Made by a program: the position numbers and the translations under genes | From: Nitratireductor luteus | GTDB lineage: Bacteria; Pseudomonadota; Alphaproteobacteria; Rhizobiales; Rhizobiaceae | Direction of reading: 5' to 3' | DNA length: 64,000 nt | Assembly (NCBI RefSeq): GCF_026162365.1 | Contig: NZ_JAOANW010000001.1 | Location: 310,001 to 374,000, forward strand | The notes under the pieces: model-generated | Told to the model about the DNA's origin: nothing | Seen by the model: the letters and a program-made list of their open reading frames with translations, nothing else | Database searches by the model: none | Part shown: piece after piece, positions 1 through 64,000 of the stretch | How the letters are laid out: every line of letters starts with the position of its first letter | Numbering within the stretch: the first letter of the stretch is position 1

Positions 1-1
1 C

Positions 2-403
2 GATTTCATCTTCGTCTGGGGTCTGCTGGCCCTTCTTCTGAACTATATCCCGACGGTTGGCTCCCTCATCGCCGGCCTCCTGCCGGTGGCGTTCGCCTTC
101 CTTCAACTCAATATCTGGACGGCTGCGCTCTACGGGCTCGGACTTCTCGTGATCGAACAGGTGATGGGCAACTACGTGGACCCGAAACTGCAGGGCCAGC
201 AGCTTGCCCTGTCGCCTTTGGCCATTCTGGTCGCACTGATATTCTGGTCATGGGTATGGGGTTGGGCAGGCGCGCTGGTGGCCGTACCAATGACGCTCGT
301 GGTGATGATCGTCACTGCAAAGATTCCGGTACTGCAGCCGGTCGCTCTGTTCCTGTCGAACTGCAAGGATGGGGACGAACTACGTGCCGTGACCTCGGCG
401 TGA
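2..403 (+). CDS. AI-2E family transporter (PerM/YdiK type), C-terminal fragment
   Basis: The gene enters from the left edge and its frame is open from base 2. Only about 133 C-terminal residues are visible. They contain the LLNYIPTVGSLIAG segment and several strongly hydrophobic helices, which are characteristic of the AI-2E/PerM permease family. These inner-membrane proteins have roughly eight helices and are usually 340-380 residues, so most of the protein lies outside the window. The family is named after AI-2 exporters, but many members have no proven substrate and nothing here indicates one. The next gene is convergent and its stop lies 3 bases away. The family call is firm; the substrate is unknown. 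Confidence 0.85.
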   Translation, partial: DFIFVWGLLALLLNYIPTVGSLIAGLLPVAFAFLQLNIWTAALYGLGLLVIEQVMGNYVDPKLQGQQLALSPLAILVALIFWSWVWGWAGALVAVPMTLVVMIVTAKIPVLQPVALFLSNCKDGDELRAVTSA

Positions 404-406
404 GGC

Positions 407-1030
407 TCAGTCCGTCCCGCCGGGATAGTTCTCCGCCTTGAGAAGCCGCGCCAGATGCACCGCGTTTGAAGCCGCCATGCGAAGCGAAAGCCGCACCTTT
501 TCCGGCATCTCGTCGAGATCCTTGTAGTCGACGGCCTGCATAGCCTCACCCACCCAATAGGGGCCCGCATTGGCCGGAACGGTGAATCCAACGTCGTTGA
601 GCGCCTGGAAGCACTCGGCATGGCAATGGTGCGCGCCGTCCTCATTGCCGACGACGGCGACGAGCGCCGCCTTTCCTGTGGCGGGCATCCGGCCCCTGTC
701 GTCGGTCTCGCCGAGGAAGGCGTCCAGCCGCTCCATGACACGCTGCGCGAGGCTGGAGGGTTTGCCGAGCCAGATCGGCGTACCAAGGATGAAGATGTCC
801 GCGTCGACGATCTTTTGCCTCAGCCGCGGCCAGCCGTCGCCTTCGCCCATGTCGGAAAGGACGCCTGGCTTGATGTGCTCATCCACCGCCCGGACGATCT
901 CGCCCTCGACGTCGAGCTTTGCCAGTTCGGCGATGAGGTCGGTCAGCATCTTCTCGGTAGACGAGTGTTCCTTGTCCGTGGCGGATTTCAGCGAACAGTT
1001 CAGGGCAAAGGCCGAAAGTTTCTGTAACAT
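407..1030 (-). CDS. Flavodoxin-fold NAD(P)H-dependent oxidoreductase
   Basis: This 207-residue cytoplasmic protein begins with ALNCSLK followed by SSTEKML, the FMN phosphate-binding loop arrangement of flavodoxin-like NAD(P)H oxidoreductases. FILGTPIWLGKPSS, near residue 80, is the conserved second flavin-contact segment. The family reduces quinones, azo compounds or iron using FMN. The start at 1030 is supported by a GGAAGGAAAG ribosome-binding site about 3 bases upstream. It is transcribed alone on the minus strand and is convergent with the upstream permease. The physiological acceptor cannot be inferred from sequence. Confidence 0.8.
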   Translation of the reverse strand: MLQKLSAFALNCSLKSATDKEHSSTEKMLTDLIAELAKLDVEGEIVRAVDEHIKPGVLSDMGEGDGWPRLRQKIVDADIFILGTPIWLGKPSSLAQRVMERLDAFLGETDDRGRMPATGKAALVAVVGNEDGAHHCHAECFQALNDVGFTVPANAGPYWVGEAMQAVDYKDLDEMPEKVRLSLRMAASNAVHLARLLKAENYPGGTD

Positions 1031-1117
1031 GGCTTTCCTTCCCGATGTCCAGACGGCGGACAGCTAACCGTCTTCCTGGTCTGCGATATCGGTAACGCGT
1101 CGCCATCAACGGCGGCG

Positions 1118-2653
1118 CTACCGGGCTTTGCTTCCCCGCTCGACGACCACCTCCCTGGCGCCCTTGTCGTGACGCAAGCCTTTGAAGACGCCATGGCGCA
1201 CCATGCCGTCGGAGGTGAATTCCGTGAACTCGATCTCGGCCACCAGATCCGGTGTCACATATCGTGCTTGGCGGGCGATATCGCGCGGCACGTCGGCAAA
1301 CGGCGCGGTCTTGCGTGCCCTTTTGCGGAATGAGGCAGCCAGCTTCTCCATCATATCCTCGTCGAAGCCAGCACCGACGCGGCCCTTGTAGATCAGGGCA
1401 TTACCTTCGTAGGCACCCAGCAGGATCGAGGCGAAGGGCCGGCCCCGTTTGTCCGATGGCGAGTAGCCGCCGATCACCAGTTCCTGCCTGTTCGTGCACT
1501 TGACCTTCAGCCAGCTTTTCGTCCGTCCCGACCGGTAGCTGCTGTTCGCGCGCTTGGCGATGATGCCTTCATAGCCGGCGGAGCAAAGGCTGCGATGTAT
1601 CTCGGAAGCGTTGCCTGCAACATGCGCTGAAAAGATCAGTGGCTCGCTCTCGCCGCCCAGCAACTTCTCGAGTCGCCGCTTGCGCTCGTGGAGAGGTAGC
1701 GACGTCACGTCTTCCCCCTCCTCCTCCAGGAGGTCGAAGACGAAGCAAGACAGTGCCCTACCGGAGTTCAGCGCCTTCTGCAGAGAGGAGAAATCGGTCT
1801 TGCCATCGGCGTTGAAAGCAACGATTTCGCTGTCCATAAGCGTGCCGCTGGTCGGCAGTCCGGCAGCCGCCTCAGCGATTTCGGAGAACCGCTCGGTCCA
1901 ATCCTGCCCGTTGCGCGTATAGATGCGTGCAGCGCCGGCGGCCACGGCAATCAGGGCGCGATAGCCGTCATACTTCATCTCCGTGAGCCACCCCTCCCCG
2001 TCGGGTGCCGCATCGGCGAGGGTGGCAAGCTGCGGCTCCCGCCATTTCGGCAGTTCAACGTCGGAGACGGAAATCTTCCGCATGGTGCGGCTGGATTCTA
2101 TGCTTTTCGTGTATTTCCTGAGCACGTCGCCACGGCGCGACGAATGCTCGTCGTCGGCCTTGATGAGCAGCCAGTTCTCACGCTTTTCGCCCGGTTTCCC
2201 GGACATGCGCACGAGAGACCATTTGCCCTTCAACCGTTCGCCGTGCAGCGTGAAGGTAAGTTTTCCCTTTTTGAGCCCCTGGCCGGGGTCGTCTTCGGGT
2301 TCCCAGTGGCCCTTGTCCCAGAGCATCACCGTACCGGCGCCGTACTGTCCTTTCGGGATCGTGCCCTCGAATGAACCGTAGGACAAGGGATGGTCCTCGG
2401 TACGCACCGCCAGCCGATTCTCGGAAGGATCGAGACTTGGTCCCTTGGTCACCGCCCAGCTCTTCAGAACGCCATCCCATTCCAGCCGGAAATCGTAATG
2501 GAGGCGGGTGGCGTCGTGCTTCTGCACTACGAAAACGGGCGCCGTTTTCTTTGTGCCGCGCGCGGGCCTGTGGTCGTCGGGTTCACGCGTTTTAGAGAAA
2601 TCGCGCTTGGTACGGTACTCCTTGAGCAGTGTCTCGGCCTGCCGTCGTGCCAT
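1118..2653 (-). CDS. ligD: ATP-dependent DNA ligase D lacking the polymerase domain (PE-LIG)
   Basis: This is the NHEJ ligase, 511 residues. Residues 40-160 form the 3'-phosphoesterase domain, with the metal-binding cluster HDATRLHYDFRLE at 46-58. Residues about 205-420 form the adenylyltransferase domain, with motif I KYDG at 227-230 (K227 is the predicted AMP-accepting lysine). The OB-fold follows, with LKVKC at the domain junction. Full-length LigD also has a primase/polymerase domain of about 300 residues, which is absent here, and the reading frame is bounded by Ku and an intergenic gap. Ku ends 9 bases upstream, so the two are co-transcribed. The protein should seal Ku-held ends but would need a separate polymerase for fill-in. 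Confidence 0.93.
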   Translation of the reverse strand: MARRQAETLLKEYRTKRDFSKTREPDDHRPARGTKKTAPVFVVQKHDATRLHYDFRLEWDGVLKSWAVTKGPSLDPSENRLAVRTEDHPLSYGSFEGTIPKGQYGAGTVMLWDKGHWEPEDDPGQGLKKGKLTFTLHGERLKGKWSLVRMSGKPGEKRENWLLIKADDEHSSRRGDVLRKYTKSIESSRTMRKISVSDVELPKWREPQLATLADAAPDGEGWLTEMKYDGYRALIAVAAGAARIYTRNGQDWTERFSEIAEAAAGLPTSGTLMDSEIVAFNADGKTDFSSLQKALNSGRALSCFVFDLLEEEGEDVTSLPLHERKRRLEKLLGGESEPLIFSAHVAGNASEIHRSLCSAGYEGIIAKRANSSYRSGRTKSWLKVKCTNRQELVIGGYSPSDKRGRPFASILLGAYEGNALIYKGRVGAGFDEDMMEKLAASFRKRARKTAPFADVPRDIARQARYVTPDLVAEIEFTEFTSDGMVRHGVFKGLRHDKGAREVVVERGSKAR

Positions 2654-2662
2654 GGGAAAACC

Positions 2663-3511
2663 TCACGCGGATTTCTTTTTCCTGGCCGAGGGAGTTGATG
2701 CCTTTCCCTTGCTCTTTCGGTTCGATTTCTCGACACTCTGTTTGAGAGCCGCCATCAGGTCGACCACATTGTCACCCTCGGCCGGTTCCTTGCCTGCCTT
2801 CACGCGGGATGCCCCCTTCTTGCGCTTGCCCGCCTTTTCTTCGACGAGCGCATGTATGGCTTCCGAGTATCGATCCTTGAAAGCATCGGCATCGAAGGGC
2901 GCGCTCTTGCGCTCTATCAGCTCCATCGCGACCGAAAGCAGGTCTTTCTCCGCCTTCTTTTCCGAAATCGATGAAAAGAAGGAGTCCGTCTTGCGGATTT
3001 CGTTTTCGTAGTGGAGCGTTTCCAGGAGCAGACCGCTGCCGCAGGGGCGGACCGCCACCAGATATTCATAGCCGCGCATGGCAAGTTGCCCCAGGCCTGC
3101 CTTGCCGGTTTCACGCAAGGCGTCCCGCACGACCCGGAATGCATCCTCCGCCAATTCGTCGCCGGGGCTGAGGAAGTAGGGCTTGTCGAAATATATCGGT
3201 GGAATCTCCGTAATGCCGACGAACTGAACCAGTTCCAAAGTCTTCTTCGATTCCAGCTTGATATCCTCGATCTCGGCCGGATCGATCACCACATATTCAT
3301 CGCTGTCGACTTCATAGCCCTTCCAGATATCCTCATTGTCGACCGGTCCGACACCCGGCACCACCTTCTGGTAATGGACGCGTTTGCCGGAAGGCTTGTG
3401 GATCTGGCGGAATGAGATGCGCGCCTTACGGTCGGTAGCGGAGAACATCTCGACCGGTATCGCAACCAACGACAATCGGAGCTGTCCCTTCCATACAGGC
3501 CGAGGTGCCAT
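2663..3511 (-). CDS. ku: Non-homologous end joining protein Ku
   Basis: This 282-residue protein begins RPVWKGQLRLSLVAIPVEMFSA, which is typical of bacterial Ku. The beta-barrel DNA-encircling core spans residues 1-230. The C-terminal tail (about 235-282) is lysine/serine/arginine-rich and ends KKKSA, like the basic extensions that modulate DNA binding and LigD recruitment. The homodimer threads onto double-strand breaks and recruits LigD, which is encoded 9 bases downstream. The start has GGAG a few bases upstream. An 80-residue charged ORF ends 12 bases upstream, and a sigma-EcfG promoter precedes that ORF. Stress-sigma control of ku genes is known in Sinorhizobium. Confidence 0.95.
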   Translation of the reverse strand: MAPRPVWKGQLRLSLVAIPVEMFSATDRKARISFRQIHKPSGKRVHYQKVVPGVGPVDNEDIWKGYEVDSDEYVVIDPAEIEDIKLESKKTLELVQFVGITEIPPIYFDKPYFLSPGDELAEDAFRVVRDALRETGKAGLGQLAMRGYEYLVAVRPCGSGLLLETLHYENEIRKTDSFFSSISEKKAEKDLLSVAMELIERKSAPFDADAFKDRYSEAIHALVEEKAGKRKKGASRVKAGKEPAEGDNVVDLMAALKQSVEKSNRKSKGKASTPSARKKKSA

Positions 3512-3523
3512 CTCCAGTACCGC

Positions 3524-3766
3524 CTATTTGCTGCCAGACTTGCGGGCACCTTTGCCCAAATCTGTGCGCGCCCGCTTGTCCTTGTCCAACTTCTCGAAGC
3601 TCTCCAACAGGTCATCGGGTTCAGACTTGACGTCCGGCACCGCGCGACGCTGGTTCCGGACCGAAAGCTGATCGTCACCCTGCAGCTTGTTCTTGCCCAT
3701 CTTTTCCTGGGCGAGATCGCTTTCTCGAATCTCTTTCGCAGTTTCGGCTTTGCGCTTGGCTGTCAT
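3524..3766 (-). CDS. Small highly charged protein, first gene of the ku-ligD operon
   Basis: I do not recognise this 80-residue protein. It is hydrophilic and predicted to be largely disordered, starting MTAKRKAETAKEIRESDLAQ, with many Lys, Arg, Glu and Asp and no cysteine. The frame extends upstream to 3868, but ATG 3766 is preferred because AAGGAG lies 7-8 bases before it and a consensus sigma-EcfG promoter lies at 3788-3812, inside the longer frame. It is followed after 12 bases by ku. The composition and position suggest a nucleic-acid-associated accessory factor or a stress protein of unknown role. The NHEJ connection is inferred from operon position only. Confidence 0.75.
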   Translation of the reverse strand: MTAKRKAETAKEIRESDLAQEKMGKNKLQGDDQLSVRNQRRAVPDVKSEPDDLLESFEKLDKDKRARTDLGKGARKSGSK

Positions 3767-3787
3767 GAGAAATCTCCTTTTCGGTCG

Positions 3788-3812
3788 AACGGCGGGAAGC
3801 GCAAAGCGTTCC
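3788..3812 (-). promoter_or_regulatory. Sigma-EcfG (RpoE2-type) promoter of the ku-ligD operon
   Basis: Read on the minus strand, the site is GGAAC, 16 bases, CGTT. This is an exact match to the alphaproteobacterial general-stress sigma consensus. The -10 box ends 22 bases before the start codon of the 80-residue gene at 3766, a normal leader length. It would drive the 80-residue gene, ku and ligD. Confidence 0.85.
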
Positions 3813-3895
3813 ACGACAAAGTCAGGACCCCCCAAGGCACTTGGCTGGCAATTCCGAGGGAGCGACAAGAACCGGCAGAGCCTGCAAAAACGAAA

Positions 3896-4399
3896 CTATT
3901 CGGCGACGGTCGCCCTCAGCATCCACAGCGCCTTTTCGTGGAAGGTCAGGCGTTCCGTCAGCATGTCGTTGGTGACGAGATCGCCCTTCTCCTCCGCGCT
4001 GGTCGCCACATCGCGCATTTTCCGCACCGCTGCTTCATGGTCGACGATGAGATCTTCGACCATTTCCAATGCCGACTGGCCGGGCGCCTCGATCGCGACG
4101 GAAGTATCCACGCCGCGCCCCGTTGGGGCGTGGTGGCCGAGGGCGCGTACACGCTCGGCTATGACATCGGTCGCTTGGAAGAGCGCGTTGTACTGCTCCT
4201 CCGTCAGGACATGGATCGTGTGGAACAGCGGCCCCACGACATTCCAGTGATAGATGTGCGTCTTGATAAGGAGCCTGTAGGTGTCAACCAGGATTTCCGA
4301 AAGCCCGTTGGCCAGTTCCTTGCGATCCTCCCCCGAAAGACCGACATCCATGGCGTCCGTATGCATGCGCGGTTTCAGGACATTCGCCGCCTTGCTCAT
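3896..4399 (-). CDS. dps: Dps-family ferritin-like DNA-protection protein
   Basis: This 167-residue Dps/ferritin-like protein oxidises and stores Fe2+ using peroxide and coats DNA under stress. The segment KTHIYHWNVVGPLFHTIH (about residues 40-57) carries the inter-subunit ferroxidase histidines of Dps, and acidic ligands follow in the next helix. Length and helical layout fit the family. ATG 4399 is chosen over an upstream in-frame start because AGGAAGGAT lies just before it and the N-terminus then matches family length. It is the last gene of a four-gene operon that begins with yqjD and is driven by a sigma-EcfG promoter at 5423-5447. Confidence 0.92.
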   Translation of the reverse strand: MSKAANVLKPRMHTDAMDVGLSGEDRKELANGLSEILVDTYRLLIKTHIYHWNVVGPLFHTIHVLTEEQYNALFQATDVIAERVRALGHHAPTGRGVDTSVAIEAPGQSALEMVEDLIVDHEAAVRKMRDVATSAEEKGDLVTNDMLTERLTFHEKALWMLRATVAE

Positions 4400-4401
4400 T
4401 G

Positions 4402-4620
4402 CTAATATCCTTCCTGTTGGGGGAGAGCTCCACCCTCGTCCACCGGAATGTCGCTCGACGATGGCAGTTCCCGCGGTTGCTGTTCGTCGATGAACATCCC
4501 GTAGTACTCGACCAGCGCCCACACGATACCGGCCAGGACGAGGCTGACGACGAGTACCGCAAGGACCGGGAAGCCTTTGCGCCCTTGGCGCGCCTTTCGG
4601 GCCGGTAGCTTGTCATTCAT
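4402..4620 (-). CDS. Small single-span membrane protein
   Basis: This 72-residue protein has a basic N-terminus (MNDKLPARKARQGRKG), one hydrophobic span (about residues 17-38) and an acidic, proline-rich tail that should face the periplasm. I do not recognise a named family. The start at 4620 overlaps the end of the upstream holin-like gene by 8 bases, which implies translational coupling. The stop is 2 bases before dps. Its position between YqjE-like and Dps proteins suggests an envelope-associated stress role, but this is inferred from the operon alone. Confidence 0.75.
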   Translation of the reverse strand: MNDKLPARKARQGRKGFPVLAVLVVSLVLAGIVWALVEYYGMFIDEQQPRELPSSSDIPVDEGGALPQQEGY

Positions 4621-5098
4621 GGTCTGCACCACCTTTCCGGATACTCGTACGTCTGGCGGCTCCGCCGGCGTCGCGCCTGCGCTCGTTTTCGCGATAGGCC
4701 GCGTAACCGGCAACACCGGCCAGCGTTAATAGAATACCGATCGCCCCGCTCCGCTTGCCGAGAATCGCCGGCAGCATCGCGACGGCAGTAGCGCCCACAA
4801 GCATTCCCGTATCGGAAACCCGTTTGCGCTGCTGTGCCCGCCGCTGCGCCCTGGCGACGATCTTGTAGGCGATGAAGACGGCAAGGCTCAGCACCAGAAA
4901 GCCGATGCCGAACCACAGGGCGGCATTTATGGCGCCCCAGCGGGCGGTAGCGGCGAGATAGGCTGCCAGAAGCAGGAAGACGAGGGCCAATAACGCGGTC
5001 AGCGCCAGGATCGAATAGGCGACGAGACCGGATTTCAAGCGGCGTTTGATAAGCGTCGCCTCGCCAGTGGCGAGCAACGCGATGAGACGGGCAAACAT
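4613..5098 (-). CDS. YqjE-like (holin superfamily III) membrane protein
   Basis: This 161-residue protein has two adjacent hydrophobic spans (about residues 28-50 and 57-80), a basic linker rich in RAQRRAQQRKR, a further weakly hydrophobic region (about 98-130) and a charged tail. This layout fits the Phage_holin_3_6/YqjE family, which is usually encoded beside YqjD/ElaB proteins, as here (gap of 10 bases). In E. coli YqjD/YqjE are membrane-bound stationary-phase proteins. There is no evidence of phage origin. The gene is co-transcribed with yqjD and dps. Confidence 0.78.
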   Translation of the reverse strand: MFARLIALLATGEATLIKRRLKSGLVAYSILALTALLALVFLLLAAYLAATARWGAINAALWFGIGFLVLSLAVFIAYKIVARAQRRAQQRKRVSDTGMLVGATAVAMLPAILGKRSGAIGILLTLAGVAGYAAYRENERRRDAGGAARRTSIRKGGADHE

Positions 5099-5108
5099 GG
5101 CCGCCCCG

Positions 5109-5393
5109 CTAGCGGCGCATCATCATGGCAAGGAGCCAGCCTACACCCGCCGCCACCGCCAGTGCGGTAAACGGCTTCTCACGCACTGTTTCGGTTATTT
5201 CACTCTGCCACTCCTCCGCACTCTCCGTTGCCGCCTGGCGCGCCCGCGACAAGGACCGGTTTCCCATCTTCCGCATATCCTCTGTCAGCTTGGCGATGTC
5301 GTCGCGCAACCGCTGGATATCGGATTCCAGATTCTCAGTTCCGCCCCGCGTTCCAGTGCTCCGGTTCGATGCTTTTTCGGCGGTAGTAGCCAT
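5109..5393 (-). CDS. YqjD/ElaB (DUF883) family membrane-anchored stress protein
   Basis: This 94-residue protein has a charged coiled-coil region with heptad character (about residues 20-68), ending in a C-terminal hydrophobic anchor (EKPFTALAVAAGVGWLLAMMMRR region). This is the YqjD/ElaB/DUF883 plan. In E. coli these proteins are stationary-phase-induced, tail-anchored to the inner membrane and associated with ribosomes. ATG 5393 is chosen because AAAAGGAGGTGATC immediately precedes it. It is the first gene of the operon to dps, 30 bases downstream of a perfect sigma-EcfG promoter. Confidence 0.87.
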   Translation of the reverse strand: MATTAEKASNRSTGTRGGTENLESDIQRLRDDIAKLTEDMRKMGNRSLSRARQAATESAEEWQSEITETVREKPFTALAVAAGVGWLLAMMMRR

Positions 5394-5422
5394 GATCACC
5401 TCCTTTTTGGGTTCAGGCTTCG

Positions 5423-5447
5423 AACGCATGAGCGGCCTCGTTGTTCC
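5423..5447 (-). promoter_or_regulatory. Sigma-EcfG promoter of the yqjD-yqjE-dps operon
   Basis: On the minus strand the site reads GGAAC, 16 bases, CGTT, identical in layout to the sites at 3788-3812 and 8138-8162. The -10 element ends 29 bases upstream of the yqjD start codon. It predicts general-stress induction of yqjD, the YqjE-like gene, the 72-residue gene and dps. Confidence 0.87.
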
Positions 5448-5497
5448 CGGAAGGCGCGATGGCGCGTGTTCGGGAACCACCGAAAAACCCTTGCCGT

Positions 5498-8011
5498 TCA
5501 AATGATGTATCGATCCCACCCGCCATAATGCTCGGCGCTGCGTGAACCGCGCGGCAGGCTGAGAAGGATCAGCGCGATACCGGCAACGATACCGTTCGCG
5601 GAGCCGATTGCTCCTGCCCCATCAAGCAACCACGGTGCAACTATCAGCCACAGTCCAAAGGCAATGTTGATGAACCGCATTGGTCGCACGGCTTCGGCCA
5701 TGGCGATGACCGCCACGGTTATGACCAGCGCACCTACCAGATGATCGCTATGGGCATAGGGTTGCTGCGTACTCAGGATGAGCGGGGTCAGCATCAGCCA
5801 GATGCCGATTAGGCTCGATGCGACCAGCGTCCAAGGTACTGTCACGCCCCACGCCATATGGGCGATCATGGATCGCAAATCCGCGCCGTAGCCGGGCCGC
5901 TTGCTTTCGGTGGCGCCGGGCATGGCGCCGCCCATGAAGAAGGAGCGCCAGAAGGGCTGGCCCGCGCGGTGGCTGTGCAGGAGAAACTGGCCCATGGCCA
6001 CGAGTTCGTCGATCGCGAACGGTATCATGATGAGCATTGCCAGCGCGGCCAGCAGGCACAGCGTACAGTAGGTGCCGATCACGATGGGTTGGATGATGAT
6101 GAAGTAGATGCTGACCACGCCGAGCGGCACCACGACGATACCGAACAGGAGCACCATCCATGGCATGGTGCGCCACCGGCGGCTGCCGCCCATGACACCC
6201 ATCAGGATCTCGAACATGTAGGAGACGGCGCCGAGCCCACCATCGGCAATCGGCCAGGCCTGCGAGACATCGGAGGTGATGATTGTCTCGGATCCGTTCA
6301 TGCCCCCTTCGCCGCCAAAAAACGGCTCCCAAACAGCCCCCGCATGGCCCAGCTGATAGGCGGAGAGCTGGCGGGCGATGATGAAACCGACCACCCCAAG
6401 CGCTATGATCGGCAGACGCTGCAGATAGGTCGATGGCGAATAGGTCCAACCGGGCGGAACGTCGGCCTTCTGCATCATGCCTTCATGGCTCATGCCAGGC
6501 ATCATCGGGACGAGGATCGCGAAGGCTATGACGAGTGCGCCGACGATCGTGTCGTTGTTGTAGGCGGCAGCCGTCGGTGCCCACAGGATCAAGGGCGCGA
6601 ACAGCAGCCAGATGCCCACGAAGGCGGTTGCCCACGGCGCCCAGCTGAAACGTGGCTTGAGCGACAACGCCCCGAAGATGACGATCAGAACCCCGGCGGC
6701 GATGTCGCTGATGCCGATCAGCATGTTGCGTATTTCAGGAGACGGTAGACCGCGTTCCATCGTCACGTCACGCACGACATGCCGGGCCGTTTCCGGATCG
6801 AATAGGCCGAAGGCAAACGGGCTGCTCATCAACCACAGCCCAAATCCGATATTGAGAAAATGGGCCCACGAGTTTGCCAGATGCATCTGTCGCATCTCTT
6901 CCATATGCTCGTGCATCTCGTCCGCTGCGGGCGGCCTGTCGGCCTGCATACGGGCTGTGGCGACGCGCGCCTGGTTGAGGTTGTTGTGCCCATACCAGGC
7001 AGCAGGATCTTCCTTTAACGCTGTGATCATCCTGAAAAGCGTGTCGCGAAGCGATCGCCGCGGCTGCCAGTCGAGATGCTCTTGAGCACGGCCAATATCC
7101 AGTGCGTAATGATCGTCGGCAATATCGACCATCCAGGGCTTGATGAACGGCTCATCGCCCAGCACCTCCTCCTCGACCCAGGCGCCGGTCTTTGCCAGCG
7201 CTTTCGGAATCTTCCAGGTTCTCCATTCCTCCTCATGGACAAGACGGCCTATCGTCTGCTGCAGGTCGTCGTAGCTCATCACGTCCGGCTCGCCGAGCAG
7301 CAGCGGCAGTTCCTGCGGCAAGTTCTTGCGCCGCTCGATCAATTTCGAAAGCGCGTCGATCAGGTCGTCGAGATGCAGGAACGATTGCCCCGTCTTCAGG
7401 TCGGCCGGGTAGACATGGCTTCTTGGGCTGCGCTCATAGATGCGGGCGATCTGGTGGGCGAGGAAGGGATTGCTGCAGCGGTCGTCATATACGCCCGCCG
7501 GCCGCAAATAGACCACGGGAATCCCTCCCCGCAGGTCGTGAATCAGATGCTCGGTCTTGATCTTCGATGCCCGGTAGGGAAGTTTTGGGTCGAGTGTCTG
7601 GCTTTCGTCGATCCTCTGCCCCGGCTTGACAGCAGCGTGCGCAAGCATCGTGCCGGAGAAGATCAGCTGTTCAACCTCGAAATCCTGCAGCGCGCGCAGC
7701 AGGCGTTCAGTGCCTCGCACGGTGACGGCGTCATATTTGGGATCAGGCTCTCCGGTCAGGTCGAAATAGGCGGCCAAATGAATGACAGACGCGATGCGTG
7801 CGCCATGGGACTTGCGCACCTTGGCAAAAGCGGCCGCCACGCTCTCGTCCGAGGTCAGGTCCACATCGATGTGCTGTACGGACGCAGCCGGCTTGTCGGA
7901 ACCTGGCTGATCGAGGCCAACCACGGTATATTTCGACGAGAGCGCTTCAACCAGCGCGCTCCCGATGTAGCCGCTACTCCCCGTGACGATGACGACGTCT
8001 TTCCTGCTCAT
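5498..8011 (-). CDS. SDR epimerase-SPW-VKOR-like-SPW multidomain membrane protein
   Basis: This 837-residue fusion has four parts. Residues 1-340 are an extended SDR/NAD-epimerase domain, with VTGSSGYIGSAL at 9-20 and a YRASK catalytic pair. About 380-500 is a four-helix SPW-repeat region (GLWLMSSPFAFG). About 525-670 is a helical region resembling vitamin K epoxide reductase, with the CxxC motif CTLC at 649-652. About 715-830 is a second SPW-repeat region (FGLWLIVAPWLL). Canonical bacterial VKOR also carries a loop cysteine pair, but no other cysteine occurs in this part, so a full DsbB-like relay looks absent. A sigma-EcfG promoter lies about 127 bases upstream. The function is unknown; an envelope stress redox role is possible. 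Confidence 0.85.
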   Translation of the reverse strand: MSRKDVVIVTGSSGYIGSALVEALSSKYTVVGLDQPGSDKPAASVQHIDVDLTSDESVAAAFAKVRKSHGARIASVIHLAAYFDLTGEPDPKYDAVTVRGTERLLRALQDFEVEQLIFSGTMLAHAAVKPGQRIDESQTLDPKLPYRASKIKTEHLIHDLRGGIPVVYLRPAGVYDDRCSNPFLAHQIARIYERSPRSHVYPADLKTGQSFLHLDDLIDALSKLIERRKNLPQELPLLLGEPDVMSYDDLQQTIGRLVHEEEWRTWKIPKALAKTGAWVEEEVLGDEPFIKPWMVDIADDHYALDIGRAQEHLDWQPRRSLRDTLFRMITALKEDPAAWYGHNNLNQARVATARMQADRPPAADEMHEHMEEMRQMHLANSWAHFLNIGFGLWLMSSPFAFGLFDPETARHVVRDVTMERGLPSPEIRNMLIGISDIAAGVLIVIFGALSLKPRFSWAPWATAFVGIWLLFAPLILWAPTAAAYNNDTIVGALVIAFAILVPMMPGMSHEGMMQKADVPPGWTYSPSTYLQRLPIIALGVVGFIIARQLSAYQLGHAGAVWEPFFGGEGGMNGSETIITSDVSQAWPIADGGLGAVSYMFEILMGVMGGSRRWRTMPWMVLLFGIVVVPLGVVSIYFIIIQPIVIGTYCTLCLLAALAMLIMIPFAIDELVAMGQFLLHSHRAGQPFWRSFFMGGAMPGATESKRPGYGADLRSMIAHMAWGVTVPWTLVASSLIGIWLMLTPLILSTQQPYAHSDHLVGALVITVAVIAMAEAVRPMRFINIAFGLWLIVAPWLLDGAGAIGSANGIVAGIALILLSLPRGSRSAEHYGGWDRYII

Positions 8012-8137
8012 TCCCCGACCCGTTTTCTGAGTTTACTTGGGGTTCCCCCATCCTGTGAAACCGTGCCTGAATCGCTGGCCGACCTTTGTGCACGCGCAGG
8101 TCACACCGGCTCCTGGTCGACACAACGCAACCCTCCC

Positions 8138-8162
8138 AACGACTCGGTCACTGAATAGTTCC
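8138..8162 (-). promoter_or_regulatory. Sigma-EcfG promoter upstream of the SDR-VKOR fusion gene
   Basis: On the minus strand the site is GGAAC, 16 bases, CGTT, a perfect consensus. It points toward the gene starting at 8011, leaving an untranslated leader of about 120 bases in which I find no convincing small ORF. The leader is longer than at the two sister promoters. Confidence 0.78.
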
Positions 8163-8221
8163 CTAACCCGACTTCGCGACCCAGGTGCCCTAGCTACGTT
8201 AAACGTAGTCATTTCAATAGT

Positions 8222-10078
<1,857 letters not shown>

Positions 10079-10501
10079 GTGTCACGCGGCCCCGGATCTG
10101 TTCCGAGCTTGCCCGGCTTCCCCGCCGATCGGCTTCCAGCCTGCATCAGGTGCAGCCTCGGCTCCCGGGACAACCGGGCGCGTGAGAACGTTTTGTGAGG
10201 CGTGCAGACTCATGTGCGCTCAACGATCTGACGGCCCTGCGGTTCCCACGCGGTCCCGCGTCATCACCCCTGGACATTCCGGCATGGCGGATGGCTCCGC
10301 CTTCCTCAGCCAGGCTCGTTGCGCATCGATGTCCCGGACCCCGCCCTTCGCGTTGTGCAATTGTTTTTCACGGCGGATTTCAAACCGACACCGTTAATGA
10401 ACTATTTCGATGAAGATTCCGTTCTTTTGGAATTTCTTACACAGCCCTTTAGTGGCTAAGAGGTATCAATATCGCAGAGCAGATAATAAAAAGGGCTTCT
10501 C
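10079..10501. other. Intergenic region of 423 bases
   Basis: This region separates the divergent acetyl-CoA hydrolase and lipoprotein genes. Base composition drops to AT-rich from about 10385. I see no RNA gene or convincing ORF. The last 60 bases hold the inverted repeat described separately. Confidence 0.6.
10443..10497 (+). promoter_or_regulatory. Leader inverted repeat that could mask the ribosome-binding site
   Basis: AGCCCTTT at 10443-10450 is the exact reverse complement of AAAGGGCT at 10490-10497, with 39 bases between. The right arm contains the only plausible Shine-Dalgarno sequence (AAGGG) for the ATG at 10502, so folding would occlude it. The effect on translation is an inference. 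Confidence 0.5.
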
Positions 10502-10852
10502 ATGGTAAATAATGCAACCCAAAGGCACTATAAATATCGGAGCCGCACCCCCACTTCCACACGTATACTTTCTATAGTGGGAGCTGCATTTTTTCTCATT
10601 CCGATGGCTGGATGCTCCAACCTGGGTTCCGGCGAGGCGACGACGCTTTCATCCCACTCCCTCAGAACATATGCATATTCGGCATCGGTGGAGAAGCCGG
10701 TCGTGAAGAAGGCGGTAAAGGCCAAAGCGACCAGCACGCGGCCTACGGTGAAGCTGGCAAGCGGCCAATATCTCGGTAGCGCACCTTATATCTGCACGCC
10801 GAGCGGTTTCGGACGTACGTCCACATGCTTCACGCGCTCTGCTCGGCGATGA
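10502..10852 (+). CDS. Small predicted lipoprotein
   Basis: This 116-residue protein has a long positively charged N-region (residues 1-21), a hydrophobic stretch (about 22-36) and a lipobox-like IPMAGC, with Cys38 as the predicted lipidated residue. The mature part contains a lysine-rich segment (VVKKAVKAKATSTRP) and a C-terminal region with two cysteines and many serine and threonine residues. No family is recognised. The small size, lipobox and basic segment resemble small outer-membrane-anchored lipoproteins of rhizobia. It is convergent with the DUF995 gene, with a hairpin between them. Confidence 0.7.
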   Translation: MVNNATQRHYKYRSRTPTSTRILSIVGAAFFLIPMAGCSNLGSGEATTLSSHSLRTYAYSASVEKPVVKKAVKAKATSTRPTVKLASGQYLGSAPYICTPSGFGRTSTCFTRSARR

Positions 10853-10864
10853 GTCGGCAAGGGG

Positions 10865-10900
10865 CGGGAGAAGCCAGTGCTTGCTGGCCACCTTCTCCCG
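10865..10900. terminator. Hairpin between convergent genes
   Basis: CGGGAGAAG (10865-10873) pairs perfectly with CTTCTCCCG (10892-10900), and an inner CCAG/CTGG adds to the stem. There is no T-run, but the position between two convergent stops suits a bidirectional terminator or mRNA end barrier. Confidence 0.55.
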
Positions 10901-10947
10901 GTAGTTGGTGATGCGGCGGGCTCCACGAGCTGGATAGGCAACGGGCT

Positions 10948-11454
10948 TTAGCGGTTACCGAGCTTTGTTTCAATCCGGCGCATCCGGGTAATGACATAGT
11001 CGCCCCGGTGTAGCTTGGCGTATTCATCGCTCTTCCTGGCTGGCATCTGCCTGAAGACGTACCATTGGCCATCCGGCTCGCGCTTCTGGTAGATGACACC
11101 GTCTTTTTCGCGGTGGCTGAAGCAGGTTACCGCCGGAGCGGAACCATCCGCCGCGCGCCATTCGGCCCTGAAACACAGCTTGCCGGGCGCTGTGATAAAC
11201 CAGCGGCCAATGCTGTAAGAAGCCTTCCCTCCTTCACGGGACCAGGCGCTGAACTCACGCTTCTTCACGGCGAAAAATCCGGCGCCTTCCTTCCAGATCC
11301 ACGAGCGGTTGGCATAGAGCTGGTAGACTTCGCCGCTGGTGAGTGGCCGTGCTGCTTGGGCCTCCTTGGCATGGGCCGAGGTCGTCGCGATGTCGAAGGC
11401 GCCGGCCCCGAGGCCGGCGATAACGGCAGCTGCCATGAGTGCTGCACGAGACAT
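10948..11454 (-). CDS. DUF995 family secreted protein
   Basis: This 168-residue protein has a signal peptide (residues 1-29, MSRAALMAAAVIAGLGAGAF then cleavage after AHA). The mature domain has the pattern LTSGEVYQLYANRSWIWKEG, followed by beta-rich sequence with two cysteines (KLCFRAEW and AVTCFSH), as in the rhizobial DUF995 family of unknown function. ATG 11454 has AAGGAG upstream. It lies 32 bases downstream of the GH26-like gene at the end of the polysaccharide cluster, so an extracytoplasmic role tied to that polymer is plausible but not shown. Confidence 0.8.
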   Translation of the reverse strand: MSRAALMAAAVIAGLGAGAFDIATTSAHAKEAQAARPLTSGEVYQLYANRSWIWKEGAGFFAVKKREFSAWSREGGKASYSIGRWFITAPGKLCFRAEWRAADGSAPAVTCFSHREKDGVIYQKREPDGQWYVFRQMPARKSDEYAKLHRGDYVITRMRRIETKLGNR

Positions 11455-11486
11455 GGGAATACTCCTTTGTTCGGACTTGTTGTGCA

Positions 11487-12440
11487 TCAGTTCGTCGATT
11501 CCTCGACAACCCGCCAGTTGGGGAGTCCGAAATTGTCCGGCCACGGATAGACCTCGCGGTCGTTGAAGTAGACGACGGCCGTGAGTTCCGGGAACTCGGC
11601 GTGACGCTTGGTCACTGCTTCCGCCCATCGGCGGACGTAGGCCTGGTCGCCCTCATAGCCAAGCTCGGCGACCACGATCGCCTTCCCGTAGCCCTTGACC
11701 AGATTGTAGCCGGGCGCCAGACGCTCCGCGAAAGTCTGGTCGCGCCCGGTTTGCTCCTGGTCGTAGGGCTGGTAGCCAAAGACCGACAGGCCGATCACAT
11801 CCACGACATCGTCGCCGGGATAGTAGTCCTGAAGATCCGCATTGCCCTTCGGCGACCACATGAACTCGACGTTCGGCAGGTGCTTGCGGCACTCGGTCAC
11901 GAAGCGCCGATACGCCCTGATATACTCGGGGCCGGACCACTGCGCCCAGGTGAACTGGTTGTCGCGCTCATCCATTTCCTGCGCGAAACGGACGGTAACG
12001 GGGCTCTGGAGTCCTGCCACCTGCGAGCAAACCGCTGCCGCATTGGCGTCATAGCGGCCGCTCACAATGCCGCTATAGAGTTCTCCCGACGACACCCGCC
12101 AGTCGCGATCCCAGGACCACGGCTCCACGCTGATCAGAAGCGAGCGGCCGCGCGCCAATGCATATTCGTCCGCTATGGCGAGGGTGGAAAGGTCCACGTC
12201 CTCCCACGGGAGGAAGAGATGTTCGATTGTCGAATTGGGATCTTCGCCAAAATCCCCATGGGGATCATAGGCCCCGAACGAGATGGATGACGGGGTAACG
12301 ACCGGCCGTTTGTCGGATGGAGTTCCGGCTGTGGTCGAGTTCGGATCGGGAATACCGCGCGGGCTGTTGGCCGCGAACACGACTCCCGATGCCACTATGG
12401 CTGCAGCCGAAAGGGCTGCTGTTTTCAATGTTCTGTTCAT
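11487..12440 (-). CDS. Secreted GH26-like glycoside hydrolase (beta-mannanase superfamily)
   Basis: This 317-residue protein has a signal peptide (1-23, ending VVFA) followed by a TIM-barrel domain. VRFAQEMDE at 150-158 supplies the likely acid/base Glu155 in the GH26-style motif, and VVAELGYEG supplies the likely nucleophile Glu259. Both catalytic residues are intact. The enzyme should act in the periplasm or outside the cell on a beta-linked polysaccharide. It sits in the uxs1/uxe/glycosyltransferase cluster, where such hydrolases often trim or release the product. The start is ATG 12440, with GGAGAACC before it. The substrate cannot be read from sequence. Confidence 0.82.
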   Translation of the reverse strand: MNRTLKTAALSAAAIVASGVVFAANSPRGIPDPNSTTAGTPSDKRPVVTPSSISFGAYDPHGDFGEDPNSTIEHLFLPWEDVDLSTLAIADEYALARGRSLLISVEPWSWDRDWRVSSGELYSGIVSGRYDANAAAVCSQVAGLQSPVTVRFAQEMDERDNQFTWAQWSGPEYIRAYRRFVTECRKHLPNVEFMWSPKGNADLQDYYPGDDVVDVIGLSVFGYQPYDQEQTGRDQTFAERLAPGYNLVKGYGKAIVVAELGYEGDQAYVRRWAEAVTKRHAEFPELTAVVYFNDREVYPWPDNFGLPNWRVVEESTN

Positions 12441-12499
12441 CTTGGTTCTCCATTTTTCTCTCTGCATCGTCCGTCGTCTGCTGCTGGAGCGACGTCTTC

Positions 12500-12646
12500 T
12501 CAAGGCCATCCTTGGGGCCTCTCGGCGAACTCCAGTTTTGAAGAGACCAAATCTTCGCGCACGAGCTTTGCGAACTCGTCGCTGTCCTTCGGCACAGTGT
12601 GCCTGAAAGGGCGGTGAGCACGTCCGATGGCTTGCCTAGTGGTCAT
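12500..12646 (-). CDS. Putative 48-residue protein in the polysaccharide operon
   Basis: This short ORF encodes a hydrophilic 48-residue protein beginning MTTRQAIGRAHRPFRHTVPK, with no signal peptide or membrane span. It is included because GGAGGAAGAT is optimally placed before ATG 12646 and because the start overlaps the UDP-glucose dehydrogenase stop by 11 bases, which is consistent with translational coupling. It ends 59 bases before the GH26-like start. I recognise no family. It could be a small regulator of the synthase or a chance ORF. Confidence 0.5.
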   Translation of the reverse strand: MTTRQAIGRAHRPFRHTVPKDSDEFAKLVREDLVSSKLEFAERPQGWP

Positions 12647-14048
12647 ATCTTCCTCCAAGGACGCGACCACTCGCCTCGCTTGCGCCGGGCAGACGATATC
12701 TGGTGTCGGGAAAGCCCGGCGAGAGCTCGACCGGCCGCAGAGCCGGGCGACCGATGGCGGAGACGTGAAAGCCCGCTTCTTCCGCCAGGCCTGCCTTGAA
12801 CGCGCCGCGCAGGTCGACCAGAACAGGCGAGCGCATCGTCCGCCGCAGGCGGACAAGATCGAGGTTCTGGATGCTGTCCCAGTCCGTGACGATGACAACG
12901 GCATCGGCGCCGCGCGCGCACTCGTAAGGGTCTTCGAGGAGTTCGACATTTTCGAGCATCCGCGCGGCATTTTCCATGCCGACCGGATCATGCGCGCGCA
13001 CAATGGCGCCGAAGCGTTGCAACGTTTCGATCAGCGGCACGGATGGAGCCTCGCGCATATCGTCGGTGTCGGGCTTGAAGGTGAGGCCCAGGACAGCGAT
13101 GGTGAGGCCGTCGATATTGCCCCCGATGGCATCCATCACCTTGAGCGCCATCCTGCGCTTGCGTGCTTCGTTGGCGCTTGCCGTTTCCTGAACGATCCGC
13201 AGGGCCACGCCATGATCCTGTGCGGTACGCAGGAGCGCCAGCGTATCCTTGGGAAAACAGGATCCGCCATAACCCGGACCGGCATTGAGAAAGCTCGCGC
13301 CGATACGCTTGTCGAGTCCCATGCCCAGCGCAAGTTCTTCCACGTCGGTGCCCACCTGCTCGCAGAGATCGGCAAGCTCGTTGATGAAGGTGATCTTCGT
13401 CGCCAGGAAGGCGTTGGAAGCATATTTGATGAGTTCGGAGGTGCGCCGCTTTGCCACGACGATGGGGGCATCGACCTGCGCCAGCGGCGCGCCGTAGATT
13501 TCCATCAGGACCTCGCGGGCACGCTCGTCGGCAACCCCGATCACGACGCGATCGGGTTCGAGGAAATCGCGAATGGCGACGCCTTCCCTGAGGAATTCCG
13601 GGTTGGAAGCCACGGAGAAGGTGCCGCGGCGGCGCTTGACTGCGATGATTTTCTCAACCGCATCACCTGTGCCGACCGGAACGGTGGATTTCACCACCAC
13701 CACGGCGTTCTCCGCGAGCAGAGGCGCTATTTCCTTGGCCGCCATGTAGATGAAGGATAGATCGGCATCCCCGTGACCGGGCCGCGAAGGCGTGCCAACC
13801 GCGATAAACACGGCGGCAGCGTCCTTCACCGCCTTGGCGATGTCCGTGGTGAAAGACAGCCGCCCCTCGGCGTAGTTGCGCTCGACCAGTTCGTCCAATC
13901 CGGGCTCATAGATCGGCAGCTTGCCCCGGCGAAGGCCTAGGATCTTCTCCGCGTTCATATCGACGCAGGCCACCTCGTTGCCCCATTCAGCAAAGCAGGT
14001 GCCGCTGACCAGGCCGACATATCCGGTTCCGATAACTGCTATTTTCAT
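12636..14048 (-). CDS. UDP-glucose 6-dehydrogenase
   Basis: This 470-residue enzyme oxidises UDP-glucose to UDP-glucuronate with two NAD+. The N-terminal Rossmann motif is MKIAVIGTGYVGLVSGTCFA, the catalytic cysteine lies in GPGYGGSCFPKDT (about residue 265), and the C-terminal UDP-binding domain has GLTFKPDTDDMREAPS. Length fits the UGD family. ATG 14048 is chosen because the Rossmann motif starts immediately there, whereas the frame extends upstream into the glycosyltransferase without homology. The product is the substrate of the UDP-glucuronate decarboxylase encoded in the same operon, so this gene feeds the UDP-xylose branch. Confidence 0.93.
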   Translation of the reverse strand: MKIAVIGTGYVGLVSGTCFAEWGNEVACVDMNAEKILGLRRGKLPIYEPGLDELVERNYAEGRLSFTTDIAKAVKDAAAVFIAVGTPSRPGHGDADLSFIYMAAKEIAPLLAENAVVVVKSTVPVGTGDAVEKIIAVKRRRGTFSVASNPEFLREGVAIRDFLEPDRVVIGVADERAREVLMEIYGAPLAQVDAPIVVAKRRTSELIKYASNAFLATKITFINELADLCEQVGTDVEELALGMGLDKRIGASFLNAGPGYGGSCFPKDTLALLRTAQDHGVALRIVQETASANEARKRRMALKVMDAIGGNIDGLTIAVLGLTFKPDTDDMREAPSVPLIETLQRFGAIVRAHDPVGMENAARMLENVELLEDPYECARGADAVVIVTDWDSIQNLDLVRLRRTMRSPVLVDLRGAFKAGLAEEAGFHVSAIGRPALRPVELSPGFPDTRYRLPGASEASGRVLGGRYDH

Positions 14049-14079
14049 GGGATCCTGCGCAGAGCGCCCCTTCTTCGTT

Positions 14080-15927
14080 TCAGTGTGTCGTGCTCGGTTT
14101 CGCGTGCCGCCATCTCGGGTTGAAGACGCTCCTGCGCAGTCCTGGCTGGCCGATGCCGGCGCCGGCCACCGAATAGCGGTCTTCGAAGAGGTAGAGATTT
14201 CCCGCACCCCAGGAGAGGGCTTCGAGTCCCTGTTTCCCGCGCTCGGCCGTGGCCATCCCAGGCAGCACGAAGAGAGCGAGGAGGCTTGCCGCTAGCGCCG
14301 GCCGATAGAAGCGGGTCCGCATCCTGACGGCGTTCTCACGGGCGTGCCGGCTTACAATCACCAGCAGGAGGACCGCGTAGAGCGCCGCGTTGACGATGGC
14401 GAAAAGATAGAAGCCGCGCGTATCGCCAGCATCCTCCACGGTCAGCACAGGCAGTATCGAGGCAAGCGAGAGCATGCCGTAGGGAGCGAGCACACGTATG
14501 GGCAACGCATCCACTTCGCAGGTGCCTTTGGGTGTAACGCGGAAATCGACGAAAGAGCCGGTGAGCCAGTCGCGAACGGCCGCCGCACATCCCGCAAGCG
14601 CCCAGGGCCAGCGTGCCAGGAGAAAGAGCATCGCCTCCCAGCTCAGCACCTTGGCGTCGACCGGACGGAACGTGCCGCCGCTGCGCCAACGATAGGCCAT
14701 CAGGATCAGGACGACCGAGACAGGCGCGAAATGGGCGAGGAAGGCTGGATAGGTAACACCAACGAAGATCTCGCCGCGCAGCAGCGCGATGATCGGCATC
14801 GCGAACATCAGCGCCATGAAGAGCGAGAACAGCGGATACCAGAGTTGCGAGAACAGGAACTGGAATTTCAGGCGCGGCGGCAGATTGCGCACGTATTTGG
14901 GCGAATACTGGAGGAGCAGCATGACCAGACTGCGCGACCACTGGAATTCCTGGGTCACGAGATCGGCAAAGGTGCGCGGCCCGTCGCCATGGGCGATCGC
15001 GTCCAGCGCGTGCACGCCGCGCCAGCCATGGGCGTTCATCATTAAGGTCGTGGAGTGGTCTTCGGCAAGCTCGGGACCGAGGCCGCCGATCTGCTTCAAC
15101 GCCTTGGTGCGCACGGCATAGTGCGAGCCGATACACAGCGGAGCGAGCCCGCCATTGTACCCGGCCTGAAGTGAGCCGTGCATGCTTGCTTCCGCGTAGA
15201 GCCTGCCGCGCGCGGACCAGCTTTCATGCGCATTGCGGTCGCATATGCTGGGTGCGGAGACATAGCCGACGGCAGGATCCGCAAAGGGCCGCAGCACCTC
15301 AAAGAGATAACCGGGCTCGGGCACGTGATCGGCGTCAAGCTGCGCGACGAAGTCGTAACGCTCATAGCCGTAGTGGTCATAGAAGAAGGCGAGGTTACCC
15401 TCCTTGCAGCGCGTGCGCCGCGGCCAGTTGGTACGATGATAGTCGGCCCGTCCCTTGCGGGTGGAGACGAACACGCCGTGCCTGCGACACCAGTCCAACG
15501 TCTCGGGAGAAGGGTCTTCATCCGCCAGCCATGTGTCGTGCGGCACTTGCTGGGCGAGCATCGCCTTCAGCGTCTGCGCCACCACGGCGAAGGGTTCGGC
15601 CGGTGCCTTGGTTACGACCATGGCGCTGCGACTTTCCGCGGGGAGACGCAGCGGGCCGTTCGGCTTTCGGCCGCGATAGAAGACCGCCAGAAAATAGGCG
15701 GGTAGAAATGTTACCCAGGCGAGTACCCCAGTGATCAGAACCGAGCCAGCGACACTGAAATGATGCTCGGGTGTCAGCCACCATGCCCAGAAATAGAAGA
15801 GGGCCGCAGCCCAGACCACCCCGCCCACGAGGTACTCGGCCTTGCGGTATGCGGTGAAAACGGAGACCAGCAGCGGCGCGGTGCCCGCGTCGGCGGACCT
15901 GACAGGGCGCCTGGAGATAACGTTCAT
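14080..15927 (-). CDS. Membrane glycosyltransferase, GT2 family, processive synthase type
   Basis: This 615-residue inner-membrane polysaccharide synthase has two N-terminal helices (about 35-85). A cytosolic GT2 domain follows, with QLDADHVPEPGYL (DxD metal and nucleotide binding), EDHSTTLMM (catalytic acidic residue) and QEFQWSRS, corresponding to the QxxRW acceptor motif of processive synthases but with the Arg/Trp order altered. Four to six C-terminal helices complete it. The start overlaps the epimerase stop by ATGA. It corresponds in position to the synthase of the arabinose-containing polysaccharide cluster in Sinorhizobium (ApsS). The sugar donor is inferred to be a UDP-pentose or other UDP-sugar made by its neighbours. 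Confidence 0.88.
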   Translation of the reverse strand: MNVISRRPVRSADAGTAPLLVSVFTAYRKAEYLVGGVVWAAALFYFWAWWLTPEHHFSVAGSVLITGVLAWVTFLPAYFLAVFYRGRKPNGPLRLPAESRSAMVVTKAPAEPFAVVAQTLKAMLAQQVPHDTWLADEDPSPETLDWCRRHGVFVSTRKGRADYHRTNWPRRTRCKEGNLAFFYDHYGYERYDFVAQLDADHVPEPGYLFEVLRPFADPAVGYVSAPSICDRNAHESWSARGRLYAEASMHGSLQAGYNGGLAPLCIGSHYAVRTKALKQIGGLGPELAEDHSTTLMMNAHGWRGVHALDAIAHGDGPRTFADLVTQEFQWSRSLVMLLLQYSPKYVRNLPPRLKFQFLFSQLWYPLFSLFMALMFAMPIIALLRGEIFVGVTYPAFLAHFAPVSVVLILMAYRWRSGGTFRPVDAKVLSWEAMLFLLARWPWALAGCAAAVRDWLTGSFVDFRVTPKGTCEVDALPIRVLAPYGMLSLASILPVLTVEDAGDTRGFYLFAIVNAALYAVLLLVIVSRHARENAVRMRTRFYRPALAASLLALFVLPGMATAERGKQGLEALSWGAGNLYLFEDRYSVAGAGIGQPGLRRSVFNPRWRHAKPSTTH

Positions 15928-16916
15928 TGTGGCCGCACCTCCAGTCCGAAGAAGGGCGAGGCCGTCCGCATGATCGTATCGAGGTCAGAGTGTCGGGCAG
16001 AGAAGCCGATCGCCGTACGTGCCAGACTCGGGTCGGCATAGAGCGCCGGCGGATCGCCCGCCCGCCGTGGGTACATGCGGATAGGCACCTTCCGACCGGT
16101 AACGCGGCCGATCGCGGCAAGGATCTCGCGAATTGACGTGCCGCGACCGGTGCCCACATTGACGGCCAGGTTGCCCCCTCCTGCCGCCAGGTGTTCGTAG
16201 GCAAGGACATGGGCCTGCGCCAGATCGCAGACATGGATATAATCCCGAACGCAGGTACCATCGGCGGTTTCGTAATCATCGCCGAAGACCTCGAGGAACG
16301 GGATCGCACCCGCCGTGGCCATCAGGGCCCGCGGGATAAGATGCGTCTCCGGATCGTGCCATTCGCCGATCTCGCCCTCGGGGTCGGCTCCGCAGGCGTT
16401 GAAATAGCGAAGAGCCACGTAGCGCAGGCCATAGGCCGCCGCATAATCGCGCAGCATGTGCTCGGCGATCAGCTTTGTGCGGCCGTAGGGGTTGATCGGT
16501 GACTGTGGAGCGTCTTCGACGATAGGAAGATGCGGCGGCACTCCATACGTCGCGCAGCTTGAGGAGAAGATGACATTGCCGAGCCCACCCTGGCGGCAGG
16601 CGTCAAGCAGCGATTGGGTTCCGGTGATATTGTTCCGGTAGTATTTGGCCGGCTGCTCGACGGATTCGCCCACATAGGCGCAGGCCGCGAAATGGATGAC
16701 CGCCGCCGGCTTGTAGTGCGCGATTGTTCGGGCAAGCAAGGAAGTGTCGAGGATGTCACCCTGAACAAACGGCCCCCAGCGCACCGAGGACCGGTTTCCG
16801 GTGGACAGGTTGTCGAACACCACAGGTTCGATACCGCTGGCGCTGAGCAGCTTTGCGGTATGGCTTCCGATGAAGCCGGCGCCGCCGGTAACAAGGATAC
16901 GATCAGCGGGCATCAT
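15924..16916 (-). CDS. uxe: UDP-sugar 4-epimerase (GalE-like, probable UDP-xylose 4-epimerase)
   Basis: This 330-residue extended SDR has the NAD-binding motif GGAGFIGSH (residues 11-19), a catalytic Ser in SSSCATYG and YGRTK as the Tyr-Lys pair. It is most similar to UDP-glucose/UDP-xylose 4-epimerases. A second GalE is encoded at 60416-61405, which together with the adjacent UDP-xylose synthase favours a UDP-xylose to UDP-arabinose role here. That assignment rests on context. Start and stop overlap both neighbours by ATGA (uxs1 upstream, glycosyltransferase downstream), so translation is tightly coupled. Confidence 0.82.
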
Positions 16917-17944
16917 GCGACCTCGACGAGTTTGGAGGCGGCGTTTGCCAGCAGGCCATCGAAATGGCGGATCGTCCTACCGAGACCCTCGAAGAGTGTC
17001 ACGCGGGGCTGCCAACCCAGCTCCCGCATGGCTAGAGAGATATTGGGGCAGCGCTGGCGGGGATCGTCTGTCGGCAGCGGATGATTCACGATCCTCGACC
17101 TCGACCCCGTGAGTTCGATCACCTGTTCGGCCAGCTCGCCGATGGCGAACTCGCAAGGATTGCCGAGATTGACCGGCCCCGTGAAAGAAGCCGGGGAGGC
17201 CATGAGACACAGGAAGCCGTCAATCAGGTCGTCCACGAAGCAGAAGGAACGGGTCTGGCTGCCGTCGCCATAGATGGTGATGTCGTCTCCTTTCAGCGCC
17301 TGGACGATAAAGTTGGAAACGACACGACCGTCATCGGGCCGCATGCGCGGTCCATAGGTGTTGAAGATGCGCGCGATCTTCACTTCGACGCCATGCCTCT
17401 GGTGATAGTCGAAGCAGAGCGTCTCGGCGCACCGTTTGCCTTCGTCGTAGCAGGCACGGGGACCGAACGGGTTGACATTGCCCCAGTAGCCTTCAACCTG
17501 CGGATGCACATTGGGATCACCATAAACTTCCGAGGTGGAGGCCTGGAGAAAGCGTGCATTGCGGCGGCGAGCGAGTTCGAGAAGGTTCAGCGAGCCCAGC
17601 ACGCTCGTTTTCGTCGTATGTATCGGGTCTGCCTGGTAGTGTGGGGGCGATGCTGGACAGGCGAGGTTGAAAATCTGATCGACTTCGAGGGCGATCGGCG
17701 TGACTATGTCGTGCTTGATGAAGCTGAAGTGTTCGGTGTCTGTCAGATGCTCGATGTTCCGGCGGAGACCCGTGGAAAGATTGTCTAGACAGATCACATG
17801 ATGGCCGGATCGCAGGAGGGCCTCACACAAATGCGAGCCGAGAAAACCCGCACCACCCGTCACAAGAATTCGTTTCGATCCCAGATTTGCAAGCATGGTG
17901 TTTAGCCCCCGGATGGCAATAAGCACCTCGTGAGGGCAGCGCAT
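16913..17944 (-). CDS. uxs1: UDP-glucuronate decarboxylase (UDP-xylose synthase)
   Basis: This 343-residue SDR converts UDP-glucuronate to UDP-xylose. [20 protein letters not shown] is the NAD-binding start, and [17 protein letters not shown] contains the catalytic Tyr-x3-Lys and the residues typical of Uxs enzymes. ATG 17944 is used because GAGGA lies about 8 bases upstream. An internal ATG at 17896 would start right at the Rossmann fold and is a fair alternative. It is the first gene of the operon uxs1-uxe-synthase-UDP-glucose dehydrogenase-(48 aa)-GH26-DUF995 and is divergent from the AraC-type regulator across a 314-base region. Confidence 0.9.
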
Positions 17945-18258
17945 GCGCCATCCTCATCTTTTTATACTTAGATGCTTCTAGTCTTCTTGCGGGATAGCTA
18001 TATATATATTATTGTTATTTCCAAGAACTGGCTGGCTCTCCAGACATACCGAGAAAATATGCTTCCGGAAGAGGTCTGTCGTTACCCCAGAATCCGCAAA
18101 TTTATCACAGCGTACATTTTTTCATATCTGCGGGAAGGCTCCAGCCGATCACCTGAGTTCCCTTTTGACTTGGAACCAAATGCATCACCAACTATTGTAT
18201 GTAATTGGTAACGGGCATCTCCGAGAACCGACAGCCATGAGGGAGGCCAAGGTGGAAG
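17945..18258. promoter_or_regulatory. Divergent regulatory region between uxs1 and the AraC-type regulator
   Basis: This AT-rich 314-base interval contains TATAAA-like sequence near 17958-17966 facing uxs1, with no recognisable -35 box. That would suit an activator-dependent promoter. In Sinorhizobium CuxR activates the homologous promoter when bound to c-di-GMP. I could not define an operator here by eye. Confidence 0.5.
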
Positions 18259-19422
18259 ATGATTCAAGGGCGGGACTCTCAAACTCCTGACAGGAAGATC
18301 GAAAGGGCCGATTCCACCACGGCGGAACCGAGGCCGGAGCGGCGGCGCTGGCCGCGGGAAGAGCGGATAGCCGGGGAAGCACCTTCGATACAGGGACCGC
18401 CCGTTCTGAAGCCGCTCAAGTTTTCCACGCGGGATTTGCCGAAAAAGCAGCAGTTCAGCGCCTGGCAGTCCTATATGGAGATGGTCGCCGAGTATCGGCT
18501 ACCCGATGATAAGGGACCCAGAGACGGCTTTCCCGTCGATCACGTCGCCTGGAACCTGGGTAGCGTGCTCATTGTGCAGCAGCGCGTGCCCGCACATAGT
18601 TACCGGCGGTCGACAACCAAGCTTCACGCCAGCCCCATCGATCACTGGTTCATCAGCATACTGCGCAGCGGACGAAGCTGGACGGAGGTAGATGGATATG
18701 TCGTGCAGAACGAGCCGGGCAAGGCGACGTTCAGGACGCTTGGGCACTCCTTTCGGGGCCGAACCATCGATGCGGAAGCCGTTGTGATCTACCTGCCCCG
18801 CGATCTCTTTGGCGACTCGGCACCGGTTCTCGATGCTGCCAACAATTCGATCTTGTCAGGCAATCTGGCTCAGCTGCTGAACGATTATATCGGCAGCCTG
18901 GAGGCTTCGCTGCACAGTCTTGTCGCGGAGGATCTCCCTGGAATTGTCCATACGCTGCGCGACATGGTGACCGCGAGCCTGTCTTCGGTCGAGCACAAGC
19001 ACGCAACGGAGCATCACGGCATGGCCCTCATGGAGCGGGGGCGCCGTTACATCCGGCAGCACCTCGCCTCACCCGACCTTACGCCCGAAAGCCTGTGCCA
19101 GGAACTTGGCATTTCCCGCACCCGGCTATACCAGCTGTTCGAGCCCAGCGGCGGCGTCCTGCATTATATAACAAGAAAACGGCTGCTGGCGGCCCATGCC
19201 TCGCTCAGCGATCCGGCCAACAACCAGCGCATCCTGGAAATAGCGGAGGCTGCCGGCTTCGATTCCCCGGCCAACTTCAGCCGCGCGTTCAAGCTCGAAT
19301 TCGGCTACAGCCCGCGCGAAGCACGGGAGCATGCAACGGCTGAGCACAGCGCATATAGTGGCTTGCAGACCCCCGATGACATGGAGAGCTTTGGGGATTG
19401 GCTTGCCGCTCTCGGGCGCTAG
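18259..19422 (+). CDS. cuxR: AraC-family regulator, CuxR-like
   Basis: This 387-residue protein has an Arg-rich N-terminal stretch (about 23-40), an AraC-binding/cupin-like domain (about 50-220, FSTRDLPKKQQFSAWQSYM) and a C-terminal double-HTH AraC domain (about 255-360) with LCQELGISRTRLYQLF and ILEIAEAAGFDSPANFSRAFK. It is encoded divergently from uxs1-uxe, as is CuxR of Sinorhizobium meliloti, which binds c-di-GMP through a PilZ-like arginine motif and activates the operon. RRWPR within the N-terminal stretch fits the RxxxR pattern, but I cannot confirm it is the ligand site. Orthology is inferred from synteny and architecture. Confidence 0.75.
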   Translation: MIQGRDSQTPDRKIERADSTTAEPRPERRRWPREERIAGEAPSIQGPPVLKPLKFSTRDLPKKQQFSAWQSYMEMVAEYRLPDDKGPRDGFPVDHVAWNLGSVLIVQQRVPAHSYRRSTTKLHASPIDHWFISILRSGRSWTEVDGYVVQNEPGKATFRTLGHSFRGRTIDAEAVVIYLPRDLFGDSAPVLDAANNSILSGNLAQLLNDYIGSLEASLHSLVAEDLPGIVHTLRDMVTASLSSVEHKHATEHHGMALMERGRRYIRQHLASPDLTPESLCQELGISRTRLYQLFEPSGGVLHYITRKRLLAAHASLSDPANNQRILEIAEAAGFDSPANFSRAFKLEFGYSPREAREHATAEHSAYSGLQTPDDMESFGDWLAALGR

Positions 19423-19473
19423 GGGCAGGATAAGGTTTCGCTGAATCGTCCTCCTGATCCAGGTGCACATCCA

Positions 19474-20307
19474 ATGTCGTGGAAACTCAATGAGGCCGTC
19501 GAGACATCTGCGGGTACGGTGGCAGCCGGGCGGCTTGGCAGCGGGCGTGCGCTCGTGCTGGCCCACGGCTGGCCGTGGTCCTCGTTCTCATGGCATCGGA
19601 TCATTCCAGGCCTTGCAAGCCGGTATCGGGTCCATTGGTACGACATGCCCGGATACGGGCAATCCGACAAGGGCGCCGAGCAGCGCACGTCGCTCGATGT
19701 GCAGGGAAAGGTCTTCGCCGAGATGCTTGTGCATTGGGGGCTTGAACGTCCCATCGTCGTCGCCCACGACATGGGCGGAGCGACGACATTGCGAGCGCAC
19801 TTGCTGCACGGCTGCGACTTCGACCGGTATGTCCTGATGAATGTCGTCGCAATGCGCCCGTGGGGATCGGAGTTCTTCGATCATGTAGGCCGTCATGTGG
19901 AGGCGTTCATGGGGCTGCCACCGCACATCCACAAGGCGGTCGTCGAAGCCTACATCAAAGGGGCGCTCGTCAACGACATCGGTTCCGGCGATTTCGAAAA
20001 GCTTATCGAGCCATGGCTTTCCGAAGAGGGTCGAGGGAGCTTCTATCGGCAGTTCGCGCAAGCCGACGAAAATTATACCGCCGAAGTCGAGCCGGTGTTC
20101 GCGGATATTCGATGCCCGGTCGAAATCGTCTGGGGCGAGGACGATCCGTGGATCCCGCTGGCGCGAGGCAAAGCGCTCCACGCGCTGATCCCACAGGCGT
20201 CCTTCGAAACGCTGCCCGGTGTCGGCCATTTGCCTCAGCTTGAAGCTCCGGACCTGGTTCTGGAGCGGCTGAACGCGTTTTTATCATACGAGAACAAGAA
20301 TCGATGA
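19474..20307 (+). CDS. Alpha/beta hydrolase, epoxide hydrolase/haloalkane dehalogenase type
   Basis: This 277-residue alpha/beta-hydrolase has the oxyanion-hole motif AHGWPWSS. The nucleophile elbow is VAHDMGG, where Asp takes the place of Ser, as in haloalkane dehalogenases, fluoroacetate dehalogenases and epoxide hydrolases. A later acidic residue in WGEDDPW and the histidine in GVGHLPQLE complete the triad. No signal peptide is present. It follows the AraC-type gene after 51 bases on the same strand and may be co-transcribed. The natural substrate is unknown, and close homologues are often annotated as epoxide hydrolases without proof. Confidence 0.82.
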   Translation: MSWKLNEAVETSAGTVAAGRLGSGRALVLAHGWPWSSFSWHRIIPGLASRYRVHWYDMPGYGQSDKGAEQRTSLDVQGKVFAEMLVHWGLERPIVVAHDMGGATTLRAHLLHGCDFDRYVLMNVVAMRPWGSEFFDHVGRHVEAFMGLPPHIHKAVVEAYIKGALVNDIGSGDFEKLIEPWLSEEGRGSFYRQFAQADENYTAEVEPVFADIRCPVEIVWGEDDPWIPLARGKALHALIPQASFETLPGVGHLPQLEAPDLVLERLNAFLSYENKNR

Positions 20308-20380
20308 AGGGAGTGCCCGCTGGGAAGGGCGAACGCATTTCCCCTCCCTCTCTTCAATTTCCGCAACGGAGCATGGCGCC

Positions 20381-21307
20381 CTAGGCAGCGCCCACTTTCC
20401 GAATCGGCTCACCATGTTCATTGGCCCATTCGGCAGCAGCCCGGATTCCTCCGAGCGGGAAGAAATGGACCTGCTCGATCGTGCTGTCCGGATGGGATGC
20501 ACGATAGGCGGCAAGCTCCGAAAGGACTTCGCCCGGTTCATAAGGCAGCATGAGTTTCGAAACGTCCATCGCCCGCTTCTGCAGGACCTTGAGCGAGGGA
20601 CCAACGCCACAGGCAAGCGCATATTTGATCAGCGTCTGCAGCTTGGCCGGTCCCGCGACGCCCGCATGGATCGGCAGCGTGATGCCCTCCCCCCGCAGCC
20701 TCTCGGACCAGCGGATCACCGGCTTTGCATCGAAGAAGAATTGCGTGGCGATGGCCATTTCGGCATCGGTCTGCTCGCTGAAGGACTGCTTCCAGGCAAG
20801 GGCTGCATCCGCCTGGCGCGTGGATCCGTCGGGATCGATATCGCTGTTGCCCTCGGGATGGCCTGCCACATGCAGGCGTCGAAAACCGTATTTGTCGAAG
20901 AGGCCGGTCTCCAGAAGCTCGATCGAGCTTTCGAATTCGCCCTGCGGCGTGGCCCTGCCGCCGGCCAGTATCAGCGCCTCGCTGACGCCGGCCTCGTCCC
21001 GGTATCGGCGGATCCAGTCCTCCAGCATGGCCCTGTCCCCAATGATGCGGGCCGGGAAATGCGGCATTACCGGAAAGCCTTCCTTGGCAAGCCGCCTCGC
21101 AGTCGCGACCATATCGTCTATCGGGGTGCCCTCGATATGGGCGATGTATACTCGTGTGTTCTCCGGCAGGAGATCCGCGAAGGATTCGACCTTCGCGGCG
21201 GTGCGCGGCACGACCTCGATCGAATAGCTGGAAAGCAGGTCATTCAGGCCAGGAGCGAAGGCAGCTACGTCGCCTGTGGCGCGTCTCGGAAAGTTCAGCC
21301 AGGCCAT
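20381..21307 (-). CDS. Methylenetetrahydrofolate reductase-like protein (MetF family)
   Basis: This 308-residue MetF-family flavoprotein has a TIM-barrel pattern with ALILAGGRATPQGEF and GVAGPAKLQ as barrel-strand signatures. It would interconvert 5-methyl- and 5,10-methylene-THF. Here it probably runs in the oxidative direction, clearing 5-methyl-THF made by the demethylase encoded at 26319-27731. metF beside ligM is the established arrangement in Sphingobium SYK-6. It has its own promoter, with the operator-like palindrome 26 bases before ATG 21307, identical in position to those of the demethylase and GntR genes. AGAGG serves as ribosome-binding site. It is not the housekeeping MetF fused to methionine synthesis. 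Confidence 0.85.
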   Translation of the reverse strand: MAWLNFPRRATGDVAAFAPGLNDLLSSYSIEVVPRTAAKVESFADLLPENTRVYIAHIEGTPIDDMVATARRLAKEGFPVMPHFPARIIGDRAMLEDWIRRYRDEAGVSEALILAGGRATPQGEFESSIELLETGLFDKYGFRRLHVAGHPEGNSDIDPDGSTRQADAALAWKQSFSEQTDAEMAIATQFFFDAKPVIRWSERLRGEGITLPIHAGVAGPAKLQTLIKYALACGVGPSLKVLQKRAMDVSKLMLPYEPGEVLSELAAYRASHPDSTIEQVHFFPLGGIRAAAEWANEHGEPIRKVGAA

Positions 21308-21333
21308 GAGGCACCTCTACCATGCATCCATGT

Positions 21334-21343
21334 ATGTATACAT
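21334..21343. promoter_or_regulatory. GntR operator, copy 1 (metF-like gene)
   Basis: The perfect palindrome ATGTATACAT, followed by GAT, lies 26 bases upstream of the metF-like start. The same 13-base string occurs at 27759 and 28756 at almost the same distance from start codons, defining a likely regulon of the GntR protein encoded at 27995-28729. Confidence 0.8.
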
Positions 21344-21514
21344 GATAGAGGCGGGAAAGGAAACGCTTTTCAGGTGCGAGGCACTAAAACCAGCTTTTAC
21401 CGCTGTTATCCGCTGAGAGAGCCTTTCAAAGGTATGCAAATAGCCGGAAATGCCGCGCTCCATGAATACAATCATGGGGAAGCGGCGTGTTCTGTCGATT
21501 TCAGCCAAGCCTGG

Positions 21515-22384
21515 TTATTTGCCGAACACCACGGTTTTCTGGCCGTTGAGAAGCACCCGATCCTCCAGATGCCAGGCCACCGCCCGGGCGAGCACCCTGC
21601 GCTCGATGTCGCGGCCCTTGCGCACGAGATCGTCCGGCGTGTCGGCGTGGGTGACGTGCTCCACGTCCTGGGTGATGATCGGTCCCTCGTCCAGATCGCT
21701 GGTCACGTAATGCGCCGTGGCGCCGATCATCTTCACTCCGCGCTCGTGCGCTTGGTGGTAGGGCTTGGCGCCCTTGAAGCCCGGCAGGAAGCTGTGGTGG
21801 ATATTGATGCAGCGGCCGGCAAGGTAGGTCGAAAGGTCGTCCGACAGCACCTGCATGTAGCGCGCCAGCACGACCAGTTCCGCGCCCGTATCCTCGATCA
21901 CAGCCTTCACGCGGGCTTCCTGCTCGCGCTTGGTTTCCCTGGTGACGGGCAAGTGGTGGTACGGGATGCCCTCGTCGACCGTTAGCTTGAGCGCCTCATG
22001 CGAATGATTGGAGACGATGCCCGCCACCTCCATATTCAGTTCACCGATCCGCATACGGTAAAGCAGGTCACCCAGGCAGTGGTCGAACTTCGAGACCAGG
22101 ATGAGCATGCGCCGTTTCTCTCCGGCCAGGCGCAGTGTCCATTGAAGGCCGATGCGTTCGACCAGAGGGCCGAGGGCAGCTTTGAAGGCCTCAATCGGCG
22201 GCTCCATGGAAAAGGCCACCCGCATGAAGAAATTGCCGGTCTGGCCGTCGTCGAACTGATGCGCCTCGGTGATATCGCCGCCATGTTCGGCAAGTTGCGC
22301 CGCGACAGCGGCCACGATGCCGGGGCGGTTCTTGCAGCGGAGGGTGAGAATGTAATTGGCCACGGTTTGCGTTCCCGAAATCAC
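21515..22384 (-). CDS. purU: Formyltetrahydrofolate deformylase
   Basis: This 289-residue enzyme hydrolyses 10-formyl-THF to THF and formate. It has an N-terminal ACT domain (residues about 8-85, YILTLRCKNRPGIVAAVAAQL) and a C-terminal formyltransferase-like catalytic domain with CINIHHSFLPGFKGAKPYHQA, which carries the conserved Asn-His pair, and later DLDEGPI. The start is probably GTG 22384, overlapping the dioxygenase stop as GTGA. An in-frame GTG at 22363 is an alternative. In this operon it most likely regenerates free THF from the C1 units released by O-demethylation, a job done by formyl-THF ligase in Sphingobium SYK-6. Confidence 0.9.
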   Translation of the reverse strand: MISGTQTVANYILTLRCKNRPGIVAAVAAQLAEHGGDITEAHQFDDGQTGNFFMRVAFSMEPPIEAFKAALGPLVERIGLQWTLRLAGEKRRMLILVSKFDHCLGDLLYRMRIGELNMEVAGIVSNHSHEALKLTVDEGIPYHHLPVTRETKREQEARVKAVIEDTGAELVVLARYMQVLSDDLSTYLAGRCINIHHSFLPGFKGAKPYHQAHERGVKMIGATAHYVTSDLDEGPIITQDVEHVTHADTPDDLVRKGRDIERRVLARAVAWHLEDRVLLNGQKTVVFGK

Positions 22385-23373
22385 GATTTCGCAGAGTCTG
22401 TTTTCGTCGCCACCGGCGGCGTACCGTGTGTGTGGAAGGATTCGATCGTCTTCAGCCCCCAGGCCTGGCCCTTCCTGCGCTCGGCCTCCGTCCAGACGAC
22501 CGGCTCCCAGTCGGGATCGAGGATCAGCCGCGCACCGGCATTGGCGACTTCGACCCGATTTCCGGCCGGCTCGTAGACGTAGAGGAAGAAAGTTCCCTGG
22601 ATGGCGTGCTTGTGCGGGCCGGTCTCGATGAAGACGCCGTTCTCCAGAAAGATGTCGGCCGCCCGCAGGATATCGTCCCTGTGGTCGGTGGCGTAGGTGA
22701 TATGGTGGAAACGGCCCCGCGCGCCGGAACGGTCCTCCGTGCAGGCCATGTCGTAGCCCTTGTTGTTGACCGTGAACCAGCAGCCGCCGATACGTCCATT
22801 GTCGAGACGGATCATCTCGGTGACACGGCTGCCCATTGCCTTCACCATGAAGTCGCGGATTTTCGACACGTCGCTGGCGAGCAGGTTGAAATGGTCGATC
22901 CGGCGAGGCGCCACCCCGCGGCCGTGATAGCGCTGGGCGATGTTCTTCAGCGCCGGCTTCTCGCCCTGCGGCGCGACATATTTGTTGGTTTCCCAATAGA
23001 GCTCGAAGACGTGCCCGTCAGGACTGTTGAAGCGATAGGAGGGGCCGTGACCGAGATCGCCGTCTGTCCAGCCGATGCCGAGCCCCATCTCCTCGATCAC
23101 CTTCACCCGGCGATGCAGCGCGGCTTCCGACGAGGTGCGGTAGCCGCAATGCGCCATGCCGGTGGTATCCGAGCGCGTCAGCTTGAGCGAGTGGAACTCG
23201 TAGTCGTCCCACGCGCGCAGGTAGACCGAGTTTTCGTCGCGCCCGCTCTCGGTGAGCCCATAGACGCGCACGAAGAAGTCGAGACTTTCCTCGAAGCGGT
23301 CGGTCAGCAATTCCACATGTCCAAGATGTGCGACGTCGAAGCAGGGTTCAGTCAAATCCGCTCTCCTTGGCAT
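22381..23373 (-). CDS. VOC-superfamily extradiol ring-cleavage dioxygenase (catechol 2,3-dioxygenase type)
   Basis: This 330-residue two-domain VOC protein resembles type I extradiol dioxygenases. Likely Fe(II) ligands are the His in the second-domain start (RIDHFNLLASD), the His pair region RFHHITYATDH and the Glu in YEPAGNRVEV. The N-terminal domain has DVAHLGHVELLT. It should cleave a catecholic product of the demethylase encoded upstream. TTG at 23355, 7 bases after AGGAG, may be the true start, since homologues begin near TEPxFD. The annotated ATG at 23373 has a poorly spaced site. The exact ring substrate is not predictable. Confidence 0.85.
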   Translation of the reverse strand: MPRRADLTEPCFDVAHLGHVELLTDRFEESLDFFVRVYGLTESGRDENSVYLRAWDDYEFHSLKLTRSDTTGMAHCGYRTSSEAALHRRVKVIEEMGLGIGWTDGDLGHGPSYRFNSPDGHVFELYWETNKYVAPQGEKPALKNIAQRYHGRGVAPRRIDHFNLLASDVSKIRDFMVKAMGSRVTEMIRLDNGRIGGCWFTVNNKGYDMACTEDRSGARGRFHHITYATDHRDDILRAADIFLENGVFIETGPHKHAIQGTFFLYVYEPAGNRVEVANAGARLILDPDWEPVVWTEAERRKGQAWGLKTIESFHTHGTPPVATKTDSAKS

Positions 23374-23382
23374 GGCTCCAAC

Positions 23383-24687
23383 TCACTGGATCATGCTGTT
23401 GGGCAGGAAGAGGGCGATCTGCGGAAAGGCGACCAGCAGACCGAGCGCCACCAGCATCGCGCCCCAGAAAGGCAGCACGCCGATGAATATCTTGCCCAGC
23501 GGCACGTTCGGCGCGACCGATTTCACGATGAAAACGTTGACGCCCACGGGCGGCGAGATCAATCCCATCTCCAGGGTCACGACAACCAGGACGCCGAACC
23601 AGATCGGATCGAAGCCGAGCATCGTGATGACCGGAAAGAAGATCGGCATGGTCAGCACCAGCATTGCAAAGCCCTCGATGAAGCATCCGAGGACGAGATA
23701 GCAGGCAAGGATCAGCCCGAGCACACCGAGGGCGGGGATATCGAGCCCGCCGAGAAACGTGCCGACGGCCTGCGGGATGTGGCTTAGGGCGAGGAACGGG
23801 TTGAGCAGGTGGGCGGCTATGAGGATGAGCATGACCGTCGCTGTCGTGACGACGGAATCCTTCGTTGCCGACCAGAGCGTTCCAAGAGTGAGTTTGCGCG
23901 CGAGCGCGCCCGTCAGGATCATCAGGCCCGCGCCCACCGCCGCCGCTTCCACCGGCGAGAAGATGCCGCCATAGATACCGCCGATGGTCAGCAGGATGAC
24001 GCTGAGGATAGGCACGGCGCCTGCCAGCGCCTTCGTCTTTTCCCGCATGGTGGTGCGCGGTCCGCTGGGCCCGAGTTCGGGACGCAGCCAGCACATCACG
24101 CTTATCAGCAGCACGAACAGCACAAGCAGCATCAGGCCGGGCAGAACGCCCGCCAGGAACAGCCGCCCGATCGATTGCTGGGTCAGGATGGCGTAGATCA
24201 CGAAGCCCGTCGAAGGGGGGATGAGGATGCCGAGCGTGCCACCGGCGGCCACCGCTCCGGTCGAAAGGCGGGAATCGTAGTTGAAGCGCTTCATCTCGGC
24301 GAGCGAGACCTTGCCCATGGTGAGCGCCGAGGCGACGGAGGAGCCGGAAAGAGCGGCAAAGCCGCCACAGCCGATGATCGTCGCCGAGGCCAGGCCGCCC
24401 CGGATCGAACCGACGATCGCATAGGCCGCGTCGTAAAGCCGGCTGCTCATGCCGGTCGCCGAGGCGACATTGCCCATCAGGATGAAAAGCGGCACCACCA
24501 CAAGTTCGGCGGAGGAGGCAAGCGTGAAGCTCTCCGATGCCAAAAGGCTCATGGCCGATGGTATGCCGTTGAGGACGGCGATGCCGCAGAAGCCGACGGC
24601 GAACATGGCAAACGCCACCGGCACGCGCAGCACGAGCAGGGCGAGAAGGATCGCCATGCCGACGCCGCCGACCATCATGGAACTCAT
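23383..24687 (-). CDS. dctM: TRAP transporter large permease (DctM)
   Basis: This 434-residue inner-membrane protein has about 12 hydrophobic segments and is the ion-coupled translocation subunit of a tripartite ATP-independent periplasmic transporter. FAALSGSSVASALTMG and GGTLGILIPPSTGFVIYAI are the DctM family signatures. The start overlaps the DctQ stop by ATGA. It works with the small permease and periplasmic receptor encoded upstream. The operon with the O-demethylase and ring-cleavage enzyme implies an aromatic acid or related organic acid as cargo, which is a context-based inference. Confidence 0.93.
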   Translation of the reverse strand: MSSMMVGGVGMAILLALLVLRVPVAFAMFAVGFCGIAVLNGIPSAMSLLASESFTLASSAELVVVPLFILMGNVASATGMSSRLYDAAYAIVGSIRGGLASATIIGCGGFAALSGSSVASALTMGKVSLAEMKRFNYDSRLSTGAVAAGGTLGILIPPSTGFVIYAILTQQSIGRLFLAGVLPGLMLLVLFVLLISVMCWLRPELGPSGPRTTMREKTKALAGAVPILSVILLTIGGIYGGIFSPVEAAAVGAGLMILTGALARKLTLGTLWSATKDSVVTTATVMLILIAAHLLNPFLALSHIPQAVGTFLGGLDIPALGVLGLILACYLVLGCFIEGFAMLVLTMPIFFPVITMLGFDPIWFGVLVVVTLEMGLISPPVGVNVFIVKSVAPNVPLGKIFIGVLPFWGAMLVALGLLVAFPQIALFLPNSMIQ

Positions 24688-25187
24688 GCCGGCTCCTTGC
24701 GGATATCGCGACCTGCCAGGATGAGTTCAGCGGTCCGCAGCAGCATTCCGAGCGCGGCGACGAGACTGAACGCACACAGCGCCCACTGAAAGTAGACTTT
24801 CGGCAGCCGGATCACGTTGGTTGAAAGGTTGAGCATCTGCGAGAGTTTCGAGGATTCGTACACGGTCCAGGCGATCCCCACGAAGATGAGAACGCCGATG
24901 AGCGCGCTCACGACATCGGTTAGGCGGTTGAACCACGGGGGAAAACTGGTCTCGAAAATGTCGACCGCGATGTGGCCGCCGAGCCGGTCGCACAGCGCCA
25001 TCGCTCCGAAGACGAGGATAACCATCGCCATCTGCGACAGATCCTGTGCGCCCGTCAGCGGCCGCCCGAAATGCCGGCCGGTCACGTCCGCGAGGATCAC
25101 CACCACCTGGAAGATGAGGCCGAGCGATCCGATCGTTGCGGACAGGCCGATCAGCCCGTCCGCGAGCCGCCGCAGGGTGGACAGCAT
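24684..25187 (-). CDS. dctQ: TRAP transporter small permease (DctQ)
   Basis: This 167-residue protein has four predicted transmembrane helices, characteristic of the DctQ subunit. The family signature-like GAMALCDRLGGHIAVDIF lies near residues 57-74, and FQWALCAFSL occurs in the last helix. It bridges the receptor and the large permease. The stop overlaps dctM by ATGA, and dctP ends 6 bases upstream. Confidence 0.9.
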   Translation of the reverse strand: MLSTLRRLADGLIGLSATIGSLGLIFQVVVILADVTGRHFGRPLTGAQDLSQMAMVILVFGAMALCDRLGGHIAVDIFETSFPPWFNRLTDVVSALIGVLIFVGIAWTVYESSKLSQMLNLSTNVIRLPKVYFQWALCAFSLVAALGMLLRTAELILAGRDIRKEPA

Positions 25188-25193
25188 GGGAAG

Positions 25194-26198
25194 CTATTGC
25201 CCCCGCATGGCGGCGAGCACGTCTTCGGCCCCCATTTCGGCGATGAGCTTCTCGGTCACCGGCAGCGTCAGTTCGGCAAAGGCCTCCACCTCCTCCGGGT
25301 TGAGATCGACTACCGTGTTGTTACCGGCATCGCGAAGAGCCTGGATCGTCTCCACGGCGCGCGCGTTCCAGCCTTCCTCGCCGCTCTTCGACAACTCCCT
25401 CCCGCTATGTGCGTCGATGGCCTCCTTGAATTCGTCGGACAGACCGTCATACCGGGCCTGGTTCATCACCAGGTAAAAGCTGATATGGCCGAGCGGGGCG
25501 CCGAGCGTGTAGCTGTCGGCCACCTCGTCGAGCTTGAAGTCGGAGACGGCGCTCGCGCCGGTGATCAGACCGTCGATCAGGCCGGTCTGCAGCGCATTAT
25601 AGATCTCGCCTGCCGGCATCTGCACCGGCGTGGCGCCCAGCGCCTCCACCACCGACCCGGCGATAGTGCCCGACACACGGATCTTGAGACCCTTGAGGTC
25701 GGCGGGGGTGCGGACGTGCCGGCCCTTCATGATGATGATGTTAGGCTCGGAAACATAGAGCGCGAGCGGCTTCGTGCCGGGGTATTCATCTGCCAGATGC
25801 TCGTCAAAGGCGTTCCACAACAGGTCGTAGCCGGTCATGCCTTCGGGGATCGCGCCGGGCATCTCGACGACCATGGTCTTGGAAAACTGCGAGGACGTGT
25901 AGCCCTGAAGGCCCCAGGTGATGTCGGCCACGCCTTGCATCGCCCGCACATATTGTTCCATGGGCCCGGCGCCCAATTCGCCGCCGGGATAGGTCTGTAT
26001 GGTCAGTTCGCCGTTCGTATCCTCCGCCACGCCGTTCGCCAGCGGCTCGACGACCGCTGTGTTGACCGTGTGCGCCGGCGAGACGAAATGCGCGAGCTTC
26101 AGGGTTTCGGCCGAGAGCGGCGCAGCCGTCAGCATCGTCGCAAAGCCCGCGGCAACTGCTGCCCGTGCGGTGTGACGCAACAGATTGTTTTCAAGCAT
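25194..26198 (-). CDS. dctP: TRAP transporter substrate-binding protein (DctP)
   Basis: This 334-residue periplasmic receptor has a signal peptide (residues 1-30, ending PLSAET). The mature part has LAHFVSPAHTVN and the family-typical arginine region ADLKGLKIRVSG, in which the Arg usually binds a carboxylate. That implies an organic-acid ligand. The start at 26198 has GGGAGGAAC ahead. It lies 120 bases after the O-demethylase stop and is the first TRAP gene of the run dctP-dctQ-dctM. Confidence 0.92.
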   Translation of the reverse strand: MLENNLLRHTARAAVAAGFATMLTAAPLSAETLKLAHFVSPAHTVNTAVVEPLANGVAEDTNGELTIQTYPGGELGAGPMEQYVRAMQGVADITWGLQGYTSSQFSKTMVVEMPGAIPEGMTGYDLLWNAFDEHLADEYPGTKPLALYVSEPNIIIMKGRHVRTPADLKGLKIRVSGTIAGSVVEALGATPVQMPAGEIYNALQTGLIDGLITGASAVSDFKLDEVADSYTLGAPLGHISFYLVMNQARYDGLSDEFKEAIDAHSGRELSKSGEEGWNARAVETIQALRDAGNNTVVDLNPEEVEAFAELTLPVTEKLIAEMGAEDVLAAMRGQ

Positions 26199-26318
26199 TT
26201 GAGTTCCTCCCTGATCGTGCAGTCCCTTTCCGCAATCGCGGGTGCGGGGTCAGACATGTGAAAGATAAGCTTCTTTTTCTGTCGGTTGTCGAGGGTTGGC
26301 CGGCGGCAGGATCCCCGC

Positions 26319-27731
26319 TCAGGCGCCCTGCTTCTTGCGCCAGCTGTCGGCATATTCCTCCCGTGCCATGCGGGAATAGGGAGTGGGGGAGACACGCACG
26401 CGGATCTCCGCCTGCTTGTGCCGCTCAGTCGAGGTCTTTTCGGTGCCGCCGTCGGGTTCGCCCCAGATGAGGGTCAGCACGTCGCCTTCCTCGATGTCCG
26501 CGTCGACGACGCCGAGCGACAGCATGCAGCGCTCGTTGAAGCTGTAGCCGTTGAACATCGACATGCCGACCATCTTGCCGTCGCGCATGATCATGTCGGC
26601 GCTGGACGAGGCATAGTTCGGCTGCGGGAAATCTATCCACTTGTAAGGCATGCCGTCCTCGAAGCCGGACGCAATGACCTTCAGCACGTCGTCACGGTTC
26701 CACTCGAAGGTCACCTTCTTGCGGTTCTTCCGATCCTTCATCCCTTGCAACGCCTCTTTGCCGATGAAGTCGGACTTCCATCCGATGTAAAAGCCGTAAC
26801 CCAGCTCGAACGGGTTTACGTAATAGTCCTCGATATTGTCGCTGACGAAGCTGCCACCGATCGAGCCCGCCGCCTCGTAGCTGTCTGCTCCCAGCCACTC
26901 ACGATACGCCTTCATCATGCCGTCGCCCGTGTAGATGCCGGGCAGCGGCGAAGGAATCCAGCCGGACTCCAGCGTGTTGGTGGAATAGGCTCTGGCCCCC
27001 ACCTGGCGCAAATCGACCCCGATTTCGCGGGCCGCCTCGAGAATGGTGGACTGAATATAGTGCTTGTCCGCGTAGGGGCCCCAGATTTCCAGACCCGGCG
27101 CCCCGGCCATGCCGTGGCGCAAGGCCTGTACGCGGCGTGACCCCACATTGATCCAGTCGACATGGAAGAACTTGATGTCTGGAACCGGGCCGCCATTGAT
27201 CTTGTCCAGGATCCGGTTGGCATCGGGCCCCTGGATCTGGAACCGGTAATGGGTGCGATAAATCGCCTTGCCGTCGGGGCGGCTATCGGAACGCGGATCG
27301 TGAACCAGCCGCACCTTCCAACTGCCGATTGCCTGCTGGAACTTTACCCAATTGGCGGTCGGCGCCCGGCCGACCAGCACGAATTTGTCCTCGCGCTCGC
27401 GGAAGATGATCATGTCGCCAATCACGTGCCCGGCCGGCGAGACGGGAACAAAATGCTTGGCCCGATTGAGGTCGAAATTGGTGAAGCTGTTGATGCCGAC
27501 ATGTTCGAGGAAGGGTGCTGCGTCCGGTCCCTCGACGATCAGCTCGTCCATATGATGCGACTGGTCGAAAAGGACTGCGGCGTCGCGCCAGGCACGCTGC
27601 TCATCGCGCCAGTTTGTGAACTCGGAGGCCACAACCGGGTATACATACATCCCGACTTTCGAATTGCGCAGGACGGGGACGATGTTGCCCTTTTCCTCTA
27701 TAATTGCCTGAAGACTGGACGTTGCAGCCAT
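26319..27731 (-). CDS. ligM: Tetrahydrofolate-dependent aromatic O-demethylase (LigM/DesA family)
   Basis: This 470-residue GcvT-fold enzyme transfers the methyl of a methoxylated aromatic acid to THF. LRNSKVGMYVYPVV, FTNWRDEQRAWRDAAVLFDQ, SHHMDEL, LRHGMAGAPGLEIWGPY, NTLESGWIPSPLPGIYTGD and NIEDYYVNPFELGYG closely follow the LigM (vanillate/3-O-methylgallate) and DesA (syringate) demethylases of Sphingobium SYK-6. Length is the same. DMSP demethylase DmdA is much shorter, which argues against it. ATG 27731 has GGGAGGAGC before it and an operator palindrome 27 bases upstream. Vanillate, syringate or a related compound is possible. Confidence 0.88.
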   Translation of the reverse strand: MAATSSLQAIIEEKGNIVPVLRNSKVGMYVYPVVASEFTNWRDEQRAWRDAAVLFDQSHHMDELIVEGPDAAPFLEHVGINSFTNFDLNRAKHFVPVSPAGHVIGDMIIFREREDKFVLVGRAPTANWVKFQQAIGSWKVRLVHDPRSDSRPDGKAIYRTHYRFQIQGPDANRILDKINGGPVPDIKFFHVDWINVGSRRVQALRHGMAGAPGLEIWGPYADKHYIQSTILEAAREIGVDLRQVGARAYSTNTLESGWIPSPLPGIYTGDGMMKAYREWLGADSYEAAGSIGGSFVSDNIEDYYVNPFELGYGFYIGWKSDFIGKEALQGMKDRKNRKKVTFEWNRDDVLKVIASGFEDGMPYKWIDFPQPNYASSSADMIMRDGKMVGMSMFNGYSFNERCMLSLGVVDADIEEGDVLTLIWGEPDGGTEKTSTERHKQAEIRVRVSPTPYSRMAREEYADSWRKKQGA

Positions 27732-27758
27732 GATCGCTCCTCCCAAGTGAACATCAAA

Positions 27759-27768
27759 ATGTATACAT
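27759..27768. promoter_or_regulatory. GntR operator, copy 2 (O-demethylase operon)
   Basis: ATGTATACAT followed by GAT lies 27 bases upstream of the O-demethylase start at 27731. It probably overlaps the promoter or transcription start of the demethylase-TRAP-dioxygenase-purU operon and is the expected target of the GntR regulator encoded upstream. Confidence 0.82.
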
Positions 27769-27994
27769 GATGCTGCCCCAATCCCCCATGCTTTGCAAGC
27801 ACGATCTAACGAAAAAGGTCTGCGCGAGCGCTTATGGAGGACAACGCCCTCGGAGCGCTGCCCGTCCATTCGGGCGCACAAGGGCCACTCCGATTTTGGA
27901 ATCTGCTCATCGGGCTCTTCGAAAAACCGATTCCGATTTTCTGGCCGATGCTGTAGTTGCGGCGCGCGCTAGCGCCGGCCCTTCAGGCGGTCCG

Positions 27995-28729
27995 TCAGTT
28001 CATGACGAGGGCAAGGCCCGGCACGCTTCCGATCAGGTTGCTGTGCTCGGCCATGAAATATTCCAGATTGGTGCGCGCGGCGCGCGCGTGCTCACGCGCG
28101 AGCGCCTCGGCCCGCGCCCCTTCCCGCGCCTCGATAGCGGCAACGATGGCCCGGTGCTGCGCCTGGTTCGCCGGCAGCGTCAGCCGGAAGTTGGGGTGGT
28201 ATCCCCTGTCGGGCAGGAAAGCCGTGGGCGAGGCGAAGGGCAGCCGGTTCACCCGATCGATCTCGCGCAACACCACGTCGCTGCCCGAAAGCGTCGCTAG
28301 CTCCTCATGGAAGACGCCGTTGAACTCCCGGTAGCTTTCCACATCCACGTCGCCCGGCTCGGGGCCGAAGCAGCGGTCGAGGCGCAGGAGCGTCTTGTGT
28401 ATGCGTATCAGCGCTGCCGAGTCGACGCCACGCTCGGCCGCCAGCCTCACAGCCGTACCCTCCAGCACCCCGCGCAACTCGATCGCGTCGACCACATCCT
28501 TGTAGCGGAAGCTGCGCACCACGAACCCGCCGCCGCGGGCGCGGTCGAGCAGCCCCTCCTCGGCCAACCTCGACATGGCCTCGCGCACAGGCGTTCGCGA
28601 AATCCCGAGCTCCTCGGCGAGCGGCACCTCGAAGAGGCGGGTTCCGCCGGCGAGACTGCCGTCGAATATCCGCTGCCTGAGCTCGATCATCGCGCGTGCA
28701 GCATGCGTGTTGCTTGAGGACTTTTCCAC
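27995..28729 (-). CDS. GntR-family (FadR/VanR-like) transcriptional regulator
   Basis: This 244-residue protein has an N-terminal winged HTH (about 15-75, FEVPLAEELGISRTPVREAMSRLAEEGLL) and a C-terminal FCD-type all-helical ligand domain (about 85-225) with metal-binding-style histidines (FHEEL, HRAIVAAI, HARAA). The GTG at 28729 is preferred over upstream in-frame ATGs because one of those lies inside the operator palindrome and because the GTG places the palindrome 26 bases upstream, matching the two sister genes. It likely represses itself, the demethylase operon and the metF-like gene until an aromatic effector binds. Confidence 0.88.
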   Translation of the reverse strand: MEKSSSNTHAARAMIELRQRIFDGSLAGGTRLFEVPLAEELGISRTPVREAMSRLAEEGLLDRARGGGFVVRSFRYKDVVDAIELRGVLEGTAVRLAAERGVDSAALIRIHKTLLRLDRCFGPEPGDVDVESYREFNGVFHEELATLSGSDVVLREIDRVNRLPFASPTAFLPDRGYHPNFRLTLPANQAQHRAIVAAIEAREGARAEALAREHARAARTNLEYFMAEHSNLIGSVPGLALVMN

Positions 28730-28755
28730 AGTGATTCCATCTCTTTTCCGGCACC

Positions 28756-28765
28756 ATGTATACAT
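28756..28765. promoter_or_regulatory. GntR operator, copy 3 (autoregulation)
   Basis: ATGTATACAT followed by GAT lies 26 bases upstream of the GTG start of the GntR gene. The identical core and spacing to the other two copies suggest autoregulation. Confidence 0.8.
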
Positions 28766-28911
28766 GATGCGCCGTCTCGGCGCCAATTCTTTGCTCAATC
28801 GGCCGCGCGCTCTTGATGGCCGTGTTGGAAAACGCACGATGGGCGCGGCAACAGCTTTACTCGCTGTAGAGGATTAACCGGCATAATCCGTCTCCAAATG
28901 GGGGCTTTCTG

Positions 28912-29394
28912 ATGATCAAGCTACTTTACGCCGTCTTCGTTTCGAGTCTGCTTTTGGCTGCACCGCTCACAGCCGCCGCGGAAGACGCGGTCGTGCTGAC
29001 GATCGACGGTGCGATAGAGGGCGGCAGCATCGACTATACGCTCGAAGAGCTCGAGCAAATGCCGTCGGCGACCATTGCCACGTCCATGCCGTGGGAGGAC
29101 GGCGTCGTTTCTTTCGAGGGCGTACCGATGGCGGCGCTAATGGAGGCTGTCGGCGCCAAGGGGGGCACGGCCCGGGTCCTTGCGCTGAACAATTACGTGA
29201 CCGAAATTCCATTTGTCGACTTCAACGACTACGGCGTCATACTGGCCTTCAGGAGAAACGGCGACCATATGCCGATCGCCGACAAGGGGCCCCTCTTCGT
29301 TGTTTATCCTTTCGACGACCGCCCAATGCTCAAGGACGAGCTCTATCACGCCCGCTCCGCCTGGCAGGTGCGTCGGATAACCGTCACTCCTTGA
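28912..29394 (+). CDS. Periplasmic protein with a molybdopterin-binding-like (sulfite oxidase) fold, no cysteine
   Basis: This 160-residue secreted protein has a signal peptide (1-23, ending TAAAED). The remainder, VVLTIDGAI, SIDYTLEELEQMP, FEGVPMAALM and DKGPLFVVYPFDD, has the layout of the oxidoreductase molybdopterin-binding domain. It contains no cysteine at all, so the molybdenum-coordinating residue of true enzymes is missing. It ends 7 bases before a GGDEF-EAL membrane protein. A periplasmic ligand-sensing partner for that protein is a reasonable inference. Confidence 0.78.
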   Translation: MIKLLYAVFVSSLLLAAPLTAAAEDAVVLTIDGAIEGGSIDYTLEELEQMPSATIATSMPWEDGVVSFEGVPMAALMEAVGAKGGTARVLALNNYVTEIPFVDFNDYGVILAFRRNGDHMPIADKGPLFVVYPFDDRPMLKDELYHARSAWQVRRITVTP

Positions 29395-29401
29395 GCATGT
29401 G

Positions 29402-31396
29402 ATGGGCTGGATAACGAGATTTCGCTACCTTGCAGGTGGCACGCTGATCTTCCTCACCGTGGTCGCTGCGAGCCACTTCTGGTCTCTGGAAGTATCGAAG
29501 AACGCCGCGGAACGCTCGCTGAGACTCGACCTGTCCTGGATCGGAATGCACGGGCGCCTCGAAGCGACGACGCTGGAGAAGTACGTCGCCCGCTATGCCG
29601 TAAGCGGCACGACGCAGGACCGCGAGAATGCGCGTCTTTACTATCAGATCTTGCAGGGGCGGCTCGATATGTGGGATCGCGGCGTCTTCAAGAAGTTCCT
29701 GGACAGCCGCCCGGACAGGGCGGCCCAGCTGGCTCAATTGAAGCGGCGGATCGACGGATTGTCGAACTATTTCGCCAGTCTCGAGGATCCGGCAGCCCAG
29801 CGCCATATCCTGGCGGAACTCCAGACGGCGCGCGCCGCCATCGACGGCATCGGCGGCGATGCCCATACCGCCGGCGTCATCGAGTCGTCACGCGCCTACC
29901 AAGATCTCAGGCAGAACCAGCGCAACCAGAACCTTATCTTCGTCCTCGTCCTTGCGGTCGGCAGCGGGCTGCTGGCAGCGATATTCTTCCAGAACCGCTC
30001 GCTGCAGCGCGCCCATCGGACCGCGCGCGCGATTGCCGAACGCAACGGCTTCCTTGCGCGCCACGACGCCCTGACCAAACTGCCGAACCGGCGCGCTTTC
30101 GTTGCCTCAATGAAAGCGATGCGCGGTCCGGCACGGAGCGAAGAAGACCATATAGGCATTCTGGCGATCGATCTGGACGGCTTCAAGGCGGTCAACGATA
30201 CGCTTGGCCACACGGCGGGCGACGAATTGTTGAAGATCGTCGCGGACCGCCTCCTTCGGGCAGCCAGGAAGTTCGACAAGAACAACATCGTCTCGCGTTT
30301 CGGCGGCGACGAGTTCGTTGCGCTTGTAAACTTGCCGGAAGGTTCGTGCCCCGTCGTCATCGCCGAAGATATCCGGCGGGCGGTCGAAGAGCCCGTGCAA
30401 CTCGGAAAGGTTCCCGCGTCGGTTGCCGCATCGATCGGCATCGCGGTCAGCGACATCACCGACGATCCGGACCGCAATCTCATACTCGACGCCGACCTTG
30501 CGCTCAGTGTCGCCAAGTCTCGCGGCAAGGGACAGGTGGTGCATTTCGATCGGGCGCTGCGCAACGAAATTGAACGGCAGCGCCATATCGAGCGCGATCT
30601 GGTGACGGCAATCAATGCCGGCCAGATATTCGCCAACTACCAGATACAGGTGGACCTTGCGACCGGTCGCCTGAGCGGCGCGGAAGCTCTGGCGCGCTGG
30701 CGCCATCCCACCTTGGGCGACATTTCCCCTGTGGAGTTCATTCCCATAGCCGAGTCCACGGGTGACATCGTCGAGCTGGGCTATTCGATTCTGCGGCAGG
30801 CTTGCCGCGACGCTCTCCTTTTCCCGGACGACATTCCCGTTTCCGTCAACCTGTCCGTGGCGCAAACCATGGACGACAAACTGGTGAGCACGGTTGCCAC
30901 AATACTTGGCGAAACCGGCCTCCCTGCCAGCCGCCTGAAGCTGGAAGTCACCGAATCCGTCCTGATGCACGACGCGGAGCGCGTGGTCGTCGCCTTGCAC
31001 GAGCTGCAATCCATCGGCGTGTCGATCGCCCTCGACGATTTCGGCACCGGATATTCCTCGCTCGCCTATCTGCGCAATTTCCGCTGGAACGAGTTGAAGA
31101 TCGACCGCAGCTTCGTTCGCTCGGTTCTGGACGAGCCACTCGACCTCATCATCATCCGCGCCGTGCGCATGCTCGCCGAGGAAATCGGCGCGAAGGTCAT
31201 CGTGGAGGGCGTCGAAACCGTCGAGCAGGAGCGCATCCTGAAGGCCGTACATTGCGACATAGGCCAGGGCTTTCTCTACGGCCGCCCCGTTTCGGCAGAG
31301 GATTTACCCACAACGATACTGCGCGCGCACGCATCCGCATCTTTGGAATATGGTCCAGCACCCGATTCCAATGTAAAGCTCGCCCGCCGGCATTAG
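29402..31396 (+). CDS. Membrane GGDEF-EAL protein (diguanylate cyclase/phosphodiesterase)
   Basis: This protein of about 664 residues has an N-terminal helix (about 9-25), a periplasmic helical sensor region (about 26-175), a second helix (about 178-196), then GGDEF (about 210-375) and EAL (about 390-645) domains. The cyclase motif RFGGDEF near residue 300 is intact, but the RxxD inhibitory site expected five residues before it is replaced by DKNN. The EAL domain keeps AEALARW, VNLS, EVTES, LDDFGTGYSSL, KIDRSF and VEGVET, so it should hydrolyse c-di-GMP. The start is ATG 29402 or GTG 29399. It forms an operon with the periplasmic protein just upstream. Confidence 0.92.
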   Translation: MGWITRFRYLAGGTLIFLTVVAASHFWSLEVSKNAAERSLRLDLSWIGMHGRLEATTLEKYVARYAVSGTTQDRENARLYYQILQGRLDMWDRGVFKKFLDSRPDRAAQLAQLKRRIDGLSNYFASLEDPAAQRHILAELQTARAAIDGIGGDAHTAGVIESSRAYQDLRQNQRNQNLIFVLVLAVGSGLLAAIFFQNRSLQRAHRTARAIAERNGFLARHDALTKLPNRRAFVASMKAMRGPARSEEDHIGILAIDLDGFKAVNDTLGHTAGDELLKIVADRLLRAARKFDKNNIVSRFGGDEFVALVNLPEGSCPVVIAEDIRRAVEEPVQLGKVPASVAASIGIAVSDITDDPDRNLILDADLALSVAKSRGKGQVVHFDRALRNEIERQRHIERDLVTAINAGQIFANYQIQVDLATGRLSGAEALARWRHPTLGDISPVEFIPIAESTGDIVELGYSILRQACRDALLFPDDIPVSVNLSVAQTMDDKLVSTVATILGETGLPASRLKLEVTESVLMHDAERVVVALHELQSIGVSIALDDFGTGYSSLAYLRNFRWNELKIDRSFVRSVLDEPLDLIIIRAVRMLAEEIGAKVIVEGVETVEQERILKAVHCDIGQGFLYGRPVSAEDLPTTILRAHASASLEYGPAPDSNVKLARRH

Positions 31397-31430
31397 ATTC
31401 GGCGAGCTTGGAGCGACCCCAGGAAAAATG

Positions 31431-31500
31431 GGAACCGGTTTTCCGTCCGGAACCGAGTGGAATCAGCCAGTTGGATCATCCTGTCGTTTCCGTGAAACGG
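31431..31500. repeat. Interspersed intergenic repeat (GGAACCGGTTTTCCG type)
   Basis: The AT/GC-mixed block GGGAACCGGTTTTCCGTCC and its continuation resemble the short rhizobial intergenic element also seen, in diverged form, at 36088-36120. It lies between the GGDEF-EAL gene and the VOC gene. The identification is from pattern memory only. Confidence 0.4.
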
Positions 31501-31537
31501 TGAAATGATCTAGACAAGCATTTCAGGAGTGCGCCGC

Positions 31538-31951
31538 ATGCGATCCATCTTTCACCTGGCCTACAACGTGACCGACCTCGACGAAGCCCGCCGCTTCTAT
31601 GGCGGCCTGCTCGGATGCAAGGAAGGCCGCAGCGCGCCGAGCTGGGTCGACTTCGACTTCTTCGGCCATCAGATATCGCTGCATCTGGGCGAGCCTTTCG
31701 CCACGGCGGCGACCGGCAAGGTCGGCGAGCACATGGTGCCCATGCCGCATCTCGGCGTCATCCTGCAGCGCGACGACTGGCAGGCGCTCGCCTCCCGCCT
31801 TAAGGACGCCGGCGTCGACTTCATCATCGCCCCGACCACCCGTTTCGAGGGCGAGCCGGGCGAACAGAATACGATGTTCTTCCGCGATCCTTTCGGCAAT
31901 CCCATAGAGATAAAGGGCTTTGCCGATCTCGGCACCGTCTACGCAAGCTGA
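31538..31951 (+). CDS. VOC family protein (glyoxalase/dioxygenase-like, single domain)
   Basis: This 137-residue single VOC domain has IFHLAYNVTDLDEARRFYGG at the start, containing the first metal-ligand His. SLHLGEPF, MPHLGVIL (His) and NPIEIKGF (Glu) supply further ligands. The fold is shared by glyoxalase I, fosfomycin-resistance proteins and extradiol dioxygenases, and no specific activity is indicated. ATG 31538 follows AGGAG by 8 bases; an upstream in-frame GTG overlaps that site and is rejected. It stands alone and is convergent with dgoA. Confidence 0.82.
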   Translation: MRSIFHLAYNVTDLDEARRFYGGLLGCKEGRSAPSWVDFDFFGHQISLHLGEPFATAATGKVGEHMVPMPHLGVILQRDDWQALASRLKDAGVDFIIAPTTRFEGEPGEQNTMFFRDPFGNPIEIKGFADLGTVYAS

Positions 31952-31954
31952 GAC

Positions 31955-31974
31955 CCGCCACGCGAACGTGGCGG
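31955..31974. terminator. Hairpin between convergent VOC and dgoA genes
   Basis: CCGCCACG (31955-31962), loop CGAA, CGTGGCGG (31967-31974) is a perfect 8-base stem that begins 3 bases after one stop codon and ends 9 bases before the other. Its position suits a bidirectional terminator, although there is no T-run. Confidence 0.6.
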
Positions 31975-31983
31975 CAGGGTGCC

Positions 31984-32622
31984 CTACCCGCTGAACACCG
32001 CATCATAAGCCGCCACCGCCGCCCCCGCCTTCCGCGCGGTCTCCACGGCACCGTCGCCGGGCTTGTACAGGCTCGAACCCAGGCCGAAAGTACGTATGCC
32101 GACGGCCTTGTAGGCAGCGAAGTCCTTGTCGGAGACGCCGCCGACCGCGCCGATCGGCACATCGGCGGGCAGGACCGCGCTGACGGCCTTGATGCCGGAC
32201 GGTCCCAGCACGCTTGCCGGAAAGAATTTCAGGCCGGATGCTCCGGCCTTGACGGCAGCCAGCGCTTCCGTGGGCGAGAAGACGCCGGGCATCGTCACCA
32301 TGCCATGGGACGCCGCCGCGCGGATGACCTCGGGCTCGACATTGGGACTAACCATCAGCTGCCCGCCGGCTTCATGAAGACGCTTGACGTCCTCCACAGT
32401 GAGGACGGTACCCGCGCCGATCAACACACCCTCGGGCGCATTGCGCGCGGCCTGCTCGATCGTGCGGAAAGGCTCCGGCGAGTTCAGCGGCACTTCGATC
32501 GCCTCGAAACCCGCATCCAGGAGAGCATCGATGACGCCGGGCGCTTCATCGGGCGTCAGCCCGCGCAGGATCGCCACGAGATCGCGGCGCAGCTTCGGCC
32601 ACGCAATACGGGTTCCGGTCAT
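31984..32622 (-). CDS. dgoA: 2-dehydro-3-deoxy-6-phosphogalactonate aldolase
   Basis: This 212-residue class I aldolase of the KDPG/KDPGal family cleaves KDPGal to pyruvate and glyceraldehyde 3-phosphate. GFEAIEVPLNSPEP carries the catalytic Glu, GAGTVLT precedes the barrel strand, and SGLKFFPAS supplies the Schiff-base lysine. ATG 32622 overlaps the dgoK stop by ATGA and is preferred over an upstream ATG at 32652. Pairing with dgoK gives the phosphorylating end of the De Ley-Doudoroff galactose pathway. Confidence 0.92.
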   Translation of the reverse strand: MTGTRIAWPKLRRDLVAILRGLTPDEAPGVIDALLDAGFEAIEVPLNSPEPFRTIEQAARNAPEGVLIGAGTVLTVEDVKRLHEAGGQLMVSPNVEPEVIRAAASHGMVTMPGVFSPTEALAAVKAGASGLKFFPASVLGPSGIKAVSAVLPADVPIGAVGGVSDKDFAAYKAVGIRTFGLGSSLYKPGDGAVETARKAGAAVAAYDAVFSG

Positions 32623-33548
32623 GGAGCAATCCTTTCGGGCCAAAGAATACACGCCGCGTCGAACAATCCACGGCGCACGAGTTCCGCGCCGTCGAGCGTC
32701 CGGCCCGCGATGCCGGCGGCCTCGAAGGCGGTTTCGTAAAGCCGGGCCTGGCCGCCTGCGGCAACCAGTTGAACCTCATCCGGCCTCTCCTGGCGAATTG
32801 CGGCCGCTATCTCGCTTCCAAGCAACAGGCCGGAAAGCCGCGCCCGCAATTCCTCGGGAGCGGTCCCCGACAAAAGCGCTGCCGCGCGCAGCGAGAAAAG
32901 CGCCGCCGTGACGGCATCCCCCGACAGCATCTCGCGAACGGCATCGCCGAACGCCGGGTTGCCCGGATCGGCATCGCCTTCGCCTAGCGTGTCCCGCAGG
33001 ATCGAGTGCTGGCGCATCAGCGCATAAAGTTCGCCGGTCATGAAGGTGGTGAAGCCGGTCAGCCGTCCCTCTTCAAGCCTCGCCCATTTCGAATGGGTTC
33101 CGGGAAGGCAAAAAAGGCCCGATCCCGTGCCGGTCGCCATCGCGCCGGCCAGTTGCGTTTCCTCGCCGCGCATCACGTCTTCCCGCCCCGCCATGCGCTG
33201 GCAGACGCCGGGCAGGATGCGCACATCGCGCCGCGCGGACACAACGCGCAAGGCGTTCCGCCCGAGGTCGCGCAGGTCCGCGGGCGCATCGAGATACGGC
33301 GCTTCCGCCCAGCCGCCGCGCGCACCGGCCATGCCGCTTACGATCACGGGCAGATCGTCCGGTGCGCCCACGACGGAAAGATGCGTCTCCATGACCGCCT
33401 CGAAGCGGTCGGGCATGCAGGCGCGCATGCCCTCGCCGCTGGCGCGTTGGGCGATAACTGAGCCCTCACCGCCCAGCAGCCACAGCCGCATGTTGGTCGT
33501 GCCCCAATCTATGGCAGCACAAAAGGCCTGAGGCTCCGCCCCGCTCAT
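32619..33548 (-). CDS. dgoK: 2-dehydro-3-deoxygalactonokinase
   Basis: This 309-residue sugar-acid kinase of the ASKHA superfamily begins AAIDWGTTNMRLWLLG, the phosphate-1 ATP-binding motif. LFCLPGTHSKWARLEEGRLTGF holds the characteristic DgoK motif with the catalytic/adenosine region. It phosphorylates 2-keto-3-deoxygalactonate at C6, and the product is used by the aldolase encoded immediately downstream (4-base overlap). The upstream aldehyde dehydrogenase gene ends 5 bases before it. Confidence 0.93.
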   Translation of the reverse strand: MSGAEPQAFCAAIDWGTTNMRLWLLGGEGSVIAQRASGEGMRACMPDRFEAVMETHLSVVGAPDDLPVIVSGMAGARGGWAEAPYLDAPADLRDLGRNALRVVSARRDVRILPGVCQRMAGREDVMRGEETQLAGAMATGTGSGLFCLPGTHSKWARLEEGRLTGFTTFMTGELYALMRQHSILRDTLGEGDADPGNPAFGDAVREMLSGDAVTAALFSLRAAALLSGTAPEELRARLSGLLLGSEIAAAIRQERPDEVQLVAAGGQARLYETAFEAAGIAGRTLDGAELVRRGLFDAACILWPERIAP

Positions 33549-33553
33549 TTCCG

Positions 33554-35080
33554 TCAGACGTCCGCCAGATCGGCCGGCAGCAGCGCCGCCGGCATATCCT
33601 GGAAGGCGACCGGACGCAGGAAGCGGCGGATCGCCAGCGTGCCGACCGAGGTGGTCGAGACATTGGTGCTGGCCGGATAGGGACCGCCGTGCATCATCGC
33701 GTCGCTGACCTCCACGCCGGTCGGAAATCCGTTGGCGATGAGACGTCCGGCCTTGCGCTGGAGGATGGGCATCAGCGAGGCGGCCAGCGTCCGGTCCGCG
33801 TCGTCCATGTGCAGCGTGCAGGTCAACTGACCTTCCAGGCTGTGCGCCACCGCCCGCATCTCCTCTTCGTCCTTGACCCGGACCAGAAGCCCCAGCGGGC
33901 CGAAGACCTCATTGTGAAGGTCGGGATTGGCAAGCCAGTCCTCGCCCGTCGTCTCCAGCAGGTCCGGGCCGCTGTTGCGGCCCTCGCCGGTGGAGCCGAG
34001 CGTGGCCTTGGCGCAGCCGAGGCCCACCACCTTGTCGCGCCCGCGCCGATAGGCATCGGCGATGCCGCTGGTCAGCATGGGCTGTGCGAGGACCTTTTCC
34101 AGCACGCCCTTGGCCGTTTGCGCGAAGCCGTCGACATTGTCTCCGGCAAGCGCGATGGCGACGCCGGGATTGGTGCAGAACTGGCCCACGCCCATGGTCA
34201 GCGACGCCGCCCAGCCTTCGGCGATCTTTCCGCCGCGCGCGCCGAGGGCGGCGGGCAGCAGGAACTGCGGATTGACGGAGCCGAGTTCGCCGAAAAACGG
34301 AATGGGCTCGTCGCGGCCCTGAGCGAGGTTGAACAGCGCGCGCCCGCCGCCCAGCGACCCGGTGAACCCGATCGCCTTGACCAGCGGATGCGTGACGATC
34401 GCCTCGCCTGCCTCGTTGCTATTGCTCTGGATCAGCGAGAAAACGCCCGGGTTCTGTCCCGTCTTCTCGATGGCCGCCGCAATGGCCTCGGCGACGATCT
34501 CACCGGTGCCCGGATGCGCCGGATGGCCCTTCACGATGACCGGGCAGCCGGCTGCCAGCGCCGACGCCGTGTCGCCGCCGGCGGTGGAAAAGGCCAGCGG
34601 AAAGTTCGAAGCGCCGAAAACGCCCACCGGCCCGATGGGAAGCTGCATCAGCTTCAGGTCCGGCTTGGGCAGCGGCTGGCGGTCGGGATTGGCCGGGTCG
34701 TGGCGGCGGTCGAGATAGTCGCCCTTCTCGATATGGTCGGCGAACAGCCGAAGCTGCCCGGTGGTGCGTCCGCGCTCGCCGTTGAGGCGGGCTTCCGGCA
34801 GGCCGGTTTCCTGGACGCCGATCTCTGTAATGGCCGCGCCGCGCGCTTCGATCTCGTCGGCGATGGCGCGCAGGAATGCGGCGCGCTCGGTGCGGCTGGA
34901 ATAGCCATAGGTCCAGAACGCTTCCTCGGCCGCCTTGGCGGCCCGGTCCACATCCGCCGCCGTTCCGACGGAGAACTCATGCTTGGGCCCGGTGACGGGA
35001 TCGGAAGCAAATGTCTTGTCTCCTGCGACCCACTCGCCGGCAATCAAATGTTTTCCGCGTGGCTCGAAGCTTTGGGACAT
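33554..35080 (-). CDS. Aldehyde dehydrogenase (NADP+), alpha-ketoglutaric semialdehyde dehydrogenase type
   Basis: This 508-residue ALDH-superfamily enzyme has N159 in GASNFP, K184 in VIVKGHPAHP, general base E265 in FFGELGSVNP and nucleophile C302 in GQFCTNPG, all in place. The HPAHPGTG and GELGSVNPQF segments fit alpha-ketoglutaric semialdehyde dehydrogenases of the sugar-acid branch. It would convert 2,5-dioxopentanoate, formed from L-arabinose by the dehydratases encoded upstream, to 2-oxoglutarate. The gene lies within the galactose/arabinose operon (5-base gap to dgoK). Confidence 0.9.
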   Translation of the reverse strand: MSQSFEPRGKHLIAGEWVAGDKTFASDPVTGPKHEFSVGTAADVDRAAKAAEEAFWTYGYSSRTERAAFLRAIADEIEARGAAITEIGVQETGLPEARLNGERGRTTGQLRLFADHIEKGDYLDRRHDPANPDRQPLPKPDLKLMQLPIGPVGVFGASNFPLAFSTAGGDTASALAAGCPVIVKGHPAHPGTGEIVAEAIAAAIEKTGQNPGVFSLIQSNSNEAGEAIVTHPLVKAIGFTGSLGGGRALFNLAQGRDEPIPFFGELGSVNPQFLLPAALGARGGKIAEGWAASLTMGVGQFCTNPGVAIALAGDNVDGFAQTAKGVLEKVLAQPMLTSGIADAYRRGRDKVVGLGCAKATLGSTGEGRNSGPDLLETTGEDWLANPDLHNEVFGPLGLLVRVKDEEEMRAVAHSLEGQLTCTLHMDDADRTLAASLMPILQRKAGRLIANGFPTGVEVSDAMMHGGPYPASTNVSTTSVGTLAIRRFLRPVAFQDMPAALLPADLADV

Positions 35081-35139
35081 CGTAGGATCCTTGGGTTTGG
35101 GAGATGTAGGGTGAATGATGCCTTCGGCATTAGCCCTAT

Positions 35140-36066
35140 CTATTCATGAAAGGGGGCGACGTCGACCTTTCGGCCGCAAAGAAATGCGTCAGCCACAATC
35201 TTCAGCGGACTGAGGTCCACATCGATCTCGTTATTTGCAACAAGCTCCGCGAAGCGCGCATAAAGACCGTCATATTCAGCCTCCGGCTCCTCCTTGCGCA
35301 TGCGGCCGTCGACGCTCATGCTCGCGCCGCCGCGGGAAAGCTTGAGTTCGCCCTGGTCGGTGCGGATGGCGATGTCCCAGGTCTGCGGCCCTTCCTGGCG
35401 CCAGTCGAAATCGGCTTCGACGGCCACGCCGTCGAGGTTCCTCATCGACAGTTTCGCGGCAATGGGCATCGCGCGGTTTTCCGGCGTTTCGAGTATCGCC
35501 CCGGTCACGAACACGGAGGGCACGAGCGCCGTCAGGATCGACAGGGCGTTGATGCCGGGATCGAACACGCCGAAACCGCCCGCCTCCCATATCCAGTCCT
35601 GGCCGGGGTGCCAGCGCCGCACGTCCTCCTTCCAGACGATCTCGACCGAGCGGATCGTCTTGCCCTTCAGCCATTTGCGGGCCGGCTCCACGGCCGGCGC
35701 GAAGCGCGAATGCCAGGTCGCAAAGAGGCTGACCTGATGGTGCTCGGCCAGCGCCACCAGCGCCTCGACCTCCCCGAGCGTGGCTCCGGGCGGCTTTTCC
35801 AGCATCACGTCGCGCCCGGCCTTGATGGCCGAAACCGCCATTTCGAAACGCGATGAAGGCGGCGTGCACAAAGAGACGGCCAGAACGTCCGGGCGCGCCG
35901 AAAGGAAGGCTTCCAGATCCGTGAAATTCTCGACGCCGTCCACCTTCGCATTGCGGCTGACGCCGGCTGCCAGGGCGAAGGACGGCGAGCGCTCGATGGA
36001 GGGGATATGCTGGTCGCGAGCGATCTTGCCTATGCCGACAAGACCGATCTTCGTCGGTTCACTCAT
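35140..36066 (-). CDS. Gfo/Idh/MocA-family aldose 1-dehydrogenase (D-galactose/L-arabinose)
   Basis: This 308-residue NAD(P)-dependent enzyme has an N-terminal Rossmann fold (IGLVGIGKIARDQHIPSI), catalytic Lys in the EKPPGATLGE motif and WHSRFAPAVEPAR in the substrate domain. The sequence resembles the Azospirillum-type L-arabinose/D-galactose 1-dehydrogenase, which oxidises both C4-epimer sugars to their 1,4-lactones. ATG 36066 follows AAGGAGCGACC. The position between the dehydratase and semialdehyde dehydrogenase genes matches the first step of the pathway. No lactonase gene is visible in the window. Confidence 0.87.
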   Translation of the reverse strand: MSEPTKIGLVGIGKIARDQHIPSIERSPSFALAAGVSRNAKVDGVENFTDLEAFLSARPDVLAVSLCTPPSSRFEMAVSAIKAGRDVMLEKPPGATLGEVEALVALAEHHQVSLFATWHSRFAPAVEPARKWLKGKTIRSVEIVWKEDVRRWHPGQDWIWEAGGFGVFDPGINALSILTALVPSVFVTGAILETPENRAMPIAAKLSMRNLDGVAVEADFDWRQEGPQTWDIAIRTDQGELKLSRGGASMSVDGRMRKEEPEAEYDGLYARFAELVANNEIDVDLSPLKIVADAFLCGRKVDVAPFHE

Positions 36067-36084
36067 GGTCGCTCCTTGCAGCAT

Positions 36085-36180
36085 CGGTCCGAAAATCGGA
36101 ATCGGTTTTGGAAAGCACGATGCGTAGATTCAAAAGGTTGGAGCGTCCTTGTGCGTCCAGATGGACGCACGGCGCTCTAG
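36085..36180. repeat. Rhizobial-type palindromic intergenic repeat
   Basis: It contains GGTCCGAAAATCGG and, at 36151-36170, the perfect stem GTGCGTCC-AGAT-GGACGCAC followed by GGCGCTCTAG. The final CTA (36177-36179) is the complement of the TAG stop of the dehydratase gene. The string at 36122-36132 (GCGTAGATTCA) recurs inverted at 42015-42025, showing that both belong to one repeat family. Confidence 0.65.
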
Positions 36181-37922
36181 TGCGAATCGCGCGGCACGGC
36201 ATTGCCCCGGCATCCTTTCAGAAAGTCGAAATCGGCGCCGGTATCGGCGCCCTCCACATGGTCGTGGAAGAGCTGCGCGTAGCCGCCATTGGGCCGCTCG
36301 ACCAGCGGCGTCCAGGCCTCGAGCCTGCGTTGCAGTTCCTCGTCAGATATATCGAGATGCAGGCGGCGCGCCGGCACGTCGATTTCGATCATGTCGCCAT
36401 TGCGAACCACCGCCAGCGGCCCGCCCACCGCCGCCTCCGGCGAGGTATGCAGCACCACGGTGCCGTAGGCCGTGCCCGACATGCGGGCGTCGGAGATGCG
36501 CACCATGTCGGTGACGCCCTTCCTCAGCACCTTCGGCGGAAGCCCCATATTGCCGACCTCCGACATGCCCGGATAGCCCTTCGGCCCGCAGTTCTTCAGA
36601 ACCAGGATGCATGTCTCGTCGACATCCAGCGCGTCGTCGCCGATCTTGGCCTTGTAGTCGTCGATGTCCTCGAAGACGACCGCCCTGCCCCGGTGCTGCA
36701 GCAGCTCCGGCGAAGCCGCCGAAGGTTTCAGCACGGCGCCGCGCGGCGCGAGGTTGCCCTTCAAGACGGCGATGCCGCCCTGCTGGGTCAGCGCCTTGTC
36801 GAGCGGTCGAATGACGTCCTCGTTCCAGTTGCGCACATCCTTGATCTCGTCCCAGACCGGGCCGCCCGACACCGTGAGCGCATCGCGGTGCAGCTTGCCG
36901 CCCTCGCCCAGCACCTTCATGACGACCGGCAGGCCGCCGGCATAAAAGAACTCCTCCATGAGATATTTGCCGGAGGGCATGAGGTTGACGATGGTCGGCA
37001 GATCGCGGCCCAGCCGGTCCCAGTCGTCCAGCGTCAGGTCGACGCCCGCCCGGCCGGCGAGCGCCAGCAGATGGACGACGGCATTGGTCGAGCCTCCGAT
37101 GGTCCCGTTGACGCGGATGGCGTTCTCGAACGCCTCGCGCGTCAGGATGTCGGAGGGCTTCAGGTCGTCCTTCACCATGTCGACGATGCGCCTGCCCGAC
37201 AGATGCGCCATCACCCGGCGGCGGCTGTCGACGGCGGGGATCGCGGCATTGCCGGACAGCGCCATGCCCAGCGCCTCGGCCATCGAGGCCATGGTCGAGG
37301 CGGTGCCCATCGTGTTGCAGGAGCCGGGCGAGCGGCTCATCGCCTGCTCGGCCTCGAGGAAATCCTCCTGGCTCATGGTCCCGGCCTTGATCGCCTCCGA
37401 CATCTGCCACAGCGCCGTGCCGGAGCCGACGCGCTCGCCGCGGAACCACCCGTTCAGCATCGGGCCGCCGGACAGGACGATGGCCGGCAGGTCGGTGCTG
37501 GCCGCGCCCATCAAGAGAGCGGGCGTGGTCTTGTCGCAGCCGGCCAGGAGCACCACGCCGTCGAGCGGGTTGGCCCGCAGCGCCTCCTCCACATCCATGG
37601 CTGCCAGGTTGCGGTACATCATGGCGGTAGGCCGCAGCGCGCTCTCGCCGGTCGAGAAAACCGGAAACTCCAGCGGCAGTCCGCCCGCTTCATAGATGCC
37701 GTGCTTCACCCGCTCGGCAAGGTCGCGCAGATGCGCGTTGCAGGGGGTAAGCTGGGACCATGTGTTGCAGATGCCGATCACCGGCCGCCCGTCGAAAAGA
37801 TCGGCAGGCAGGCCCTGGTTCTTCATCCAGGAACGGTGGTAGATATGGTCGCGCGAGGTGCCGCCGAACCACTCTTGCGAGCGCAGCGTGCGTGGCCAGG
37901 GCTTCGGGGTGAATGCGCTCAT
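36177..37922 (-). CDS. IlvD/Edd-family sugar-acid dehydratase (L-arabonate/D-galactonate)
   Basis: This 581-residue Fe-S dehydratase converts L-arabonate (and probably D-galactonate or D-fuconate) to the 2-keto-3-deoxy acid. Cluster cysteines lie in NTWSQLTPCNAHL, LAGCDKTTPA and SPGSCNTMGTA. RISDARMSGTAYGT is the conserved Mg/active-site region. The QEWFGGTSRDHIYHRSWMKN start is typical of arabonate/xylonate dehydratases rather than IlvD or Edd. ATG 37922 has AAGGAAGC ahead. It lies downstream of gguC across a 285-base repeat-rich gap. Confidence 0.92.
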   Translation of the reverse strand: MSAFTPKPWPRTLRSQEWFGGTSRDHIYHRSWMKNQGLPADLFDGRPVIGICNTWSQLTPCNAHLRDLAERVKHGIYEAGGLPLEFPVFSTGESALRPTAMMYRNLAAMDVEEALRANPLDGVVLLAGCDKTTPALLMGAASTDLPAIVLSGGPMLNGWFRGERVGSGTALWQMSEAIKAGTMSQEDFLEAEQAMSRSPGSCNTMGTASTMASMAEALGMALSGNAAIPAVDSRRRVMAHLSGRRIVDMVKDDLKPSDILTREAFENAIRVNGTIGGSTNAVVHLLALAGRAGVDLTLDDWDRLGRDLPTIVNLMPSGKYLMEEFFYAGGLPVVMKVLGEGGKLHRDALTVSGGPVWDEIKDVRNWNEDVIRPLDKALTQQGGIAVLKGNLAPRGAVLKPSAASPELLQHRGRAVVFEDIDDYKAKIGDDALDVDETCILVLKNCGPKGYPGMSEVGNMGLPPKVLRKGVTDMVRISDARMSGTAYGTVVLHTSPEAAVGGPLAVVRNGDMIEIDVPARRLHLDISDEELQRRLEAWTPLVERPNGGYAQLFHDHVEGADTGADFDFLKGCRGNAVPRDSH

Positions 37923-38007
37923 GCGTTTCTGCTTCCTTTCCGGAACCAATGGCCGGAATGCCGTATGAATGTGTTGGAACGAACGGAATGGATAACGCCC
38001 CTTCGCA

Positions 38008-38052
38008 CCCCCCTTTGCCCTGCCGGGCATCTCCCCCTCAAGGGGGGAGATT
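38008..38052 (+). repeat. Inverted intergenic repeat, copy A
   Basis: It consists of CCCTTTGCCCTGCCGGGCAT followed by a CTCCCCCTCAAGGGGGGAG hairpin core. It is repeated in inverted orientation at 38121-38164 with a few mismatches. This string is common in genomes of Mesorhizobium-like bacteria, by recollection. Confidence 0.75.
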
Positions 38053-38120
38053 GCGCCGGCCGCGCGCTCCGGCCCTTACTCTGAAACGCTCGTGATTGGC
38101 GAAGACCATCGCGACGGCTG

Positions 38121-38164
38121 ATCTCCCCCCTTGAGGGGGAGATGCCCCGGCAGGGCAGAGGGGG
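38121..38164 (-). repeat. Inverted intergenic repeat, copy B
   Basis: This is the inverted partner of 38008-38052: ATCTCCCCCCTTGAGGGGGA, then GATGCCCCGGCAGGGCAGAG. The two copies can pair over about 44 bases around a loop of about 70 bases, between gguC and the dehydratase gene, forming a strong mRNA structure. Confidence 0.75.
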
Positions 38165-38206
38165 TAAAGAAGCGCTGGCGTCTCCGGGCATGTTCCCGCT
38201 CCCGCT

Positions 38207-39184
38207 CTAAAGCGCCTTCACCGCCGCAAAACCCTTCTTCTCGCGCCCATGCGGGTTCCTCAGCGGCAGGCCGAAATCCGGTGCCGAGATCTCCCACACG
38301 TCCCCCTCGCCGCACGATACTCCGTCGGCGAAGGAGAGCGTGGCGGTGCCGAACATGTGCACGTGCAGGTCGCCCGGCTGGCGGAACAGGCCGTATTTGA
38401 AATGGTGGTATTCAAGATTGGCGATCGAGTGGGACATGTTGTCCTCGCCCGAAAGGAACGGCTTTTCCCAGACCGCCTTGCCCTCCCGCAAGATGCGCGA
38501 GGTGCCCCTGATGTCGCGCGGCAGGTCGCCGACCAGAAGCTCGGGGCCGAAGGAGGCGGGCCGCAGCTTGGAGTGGGCGAGAAACAGATAGTTGATGCGC
38601 TCGGTTACATGGTCGGAGAACTCGTTGGCGAGCGAGAAGCCGAGCCGGTACGGCTGGCCGTCGGCGCCCACGACGTAGAAGCCGGCGATCTCCGGCTCCT
38701 CGCCCCCGTCCAGCGCGCAATCGGGCGAATGGAGCGGGTCGCCGGGAGCGACGGCGCAAGTGCCGGTGCCCTTGTAGAACCATTCGGGCTGAACGCCTTC
38801 CTTTCCCTTTTCCGGCTTGCCGCCCTCGATGCCCATCTTGAACATCTTCATGGAGTCGCTCATGCCCTTTTCATCGGCGTGCATGGCGTCGCGGGTGGAG
38901 GCTGAGCCCAGATGGGTGAGCCCCGTGCCGGTCAGGAACATGTGGGCCGGGTCCGGATGCCGGACCGGGCAGTCGAGCGCGCCCTGGGCGGCCAGCGCTT
39001 CCAGATCCACGGCATCGCCCAGCCCGCGTGCTTCTATCGCGGCGGCCAGCGGCAGGCCCTTTTCAATGGCCTCGACGGCCAGCGCATAGGTGCTCTCAGT
39101 GCCGTTCACAAGGCGGGCATCATTGCCCCGGCGGCAGATGACACCGCCCTTTTTCAGTTGCGAAAGATGCATGTCCCGCCCCAT
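38207..39184 (-). CDS. gguC: GguC family protein (AraD1, fumarylacetoacetate hydrolase fold)
   Basis: This 325-residue FAH-fold protein has GDLPRDIRGTSRILREGKAVWEK and the metal-binding acidic residues around GFSLANEFSDHVTE typical of GguC/AraD1 proteins. In Agrobacterium gguC follows chvE-gguA-gguB, exactly as here. The family is thought to include 2-keto-3-deoxy-L-arabonate dehydratases, which would close the arabinose pathway between the IlvD/Edd dehydratase and the semialdehyde dehydrogenase. The ATG at 39184 shares one base with the gguB stop (TGATG), so translation is coupled. Enzymatic assignment is by family and context. Confidence 0.88.
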   Translation of the reverse strand: MGRDMHLSQLKKGGVICRRGNDARLVNGTESTYALAVEAIEKGLPLAAAIEARGLGDAVDLEALAAQGALDCPVRHPDPAHMFLTGTGLTHLGSASTRDAMHADEKGMSDSMKMFKMGIEGGKPEKGKEGVQPEWFYKGTGTCAVAPGDPLHSPDCALDGGEEPEIAGFYVVGADGQPYRLGFSLANEFSDHVTERINYLFLAHSKLRPASFGPELLVGDLPRDIRGTSRILREGKAVWEKPFLSGEDNMSHSIANLEYHHFKYGLFRQPGDLHVHMFGTATLSFADGVSCGEGDVWEISAPDFGLPLRNPHGREKKGFAAVKAL

Positions 39185-40416
39185 CAGCTGGATTTGTTCT
39201 TGTTGTAGACGTCGAAGATAACGGCCGCGAGGAGCACGAGCCCCTTGATGACCTGCTGATAGTCGATGCCGATGCCGACGATCGACATGCCGTTGTTCAT
39301 CACGCCCATGATGAAGGCGCCGACCACCGCGCCGACGATCTTGCCGACACCGCCGGACATCGACGCACCGCCGATGAAGACGGCGGCGATCACGTCCAGT
39401 TCGAAGGCCACGCCCGCCTTGGGCGTCGCCGTGTTGAGGCGCGCGGCGAAGATCAGCCCGGCAAGGGCGGCCAGCATGCCCATGTTGGCGAAGGTGAGGA
39501 AAGTCAGCTTCTCGGTCTTGATGCCGGAGAGCTTCGCCGCCTTCTCGTTGCCGCCCAGCGCATAGATGCGCCGGCCAAGCGTGGTCGAGTTGGTGAGGAA
39601 CGTATAAGCCGCCGTCAGCACCGCCATGGTGATGAGTACATTGGGAAAGCCGCGATAGGTCGACAGCAGATAGGACAGGTAGAGGATGGCGAAGGCGACC
39701 AGCCCGTTCTTGGCCAGGAAGAACGGGAAAGGCTCGTCCTCGATGCCGTACTCGGTGTTGCGGCGGCGGCTGCGCACGGCCAGATAGACGATGCTGCCGG
39801 CCGTCAGCGCGCCCAGGAGAATCGCGGTGATGTTCGGCTTTGCCGTACCGAATATATCGACGACGAAACCGGTGCTCAAAAGCTGGAACTCGCGCGGGAA
39901 CGGACCGACCGACTGCCCCTCGAGCAGCCACAGCGTCAGGCCGCGGAAAACGAGCATGCCGGCCAGGGTGACGATGAAGGACGGAATGCGCCAATAGGCG
40001 ATCCAGTAGCCTTGCGCCGCGCCGATCAGGATGCCGGTCGCAAGGCAGACCGGAATGACGATGAAGCTCGGCAGATCCCAATTGACCATCATGACGGCGG
40101 CCAGCCCGCCGATGAAGCCCACGACGGAGCCCACCGAAAGGTCGATATGCCCGGCGACGATGACCAGCAGCATGCCCAGCGCCATGATGACGATGTAGCT
40201 GTTCTGCAGGATCAGATTGGTCAGGTTGACCGGCCGCATCAGCGTCCCGTCTGTCACGACCTGAAAGAAGCCCATGATCACTACCAGCGCGACGAGCATG
40301 CCGTAGTCGCGCAGATGGTTCTTCAGATAGCCGCCGATCGAGATTGCAGCGCCTTCCATTCTTTTCTCCCCGGGGTTTGGACCCGCTTTGTCTTGTCTTG
40401 CGGCAGCATCGGACAT
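39184..40416 (-). CDS. gguB: Sugar ABC transporter permease GguB
   Basis: This 410-residue inner-membrane permease of the RbsC/XylH family has about ten hydrophobic segments. VIVAGHIDLSVGSVVGFIGG and FIGGASMSGGVGKIVGAVVG are the conserved family motifs, and KAAKLSGIKTEKLTFL is the cytoplasmic coupling loop. The start at 40416 is 2 bases after the gguA stop. With GguA and ChvE it forms a multiple-sugar importer for galactose, arabinose, glucose and related sugars in Agrobacterium relatives. Confidence 0.94.
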   Translation of the reverse strand: MSDAAARQDKAGPNPGEKRMEGAAISIGGYLKNHLRDYGMLVALVVIMGFFQVVTDGTLMRPVNLTNLILQNSYIVIMALGMLLVIVAGHIDLSVGSVVGFIGGLAAVMMVNWDLPSFIVIPVCLATGILIGAAQGYWIAYWRIPSFIVTLAGMLVFRGLTLWLLEGQSVGPFPREFQLLSTGFVVDIFGTAKPNITAILLGALTAGSIVYLAVRSRRRNTEYGIEDEPFPFFLAKNGLVAFAILYLSYLLSTYRGFPNVLITMAVLTAAYTFLTNSTTLGRRIYALGGNEKAAKLSGIKTEKLTFLTFANMGMLAALAGLIFAARLNTATPKAGVAFELDVIAAVFIGGASMSGGVGKIVGAVVGAFIMGVMNNGMSIVGIGIDYQQVIKGLVLLAAVIFDVYNKNKSS

Positions 40417-40418
40417 GG

Positions 40419-41948
40419 TTATGACCTCACGATCATGGACATGATTTTCTCCTGGGTCGCTTCGCGCCCATCGAGTTCGCCGACCAGTCGGCCTTCGTTC
40501 ATCACATAGATGCGGTCGCACATGCCGAGCAGTTCAGGCATCTCCGACGAGATCATCACGACGCCCTTGCCCTGTGCGGCCAGCTCATTGATGATGGTGT
40601 AGATTTCGAACTTGGCGCCGACATCGATGCCGCGCGTCGGCTCGTCGAGGATCAGCACTTCCGGTTCGGCAAAAAGCCATTTGGACAGCACGACCTTCTG
40701 CTGGTTGCCGCCCGAAAGATTCATCACCTTCTGGAAGACGCTGGGCGTGCGAATGCCCAGCGCCGCGCGATAGCTCTCGGAGACCTTGCGTTCCTCGGCG
40801 TCGTTGATGACACCGTTCTTCGAAACACGCGCCAGATTGGCCAGCGTCGTATTGCGCAGGATATCCTCTTCGAGGACCAGGCCGAGCGCCTTGCGGTCCT
40901 CCGTCACATAGGCCAGGCCGCTGTCGATGGCGCGGCCGACCGTGGAGACGTCGATCTCCTTGCCGCGCAGCTTTACCGACCCTCTGATATTGTTGCCGTA
41001 GGAGCGGCCGAAGATGCTCATGGCGAGCTCCGTGCGGCCCGACCCCATCAGTCCGGCAATACCGACCACCTCGCCGGCCGATACCTTGAAGGAAACATTC
41101 CGTATCACCTGCCGGTCGGAATGATCGGGATGGGTCACGTTCCAGTCCGAGACCTCCAGCAGGGTCTCGCCGATTTTCGGCGTCCGGTCGGGATAGCGGT
41201 GCGCCATGTCGCGGCCCACCATGTCGCGGATGATGCGCTCCTCGCTGATCTCCTCGGCATGGCAGTCGAGCGTCGAAACCGTCTGGCCGTCGCGCAGCAC
41301 GGTGATGGAATCGGCGACCCGGCTCACCTCGTTGAGCTTGTGCGAGATGAGGATGGAGGCGATGCCCTGCGCCTTGAACTCGAGCAGGAGATCGAGAAGC
41401 TTCTGGCTGTCGTTTTCCTGAAGCGAGGCGGTGGGCTCGTCGAGAATGAGCAGCTTGACCTTCTTCGACAGCGCCTTTGCGATTTCGACGAGCTGCTGCT
41501 TGCCGACGCCCAGCTTGTCGACCAGGGTCGAGGACCTTTCCCGAAGACCTACTTTCCTCAGCAATTCGTCGGTGCGGGAATTGGTCTCCGGCCAGTTGAC
41601 GACGCCGGCGGCCGCAACCTCGTTGCCGAGAAAGATGTTTTCGGCAATCGACAGGAGCGGCACCAGGGCAAGCTCCTGATGGATGATGATGATGCCGACC
41701 TTTTCACTGTCGGAAATGCCGGAAAAGGAGACAGGCTTGCCTTCGAATTCGATGTCGCCATCGTAAGTGCCGTGCGGATAAACACCGCTCAGAACCTTCA
41801 TGAGCGTAGACTTGCCGGCGCCGTTCTCGCCCACCAATGCGTGGATTTCGCCGGGTACGACCCTGAGGTTCACATCGTCCAGAGCCTTCACACCGGGGAA
41901 GACCTTGGTGATGCCGCGCATCTCCAGAATGGGTTCCATCGAAAGCAT
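40419..41948 (-). CDS. gguA: Sugar ABC transporter ATP-binding protein GguA
   Basis: This 509-residue protein has two fused nucleotide-binding domains, as in MglA/RbsA. Domain 1 (about 5-235) has Walker [10 protein letters not shown] and Walker [12 protein letters not shown]. Domain 2 (about 260-500) has the degenerate Walker [10 protein letters not shown], signature LSGGNQQKV and [13 protein letters not shown]. It energises sugar import through GguB. It is preceded by chvE across a 208-base gap with strong hairpins, an arrangement that often lets the binding protein be made in excess of the ATPase. Confidence 0.95.
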
Positions 41949-41962
41949 TCCGCTTCTTTTGC

Positions 41963-42007
41963 GTTACAGCGCCGCGCGTCCTTCAGGACGCCACACAAGG
42001 AAGCTGT
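41963..42007. repeat. Rhizobial-type intergenic repeat near the gguA start
   Basis: TTACAGCGCCGCGCGTCCTT, then CAGGACGCCACACAAGGAAG and CTGTAA, is an imperfect palindrome. It is followed by TGAATCTACGC (42015-42025), which recurs inverted at 36122-36132. It resembles the mosaic palindromic elements scattered through Rhizobiales genomes. Confidence 0.6.
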
Positions 42008-42081
42008 AAATGATTGAATCTACGCCTCTGTCCGCCCGAATGGCGGGCCAGGCGCAAACATCCTTGATTGCCGGAGCGGCT

Positions 42082-42140
42082 GGCGCGCCCGCCCCCCGTG
42101 GGCGCGCCGCCCCGACACGGTCCGCCCAGAGGGCGGACCG
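42082..42140. promoter_or_regulatory. Tandem GC-rich hairpins between chvE and gguA
   Basis: Stem 1 is GGCGCGCCC (42082-42090) with GGGCGCGCC (42100-42108). Stem 2 is CGGTCCGCCC (42118-42127), loop AGA, GGGCGGACCG (42131-42140). Both are perfect and neither has a T-run. The position just after the chvE stop suits an attenuator or mRNA-stabilising structure. Confidence 0.65.
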
Positions 42141-42156
42141 TTCTGCCGGCCTCGTA

Positions 42157-43224
42157 TTACTTGATCTGGTCGATCTGGTAATAACCGCTACCGATCAGGA
42201 CTTCTTCCCAATTGCTGGCATCGACCAGCACCGGCTCGAGCAGGTAGGACGGCACGACCTTGACGCCGTTGTCATAGGTCTCGGTGTCGTTGATCTCCGG
42301 CTCGCCACCCTGCAGCAAGGCGTCGACCATGCCGACGGTGACGCCGGCCAGCTCACGGGTATCCTTGAAGATGGACGAATACTGCTCGCCGGCGAGGATC
42401 GACTTCACCGACGGAACCTCGGCATCCTGACCGGACACGATGGGCATCTTAAGATCGCCCGAGCCGTAGCCCACGCCCTTGAGCGAGGAAAGGATGCCGA
42501 TGGACAGGCCGTCATAGGGCGAAAGAACGCCGTGCACCTGCTTGTCCGTGTAGTAGGCGGACAGAAGGTTGTCCATGCGCGACTGGGCAACCGCGCCGTC
42601 CCAGCGCAGCGTGCCGACCGTGTCCATGCCTTCCTGACCGGAAACGATTGCGATCTCGCCGGCATCGATCAGCGGCTGAAGCACCGACATGCCGCCATTG
42701 TAGAAGAAATAGGCGTTGTTATCGTCGGGCGAGCCGCCGAACAGTTCCACGTTCCATGGCTTCTGATCGGGGAAACGATCCTTCAGGCCGGCCACCAGCG
42801 AGCTCGCCTGCTGCACGCCAACCTGGAAATTGTCGAAGGTGGCATAGTAATCGACATATTCGCTGTCGCGGATGAGCCGGTCGTAGGCGATCACCTTGAT
42901 GTCCGCCGCATTGGCGTTTTCGAGCGCATTGGAAAGCGTCGTGCCGTCGATGGCGGCGATGACCAGAACATTGACGCCCTTGGTGATCATGTTCTCAATC
43001 TGCGCGAGCTGGTTCGGGATATCGTCTTCGGCATACTGCAGGTCGGTCTTGTAGCCGGCTTCTTCGAACTGCTTGACCATGGACTCACCGTCCGAAATCC
43101 AGCGGGCGGAGGATTTGGTTGGCATGGCGATGCCGACATAACCCTTGTCCTGTGCCTGCGCGGCGCCTGCGAACACGGCAGCACCCAGCGCAAGCGACGT
43201 GAAAATCGCTGTAAGTTTTCGCAT
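42157..43224 (-). CDS. chvE: Periplasmic multiple-sugar-binding protein ChvE
   Basis: This 355-residue protein has a signal peptide (1-24, ending GAAQA) and a type I periplasmic binding fold starting [20 protein letters not shown], nearly diagnostic for ChvE/galactose-binding proteins. [14 protein letters not shown] carries a ligand-contact Asp. It delivers monosaccharides to GguAB. In Agrobacterium it also presents sugars to VirA, for which there is no evidence here. The start has GGGAGGAAAG upstream. It is divergent from gbpR. Confidence 0.95.
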
Positions 43225-43330
43225 TTACTTTCCTCCCAGGCCCTCCAGCACGGTTCTTTGGCCGCGCTCGGGCAAGTCTCTTTGAGTGAACGGATCTCCC
43301 CGATCCACGAACAGACTAGGGAGATGTTAC

Positions 43331-43378
43331 ATACCAATCAAATTCATTTTGCGCTTAACTACATGCCTATATTGGTAT
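43331..43378. promoter_or_regulatory. Inverted repeat between chvE and gbpR, probable GbpR operator
   Basis: ATACCAAT (43331-43338) and ATTGGTAT (43371-43378) form a perfect inverted repeat with a 32-base spacer, 12 bases before the preferred gbpR start and about 105 bases before chvE. Spacing of the arms suits a LysR-type tetramer that represses or activates divergently. Confidence 0.65.
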
Positions 43379-43389
43379 ACCTGTCAGAG

Positions 43390-44334
43390 ATGCTCACCGA
43401 CGCCGCCGCCAAGCTCAAGCTCACCCATTTCCGCCTCATCGCGGCGGTCGCCGAGCACGGCCAGCTCAGCACCGCCGCCTCCATGCTTGCCATGACGCAG
43501 CCGGCGGCATCGCGGATGCTGACCCAGATCGAGGCGATCGTCGGCGCCAGGCTTTTCGAGCGGCACGCAAAGGGGATGGAACTGACCGATCTCGGCCAGG
43601 TCATCGCGCGCCGCGCCGAAGCGCTGCTGAGCCAGGTACGCAACACCATGCAGGAGATCGACGAGTTCAAGCTCGGCAAGGGTGGACGGGTAAGGGTCGG
43701 CGCTGTCACGGGTGCGGCGGTCGGCTATGTCATGCCGGCCATCCACAAGCTCAAGGCGGGCTCACCCCATGCCGACGTGCATATCGACGTCGCCCCCAGC
43801 GATGCGCTGATACGGGAACTGTCGGCGGGCAATTTCGATTTCGTCCTCGGCCGCATTCCCCACCCTTACGATCCCCGCCATTTCACCATTGCGCGCGGAC
43901 GCGGCGAAGTCGTCGAACTGCTCGTGCGCAAGGACCACCCGCTGGCGGCCATCCCTTCCCTGTCCATCCGTGCGTTGAGCGACTATGAATGGGTGATGCA
44001 GACGCTCGGCACGCCCCTGCGGGCAGCCGTTGAAACGGCCTTCATGGAAGCAGGGGCACCGCTGCCGCAGAACATCATCAACACCACCTCGCTCCTGGCG
44101 ATGATCGCGCTGCTGATGACCTCCGACGCCATCGCCCCGCTCTCCCGCGAGGTTGCCGAACTGCTCGGCGGCAACAATGGCGGTCTCGGGCTGGCGCGCC
44201 TGCCCGTGGACGTGCCGATCGTCGTCACGCCGTACCACCTTCTCTCGCTGAAGAGTCGGGCGCTGTCGCCGCTTGCGGCGCGGCTTCACGCGCTTGTAAC
44301 AACCGAGTTGGCACGGAGCGCCGCGGAGAGTTGA
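43390..44334 (+). CDS. gbpR: LysR-family galactose-binding-protein regulator GbpR
   Basis: This protein is about 314 residues. The N-terminal winged HTH is LTHFRLIAAVAEHGQLSTAASMLAMTQPAASRML, followed by the LysR effector domain (about 95-300). gbpR divergent from chvE is the arrangement in Agrobacterium, where GbpR activates chvE with galactose, arabinose or other sugars. ATG 43390 is chosen so that the inverted repeat at 43331-43378 stays upstream. In-frame ATGs at 43363 and 43324 would extend the protein into the repeat. Confidence 0.9.
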   Translation: MLTDAAAKLKLTHFRLIAAVAEHGQLSTAASMLAMTQPAASRMLTQIEAIVGARLFERHAKGMELTDLGQVIARRAEALLSQVRNTMQEIDEFKLGKGGRVRVGAVTGAAVGYVMPAIHKLKAGSPHADVHIDVAPSDALIRELSAGNFDFVLGRIPHPYDPRHFTIARGRGEVVELLVRKDHPLAAIPSLSIRALSDYEWVMQTLGTPLRAAVETAFMEAGAPLPQNIINTTSLLAMIALLMTSDAIAPLSREVAELLGGNNGGLGLARLPVDVPIVVTPYHLLSLKSRALSPLAARLHALVTTELARSAAES

Positions 44335-44387
44335 CGAGCGGTCATCAACCGGACTGAAGGCGGCAGCAGTAAACCGCAACTGCAGAA

Positions 44388-45209
44388 CTATGCCGCCATG
44401 GCCTCGGCGGGCGGTTCCTTGGCTCCCGTCATGAAGGCTACCGCATCGGACATCGTATATTCCTTCGGGTCGATCACGCAGAGCCTGCGGCCGAGCCTGT
44501 GGACGTGGATGCGGTCGGCGACTTCGAAGACATGCGGCATATTATGCGAGATGAGCACGATCGGCATGCCACGCGCCTTTACGTCCTGGATCAGCTCCAG
44601 CACACGGCGCGATTCCTTCACGCCGAGCGCGGCTGTCGGCTCGTCCATGACGATCACCTTGGAGCCGAAGGCGGCGGCGCGCGCCACCGCCACGCCCTGT
44701 CTCTGGCCGCCAGACAGCGTTTCCACCGCCTGGCCGATATTCTGAATGGTCATGAGACCGAGATCGCTGAGTTTCTGGCGCGCCTGCCGTTCCATCGCCT
44801 CGCGGTCCAGCGCCCGGAACCAGCGCCCCATGAATCCCGGCTTGCGCAACTCCCGGCCCAGAAACATGTTGTCGGCGATGGAAAGGGCCGGCGAAAGGGC
44901 AAGCGTCTGGTAGACGGTCTCGATGCCGTGTTCGCGGGCCTCCAGCGGGGAGCGGAAGCTGACCGGTTTTCCGTCCAGCCTGATTTCGCCCTCGTCGGGG
45001 CGGATCGCCCCGGAGATGGCCTTGATCAGGGTGGTCTTGCCGGCGCCGTTGTCGCCGATCACGGCCAGTACCTCGCCTGCGTAAAGGTCGAAGTCGGCGT
45101 GGTTGAGAGCCACGACCCGGCCGTAATGCTTGACCAGGCCGCGCGCGGTGAGAACGGCTTGGGCCGAGGATTGGGCCAAGGGTTGGGCCAGGGGTTGGGA
45201 ATGAGTCAT
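44388..45209 (-). CDS. frcA: Fructose-type ABC transporter ATP-binding protein (FrcA-like)
   Basis: This 273-residue single nucleotide-binding-domain ATPase has Walker A GDNGAGKTT, signature LSGGQRQGV, Walker B VIVMDEPTAAL and switch His in VLISHNMPHV. Having a single domain distinguishes it from the fused GguA type and matches FrcA of Sinorhizobium. The N-terminal SQPLAQPLAQSSAQA stretch is a short Gln/Ala-rich repeat of no known function. The start overlaps the permease stop by ATGA. Confidence 0.88.
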   Translation of the reverse strand: MTHSQPLAQPLAQSSAQAVLTARGLVKHYGRVVALNHADFDLYAGEVLAVIGDNGAGKTTLIKAISGAIRPDEGEIRLDGKPVSFRSPLEAREHGIETVYQTLALSPALSIADNMFLGRELRKPGFMGRWFRALDREAMERQARQKLSDLGLMTIQNIGQAVETLSGGQRQGVAVARAAAFGSKVIVMDEPTAALGVKESRRVLELIQDVKARGMPIVLISHNMPHVFEVADRIHVHRLGRRLCVIDPKEYTMSDAVAFMTGAKEPPAEAMAA

Positions 45210-46285
45210 GCCGACACCTTTCTGATCCATTGATCCATCGCAACGGCGATGATGGTTAGCCAGCCGATGGCGAAAACCTGCCAAAGCACGTCGACGCCGG
45301 CAAGCCGGAGGCCGGAGTTGAACACGCCGACGATCAGCGCGCCGACCAGCGGACCGATGATCGAGCCGCGCCCGCCGAAGAGCGAGATGCCGCCGATCAC
45401 CACGGCAGTGATGGACTGCAGGTTTGCTTCCTGGAAGCTTTGCGGCGAGACCGAGCCGACGCGGCCGATGGCCGCCCAGGCGCCGATGGCGCAGACGAGG
45501 CCCGCCGCGGCATAGACCTGCACCAGCGTGCGGTCGGTGCGAATGCCCGAAAGCTCGGCCGCTTCCTTGTCGTCGCCCACCGCATAGACATGCCTGCCCC
45601 ATGCCGTGCGGTTGAGCACGTACCAGAGCACGGCGAAGATCAGCACCATCAGAATGGAGCCGAAAGTGAATTGCGCACCGCCGATACGGACGCTCTCGCC
45701 GAAAAACTTCAGCAGCGGCGCGGTGGCGTCGATGTCCTGGCTGCGGATCGACTGGGCGCCGGAAAGCCACAGATTGAGCGCAAAGAAGATGTTCCAGGTG
45801 CCGAGCGTCACAATGAAAGGCGGCAGCTTCACGCGTGTGACGAAGAAGCCGTTGAGCATGCCGGCGAGCGTGCCGCAGATAAAACCGATACCTATCGCCA
45901 AAGGCGTGGGCACGCCCATATTGACGGCGAGATTGCCCATGATGACGGAAACCAGCACCATGCTCGCGCCGACCGAAAGATCGATGCCGGCGGTCAGGAT
46001 GACGAGGCTTTGGGCGGCCGCGAGAATGCCGATGATCGACACCTGCTGCATGATCAGGGACAGGTTGAACGCACTGAAGAAATTGCCGCCGGCAATCACC
46101 CCGAAAGCAGCGACGCTCAGCAGCAGCACGATGATCGGCACCATCGTCGGGTTGGCGTGCAGGAAATGCTGCAGGCGGTCGACGAAAGTCTTCTCGTGGC
46201 CCTCGAAGCTGGCCACTTGAGCGTCGCTGCCGTTCAGGCCATTTTCGAAGTCCTGTTTGCGGCGCGCCGCATCCGCATCGCTCAT
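45206..46285 (-). CDS. frcC: Fructose-type ABC transporter permease (FrcC-like)
   Basis: This 359-residue RbsC-family inner-membrane permease has SLVILTAGIDLSVGASMVLV and AVVIGGISLFGGRGSIIGPL as family motifs and about nine hydrophobic segments. ATG 46285 follows GGGAGGAACG. It is encoded between frcB and frcA, as in the Sinorhizobium frcBCAK operon. A 181-base gap with a hairpin separates it from frcB. Confidence 0.88.
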   Translation of the reverse strand: MSDADAARRKQDFENGLNGSDAQVASFEGHEKTFVDRLQHFLHANPTMVPIIVLLLSVAAFGVIAGGNFFSAFNLSLIMQQVSIIGILAAAQSLVILTAGIDLSVGASMVLVSVIMGNLAVNMGVPTPLAIGIGFICGTLAGMLNGFFVTRVKLPPFIVTLGTWNIFFALNLWLSGAQSIRSQDIDATAPLLKFFGESVRIGGAQFTFGSILMVLIFAVLWYVLNRTAWGRHVYAVGDDKEAAELSGIRTDRTLVQVYAAAGLVCAIGAWAAIGRVGSVSPQSFQEANLQSITAVVIGGISLFGGRGSIIGPLVGALIVGVFNSGLRLAGVDVLWQVFAIGWLTIIAVAMDQWIRKVSA

Positions 46286-46415
46286 GATCGTTCCTCCCAT
46301 CATTTCGCCGGTGCGTTCACCGGCGCCGGTCCATCGAGCGGCAAGAGGCCGCCGCTCGTGCCACGATGAATTCTACGCGCGAATTCCGCCGGAGATCGAA
46401 TTTCTTTTGCATTAC

Positions 46416-46440
46416 GCGGGACGGCCGTGGGCCATCCCGC
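46416..46440. terminator. Hairpin after frcB
   Basis: GCGGGACGGCC and GGCCATCCCGC can pair (one bulge or mismatch) 26 bases after the frcB stop. As in chvE-gguA, it may attenuate expression into frcC or protect the frcB message. Confidence 0.5.
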
Positions 46441-46466
46441 GCATTTACTGGCAGATCAGGCCTGCC

Positions 46467-47516
46467 TCAGCCCCAGCAGCGCTCCAGCCCCTCGTCGGAA
46501 CTGATCGACTCCACGCCCTCCACAGGTTGATCGGTGACCAGCGTCACGCCTGTGTTGAAGAAGTCGAGCCCGGGAGACGGCTCGGGCAGCTCGCCGGTCT
46601 CGGCATATTTGGCGATCGCCTCGACGCCGAGCGACGCCATGAGCAGCGGATATTGCTGCGAGGTCGCGCCAATGATGCCTTCCTTGACGTTCTGGACGCC
46701 CGGGCAGCCGCCGTCGACAGAGACGATCAGCACGCCCTCGGTTTTCCCGAAGGACGACAGGGCCTCATAGGCGCCGGCCGCGGCGGGCTCGTTGATCGTG
46801 TAGACGACATTGATGTCCGGATCTCTCTGGAGCAGGTTTTCCATGGCCTCGCGGCCGCCCTCCTCATTGCCGCTTGTCACGTCGTTGCCCACGATGCGGG
46901 CATCGTCCTCATCCCCGATCATGTTCGGGTCCTTGGTATCGATGCCGAAACCCGTGAGGAAGCCCTGGTCGCGCAGCACGTCCACTGAAGGCTGGCTAGG
47001 CGAAAGATCGAGCAAAGCGATCTTGGCGTTCGCCGCCTCGTCGCCCAGGGTCTTCGCAGCCCACTGGCCAACCAGCTCGCCGGCCTTGAAGTTGTCGGTG
47101 GCGAAAGTGGCGTCGGCCGCATCGATGGGCTCGAGCGGCGTGTCGAGCGCGATGACCAGAAGCCCGGCATCGCGCGCTTTCTTGACCGCCGGCACGATGG
47201 CCTTGGTGTCGGACGCCGTGAGCAGGATGCCCTTGGCGCCGGAGACGATGCAGGTTTCGATGGCCTGCACCTGGGTCTCATGGTCGCCGTCGACCTTGCC
47301 GGCATAGGTCGACAGACTGATGCCCAGCTCTTCGGCCTTGGCGGTCGCGCCCTCTCTCATCTTGACGAAGAAGGGATTGATATCTGTCTTGGTGATGAGG
47401 CACGCTCCGACATCCTGGGCCGAAGCCGGCTGTACCAGGCCGAGAAAGCCCGCGCCGGCAATTGCGAGCGCGGCTGTCTTGAGTGCGGTTGTCTTGAGCA
47501 ACGAATGTTTGTTCAC
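46467..47516 (-). CDS. frcB: Fructose-type ABC transporter substrate-binding protein (FrcB-like)
   Basis: This 349-residue periplasmic protein has a signal peptide (1-33, ending PASAQ). The mature domain has [35 protein letters not shown] and [13 protein letters not shown], which closely follow FrcB of Sinorhizobium meliloti. The start codon is GTG at 47516, with an ideal GGGAGGATTACC ahead. It is divergent from a ROK-family regulator across a region with a long palindrome. The ligand is predicted to be fructose and possibly ribose or mannose. Confidence 0.9.
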
Positions 47517-47614
47517 GGTAATCCTCCCGAAAAATCTCGATGACGCCCGCGAGCGCCACGAACACGCCGTACGGCCAGCCCGTCAGCGTTATTCAACAAA
47601 ACAAAAAGCGGTGA

Positions 47615-47659
47615 CGCCTGTCAATAGATAAATCACTCTTATTTATTTATTGACAGGCG
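47615..47659. promoter_or_regulatory. Long palindrome between frcB and the ROK regulator, probable operator
   Basis: CGCCTGTCAATAGATAAAT (47615-47633) and ATTTATTTATTGACAGGCG (47641-47659) are reverse complements with one mismatch over 19 bases, around a 7-base spacer. AT-rich TTATTTATT-like cores are typical targets of ROK repressors such as NagC/Mlc and XylR. Confidence 0.75.
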
Positions 47660-47694
47660 CCTTTTGCAAAGGGCATTCTTCATATAGAGGCGGC

Positions 47695-48936
47695 ATGGGA
47701 GGAGATGAGGGCGTGGAAGGTTCGATACGGACCGGCGATAGTCCGGGTTCCCCGCGACAGAATCTGGGCACCAACCAGAGCGGCATGCGCGACTTCAACG
47801 AGCGCCTGGTGATGTCCCTGCTGCGTCAGCACGGAAGCATGGCCAAGACCGAGATCGCGCGCACGACCGGCCTTTCGGCGCAAACGGTTTCAGTGATCGT
47901 GCGCAGCCTGGAGGCGGACGCCCTTTTGGTTCGTGGCAGCCCGCAACGCGGCAAGGTGGGTCAGCCATCCATCCCCATGAGCCTCAACCCCGACGGCGCC
48001 TATTTCTTCGGCCTCAAGATCGGGCGGCGCAGTTCCGAGCTCGTGCTGATCGATTTTCGCGGCACGATCCGGCGGATGCGCCAGCACTCCTATGCTTGGC
48101 CGACGCCGGAAGAGACCATCGCCTTCGTGATGGACGACATCGCGCAGCTTCGCGACAGCGAGGATCGCGCGGTCTGGAATCGCATCGGCGGGCTCGGCGT
48201 CGCCATGCCCTTCGAACTTTGGAACTGGGCGGATGCGGCCGGCGCACCCCCGGGGGCCATGGACGGCTGGCGCAAGTTCGATATGCGCCGTGAGCTTTCC
48301 AGCCGATGTCCTTTCCCGGTCTATCTGCAGAACGACGGGACTTCGGCATGCGGCGCGGAGCTGGTGTTCGGCACACCGCTCAAACAATGCGACTTCATCT
48401 ATTTCTACATCGGCGCGTTCGTCGGCGGCGGGATCGCGCTCGGCGGACGCCTGTTCGGCGGCCGCACCGGCAATGCTGGCGCGCTGGGATCGATGCCGGT
48501 GCCCGGCCCCGGCGGCAAGACCCGCCAGCTCATCGACGTCGCTTCGATAAGCGTCCTGGAGAAGGCGCTGGTAGCCCGCGGACGCGAGGCCCAGCATCTT
48601 TGGACCGCGCCCGACGATTGGGGTGATCTCGGCGAGGACCTGGACCGCTGGATGGAGGGCACCGCCGAGGGGCTGGCCGACGCGATCATCGCGGCGGCCG
48701 CCGTGATCGACTTCGAAGAATCCATCATCGAGGGCTGGATGCCCCTTTCGGTGCGCTCGGAGATCGTCCGCCGCACGAGAGGGTTCCTGCAAACCAAGGA
48801 CTCCGAAGGGCTCAGCCTTCCCGATGTGCGCGAGGGCACGGTCGGCAAACACGCGCGCGCGCTGGGCGGCGCCAGCCTGCCTCTGGCCGAGCGTTTCCTG
48901 GTGGGTGCGCCGTCAAGTCCCGCGTATTCGCTCTGA
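47695..48936 (+). CDS. frcR: ROK-family transcriptional regulator (FrcR-like)
   Basis: This protein is about 413 residues. It has an N-terminal winged HTH (about 30-90, MAKTEIARTTGLSAQTVSVIVRSLEA) and a ROK sugar-kinase-like domain with GAFVGGGIALGGRLFGG. The phosphate-1 kinase motif is degenerate (IGRRSSELVLIDFRG), so it is a regulator and not a kinase. GTG 47713, preceded by GGGAGGAGATGAGG, is an alternative start. It is divergent from frcB with a palindrome between them, and a PfkB kinase follows 25 bases downstream. It probably represses frcBCA until a sugar or sugar phosphate binds. Confidence 0.87.
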   Translation: MGGDEGVEGSIRTGDSPGSPRQNLGTNQSGMRDFNERLVMSLLRQHGSMAKTEIARTTGLSAQTVSVIVRSLEADALLVRGSPQRGKVGQPSIPMSLNPDGAYFFGLKIGRRSSELVLIDFRGTIRRMRQHSYAWPTPEETIAFVMDDIAQLRDSEDRAVWNRIGGLGVAMPFELWNWADAAGAPPGAMDGWRKFDMRRELSSRCPFPVYLQNDGTSACGAELVFGTPLKQCDFIYFYIGAFVGGGIALGGRLFGGRTGNAGALGSMPVPGPGGKTRQLIDVASISVLEKALVARGREAQHLWTAPDDWGDLGEDLDRWMEGTAEGLADAIIAAAAVIDFEESIIEGWMPLSVRSEIVRRTRGFLQTKDSEGLSLPDVREGTVGKHARALGGASLPLAERFLVGAPSSPAYSL

Positions 48937-48961
48937 CACCACCCTTGTGAAAGGAAGCCGC

Positions 48962-49891
48962 ATGATCCTTTGTTGCGGAGAAGCGCTGATCGACATGTTG
49001 CCGCGCAAGACGGAAGGCGGTGAAACCGGCTTCGTGCCCTATCCCGGCGGGTCGGTCTTCAACACCGCCATCGCCCTTGCCCGGCTCGGCGTTCCCACCG
49101 GCTTCTTCTCCGGCCTTTCGCGCGATCTCTTCGGCCGGCAACTCTGCCGGAGCCTTGAGGAAAGCCGGGTCGATATTTCTCCCGCACGGATCAGCGACCG
49201 ACCCACGACGCTCGCCTTTGTCAGCCTGTCCGGCGGGCAGGCAAGCTATCATTTCTACGATGAGAACTCTGCCGGCCGCATGCTCACGTCTGCCGACCTG
49301 CCGATGCTGGGCGATGACGTGCCTGCCCTGCTCTTCGGCGGCATCAGCCTGGTGAGCGAGCCTTGCGGGAGTACCTATGAGACGATGATGGAGCGGGCGG
49401 CCACCAGCCGCGTCTCAATGCTCGACCCCAATATCCGCCCCGCCTTCATCGCCGACGGGGAAGCCCACCGGAGCCGGATGCGGCGCATGATGGGCCTGGC
49501 GGACATCATCAAGATTTCCGAGGAAGATCTGGCCTGGCTGGGCGGCTTCGACAGGATCGAAGCCGCCGCGCGGGCATATCTGTCCCATGGCGCCAAACTG
49601 GTGATCGCTACAAAGGGAGGCGAAGGCGCGCACGGCTTCTGGAGCGGTGGCTCAGTGTTCGAGCCTCCCTTGAAGGTCGATGTCGTGGATACCGTCGGCG
49701 CCGGCGATTCCTTCAACGCCGCCATTCTCGCCTGGCTCCACGAGGCCGGCAGGCTGACCAAGGATCACCTTGCCGCGCTCGATGAGCAGGCCGTACGCGA
49801 GGCGCTGTCTTTCGCAACCCGCGTCGCCGCCGTCACCGTGTCGCGCGCCGGCGCAAACCCGCCGCGCCGGGACGAACTGGGCGGGGGTTGA
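48962..49891 (+). CDS. PfkB-family carbohydrate kinase (probable fructokinase)
   Basis: This 309-residue ribokinase/fructokinase-fold enzyme starts MILCCGEALIDMLPR. It has the substrate region GGSVFNTAIALARLG and the PfkB signature DTVGAGDSFNAAIL with the catalytic Asp. ATG 48962 follows GAAAGGAAGCC. It is co-directional with the ROK gene and next to the fructose-type importer, so phosphorylation of the imported ketose is the likely role. Confidence 0.88.
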   Translation: MILCCGEALIDMLPRKTEGGETGFVPYPGGSVFNTAIALARLGVPTGFFSGLSRDLFGRQLCRSLEESRVDISPARISDRPTTLAFVSLSGGQASYHFYDENSAGRMLTSADLPMLGDDVPALLFGGISLVSEPCGSTYETMMERAATSRVSMLDPNIRPAFIADGEAHRSRMRRMMGLADIIKISEEDLAWLGGFDRIEAAARAYLSHGAKLVIATKGGEGAHGFWSGGSVFEPPLKVDVVDTVGAGDSFNAAILAWLHEAGRLTKDHLAALDEQAVREALSFATRVAAVTVSRAGANPPRRDELGGG

Positions 49892-49936
49892 GCGTCTATC
49901 TCTTTTCAATAGCCGGTCAGCAGACGTCGTCATGAT

Positions 49937-49972
49937 TAACAACATCCGGTGGGCGTTGTTACTAATAACAAC
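49937..49972. promoter_or_regulatory. Toxin-antitoxin operator repeats
   Basis: GTTGTTACTAATAACAAC (49955-49972) is a perfect palindrome (7-base arms) that ends on the base before the toxin ATG. A third half-site, TAACAAC, lies at 49937-49943. Close packing at the start codon suits autoregulation by the antitoxin. Confidence 0.7.
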
Positions 49973-50254
49973 ATGAAGGCGGAGCTGATTGAGAAATCAC
50001 GAACCGTGATCGATGACTCGGCCTTTTTCGAGGTCGTCTTGTGGCACCTGCCCGCCCCGGTCCCCGGCAGCGAACATCCGTTCAAATGCAGGCTGGCGCT
50101 GGTGGTAAACGACGAATGCGTCCTGCGCTACGACAACGAGCGCGGCAAGGGCGATCACCGGCACCTCGGAAATTGCGAGGAACCTATCGAATTCACCTCG
50201 CTCAGAGCCCTGTTTGATGCCTTCCACGCCGATATGGAAAGGATACTCCAATGA
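49973..50254 (+). CDS. TumE-like (DUF6516) toxin of a toxin-antitoxin pair
   Basis: This 93-residue acidic protein has the DUF6516/TumE pattern KSRTVIDDSAFFEVVLWHLP, VVNDECVLRYDNERGKGDHRH and FDAFHADME. The conserved RYDNERGKGDHRH stretch resembles a catalytic or nucleic-acid-contact motif, but its activity is not established by sequence. ATG 49973 abuts the palindrome, and no Shine-Dalgarno sequence is evident, so the transcript may be nearly leaderless. It overlaps the HTH antitoxin gene by ATGA. Confidence 0.75.
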   Translation: MKAELIEKSRTVIDDSAFFEVVLWHLPAPVPGSEHPFKCRLALVVNDECVLRYDNERGKGDHRHLGNCEEPIEFTSLRALFDAFHADMERILQ

Positions 50255-50610
50255 ACACATTGACCGTACGCCTGAGTACCATGGCCGATATCAAGGCTCG
50301 TTTTGTCGAGGCTGGAGAACGCGCCCTCGCGGGTAAGGCCGTCGAAGCCACCTCCACGCTGAATTTCGCCAGTTACGATGACATGCACAAGGTCCTGGCA
50401 CCCTCCCGCCTCGCCATAGTCAAGACGCTGGCTGGGCAGGGGCCCTTGTCGATCCGTGAAGTCGCGCGCAGGGTCAAGCGCGATGTGCAGGCCGTGCATC
50501 GGGACGTGACTTTGCTCGTCAATACGGGAGTCATCGACCGCACCGAAAAGGGGGTCGAGTTCCCCTATGACAACATCCATTTCGAATTCGATGTGAGCGC
50601 GGCAGCCTGA
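50251..50610 (+). CDS. TumA-like HTH antitoxin/transcriptional regulator
   Basis: This 119-residue winged-HTH protein of the HVO_A0114-like family has APSRLAIVKTLAGQGPLSIREVARRVKRDVQAVHRDVTLLV as its DNA-binding core (about residues 50-92). These proteins partner DUF6516 toxins. The start overlaps the toxin stop by 4 bases, so stoichiometry is set by coupling. It probably binds the TAACAAC half-sites upstream of the pair. Confidence 0.78.
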   Translation: MNTLTVRLSTMADIKARFVEAGERALAGKAVEATSTLNFASYDDMHKVLAPSRLAIVKTLAGQGPLSIREVARRVKRDVQAVHRDVTLLVNTGVIDRTEKGVEFPYDNIHFEFDVSAAA

Positions 50611-50656
50611 TCAACTGGAAAGGCCGGGTTCCAACGACCCACCCTTTTCAGCCGGG

Positions 50657-51481
50657 CTAGCCTGTTGCCCCCTCGGCGATAAAAAACGGATTTGCAAAGG
50701 CCTTGACGCCATCGGCGCCCTTCGGCCCGTAGGTGAAGGGACTGCCGTCGAGATTGAGCGTTCTTCCGCCGGCGGCGCGCAGGACGGCGTCGCCCGCCGC
50801 GGTGTCCCACTGCATGGTGGGGCCGAAGCGGGGGTAGAGGTCGGCATCGCCGCGCGCCATGATGCAGAATTTGAGGGACGAGCCCACCGAGACGGTCTCT
50901 GCGCCCGGATGGCGGGCAATGAATTCCTCGGTTTCCGGCGTCAGGTGCGACCGGCTGGCGACGATGCGGGGCGGCCGGCGCATGGTCTCGGCGCGGATTT
51001 GCCGGCGGTCCGTCAGCGTCTTCCCATCGCGGCAACGGGCTTCGAACGCCGCGCCCGGCTGTCCGGCGTAGAGCAGCCCCTGCGCAGGCGCGTAGACCAC
51101 GCCCAACACCGGCGCCCCGGCGCGCACGAGCGCGATGTTCACCGTGAAGTCCGGCCGACGGTTGATGAATTCGCGCGTGCCGTCCAGGGGATCGACCAGC
51201 AGGAAGCCGTCATCGCCGCATACCGGTATCACGCCGCCCGATGCCGCCTCCTCCGAGACGCAAGGCGTGCCGACCGGCAGCCGCGCCAGCCCGGCGAGGA
51301 TGATTGCCTCAGCCTCGCGATCCGCCTCGGTCACCGGCGATGAATCGGCCTTTTCCTCGACCGCGACACCAGCCTCATAGTGGCGCATGATCGCCGCGCC
51401 GGCTTCAACGGCGAGTTCTTCGAACAGGCTCAGCAGCGCTGCATCGTCACCCGTTGCATCCGTCTTCGAAACGGTCAGCAA
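50657..51481 (-). CDS. cysQ: 3'(2'),5'-bisphosphate nucleotidase CysQ
   Basis: This 274-residue inositol-monophosphatase-fold enzyme hydrolyses PAP/PAPS 3'-phosphate. DPLDGTREF is the metal-binding signature, [12 protein letters not shown] contributes the first acidic ligand, and [17 protein letters not shown] is the second family motif. The start appears to be TTG at 51481, with GGAG 8 bases upstream and overlap of the cysNC stop. It is co-transcribed with cysD and cysNC and recycles the PAP by-product of sulfonation or reduction. Confidence 0.92.
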
Positions 51482-53379
51482 TAGCCCTTCTCCCGCAGCC
51501 AGGCTTCCAGCTCGTCGACGAGCTCTTCCGGTTCCCGGCCGACGGTGCGCAGATGAATATCCGCCCGTTCCGGTTCCTCATAGGGCGAATCGACGCCCGT
51601 GAAGTTCTTGATCTCGCCCTTGAGCGCCCTTGCGTAGAGCCCCTTGGGGTCGCGCTTGGCGCACTCCTCGAACGGTGTGTCGACGAACACCTCGACGAAT
51701 TCGCCATCCGGCATCATGTCGCGCGCCATGCGTCGTTCGGCCCGGAAAGGAGAGATGAACGAGACCAGCACGATCAGCCCCGCATCCGCCATCAGCTTGG
51801 CGACCTCGGAGACGCGACGGATATTCTCCACCCGGTCCTCCTCGGTGAAGCCGAGATCGCGGTTCAGCCCGTGGCGCACATTGTCGCCATCGAGGATGTA
51901 GGTGTGCCGGCCGCTTACATGCAGTTTCTTTTCCAGAAGATTGGCGATGGTCGACTTGCCGGAGCCCGAAAGCCCCGTGAACCACAGGACCGCAGGCTTT
52001 TGATGCTTCTGCTCGGCCCGCGACACCTTGGTTACGTCCAGCGCCTGCCAATGAATATTGGCCGCACGGCGCAAGGGGTGCAGGATCATGCCGGCGCCGA
52101 CCGTGGCATTGGTCAGGCGGTCGATCAGAACGAATGAGCCGGTGGTGCGGTTTTCCGCGAACGTGTCGAAGGCAACCGGCGCCTGCAGTGAGAAATTGCA
52201 CACGCCGACCTCGTTCAGGTCGAGGCACTTGGCCGCCTCATGCGCAAAATTGTGGATATTCACCCGGTGCTTGAGATGGCTGACCGTGGCGCTGACCTCG
52301 TCCGTCTCGGTGCGCAGAATATACATGCGTCCCGGCATCAGCGGATGCTCGTCGAACCAGACCACATTGGCGGCCAGCTGATCGGCCACATGGGGCCGTG
52401 CGTCGGGCGCCACCAGCATGTTGCCGCGCGAGACTTCGATCTCGTCCTCGAGCACCAGGGTGACGGCTTCGCCCTCGCCCGCCCGCTCGCGGTCGCCGTC
52501 ATAGGTGGCGATGCGCTTGACCCGCGACGGCTTGCCGGACTTGGCCACGACGACCGCATCCCCGACCGCGATCTCGCCCGAGGCGACCGTGCCGGCGAAA
52601 CCCCGGAAATTCAGGTTGGGCCGGTTCACATATTGCACGGGAAAGCGGAACGGCTTCTCGCGAAGATCGCTCTCCACATCCAGCGTTTCCAGATAGGAGA
52701 TCAACGACTGCCCGGTATACCAGGGAGTGTTGGCGGAAGGCCGGGTGACGTTGTCGCCATAGCGGGCCGACATGGGAATGGGCTGAACGGTGGCAAAGCC
52801 CAGATCCTTCGCGAAGGCTTCGTAGTCCGCCACGATGCCGGCGAACACTGCCTCGTCGAAATCCACCAGATCGATCTTGTTGACCGCCAGCACGACGTGC
52901 CGGATGCCAAGCAGCGAGGCGATGATCGAGTGACGGCGCGTCTGCGGCAGGATGCCCTGGCGCGCGTCGACCAGCACGACGGCAACATCCGCCGTGGAAG
53001 CACCCGTCGCCATGTTGCGCGTGTATTGCTCATGGCCTGGCGTATCGGCAACAATGAATTTGCGCTTGGGTGTGGCGAAGAAGCGGTAGGCGACATCGAT
53101 GGTGATGCCCTGCTCGCGCTCGGCCTCCAGCCCGTCGACCAGAAGCGCCAGGTCGATATCCTCGCCGGTCGTGCCGTGCTTTTTCGAATCCTTCTCAAGC
53201 GTGGCAAGCTGGTCCTCGAAGATCAGCTTGGTGTCGTAGAGCAGCCGACCGATAAGGGTCGACTTGCCGTCATCGACAGAGCCACAGGTCAGAAACCGCA
53301 GGAGCGTCTTGTTCTCCTGCAGCGCCAGATAATCGCGAATGCCGCTGGCTTCCACCTCGCGGGGAATGGTTTCGGTCAC
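51475..53379 (-). CDS. cysNC: Bifunctional sulfate adenylyltransferase subunit 1/APS kinase (CysNC, NodQ-like)
   Basis: This protein of about 634 residues has an N-terminal GTPase domain (about 30-250) with [17 protein letters not shown] and NKID, an elongation-factor-like beta-barrel domain (about 255-430), and a C-terminal APS kinase (about 445-634) with GLSGSGKST and the substrate loop [15 protein letters not shown]. It makes APS with CysD and phosphorylates it to PAPS. GTG 53379 is preferred because GAGG lies 8 bases upstream; a GTG at 53388 lacks such a site. The fused form supports PAPS supply for sulfation as well as assimilation. Confidence 0.94.
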
Positions 53380-53389
53380 GTCTAACACC

Positions 53390-54295
53390 TCAGAAATACC
53401 CCTCGCGCTTCTTTTTCTCCATCGAGCCGGCCTCGTCCTTGTCGATGGCCCGGCCCTGACGCTCCGAGGTGCGCGCCGTCAGCATCTCGGCGACGATGGC
53501 CTCCAGCGTATCGGCCGAAGATTCGATCGCGCCGGTCAGCGGATAGCAGCCCAGCGTACGGAAGCGCACCATGCGTTCTTCAACCTTCTCGCCCGGCAAG
53601 AGCTGCATCCTATCATCGTCCACCATGATGGTCATGCCGTCGCGCTCCACAACCGGGCGCTTCTTGGCGAAATAGAGCGGGACGATCGGAATGTCCTCCT
53701 GAAGGATGTACTGCCAGATGTCGAGCTCGGTCCAGTTGGACAGCGGAAACACGCGAATCGATTCTCCTTGCGCGACGCGCGTATTGTAGGTCTTCCACAT
53801 CTCCGGACGCTGGTTCTTGGGGTCCCAGCCATGCGCCTTGGTGCGGAAGGAGAAGATGCGCTCCTTGGCACGCGACTTTTCCTCGTCCCGGCGTGCACCG
53901 CCGAACGCCGCGTCGAAGCCGTGTTTGTCGAGCGCCTGGCGCAGCGCCACCGTCTTCATCACATGGGTATGGACATTGGAACCGTGGCTGAAAGGACCGA
54001 TGCCCTCGCGCACGCCGTCCTCGTTGATATGGACCAGAAGGTCGAAGCCGAGCTCCCGCGCCATGCGGTCGCGGAACGCGATCATCTCGCGGAATTTCCA
54101 GGTCGTATCCACATGCAGAAAGGGAAAGGGCGGCTTGCCCGGATGGAATGCCTTCATCGCCAGATGAAGCAGCACGGAAGAATCCTTGCCGATCGAATAC
54201 AGCATGACCGGCTTCGAGAACGTCGCCGCCACCTCGCGCATGATGTGGATCGCTTCGGCCTCAAGCCGCTGAAGGTGCGATAAGGTCGCCGGCAT
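53390..54295 (-). CDS. cysD: Sulfate adenylyltransferase subunit 2 (CysD, NodP-like)
   Basis: This 301-residue ATP-pyrophosphatase-fold enzyme has the PP-loop [15 protein letters not shown] near residue 30. [17 protein letters not shown] and [10 protein letters not shown] are typical of CysD/NodP. The C-terminus ends [11 protein letters not shown], as in the family. With CysN it adenylylates sulfate. ATG 54295 follows GTGGAG. It ends 1 or more bases before cysNC and begins the cysD-cysNC-cysQ operon. The 182-base leader to the upstream aminotransferase shows no riboswitch I recognise. Confidence 0.94.
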
Positions 54296-54477
54296 CTTGT
54301 ACTCCACTTGTGCGCGAGCTGACGCCAGCATCCGCGCTTTGATTTGGAGGGAAACTACAATGCCCGTCACACCGCTCTCAAGGGGGGCAAAACCAACCTT
54401 CGGTCACTGGGTAAGCGTTCTTTGCGTCTTTTGGAGCGGGGGCGGAAAGTTGTTTCTCTCTTCTTCCTCTCGTGTCG

Positions 54478-55605
54478 TTACCTGGACGCCCGACTGGCGC
54501 CCTCGCGCACCGCGTCGATGACGCGGTCCTGATCCGAATGCGACAGATAGGGATGCATGGGCAGGCAAAGAATGCGCTCGGGCAGGCTCTCCGAAACAGG
54601 CAGACCGGCCGGCGTACGCGGATAGGTGCTATAGGCATCCTGCACATGCAGCGGGCGCTCATAATAGATCACCGAGGGGATGCCCTTCTCGGAAAGATGC
54701 GCCCGCACGGCATCACGGGCGGGCACCTCGATGGCGTATTGCGCCCATGCGGAACGGTTTCCGGCGGCGATGCGCGGCACCTTGACCAGATCGCCCAGGC
54801 CCTCCGCATAGCGGTTCGCCACGTTCTGACGCAGATCCATTTCCTCGGCCAGCAGGCCCAGCTTCTCGATCAGGATGGCGGCCTGGATCGTGTCCAGGCG
54901 TGAATTCAGGCCGATGCGCACATTGTCGTACTGGCTCTTGCCCTTGCCGTGAAAGGCGATCGACCGCAGCTTCTCGGCAAGATCGTCGTCATTGGTGAAC
55001 ATCGCGCCGCCGTCGCCGTAGCAGCCCAGGGGCTTGGCGGGATAGAAGCTGGTGCCCGCCACGTCGCCGAACGCGCCGCACATCGTATTGCCGGAGGACC
55101 CGCCCGTCGCCTGCGCGGCGTCCTCGATGACGAAAAGCCCCTCCCGCGCGGCAATGCGCGAGATCGTCTGATAATCCGCCGCAAGGCCGAACAGATCGAC
55201 CGGAATGATCGCCTTGGGCGTAAGGTCCGTCTCCTCCCGCACATGGCGGATTGCCGCTTCGAGACTCGAAGTGTCGATGTTGTAGGTGTCGGGATCGATG
55301 TCGACGAACACCGGCGAAGCGCCCGCAAGGGCAACCACTTCCGCCGTCGCGGCGAATGTGAAGCTGGGGCAGAAGACGGCATCGCCGGGGCCGATACCCA
55401 TCGCCATCAACGGGATCAGCAGCGCGTCGGTGCCGTTGGCGCAGGCCACCACGTGCCGGACGCCCATATATTCGGCCAATTGCTGCTCGAATTCGGCAAC
55501 TTCCGGTCCCAATATATAGCGGCCTTCGGCCAATACCTTGGCCAACCGCTTCTCCAGCCTGGTCTGGATGCGCTCGCGCTGGGCGCCGAGATCGATAAAC
55601 TGCAT
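54478..55605 (-). CDS. DegT/DnrJ/EryC1/StrS family aminotransferase
   Basis: This 375-residue PLP enzyme aminates a keto-sugar nucleotide. FIDLGAQRERI is the usual start, NGTDALLIPLMAMGIGPGD marks the PLP phosphate site, and VIEDAAQATGG and SFYPAKPLGCYGDGGAMF carry the PLP aspartate and the Schiff-base lysine. ATG 55605 follows TAGGAAGCC. It lies upstream of the cysD operon and divergent from manB. With the CapD-like dehydratase encoded at 57825 it could make an amino-deoxy sugar for surface glycans, although the two are in separate transcripts. Confidence 0.88.
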   Translation of the reverse strand: MQFIDLGAQRERIQTRLEKRLAKVLAEGRYILGPEVAEFEQQLAEYMGVRHVVACANGTDALLIPLMAMGIGPGDAVFCPSFTFAATAEVVALAGASPVFVDIDPDTYNIDTSSLEAAIRHVREETDLTPKAIIPVDLFGLAADYQTISRIAAREGLFVIEDAAQATGGSSGNTMCGAFGDVAGTSFYPAKPLGCYGDGGAMFTNDDDLAEKLRSIAFHGKGKSQYDNVRIGLNSRLDTIQAAILIEKLGLLAEEMDLRQNVANRYAEGLGDLVKVPRIAAGNRSAWAQYAIEVPARDAVRAHLSEKGIPSVIYYERPLHVQDAYSTYPRTPAGLPVSESLPERILCLPMHPYLSHSDQDRVIDAVREGASRASR

Positions 55606-55842
55606 TTGGCTTCCTACCTTGCGGCGCGCTGCCGGGCCTTCAACAGACCGCTGAATAGGCGGGCCAGAGAATTTTCGCAACATGAGGGAACGTTCAATCT
55701 ATCGGCAGCATTGTCACAGCCGGTGATCGGCGAAGAAGCGCCGTGATTTGCTTTGCCATAATTTCACATCTAACAGAATGGATAGTACAGGGCATCCGGC
55801 GGCCGCGATTGGCCGCATTTCCAACTCAGGAGAAGGACAGGC

Positions 55843-57201
55843 ATGGGCGCTCCTTTCAAGGCGTATGACGTTCGCGGCCAAATTCCACAGGAACTCAACG
55901 TTCCCTTCGCCTATCGTTTTGCCCAGGCGACGAAGGCCTCGCTCGGCACCAACTCGGTCGTTCTGGGGCACGACATGCGCCTCGACAGTCCCGCCCTGGC
56001 ACAGGCGCTGGCGCAGGGCTTTCTCGACAGCGGCGTGGACGTGCTGCCGGTCGGCCAGTGCGGCACCGAAGAGGTCTATTTCCACACCGCGCGCTCCGGC
56101 GCGGATGCCGGACTGATGGTGACGGCGAGCCACAATCCGATCGATTACAACGGCATCAAGATGGTGCTGAAGGGCGCGGCCGCCGCAACGCCCGACAACG
56201 CCTTCAACGCCATCGAGAAGCTGTTGCGCTCGGACACGCTTTTTGAAACCGCCAACAGCTACACCGAGCGCGGCGTGCTTCACGAAACATGCGACCGCCA
56301 GGCCTATATCGAGCGGCTTCTGGCGGAAGTGGCCGGACAGGACCTCAAGCCGCTGAAGATCGTCTGCCACGCCGGCAATGGCTGCGCCGGCCCGGTGATC
56401 GACCTTCTGGAACGGTACCTGCCCTTCACCTTCATCAAGGTCGATCACGAGCCCGATCCCCGTCTGCCCAACGGCATACCGAACCCTCTTCTGCCGGAAA
56501 AGCGCGAGAAAGCCAGCCGCGCCGTCGTCGAGCACGGCGCGGACCTTGCCATCGCCTGGGACGGCGATTTCGACCGCTGCTTCCTCTATGATCACCAGGG
56601 CCGCTTCGTGGAGGGCTATTACCTCGTCGGCATGATCGCCAAGCACATGCTGGAAAAGGCGCCGGGCGGCACCATCCTCTACGATCCGCGACTGACCTGG
56701 AACACGATCGACGTGGTCGAGGCGGCCGGCGGCGTCGCCAAGCCGTGCCGTACGGGCCACGCCTATTTCAAGCAGATTATGCGCGAGGAGAACGCCATCT
56801 ATGGCGGCGAGATGAGCGCGCACCACTATTTCCGGGATTTCAGCTACTGCGATTCGGGCATGCTGGCGTGGCTTGCCGTCGTCTCGGAACTGTCGGCCTC
56901 AGGCGCCAGATTGGCCGACGTCCTGGAAGAAAGGATCGCCAAATTCCCATGCTCGGGCGAGATCAACTTCACCGTCAACGACGCCAAAGGCGCGCAGGAG
57001 AAGGTGGCCGAGCACTACCAGCGGCTGAACCCTGAGCTCGAAACGATCGACGGCCTCGGCATGGTCTTCGACAACTGGCGCTTCAACCTGCGCGCATCCA
57101 ACACCGAACCGCTCCTGAGGCTCAACGTGGAAACCCGCGGCGACAAGGCTCTGCTGGAGGCCAAGGTGGACGAGCTGCGCGGGCTGATCGAGGGCAGTTG
57201 A
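55843..57201 (+). CDS. manB: Phosphomannomutase/phosphoglucomutase
   Basis: This 452-residue alpha-D-phosphohexomutase has the phosphoserine S96 in TASHNP and the metal loop DGDFD (240-244). The sugar-specificity loop GGEMSAHHYF (about 321-330) is of the bifunctional PMM/PGM type (AlgC/ManB). The C-terminal phosphate-binding loop is RASNTEPLLRLN. It interconverts mannose or glucose 1- and 6-phosphates for GDP-mannose and UDP-glucose synthesis. ATG 55843 follows AGGAGAAGGAC. A terminator lies 86 bases after the stop. Confidence 0.93.
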   Translation: MGAPFKAYDVRGQIPQELNVPFAYRFAQATKASLGTNSVVLGHDMRLDSPALAQALAQGFLDSGVDVLPVGQCGTEEVYFHTARSGADAGLMVTASHNPIDYNGIKMVLKGAAAATPDNAFNAIEKLLRSDTLFETANSYTERGVLHETCDRQAYIERLLAEVAGQDLKPLKIVCHAGNGCAGPVIDLLERYLPFTFIKVDHEPDPRLPNGIPNPLLPEKREKASRAVVEHGADLAIAWDGDFDRCFLYDHQGRFVEGYYLVGMIAKHMLEKAPGGTILYDPRLTWNTIDVVEAAGGVAKPCRTGHAYFKQIMREENAIYGGEMSAHHYFRDFSYCDSGMLAWLAVVSELSASGARLADVLEERIAKFPCSGEINFTVNDAKGAQEKVAEHYQRLNPELETIDGLGMVFDNWRFNLRASNTEPLLRLNVETRGDKALLEAKVDELRGLIEGS

Positions 57202-57287
57202 GCTGGCTGAGGCGGCGGATCGCCGTTCACCGAAGCTGACCGACGCGCCGAAAGCAGCGCATGGCTGACGATCTTCGCCGACCTACC

Positions 57288-57318
57288 AAAAGCCCGCCGC
57301 TCGCACGGCGGGCTTTTT
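57288..57318. terminator. Rho-independent terminator after manB (bidirectional)
   Basis: AAAAGCCCGCCG (57288-57299), loop CTCGCA, CGGCGGGCTTTTT (57306-57318) is a strong GC stem with a T-run on both strands. It can end manB from the left and the tRNA-Gln transcript from the right. Confidence 0.9.
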
Positions 57319-57479
57319 CATACCCGCGATCTTCGCCAGCCCGCCCGCCTCGCCTTCCGAACAGAACCAGCGTTCGCCATGGCGCAGGGAACCACTCGAC
57401 AACACCGTCGGGCCGAAAGTATTACCTATGTCTCAAGAATAAAACGTGACCTACGTGTCCCGAACGGGCCAACAGACCT

Positions 57480-57554
57480 TGGCTGGGGCGGCAGGATTCG
57501 AACCTGCGAATGGCGGCACCAAAAGCCGCTGCCTTACCGCTTGGCGACGCCCCA
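57480..57554 (-). tRNA. tRNA-Gln (anticodon TTG)
   Basis: On the minus strand a 75-base cloverleaf runs from TGGGGCGTCGCCAAGCGG to the encoded 3' GCCA. The acceptor stem TGGGGCG/CGCCCCA is perfect. The anticodon arm GCGGC-TTTTGGT-GCCGC gives anticodon TTG. The T-arm contains GGTTCGAATCC. Confidence 0.97.
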
Positions 57555-57824
57555 ACTCGGGTCGGGTGTCCGGCAGGCCGACCGCCGGACGAAGCCCCTA
57601 TAAAGATTCTGCGGATGAAGCGCAACGGCGTTGGGCGCTTCCAGGAAAAGTGATAACCAATTTTTCCCCTCCCGTATTCTGCCGCCTTGTGTTACGGCCA
57701 AGTAAGCATTTGCTATTCGACCTCAATACCTTTTGCTGTTAGTTACAATCGGAAACCTTTCGGGGGATATGGGATTGATCTGGGCCAGCCTTCCCGTTGA
57801 ACAATGAACGAGCATTGACTGACC

Positions 57825-59774
57825 ATGACGTTGACTGGAATCCGTGAGTGGATTCAGGCCCGGCCGCGGCGCACCAAGCGCCTGATGCTGCTTGCTGCGG
57901 ATTTCCTGGGCCTGAGTTTCATCATCTGGGCCTCGTTCTGCATCCGGTTCGACCGCATCTTCATGCCCAACATGGAACAGGCGATGTTCATCGTCGCCGG
58001 GCCGCTGATCGCAATCCCCATCTTCGCCTATATGGGGCTTTACCGCGCCGTCCTGCGCTATCTGCGTGAAAGGGCGATCTGGACGATCATCCAGGCGGTC
58101 ACCGTCTCGACGCTCATCTGGGTCAGTCTCGTGTTTCTCACGCTGTCCTATGGCTCCTCCGGCGTCCCCAGAACGATCGCGGTCCTTTACTGGATCGGCA
58201 GCATCATTGCGGTGGCCGGCACCCGCTTCACCGTCAAATGGCTGCTGCGCCGCGGCGTCCCGCGTTCGGCGGACAAGCAGAACGTGCTCGTCTATGGGGC
58301 GGGCGATTCAGCCGTGCACCTCGTCGATGCGCTGAATGCCTCGCCGGACAGGCGGGTGGTGGGCTTCCTTTCCGACGACCCCGGTCTACGCGGCATGGAC
58401 ATGCTGGGCATTCGCGTCTTCGCGACGGACCGGCTCGAGGAGCTCATCCCCAATCTCGATGTGAAAGAGGTCATCATCGCGACGGCCCAGGCCAGTTCGC
58501 GGCGCCGGCGCGAGTTGGTGGCGAGCCTCGGCCGTTTTCCGGTGAAAATCCGTGTGCTCCCCCCGATTGCCGATTTGGCCTCGGGTAAATACCTCGTCAG
58601 CTATATCCGGGACATCGACATCGACGATCTGCTCGGCCGGTCTCCGGTTCCGGCCGACCCGGAACTGATGCGGTCCACGGTCTCCGGACGCACCATCATG
58701 ATCTCCGGCGCGGCCGGCTCCATCGGCTCGGCGGTCTGCCGCACGGTCGCCCAGGCCGGCCCGGCCAAGCTCGTTCTGTTCGAGATGAACGAACTCGGCC
58801 TCTACCAGATCGAGCGCGAACTGCGCCGCTACGGGGATTTTTCCGTCGTGCCCGTCCTCGGTTCGGTCACCGACGATGCGCTGGTGAGGCGGACGCTTGG
58901 CGAGCATTCGGTAGAGACCGTCTATCATTGCGCCGCCTACAAGCATGTCTCCCTCGTCGAGCAGAATGTCATCGAGGGCGTGCGCAACAATGTCCTTGGC
59001 ACGCTGAACCTCGTCCACGAATCCTGCGCGGCCGGCGTCGAGAACTTCATTCTCATATCCTCCGACAAGGCGGTGCGGCCGTCGAGCGTCATGGGCGCGA
59101 CCAAGCGCTGGGCCGAACTGATCGTCCGCCATTACGGCGCCAAGTCGCAAAAGAACGGCAAACAGTGTGTCTTCTCCTCGGTCCGGTTCGGCAATGTCAT
59201 CGGGTCCAGCGGGTCGGTCGTGCCCTTGTTCAAGGAACAGATTGCCGCCGGTGGCCCCATCACCCTGACCCATGAGGAGATGACGCGCTATTTCATGTCG
59301 GTTCGCGAGGCCGCCGAACTGATCGTCCAGGCGGGAGCGCTGTCCAGCAGCGGCGACATCCTGCTTCTCGACATGGGCGAGCCGGTCAGAATCCGCGATC
59401 TGGCGAAGGACATGATCATGCTGGCCGGGCTGACTATCCGCGACAGCGAGAATCCGGACGGCGATATCGAGATCGTGACGATCGGCATGCGCCCGGCCGA
59501 GAAGCTGAGCGAGGAGCTCTTTTACGATCCTTCCGGCGTCACCGCGACACTCCATCCCAAGATTCTTCGCGCCAACCCGCAAAACGGGAAGGCCGTGCGC
59601 ATCCCGACCATGATCGCCCAGCTCAAGGAAGCCCTGCAAGCCGGCGATCGGGATGTGGTGCGGCAGGTTCTGTTCGGCCATCTTGAAAAGGGCGGCGATA
59701 TCGCGATCGTCGCCTCTTCCACGCCCGCCGTGGCGGATGATACGCCGGCGGTGCAGTACGGGCGGCCAGGATGA
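57825..59774 (+). CDS. Membrane nucleotide-sugar 4,6-dehydratase (CapD/WbpM/FlaA1 type)
   Basis: This 649-residue protein has four N-terminal transmembrane helices (about 18-135). A first Rossmann-like domain follows (about 150-260, NVLVYGAGDSAVHL), then a C-terminal SDR dehydratase domain with ISGAAGSIGSAVCR (293-306) and SSVMGATKRWAE, where Met423 replaces the usual catalytic Tyr before Lys427, as in the WbpM family. It converts UDP-GlcNAc or a related UDP-sugar to a 4-keto-6-deoxy form for glycan synthesis. The stop overlaps the sugar transferase start by ATGA. Confidence 0.9.
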   Translation: MTLTGIREWIQARPRRTKRLMLLAADFLGLSFIIWASFCIRFDRIFMPNMEQAMFIVAGPLIAIPIFAYMGLYRAVLRYLRERAIWTIIQAVTVSTLIWVSLVFLTLSYGSSGVPRTIAVLYWIGSIIAVAGTRFTVKWLLRRGVPRSADKQNVLVYGAGDSAVHLVDALNASPDRRVVGFLSDDPGLRGMDMLGIRVFATDRLEELIPNLDVKEVIIATAQASSRRRRELVASLGRFPVKIRVLPPIADLASGKYLVSYIRDIDIDDLLGRSPVPADPELMRSTVSGRTIMISGAAGSIGSAVCRTVAQAGPAKLVLFEMNELGLYQIERELRRYGDFSVVPVLGSVTDDALVRRTLGEHSVETVYHCAAYKHVSLVEQNVIEGVRNNVLGTLNLVHESCAAGVENFILISSDKAVRPSSVMGATKRWAELIVRHYGAKSQKNGKQCVFSSVRFGNVIGSSGSVVPLFKEQIAAGGPITLTHEEMTRYFMSVREAAELIVQAGALSSSGDILLLDMGEPVRIRDLAKDMIMLAGLTIRDSENPDGDIEIVTIGMRPAEKLSEELFYDPSGVTATLHPKILRANPQNGKAVRIPTMIAQLKEALQAGDRDVVRQVLFGHLEKGGDIAIVASSTPAVADDTPAVQYGRPG

Positions 59775-60376
59775 GCAAGGACACATCTCTCATGAGCACG
59801 GTTGACATATCCAGCCTGTCTTTCGACAGCGGCGCCCACAGGGGCAAGCGCGCTTTCGATCTGGTCCTGTCCGTACCGGGTCTCATACTGGCCACGCCCG
59901 TGATTCTGGTGACAGGTTTGCTCGTCTGGGCCACGTCCCGCGGACCCGCGATCTATAGCCAGATGCGCATCGGCCGGGGCGGAAAGCCCTTTCGCTGCTA
60001 CAAGCTGCGCACCATGCATATCGATACGCCTTCGGTGCCGACCCATGAGACGCAAAAGCACGCCATCACGGGCGTCGGCCGATTTTTGCGCCGCACCAAG
60101 CTCGACGAGTTGCCGCAATTGTGGAATGTGGTGAAAGGCGAGATGTCGCTTGTCGGCCCTCGCCCCTGCCTCGTCACGCAAACCGATCTGATCGCGCACC
60201 GAGAGCGGCTTGGCGTTTTTTCCGGCCGCCCCGGCATCACCGGACTCGCGCAATTGCGCGGCATCGACATGTCGCGGCCCGCACTTTGCGCCAAATCGGA
60301 TGCGGAATATCTGGCGAACTGGACCTTGTCCGGCGATATCGCGCTTATCATCCGGACCGCGTTCCCCCGCTTGTAA
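59771..60376 (+). CDS. Initiating sugar transferase (undecaprenyl-phosphate glycosylphosphotransferase)
   Basis: This 201-residue bacterial sugar transferase of the short PglC type has KRAFDLVLSVPGLILATP at the start of the membrane-inserted helix, FRCYKLRTM, RRTKLDELPQLWNVVKGEMSLVGPRP (catalytic Asp-Glu pair) and FSGRPGITGLAQL. It transfers a sugar 1-phosphate from a nucleotide sugar to undecaprenyl phosphate, starting a surface glycan. The gene overlaps that of the CapD-like dehydratase, whose product is the likely donor precursor. Confidence 0.9.
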   Translation: MSKDTSLMSTVDISSLSFDSGAHRGKRAFDLVLSVPGLILATPVILVTGLLVWATSRGPAIYSQMRIGRGGKPFRCYKLRTMHIDTPSVPTHETQKHAITGVGRFLRRTKLDELPQLWNVVKGEMSLVGPRPCLVTQTDLIAHRERLGVFSGRPGITGLAQLRGIDMSRPALCAKSDAEYLANWTLSGDIALIIRTAFPRL

Positions 60377-60415
60377 CCGACCCCGCCTGCGGCGGTCCCG
60401 TCTACGATCACCCGT

Positions 60416-61405
60416 CTACATCCGATTACGGCGCGCGAGCTTTTCTTCCCAGCGCAGCGCGTGACTGACGATCTCTTCCAAATCGTCGTGCCGCGGCTTC
60501 CAGCCAAGCTGCGAAACGCAACGCTCCGCGCTGGCCACGATGGACACCGCGTCGCCGGGGCGCCTGGCGCTCCGCTTCACAGCGAAATCCGTGCCGCTGA
60601 CGCGCTTCACCGTGTCGATCACGTCGAGAACCGAATAGCCGCGGCCATAGCCGCAATTGGCCACCAGACTCTCGCCGACGGCACGCAGGCGCCGGAGCGC
60701 CAGGTAATGGGCGTTCACCAGGTCGGAGACGTGGATGTAATCGCGGACGCACGTGCCGTCCCGGGTCGGGTAGTCGTCGCCGAAGACTTCCATCTGCGGG
60801 CGCTTGCCCGTCGCGGTCTCGCAGGCGACCTTGATCAGGTGGGTGGCGCCTTTGGTGGACTGGCCGGTGCGTAGTTTCGGATCGGCGCCACAGACATTGA
60901 AGTAGCGCAGCGCCGTATAGGCGAAGTCATGGGCTGCGGCGGCATCGCGCAACATCAGCTCGGTCATCAGCTTCGATGTGCCGTAGGGAGATTCGGGCTT
61001 CAGTGGCTCTTCCTCGGAAACCGGATTGGTTTCAGGCGTGCCATAGACGGCAGCCGTCGAGGAGAAGATGAAATGGCGCACGCCCATGCGCACCGCGCTT
61101 TCGATCAGCGCCCGCGATTTCACCGTGTTGTTCAGATAGTAGCCGAGCGGATCGGCGACGGATTCGGGCACGATGATCGAGCCCGCGAAATGGATGACGG
61201 CGTCGATAGAACAGCGCTCGATGGTTTCCTCGACCAGCTTCTGGTCGGCGATATCGCCCACCACCAGGCGCGCGGCCTCGGCCACGGCCCAGTCGAAGCC
61301 CGTCGACAGCCGGTCGAGGACGACGACGTCCTCGCCATGGTCGAGCAGTTCCCAGACCATGTGACTGCCGATATAGCCGGCACCGCCCGTCACCAGAACC
61401 GCCAC
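60416..61405 (-). CDS. galE: UDP-glucose 4-epimerase
   Basis: This 329-residue SDR has VLVTGGAGYIGSHMVWELLD at the NAD site, a SSTAAVYG serine and YGTSK as the catalytic Tyr-Lys pair. It interconverts UDP-glucose and UDP-galactose. The start is GTG 61405, with AAGGAG 8 bases upstream. It is convergent with the sugar transferase gene. A second, diverged epimerase is encoded at 15924-16916, which suggests a division of labour between general UDP-galactose supply and the pentose polymer. Confidence 0.9.
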   Translation of the reverse strand: MAVLVTGGAGYIGSHMVWELLDHGEDVVVLDRLSTGFDWAVAEAARLVVGDIADQKLVEETIERCSIDAVIHFAGSIIVPESVADPLGYYLNNTVKSRALIESAVRMGVRHFIFSSTAAVYGTPETNPVSEEEPLKPESPYGTSKLMTELMLRDAAAAHDFAYTALRYFNVCGADPKLRTGQSTKGATHLIKVACETATGKRPQMEVFGDDYPTRDGTCVRDYIHVSDLVNAHYLALRRLRAVGESLVANCGYGRGYSVLDVIDTVKRVSGTDFAVKRSARRPGDAVSIVASAERCVSQLGWKPRHDDLEEIVSHALRWEEKLARRNRM

Positions 61406-61443
61406 GATGGCTCTCCTTCAAGAAGATTGGCATTTGACGTGAA

Positions 61444-61474
61444 AAGGGCCACCGACCGGCCGGTCATGGCCCTT
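61444..61474 (-). terminator. Terminator after bioY
   Basis: On the minus strand AAGGGCCA pairs with TGGCCCTT around an inner GACCGGCCGGTC palindrome, followed by TTTTC. It lies 29 bases after the bioY stop. Confidence 0.75.
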
Positions 61475-61502
61475 CTCGCATTTCATCGTAGGCCGAAGCC
61501 GG

Positions 61503-62105
61503 CTAGCGGCCGATGCCGAAGGCCTTCAGCACGCTCCAGCCAGCCGAGACCAGGCAGGCGGCGAGCGCGGCCTTGACGAGATCCGGCAGGATGAAGGGCG
61601 CGACGCCGAACTGCCACGCCTTGTCGGCGCCGATCAGCGTTGCCAGCCACGCAAAGCCGAGGAACAGCAATACCGCCTGCGCGGCGAACATGACGCCGCC
61701 GAGCTTGAGCACGTTGCGGTCCCAGCCGCGGTCGGCGGCCCAGCCCACCATCGCGGCCATGGCGACGAAGCCAACGAGGTAGCCGCCGGTCGGGCCGACC
61801 ATGTAGGCAAGGCCGATGCCCTTTTCAGGCGTGCTCTGGAAGACCGGAAAGCCCATGGCGCCCTCGGCCAGGTAAAGAAGCAGCGTGGCAACGCCAAGCC
61901 GGAAGCCGAAGGAAGCGGCAATCAGCAAAATCGCCAGGTTCTGCAGCGAAAGATCGACGGGGCCGAGCACGACCTTCGTCTTGGCCGCCAGGGTAAGGAG
62001 CAGTGTTCCCGTCAGGGCGATCAGGCCCTGCGCAAACAGGCGGGACATGCCCTTTTCGGGCAGCGCGAGAGAAACGAGCGGTCTTGAAGCGATAGCTTGG
62101 GACAT
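61503..62105 (-). CDS. bioY: Biotin transporter BioY (ECF S-component)
   Basis: This 200-residue inner-membrane protein has six predicted helices. LGPVDLSLQNLAILL and the motif GPTGGYLVGFV are diagnostic of BioY. It binds biotin and imports it alone or with an ECF energising module, none of which is encoded here. ATG 62105 is preceded by GGAGG. It is divergent from the MBL-fold gene, and I see no BioR-type box in the 108-base gap. Confidence 0.93.
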   Translation of the reverse strand: MSQAIASRPLVSLALPEKGMSRLFAQGLIALTGTLLLTLAAKTKVVLGPVDLSLQNLAILLIAASFGFRLGVATLLLYLAEGAMGFPVFQSTPEKGIGLAYMVGPTGGYLVGFVAMAAMVGWAADRGWDRNVLKLGGVMFAAQAVLLFLGFAWLATLIGADKAWQFGVAPFILPDLVKAALAACLVSAGWSVLKAFGIGR

Positions 62106-62213
62106 GGGGCCTCCATGGGATTTGTCTTGCGGGCGCATTGCCGCGTTTCTCTATATTCGCTTCCATGGTAAGCGGCAACATGCCGCGCGGCCTTGCCCAG
62201 AGAGAGTCTTGCA

Positions 62214-63113
62214 ATGGAATTCGATACCACGTTCGACCCTCGCTACGGCCAGCCGGTCGAGGTCGCCCCCGGCGTCCAGCGCGTCACCGTCAACAATCCG
62301 AGCCCGTTCACCTTTCACGGCACGAACAGCTATATTGTCGGCGTGTCCGCGCTGGCGGTCGTCGACCCCGGTCCCGAGGACGAGGCCCATCTGCGGGCCC
62401 TGCTCGGCGCCATCGGCAACCGTCCCGTGAGCCACATCTTCGTCAGCCACACCCACCGCGACCACTCCCCACTGGCGGCCCGGCTGGCTGCGCTCACCGG
62501 CGCGACCGTCTGCGCCGAGGGACCGCACCGCGCGGCAAGGCCGCTGCGAACAGGCGAATTGAACCCGCTCGACGCCAGCGCCGATACGGAATTCAAACCC
62601 GACCTATTTCTGGCAGACGAGCAGGTCGTCGAAGGCGATGACTGGTCGATCCGCACTATCCACACGCCCGGCCACACCGCCAACCACTGCGCCTTTGCGC
62701 TGGAAGGCACCGGCATCGTCTTCTCCGCGGACCATGTGATGGCGTGGTCGACGACCATCGTCGCCCCGCCGGACGGCGCCATGTCGGACTTCATGGCCTC
62801 GCTCGACCGCATGCTGGAGCGTGACGACCGACTGTTTCTGCCCGGCCATGGCGGCATCGTGGCAAAGCCGAAATCGTTTCTTCGAGGGCTGAAGACGCAC
62901 CGCAAGATGCGCGAGCGCGCCATTCTGGAGCGCCTGTCGTCCGGCGACCGAACGATCCGCGAGATCGTCCGCGCCATTTACCGCGACACGGACCCCCGGC
63001 TGCACGGCGCCGCCGGCCTGTCCGTTCTGGCGCATCTCGAGGATCTCGTTTCCCGCAGCCGCGCCCGGGTCGAAGGCGAACCTTCCATCGACGGGATCTA
63101 CCATCCCGCCTAG
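62214..63113 (+). CDS. MBL-fold metallo-hydrolase (LACTB2/glyoxalase II-like)
   Basis: This 299-residue protein has the zinc motif SHTHRDHSP (HxHxDH). HTPGHTANH and ADHVMAW provide further ligands, and the late His lies in FLPGHGG. The C-terminal segment after residue 230 contains a winged-helix-like LACTB2/BLACT_WH region (LSSGDRTIREIVRAIYRDTD). The family includes endoribonucleases and thioesterases, so the substrate is open. ATG 62214 is preceded by AGAGAG. It is convergent with the DUF1499 gene, with 4 bases between stops. Confidence 0.85.
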   Translation: MEFDTTFDPRYGQPVEVAPGVQRVTVNNPSPFTFHGTNSYIVGVSALAVVDPGPEDEAHLRALLGAIGNRPVSHIFVSHTHRDHSPLAARLAALTGATVCAEGPHRAARPLRTGELNPLDASADTEFKPDLFLADEQVVEGDDWSIRTIHTPGHTANHCAFALEGTGIVFSADHVMAWSTTIVAPPDGAMSDFMASLDRMLERDDRLFLPGHGGIVAKPKSFLRGLKTHRKMRERAILERLSSGDRTIREIVRAIYRDTDPRLHGAAGLSVLAHLEDLVSRSRARVEGEPSIDGIYHPA

Positions 63114-63117
63114 CATC

Positions 63118-63891
63118 TCAAAGCGTGTCGAGCGCTTCCATGCGGGCATCGAGGTCGTTGAAGAAGCGCTCTATGCGCTTGGCGTTGTCGCCGAGATCAT
63201 GCCGGCCGTAGCGCGAGGCGGAGCGCATATCGACATAAGTTGCGTTGGCGCGGTCTTCCACACGGATCGCCACATCCGAGGCAAATCCGAGAAGATAGGA
63301 GCGGGCCACGGCCTCGATTGACAGCGCATTGCCCTCCACCTCCGCATCACTCACGACCACCCAGCCCCGGTCGGCCAGCAGACCCGCTATCGCCGCTGCA
63401 ACGCTTTCAGGCGCATATTCATAACGGCGTCCCGTCAACTCGGGATACGCCTCCGCCTGCATTGCCTTGGCTTGGTCGGTGAGCGGCTCCAGCGCGTTCA
63501 TCGGCGGGGACCGCAAATCCGGTGCCCGGTGCAGGGCGGGCGGGTCCTCCAGATCGGTGGAGATGTCGACCAGTTGCGGGTGCGTGGCGAGCCGATAGGC
63601 GGACCATCCGTAAGGCGCTAGTGCCAGCAGCGCCACGATGAAGCCGGCCACTGCCGCGCCCAGCCCCGCAAGCCCGTGCTCCCACATCTGCACCAGAGCC
63701 AGCAGACCGAGCAGCAGCCCCGTCAGGGCCAACGCGCCGACGATGCCGAGCAGCCAGAGAAACGGGACGGTTTCCAACAGCAAAAAGCGGTGGGCCAGCG
63801 CCGATACGATGAAAAGCACGAGCGCGAACATCGACACCGAGCGCGACCAGTCGGCCGTTCTTGCACGGCGCACTTCCATGATTCCAGCCAT
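63118..63891 (-). CDS. DUF1499 domain membrane protein
   Basis: This 257-residue protein has three N-terminal hydrophobic segments (about 18-105), then a DUF1499 domain (about 110-255) with YPELTGRRYEYAPESVAAAI, EAVARSYLLGFASDVAIRVED and VDMRSASRYGRHDLGDNAKRI in sequence. The RSASRYGRHDLG-type motif is the most conserved part of DUF1499. Function is unknown. Upstream (63892-64000) only a short stem, GTGGAC-ATTC-GTCCAC at 63958-63973, is seen. Confidence 0.85.
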   Translation of the reverse strand: MAGIMEVRRARTADWSRSVSMFALVLFIVSALAHRFLLLETVPFLWLLGIVGALALTGLLLGLLALVQMWEHGLAGLGAAVAGFIVALLALAPYGWSAYRLATHPQLVDISTDLEDPPALHRAPDLRSPPMNALEPLTDQAKAMQAEAYPELTGRRYEYAPESVAAAIAGLLADRGWVVVSDAEVEGNALSIEAVARSYLLGFASDVAIRVEDRANATYVDMRSASRYGRHDLGDNAKRIERFFNDLDARMEALDTL

Positions 63892-64000
63892 CCATGTCCT
63901 GCAATCTGCACACCCCCGTGCCTTCTACCCGGTCACCTGCGCCCGGTCAAAGCAGCAGTGGACATTCGTCCACGTTCAAGGAGCGTCGTGCGTCCCTCCG

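What the first reader, a model, noticed from the sequence alone, without database searches (positions are those of the whole stretch)
5498..8011. SDR epimerase fused to SPW repeats and a VKOR-like CxxC domain
One 837-residue chain joins a cytosolic nucleotide-binding dehydrogenase/epimerase with two SPW membrane modules flanking a VKOR-like domain. The CTLC pair is present, but no second cysteine pair exists in the membrane half, so classical DsbB/VKOR electron relay is unlikely. NAD(P)-linked quinone or thiol chemistry is one speculative role.
Basis: partly seen in the sequence, partly recalled or inferred. Interest (0 to 1): 0.7.

Follow-up and report, generated by a model that had tools for sequence, protein, structure and literature searches.

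The report
Copper-linked VKOR-fold membrane fusion protein
One bacterial protein joins a sugar-epimerase-like enzyme to a membrane unit related to vitamin K epoxide reductase; it belongs to a genuine, patchily spread family of unknown function whose genes mostly lie among copper-resistance genes.

Summary
An 837-aa ORF lies at 5498-8011 on the MINUS strand: extended SDR, SPW, VKOR (534-666), SPW, with 12 predicted membrane helices, CTLC on the periplasmic side and no loop cysteine pair. It is not a frameshift: 77 of 80 fetched loci have it as one ORF. The VKOR-only model's six best PDB hits are all VKORs (weak E, 0.075 to 0.8).

New here: (1) The family sits in copper-resistance islands (30 of 40 loci; 6 of 40 same-genome controls). 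(2) Four haloarchaea, one Nitrospirota and one Stutzerimonas record hold the SPW-VKOR-SPW unit without the SDR, beside GH15 and a classical SDR, four of the six also beside a four-helix copper protein. (3) Copper-linked members carry Met/His-rich linkers; a 12-row Met-poor clade lacks them, and 1 of 12 has copper markers. (4) CxxC is missing in 13 of 100 rows, in three lineages; SDR catalytic residues are missing in 2 of 95. (5) The window's copy is copper-type in sequence but lies near Ku/LigD/Dps behind an EcfG-type promoter.

Best reading: a VKOR-fold, probably quinone-binding membrane factor of copper and general-stress tolerance. Its chemistry is unproven.

The parts
5498..8011 (-). The fusion gene, 837 aa (stop at 5498-5500)
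6983..8011 (-). Extended SDR (epimerase-like) domain, residues 1-343: TGSSGYIG, T121, Y146xxxK150, H213xxD216
   Evidence: Pfam Epimerase 7-230 and GDP_Man_Dehyd 8-326; Foldseek best hits are UDP-sugar epimerases and dehydratases; conservation
6860..6979 (-). Met/His-rich linker 1, residues 345-384 (9 Met+His of 40)
   Evidence: median 9 in Met-rich rows, 2 in Met-poor rows; copper binding is inferred
6482..6871 (-). SPW module 1, residues 381-510, four predicted helices
6473..6520 (-). Met-rich motif PMMPGMSHEGMM within residues 498-513, linker 2
   Evidence: copper binding is inferred
6014..6412 (-). VKOR domain, residues 534-666, four helices
   Evidence: Pfam VKOR 77.0 bits; Foldseek top six hits all VKOR
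6056..6067 (-). CTLC, residues 649-652, periplasmic end of membrane helix 8
   Evidence: hydropathy and positive-inside reading
5555..5830 (-). SPW module 2, residues 728-819, four predicted helices
   Evidence: Pfam SPW best stretch
8138..8162 (-). EcfG-type promoter-like site GGAAC-N16-CGTT, about 126 bases before the ATG
   Evidence: 5 matches in the window, mean 1.52 in shuffles, 0 of 100 shuffles reach 5. Match to a consensus only

Best explanation
It is a 12-helix inner-membrane protein whose core is SPW-VKOR-SPW, with a cytosolic NAD-type SDR fused in front, and it serves copper and general-stress tolerance. Shown: architecture, VKOR-like fold prediction, family-wide lack of the loop cysteine pair, copper-island context, Met/His-rich linkers in copper-linked members. 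Inferred, in order: (1) both linkers lie on the cytosolic face and bind Cu(I); (2) the VKOR bundle keeps the quinone site (the serine aligned with the VKOR serine is present in 100 of 100 rows) and exchanges electrons between the quinone pool and a periplasmic partner, through the CxxC where it is kept, as a direct one-pair exchange without the loop shuttle; (3) the SDR is a cytosolic nucleotide-dependent partner or sensor that some lineages do without. The window's copy is a copper-type member recruited to the EcfG general stress regulon, while the own-genome paralogue sits in a copper island. Odds by part: copper or stress tolerance role of the family 0.8; copper binding by the linkers 0.55; quinone-linked redox 0.4; all together as below.
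For: Copper markers within about 6 kb in 30 of 40 loci against 6 of 40 control stretches of the same genomes; two or more kinds in 25 against 1; 58 of all 80 loci. CueR-type dyads in the 80 loci: 18, against 0 or 1 in each of 5 shuffles. Annotated copper clusters in 7 of 8 plasmid records first looked at (the eighth, S. meliloti, not). Own paralogue beside multicopper oxidase, cupredoxin and CusF. Unfused relatives with GH15 and a classical SDR in four haloarchaea, one Nitrospirota and one Stutzerimonas record, 4 of 6 with a four-helix copper-binding protein. Met-rich rows 65 of 88 with copper markers, Met-poor 1 of 12. VKOR is the most conserved part, mean 0.82 against about 0.69-0.72 for SDR and SPW. 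Conserved S580 aligned with the serine of canonical VKORs. Stress context of the window: Ku, LigD, Dps, DUF883-like gene, EcfG-type sites.
Against: The window's own 64 kb hold no copper marker. 22 of 80 loci show none, some on short contigs. Markers were chosen from plasmid homologues, the 80 loci hold near-duplicates, and control stretches were picked by hand on the same contigs. Genes in metal islands can be passengers. CueR-type dyads do not lie before the fusion itself (1 of 73 with a relaxed pattern), and EcfG-type sites precede only 4 of 73. CxxC is absent in 13 of 100 rows although 8 of the 10 STPA rows still have copper markers, which weakens thiol chemistry. The Met-poor group is one clade, so its contrast is one evolutionary event. 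No activity, metal binding or localisation was measured, and a Cu-binding linker in the cytosol next to a periplasmic CxxC has no known coupling.
Confidence: 0.4

Rival explanations
1. Copper handling without thiol redox: the VKOR fold and SPW modules form a membrane copper carrier or copper sensor, loaded through the cytosolic Met/His linkers; CxxC and SDR are accessories.
For: CxxC lost in three lineages with the rest of the VKOR domain still conserved; SDR absent or degenerate in some copper-linked members; Met/His linkers go with copper context.
Against: CxxC is still kept in 87 of 100 rows including the haloarchaeal ones; no transporter family matched; no measured transport.
Confidence: 0.25
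2. Conventional thiol-quinone oxidoreductase (VKOR/DsbB-like) for periplasmic thiol proteins of copper clusters such as TlpA/DsbE, SCO, DsbA and CcdA; copper link is indirect.
For: CxxC at the periplasmic side; TlpA/DsbE-like genes in 20 of 80 loci and in 11 of 40 against 1 of 40 controls; SCO 7 of 40 against 0 of 40.
Against: Loop cysteine pair missing in 100 of 100 rows; 13 of 100 lack CxxC; does not explain Met/His linkers or GH15.
Confidence: 0.2
3. Sugar or lipid metabolism enzyme: SDR plus GH15 plus classical SDR act on a carbohydrate, the membrane part anchors them; copper islands carry it as a passenger or because the product chelates metal.
For: GH15 in 15 of 80 loci and classical SDR in 15 of 80, 0 of 40 controls each; trio kept in haloarchaea and Nitrospirota; SDR fold nearest to UDP-sugar epimerases.
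Against: GH15 is absent within the flanks of 65 of 80 loci; the VKOR region, not the SDR, is the most conserved part; fused SDR lost catalysis in the Cupriavidus-type lineage.
Confidence: 0.15

Closest known systems
VKOR family (PF07884), e.g. human VKORC1 and the pufferfish VKOR-like (6wvb)
   Same: Profile score above cut-off; predicted four-helix fold nearest to VKOR structures; CxxC at helix start and the conserved serine align with stand-alone VKORs
   Different: No loop cysteine pair in any of 100 rows; CxxC itself missing in 13; embedded between two SPW modules; no thioredoxin domain seen
SPW family (PF03779)
   Same: Two SPW modules per chain over the curated score. PMC8078820 (passages) already states that some SPW proteins also hold a VKOR or an epimerase domain
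   Different: That paper's passages give no function and do not mention copper; here all three are on one chain
Extended SDR, UDP-glucose 4-epimerase group (e.g. 4zrm, 7ys8)
   Same: Nucleotide motif, YxxxK and HxxD kept; structural hits
   Different: No SDR equivalog model reaches its cut-off among those listed; fused to a membrane half; substrate unknown
Gig system of Cupriavidus metallidurans (GigPABT)
   Same: Accessory copper-tolerance system with a membrane part; its authors suggested electrons from Cu(I) to the quinol pool (PMC10304878, passages)
   Different: GigT is DoxX-related; no epimerase or vitamin K term occurs in that paper; no homology claimed here

Membership tests
VKOR | Profile match over the curated cut-off | tested here: met
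   77.0 bits against 27.5; 38 of 38 members of A3 match
VKOR | Four-helix VKOR fold | tested here: met
   Model of residues 520-675: ranks 1-6 all VKOR, TMq 0.43-0.60; E-values only 0.075 to 0.80, none under 0.001. Sequence profile search of the PDB found no VKOR
VKOR | Active-site CxxC | tested here: met
   Present in the window protein; 87 of 100 rows
VKOR | Loop cysteine pair of the electron relay | tested here: not met
   0 of 100 rows have a cysteine in residues 552-587; three stand-alone VKORs (L141-L143) do
VKOR | Quinone or vitamin K reduction with thiols | not testable with these tools
   Needs enzyme assay
SPW | SPW profile match, two-helix repeats | tested here: met
   82.1 bits against 31.5, three stretches
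Extended SDR | TGxxGxxG, catalytic Thr/Ser, YxxxK | tested here: met
   All in the window protein; YxxxK in 93 of 95 fused rows
Extended SDR | NDP-sugar epimerase activity | not testable with these tools
   Only fold similarity
Copper-resistance accessory proteins | Location in copper clusters above background | tested here: met
   30 of 40 against 6 of 40, for the family; the window copy itself has none in 64 kb
Copper-resistance accessory proteins | Copper phenotype on deletion | not testable with these tools
   No experiment

The most novel reading that the evidence does not exclude
An ancient SPW-VKOR-SPW membrane unit, shared by haloarchaea, Nitrospirota and Proteobacteria, uses the VKOR fold to handle copper with the quinone pool or copper itself as partner and does not depend on thiol chemistry: Met/His linkers load it, CxxC and SDR are lineage options. 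That would be the first copper role of the VKOR fold known to me (my recall plus the ten listed paper searches).
Probability: 0.25. Interest if true: 0.85.

Novelty: new variant of a known kind. Interest (0 to 1): 0.62.

Why it matters
VKOR and DsbB are textbook disulfide-quinone enzymes defined by two cysteine pairs. Here is a conserved VKOR-fold family that lacks one pair throughout and has lost the other in three lineages, yet keeps the rest of the domain and sits in mobile copper-resistance islands in two domains of life. If the copper role is right, a gene that annotation calls epimerase or vitamin K epoxide reductase is an uncharacterised copper-tolerance factor, and natural CxxC-less and SDR-less members make the mechanism directly testable.

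Tried and rejected
Frameshift merger: rejected. Direct CueR control of the fusion: not supported, 1 of 73 upstream regions with a relaxed pattern, background 0.25, although dyads occur elsewhere in the islands. EcfG control as a family trait: not supported, 4 of 73, one of them in a non-alphaproteobacterium; it is claimed for the window only. Adjacent classical SDR as the unfused form of the fused SDR: not supported, best blastp E 0.002 over 79 residues. Viral relatives: 29 pattern stretches, no relative. PDB sequence searches with the VKOR region: no VKOR hit. Paper searches for the fusion or its copper link: ten. The nearest were PMC8078820 (SPW domain partners) and PMC6803676, whose passages mention a hypothetical VKOR in a Sulfobacillus plasmid-like region; its abstract, seen in the search listing, says the region carries metal-resistance genes. 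Its architecture was not checked. One search added a stray row and was not used. The linker Met counts printed are wrong for many rows because the pattern missed them; one search replaces them. A coordinate slip failed and was redone.

Full report
What is there. The ORF at 5498-8011 is on the minus strand, 837 aa. Pfam gives Epimerase 7-230 (88.8 bits), VKOR 534-666 (77.0) and SPW (82.1, three stretches), all over cut-off. A hydropathy scan gives 12 peaks in the membrane half plus one at 6-24 that is the SDR nucleotide-binding element. Counting from a cytosolic SDR and following the positive charges puts CTLC 649-652 at the periplasmic end of helix 8 and both inter-domain linkers on the cytosolic side (inference from sequence). 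The full-chain model has mean pLDDT 84.5 and pTM 0.57. Foldseek finds UDP-sugar epimerases and dehydratases for the SDR. For the VKOR region alone (mean pLDDT 77.7) ranks 1 to 6 are all VKOR structures, TMq 0.43-0.60, E 0.075-0.80. The E-values are weak; the agreement of the ranks and of the Pfam score carries the assignment.

Is it real and how common. In genome contigs 514 of 531 pattern stretches encode relatives, of which the best 80 were kept; 77 of 80 have one ORF over at least 760 query residues, and L064, L067 and L023 do not. Random samples show that it is rare: 5 of 385 genomes of the class and 6 of 398 of the phylum, own genome counted in both, every listed place in an open frame of 831-903 aa. 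Pfam VKOR occurs in 13 of 151 genomes of the family, 13 of 14 places in frames of 833 aa or more, and in 4 of 299 of the phylum. In 43 genomes holding fetched loci, 60 of 63 VKOR places lie in frames of 525 aa or more.

Cysteines and active sites. Over 100 aligned rows (95 fused, 5 unfused) no row has a cysteine in the loop 552-587, where stand-alone VKORs L141-L143 have theirs. S580, S583, D590, Y598 and R614 are present in 100 of 100. CxxC is in 87 and absent in 13: STPA in 10, STLA in L093 and L151, ATLT in L157. On a FastTree tree of the membrane half, without the CxxC columns, the fewest changes are 4, in three lineages, one of which also holds a CxxC row (L068). The tree warns of long branches, L157 among them. 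On the narrower set of 76 the count was 1. Since haloarchaeal and Nitrospirota rows have CTLC, loss is the likelier direction (inference). The SDR keeps YxxxK in 93 of 95 fused rows; L094 and L159, one lineage, lack it, with SDR identity to the window of 32-33% against 78% for their VKOR. So neither CxxC nor SDR catalysis is universally needed, while the VKOR core is the most conserved part, 0.82 against 0.69-0.72 (76 rows).

Copper context. The first eight plasmid records looked at show copper or heavy-metal clusters in seven, with CueR, Cu-ATPases, CusABC-type pumps, multicopper oxidases, SCO, PCuAC, DUF411, DUF305 or CopK; S. meliloti pSymB is the exception. With marker proteins taken from these records, 58 of 80 genome loci have at least one marker. 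Against hand-picked stretches of the same genomes it is 30 of 40 against 6 of 40 (Fisher p 9.5e-8), and 25 against 1 with two or more kinds. Near-duplicate loci inflate the significance. Neighbour clusters in the 80 loci: CueR/MerR 30, TlpA/DsbE 19, CusA 18, a CBS-like protein (label by eye) 16, GH15 15, DUF411 14, multicopper oxidase 14, Cu-ATPase 13 (tblastn counts differ, e.g. DUF411 25). CueR-type dyads: 18 in the 80 loci against 0 or 1 in each of five shuffles, but not before the fusion itself.

The core without the SDR. Haladaptatus, Haloprofundus, Natrinema, Halocatena, Ca. Manganitrophus and Stutzerimonas records hold the SPW-VKOR-SPW unit as a separate protein beside GH15 and a classical SDR. 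All three genes are on one strand in five of six; in Stutzerimonas GH15 is opposite. A four-helix copper-binding protein is annotated in four of six, copper resistance B and Cu-type ATPases in Manganitrophus, none of these in Halocatena. Identity of the membrane half to the window is 42-50% for the haloarchaeal and Manganitrophus proteins and 54% for Stutzerimonas. The neighbouring SDR is not the fused one split off. The same GH15 and classical SDR accompany the fusion in the own-genome paralogue and in six other loci drawn out in order; 15 of 80 loci have each, 0 of 40 controls.

Met/His linkers. Residues 345-384 and 498-524 are rich in Met and His in most rows, up to runs such as repeated His in L093 and L094. 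Split by Met count in 498-524: 88 Met-rich rows, 65 with a copper marker in their context; 12 Met-poor rows, 1 with a marker (CusA in L164's context). The Met-poor rows are one clade, so this is one contrast, and two of its rows are identical over the membrane columns of that tree. Two of them lie directly beside Ku and LigD and one beside a relative of the window's acetyl-CoA hydrolase-like gene. A copper-binding function of the linkers is inferred.

The window copy. It has the Met motif and sequence of the copper-linked group, but no marker within 64 kb. Around it on the same strand are an AcetylCoA_hyd_C protein, a DUF883-like gene, a small membrane protein and a Dps/ferritin-like gene, then genes that I recognise by sequence as Ku and LigD (not run through Pfam here). 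GGAAC-N15..17-CGTT occurs 5 times in the window against a mean of 1.52, 0 of 100 shuffles reaching 5; four are on the minus strand, at 3788, 5423, 8138 and 10222. PMC6599016 (passages) gives GGAAC-N17-20-GTT as the EcfG motif of Sphingomonas melonis and lists a Ku gene in its EcfG table. The window copy is therefore probably a general-stress member (inference from consensus matches).

Literature. Ten searches gave no paper on this fusion in copper tolerance. PMC8078820 (passages) states that some SPW proteins also contain VKOR or epimerase domains, so the domain pairing is not new. PMC6803676 (passages) mentions a hypothetical VKOR in a Sulfobacillus plasmid-like region whose metal resistance its abstract names. 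PMC10304878 (passages) offers an analogous idea for the unrelated Gig system. PMC4555120 (passages) has no epimerase, SPW or fusion term. PMC2864759, PMC8478169 and PMC3616915 were searched by term only. The library holds open-licence papers only.

Verdict. A real, conserved and mostly copper-associated family in which a VKOR-fold domain works without the loop cysteines and sometimes without any. Mechanism open; interest moderate to high.

Noticed in passing
L145, L146, L147, L150 (haloarchaea), L149 (Ca. Manganitrophus), L175 (Stutzerimonas): SPW-VKOR-SPW as a separate protein beside GH15 and a classical SDR, often with a four-helix copper-binding protein.
   Followed up: partly
   Followed up: partly
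window 3788-3812, 5423-5447, 8138-8162, 10222-10246 (-), 5473-5498 (+): Five EcfG-type promoter-like sites around the Ku/LigD/Dps/DUF883/fusion/acetyl-CoA hydrolase stretch.
   Followed up: partly
L140 (G183:C8): A stand-alone VKOR-like frame that also lacks loop cysteines but keeps CxxC.
   Followed up: no
L094, L159: Cupriavidus-type members whose fused SDR lacks the nucleotide motif and YxxxK, a probable pseudo-enzyme.
   Followed up: partly
G000:C24:13082-13363 (L003): A separate 158-aa frame with an SPW match of 99.4 bits in the own genome.
   Followed up: no
L096 (Paraburkholderia fungorum pBIL), L023, L067, L144: Copies whose reading frame is interrupted; the Paraburkholderia record annotates only the VKOR end.
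   Followed up: no
80 genome loci, cluster seen in 16: A CBS-like protein (label by eye) is a frequent neighbour of the fusion.
   Followed up: no
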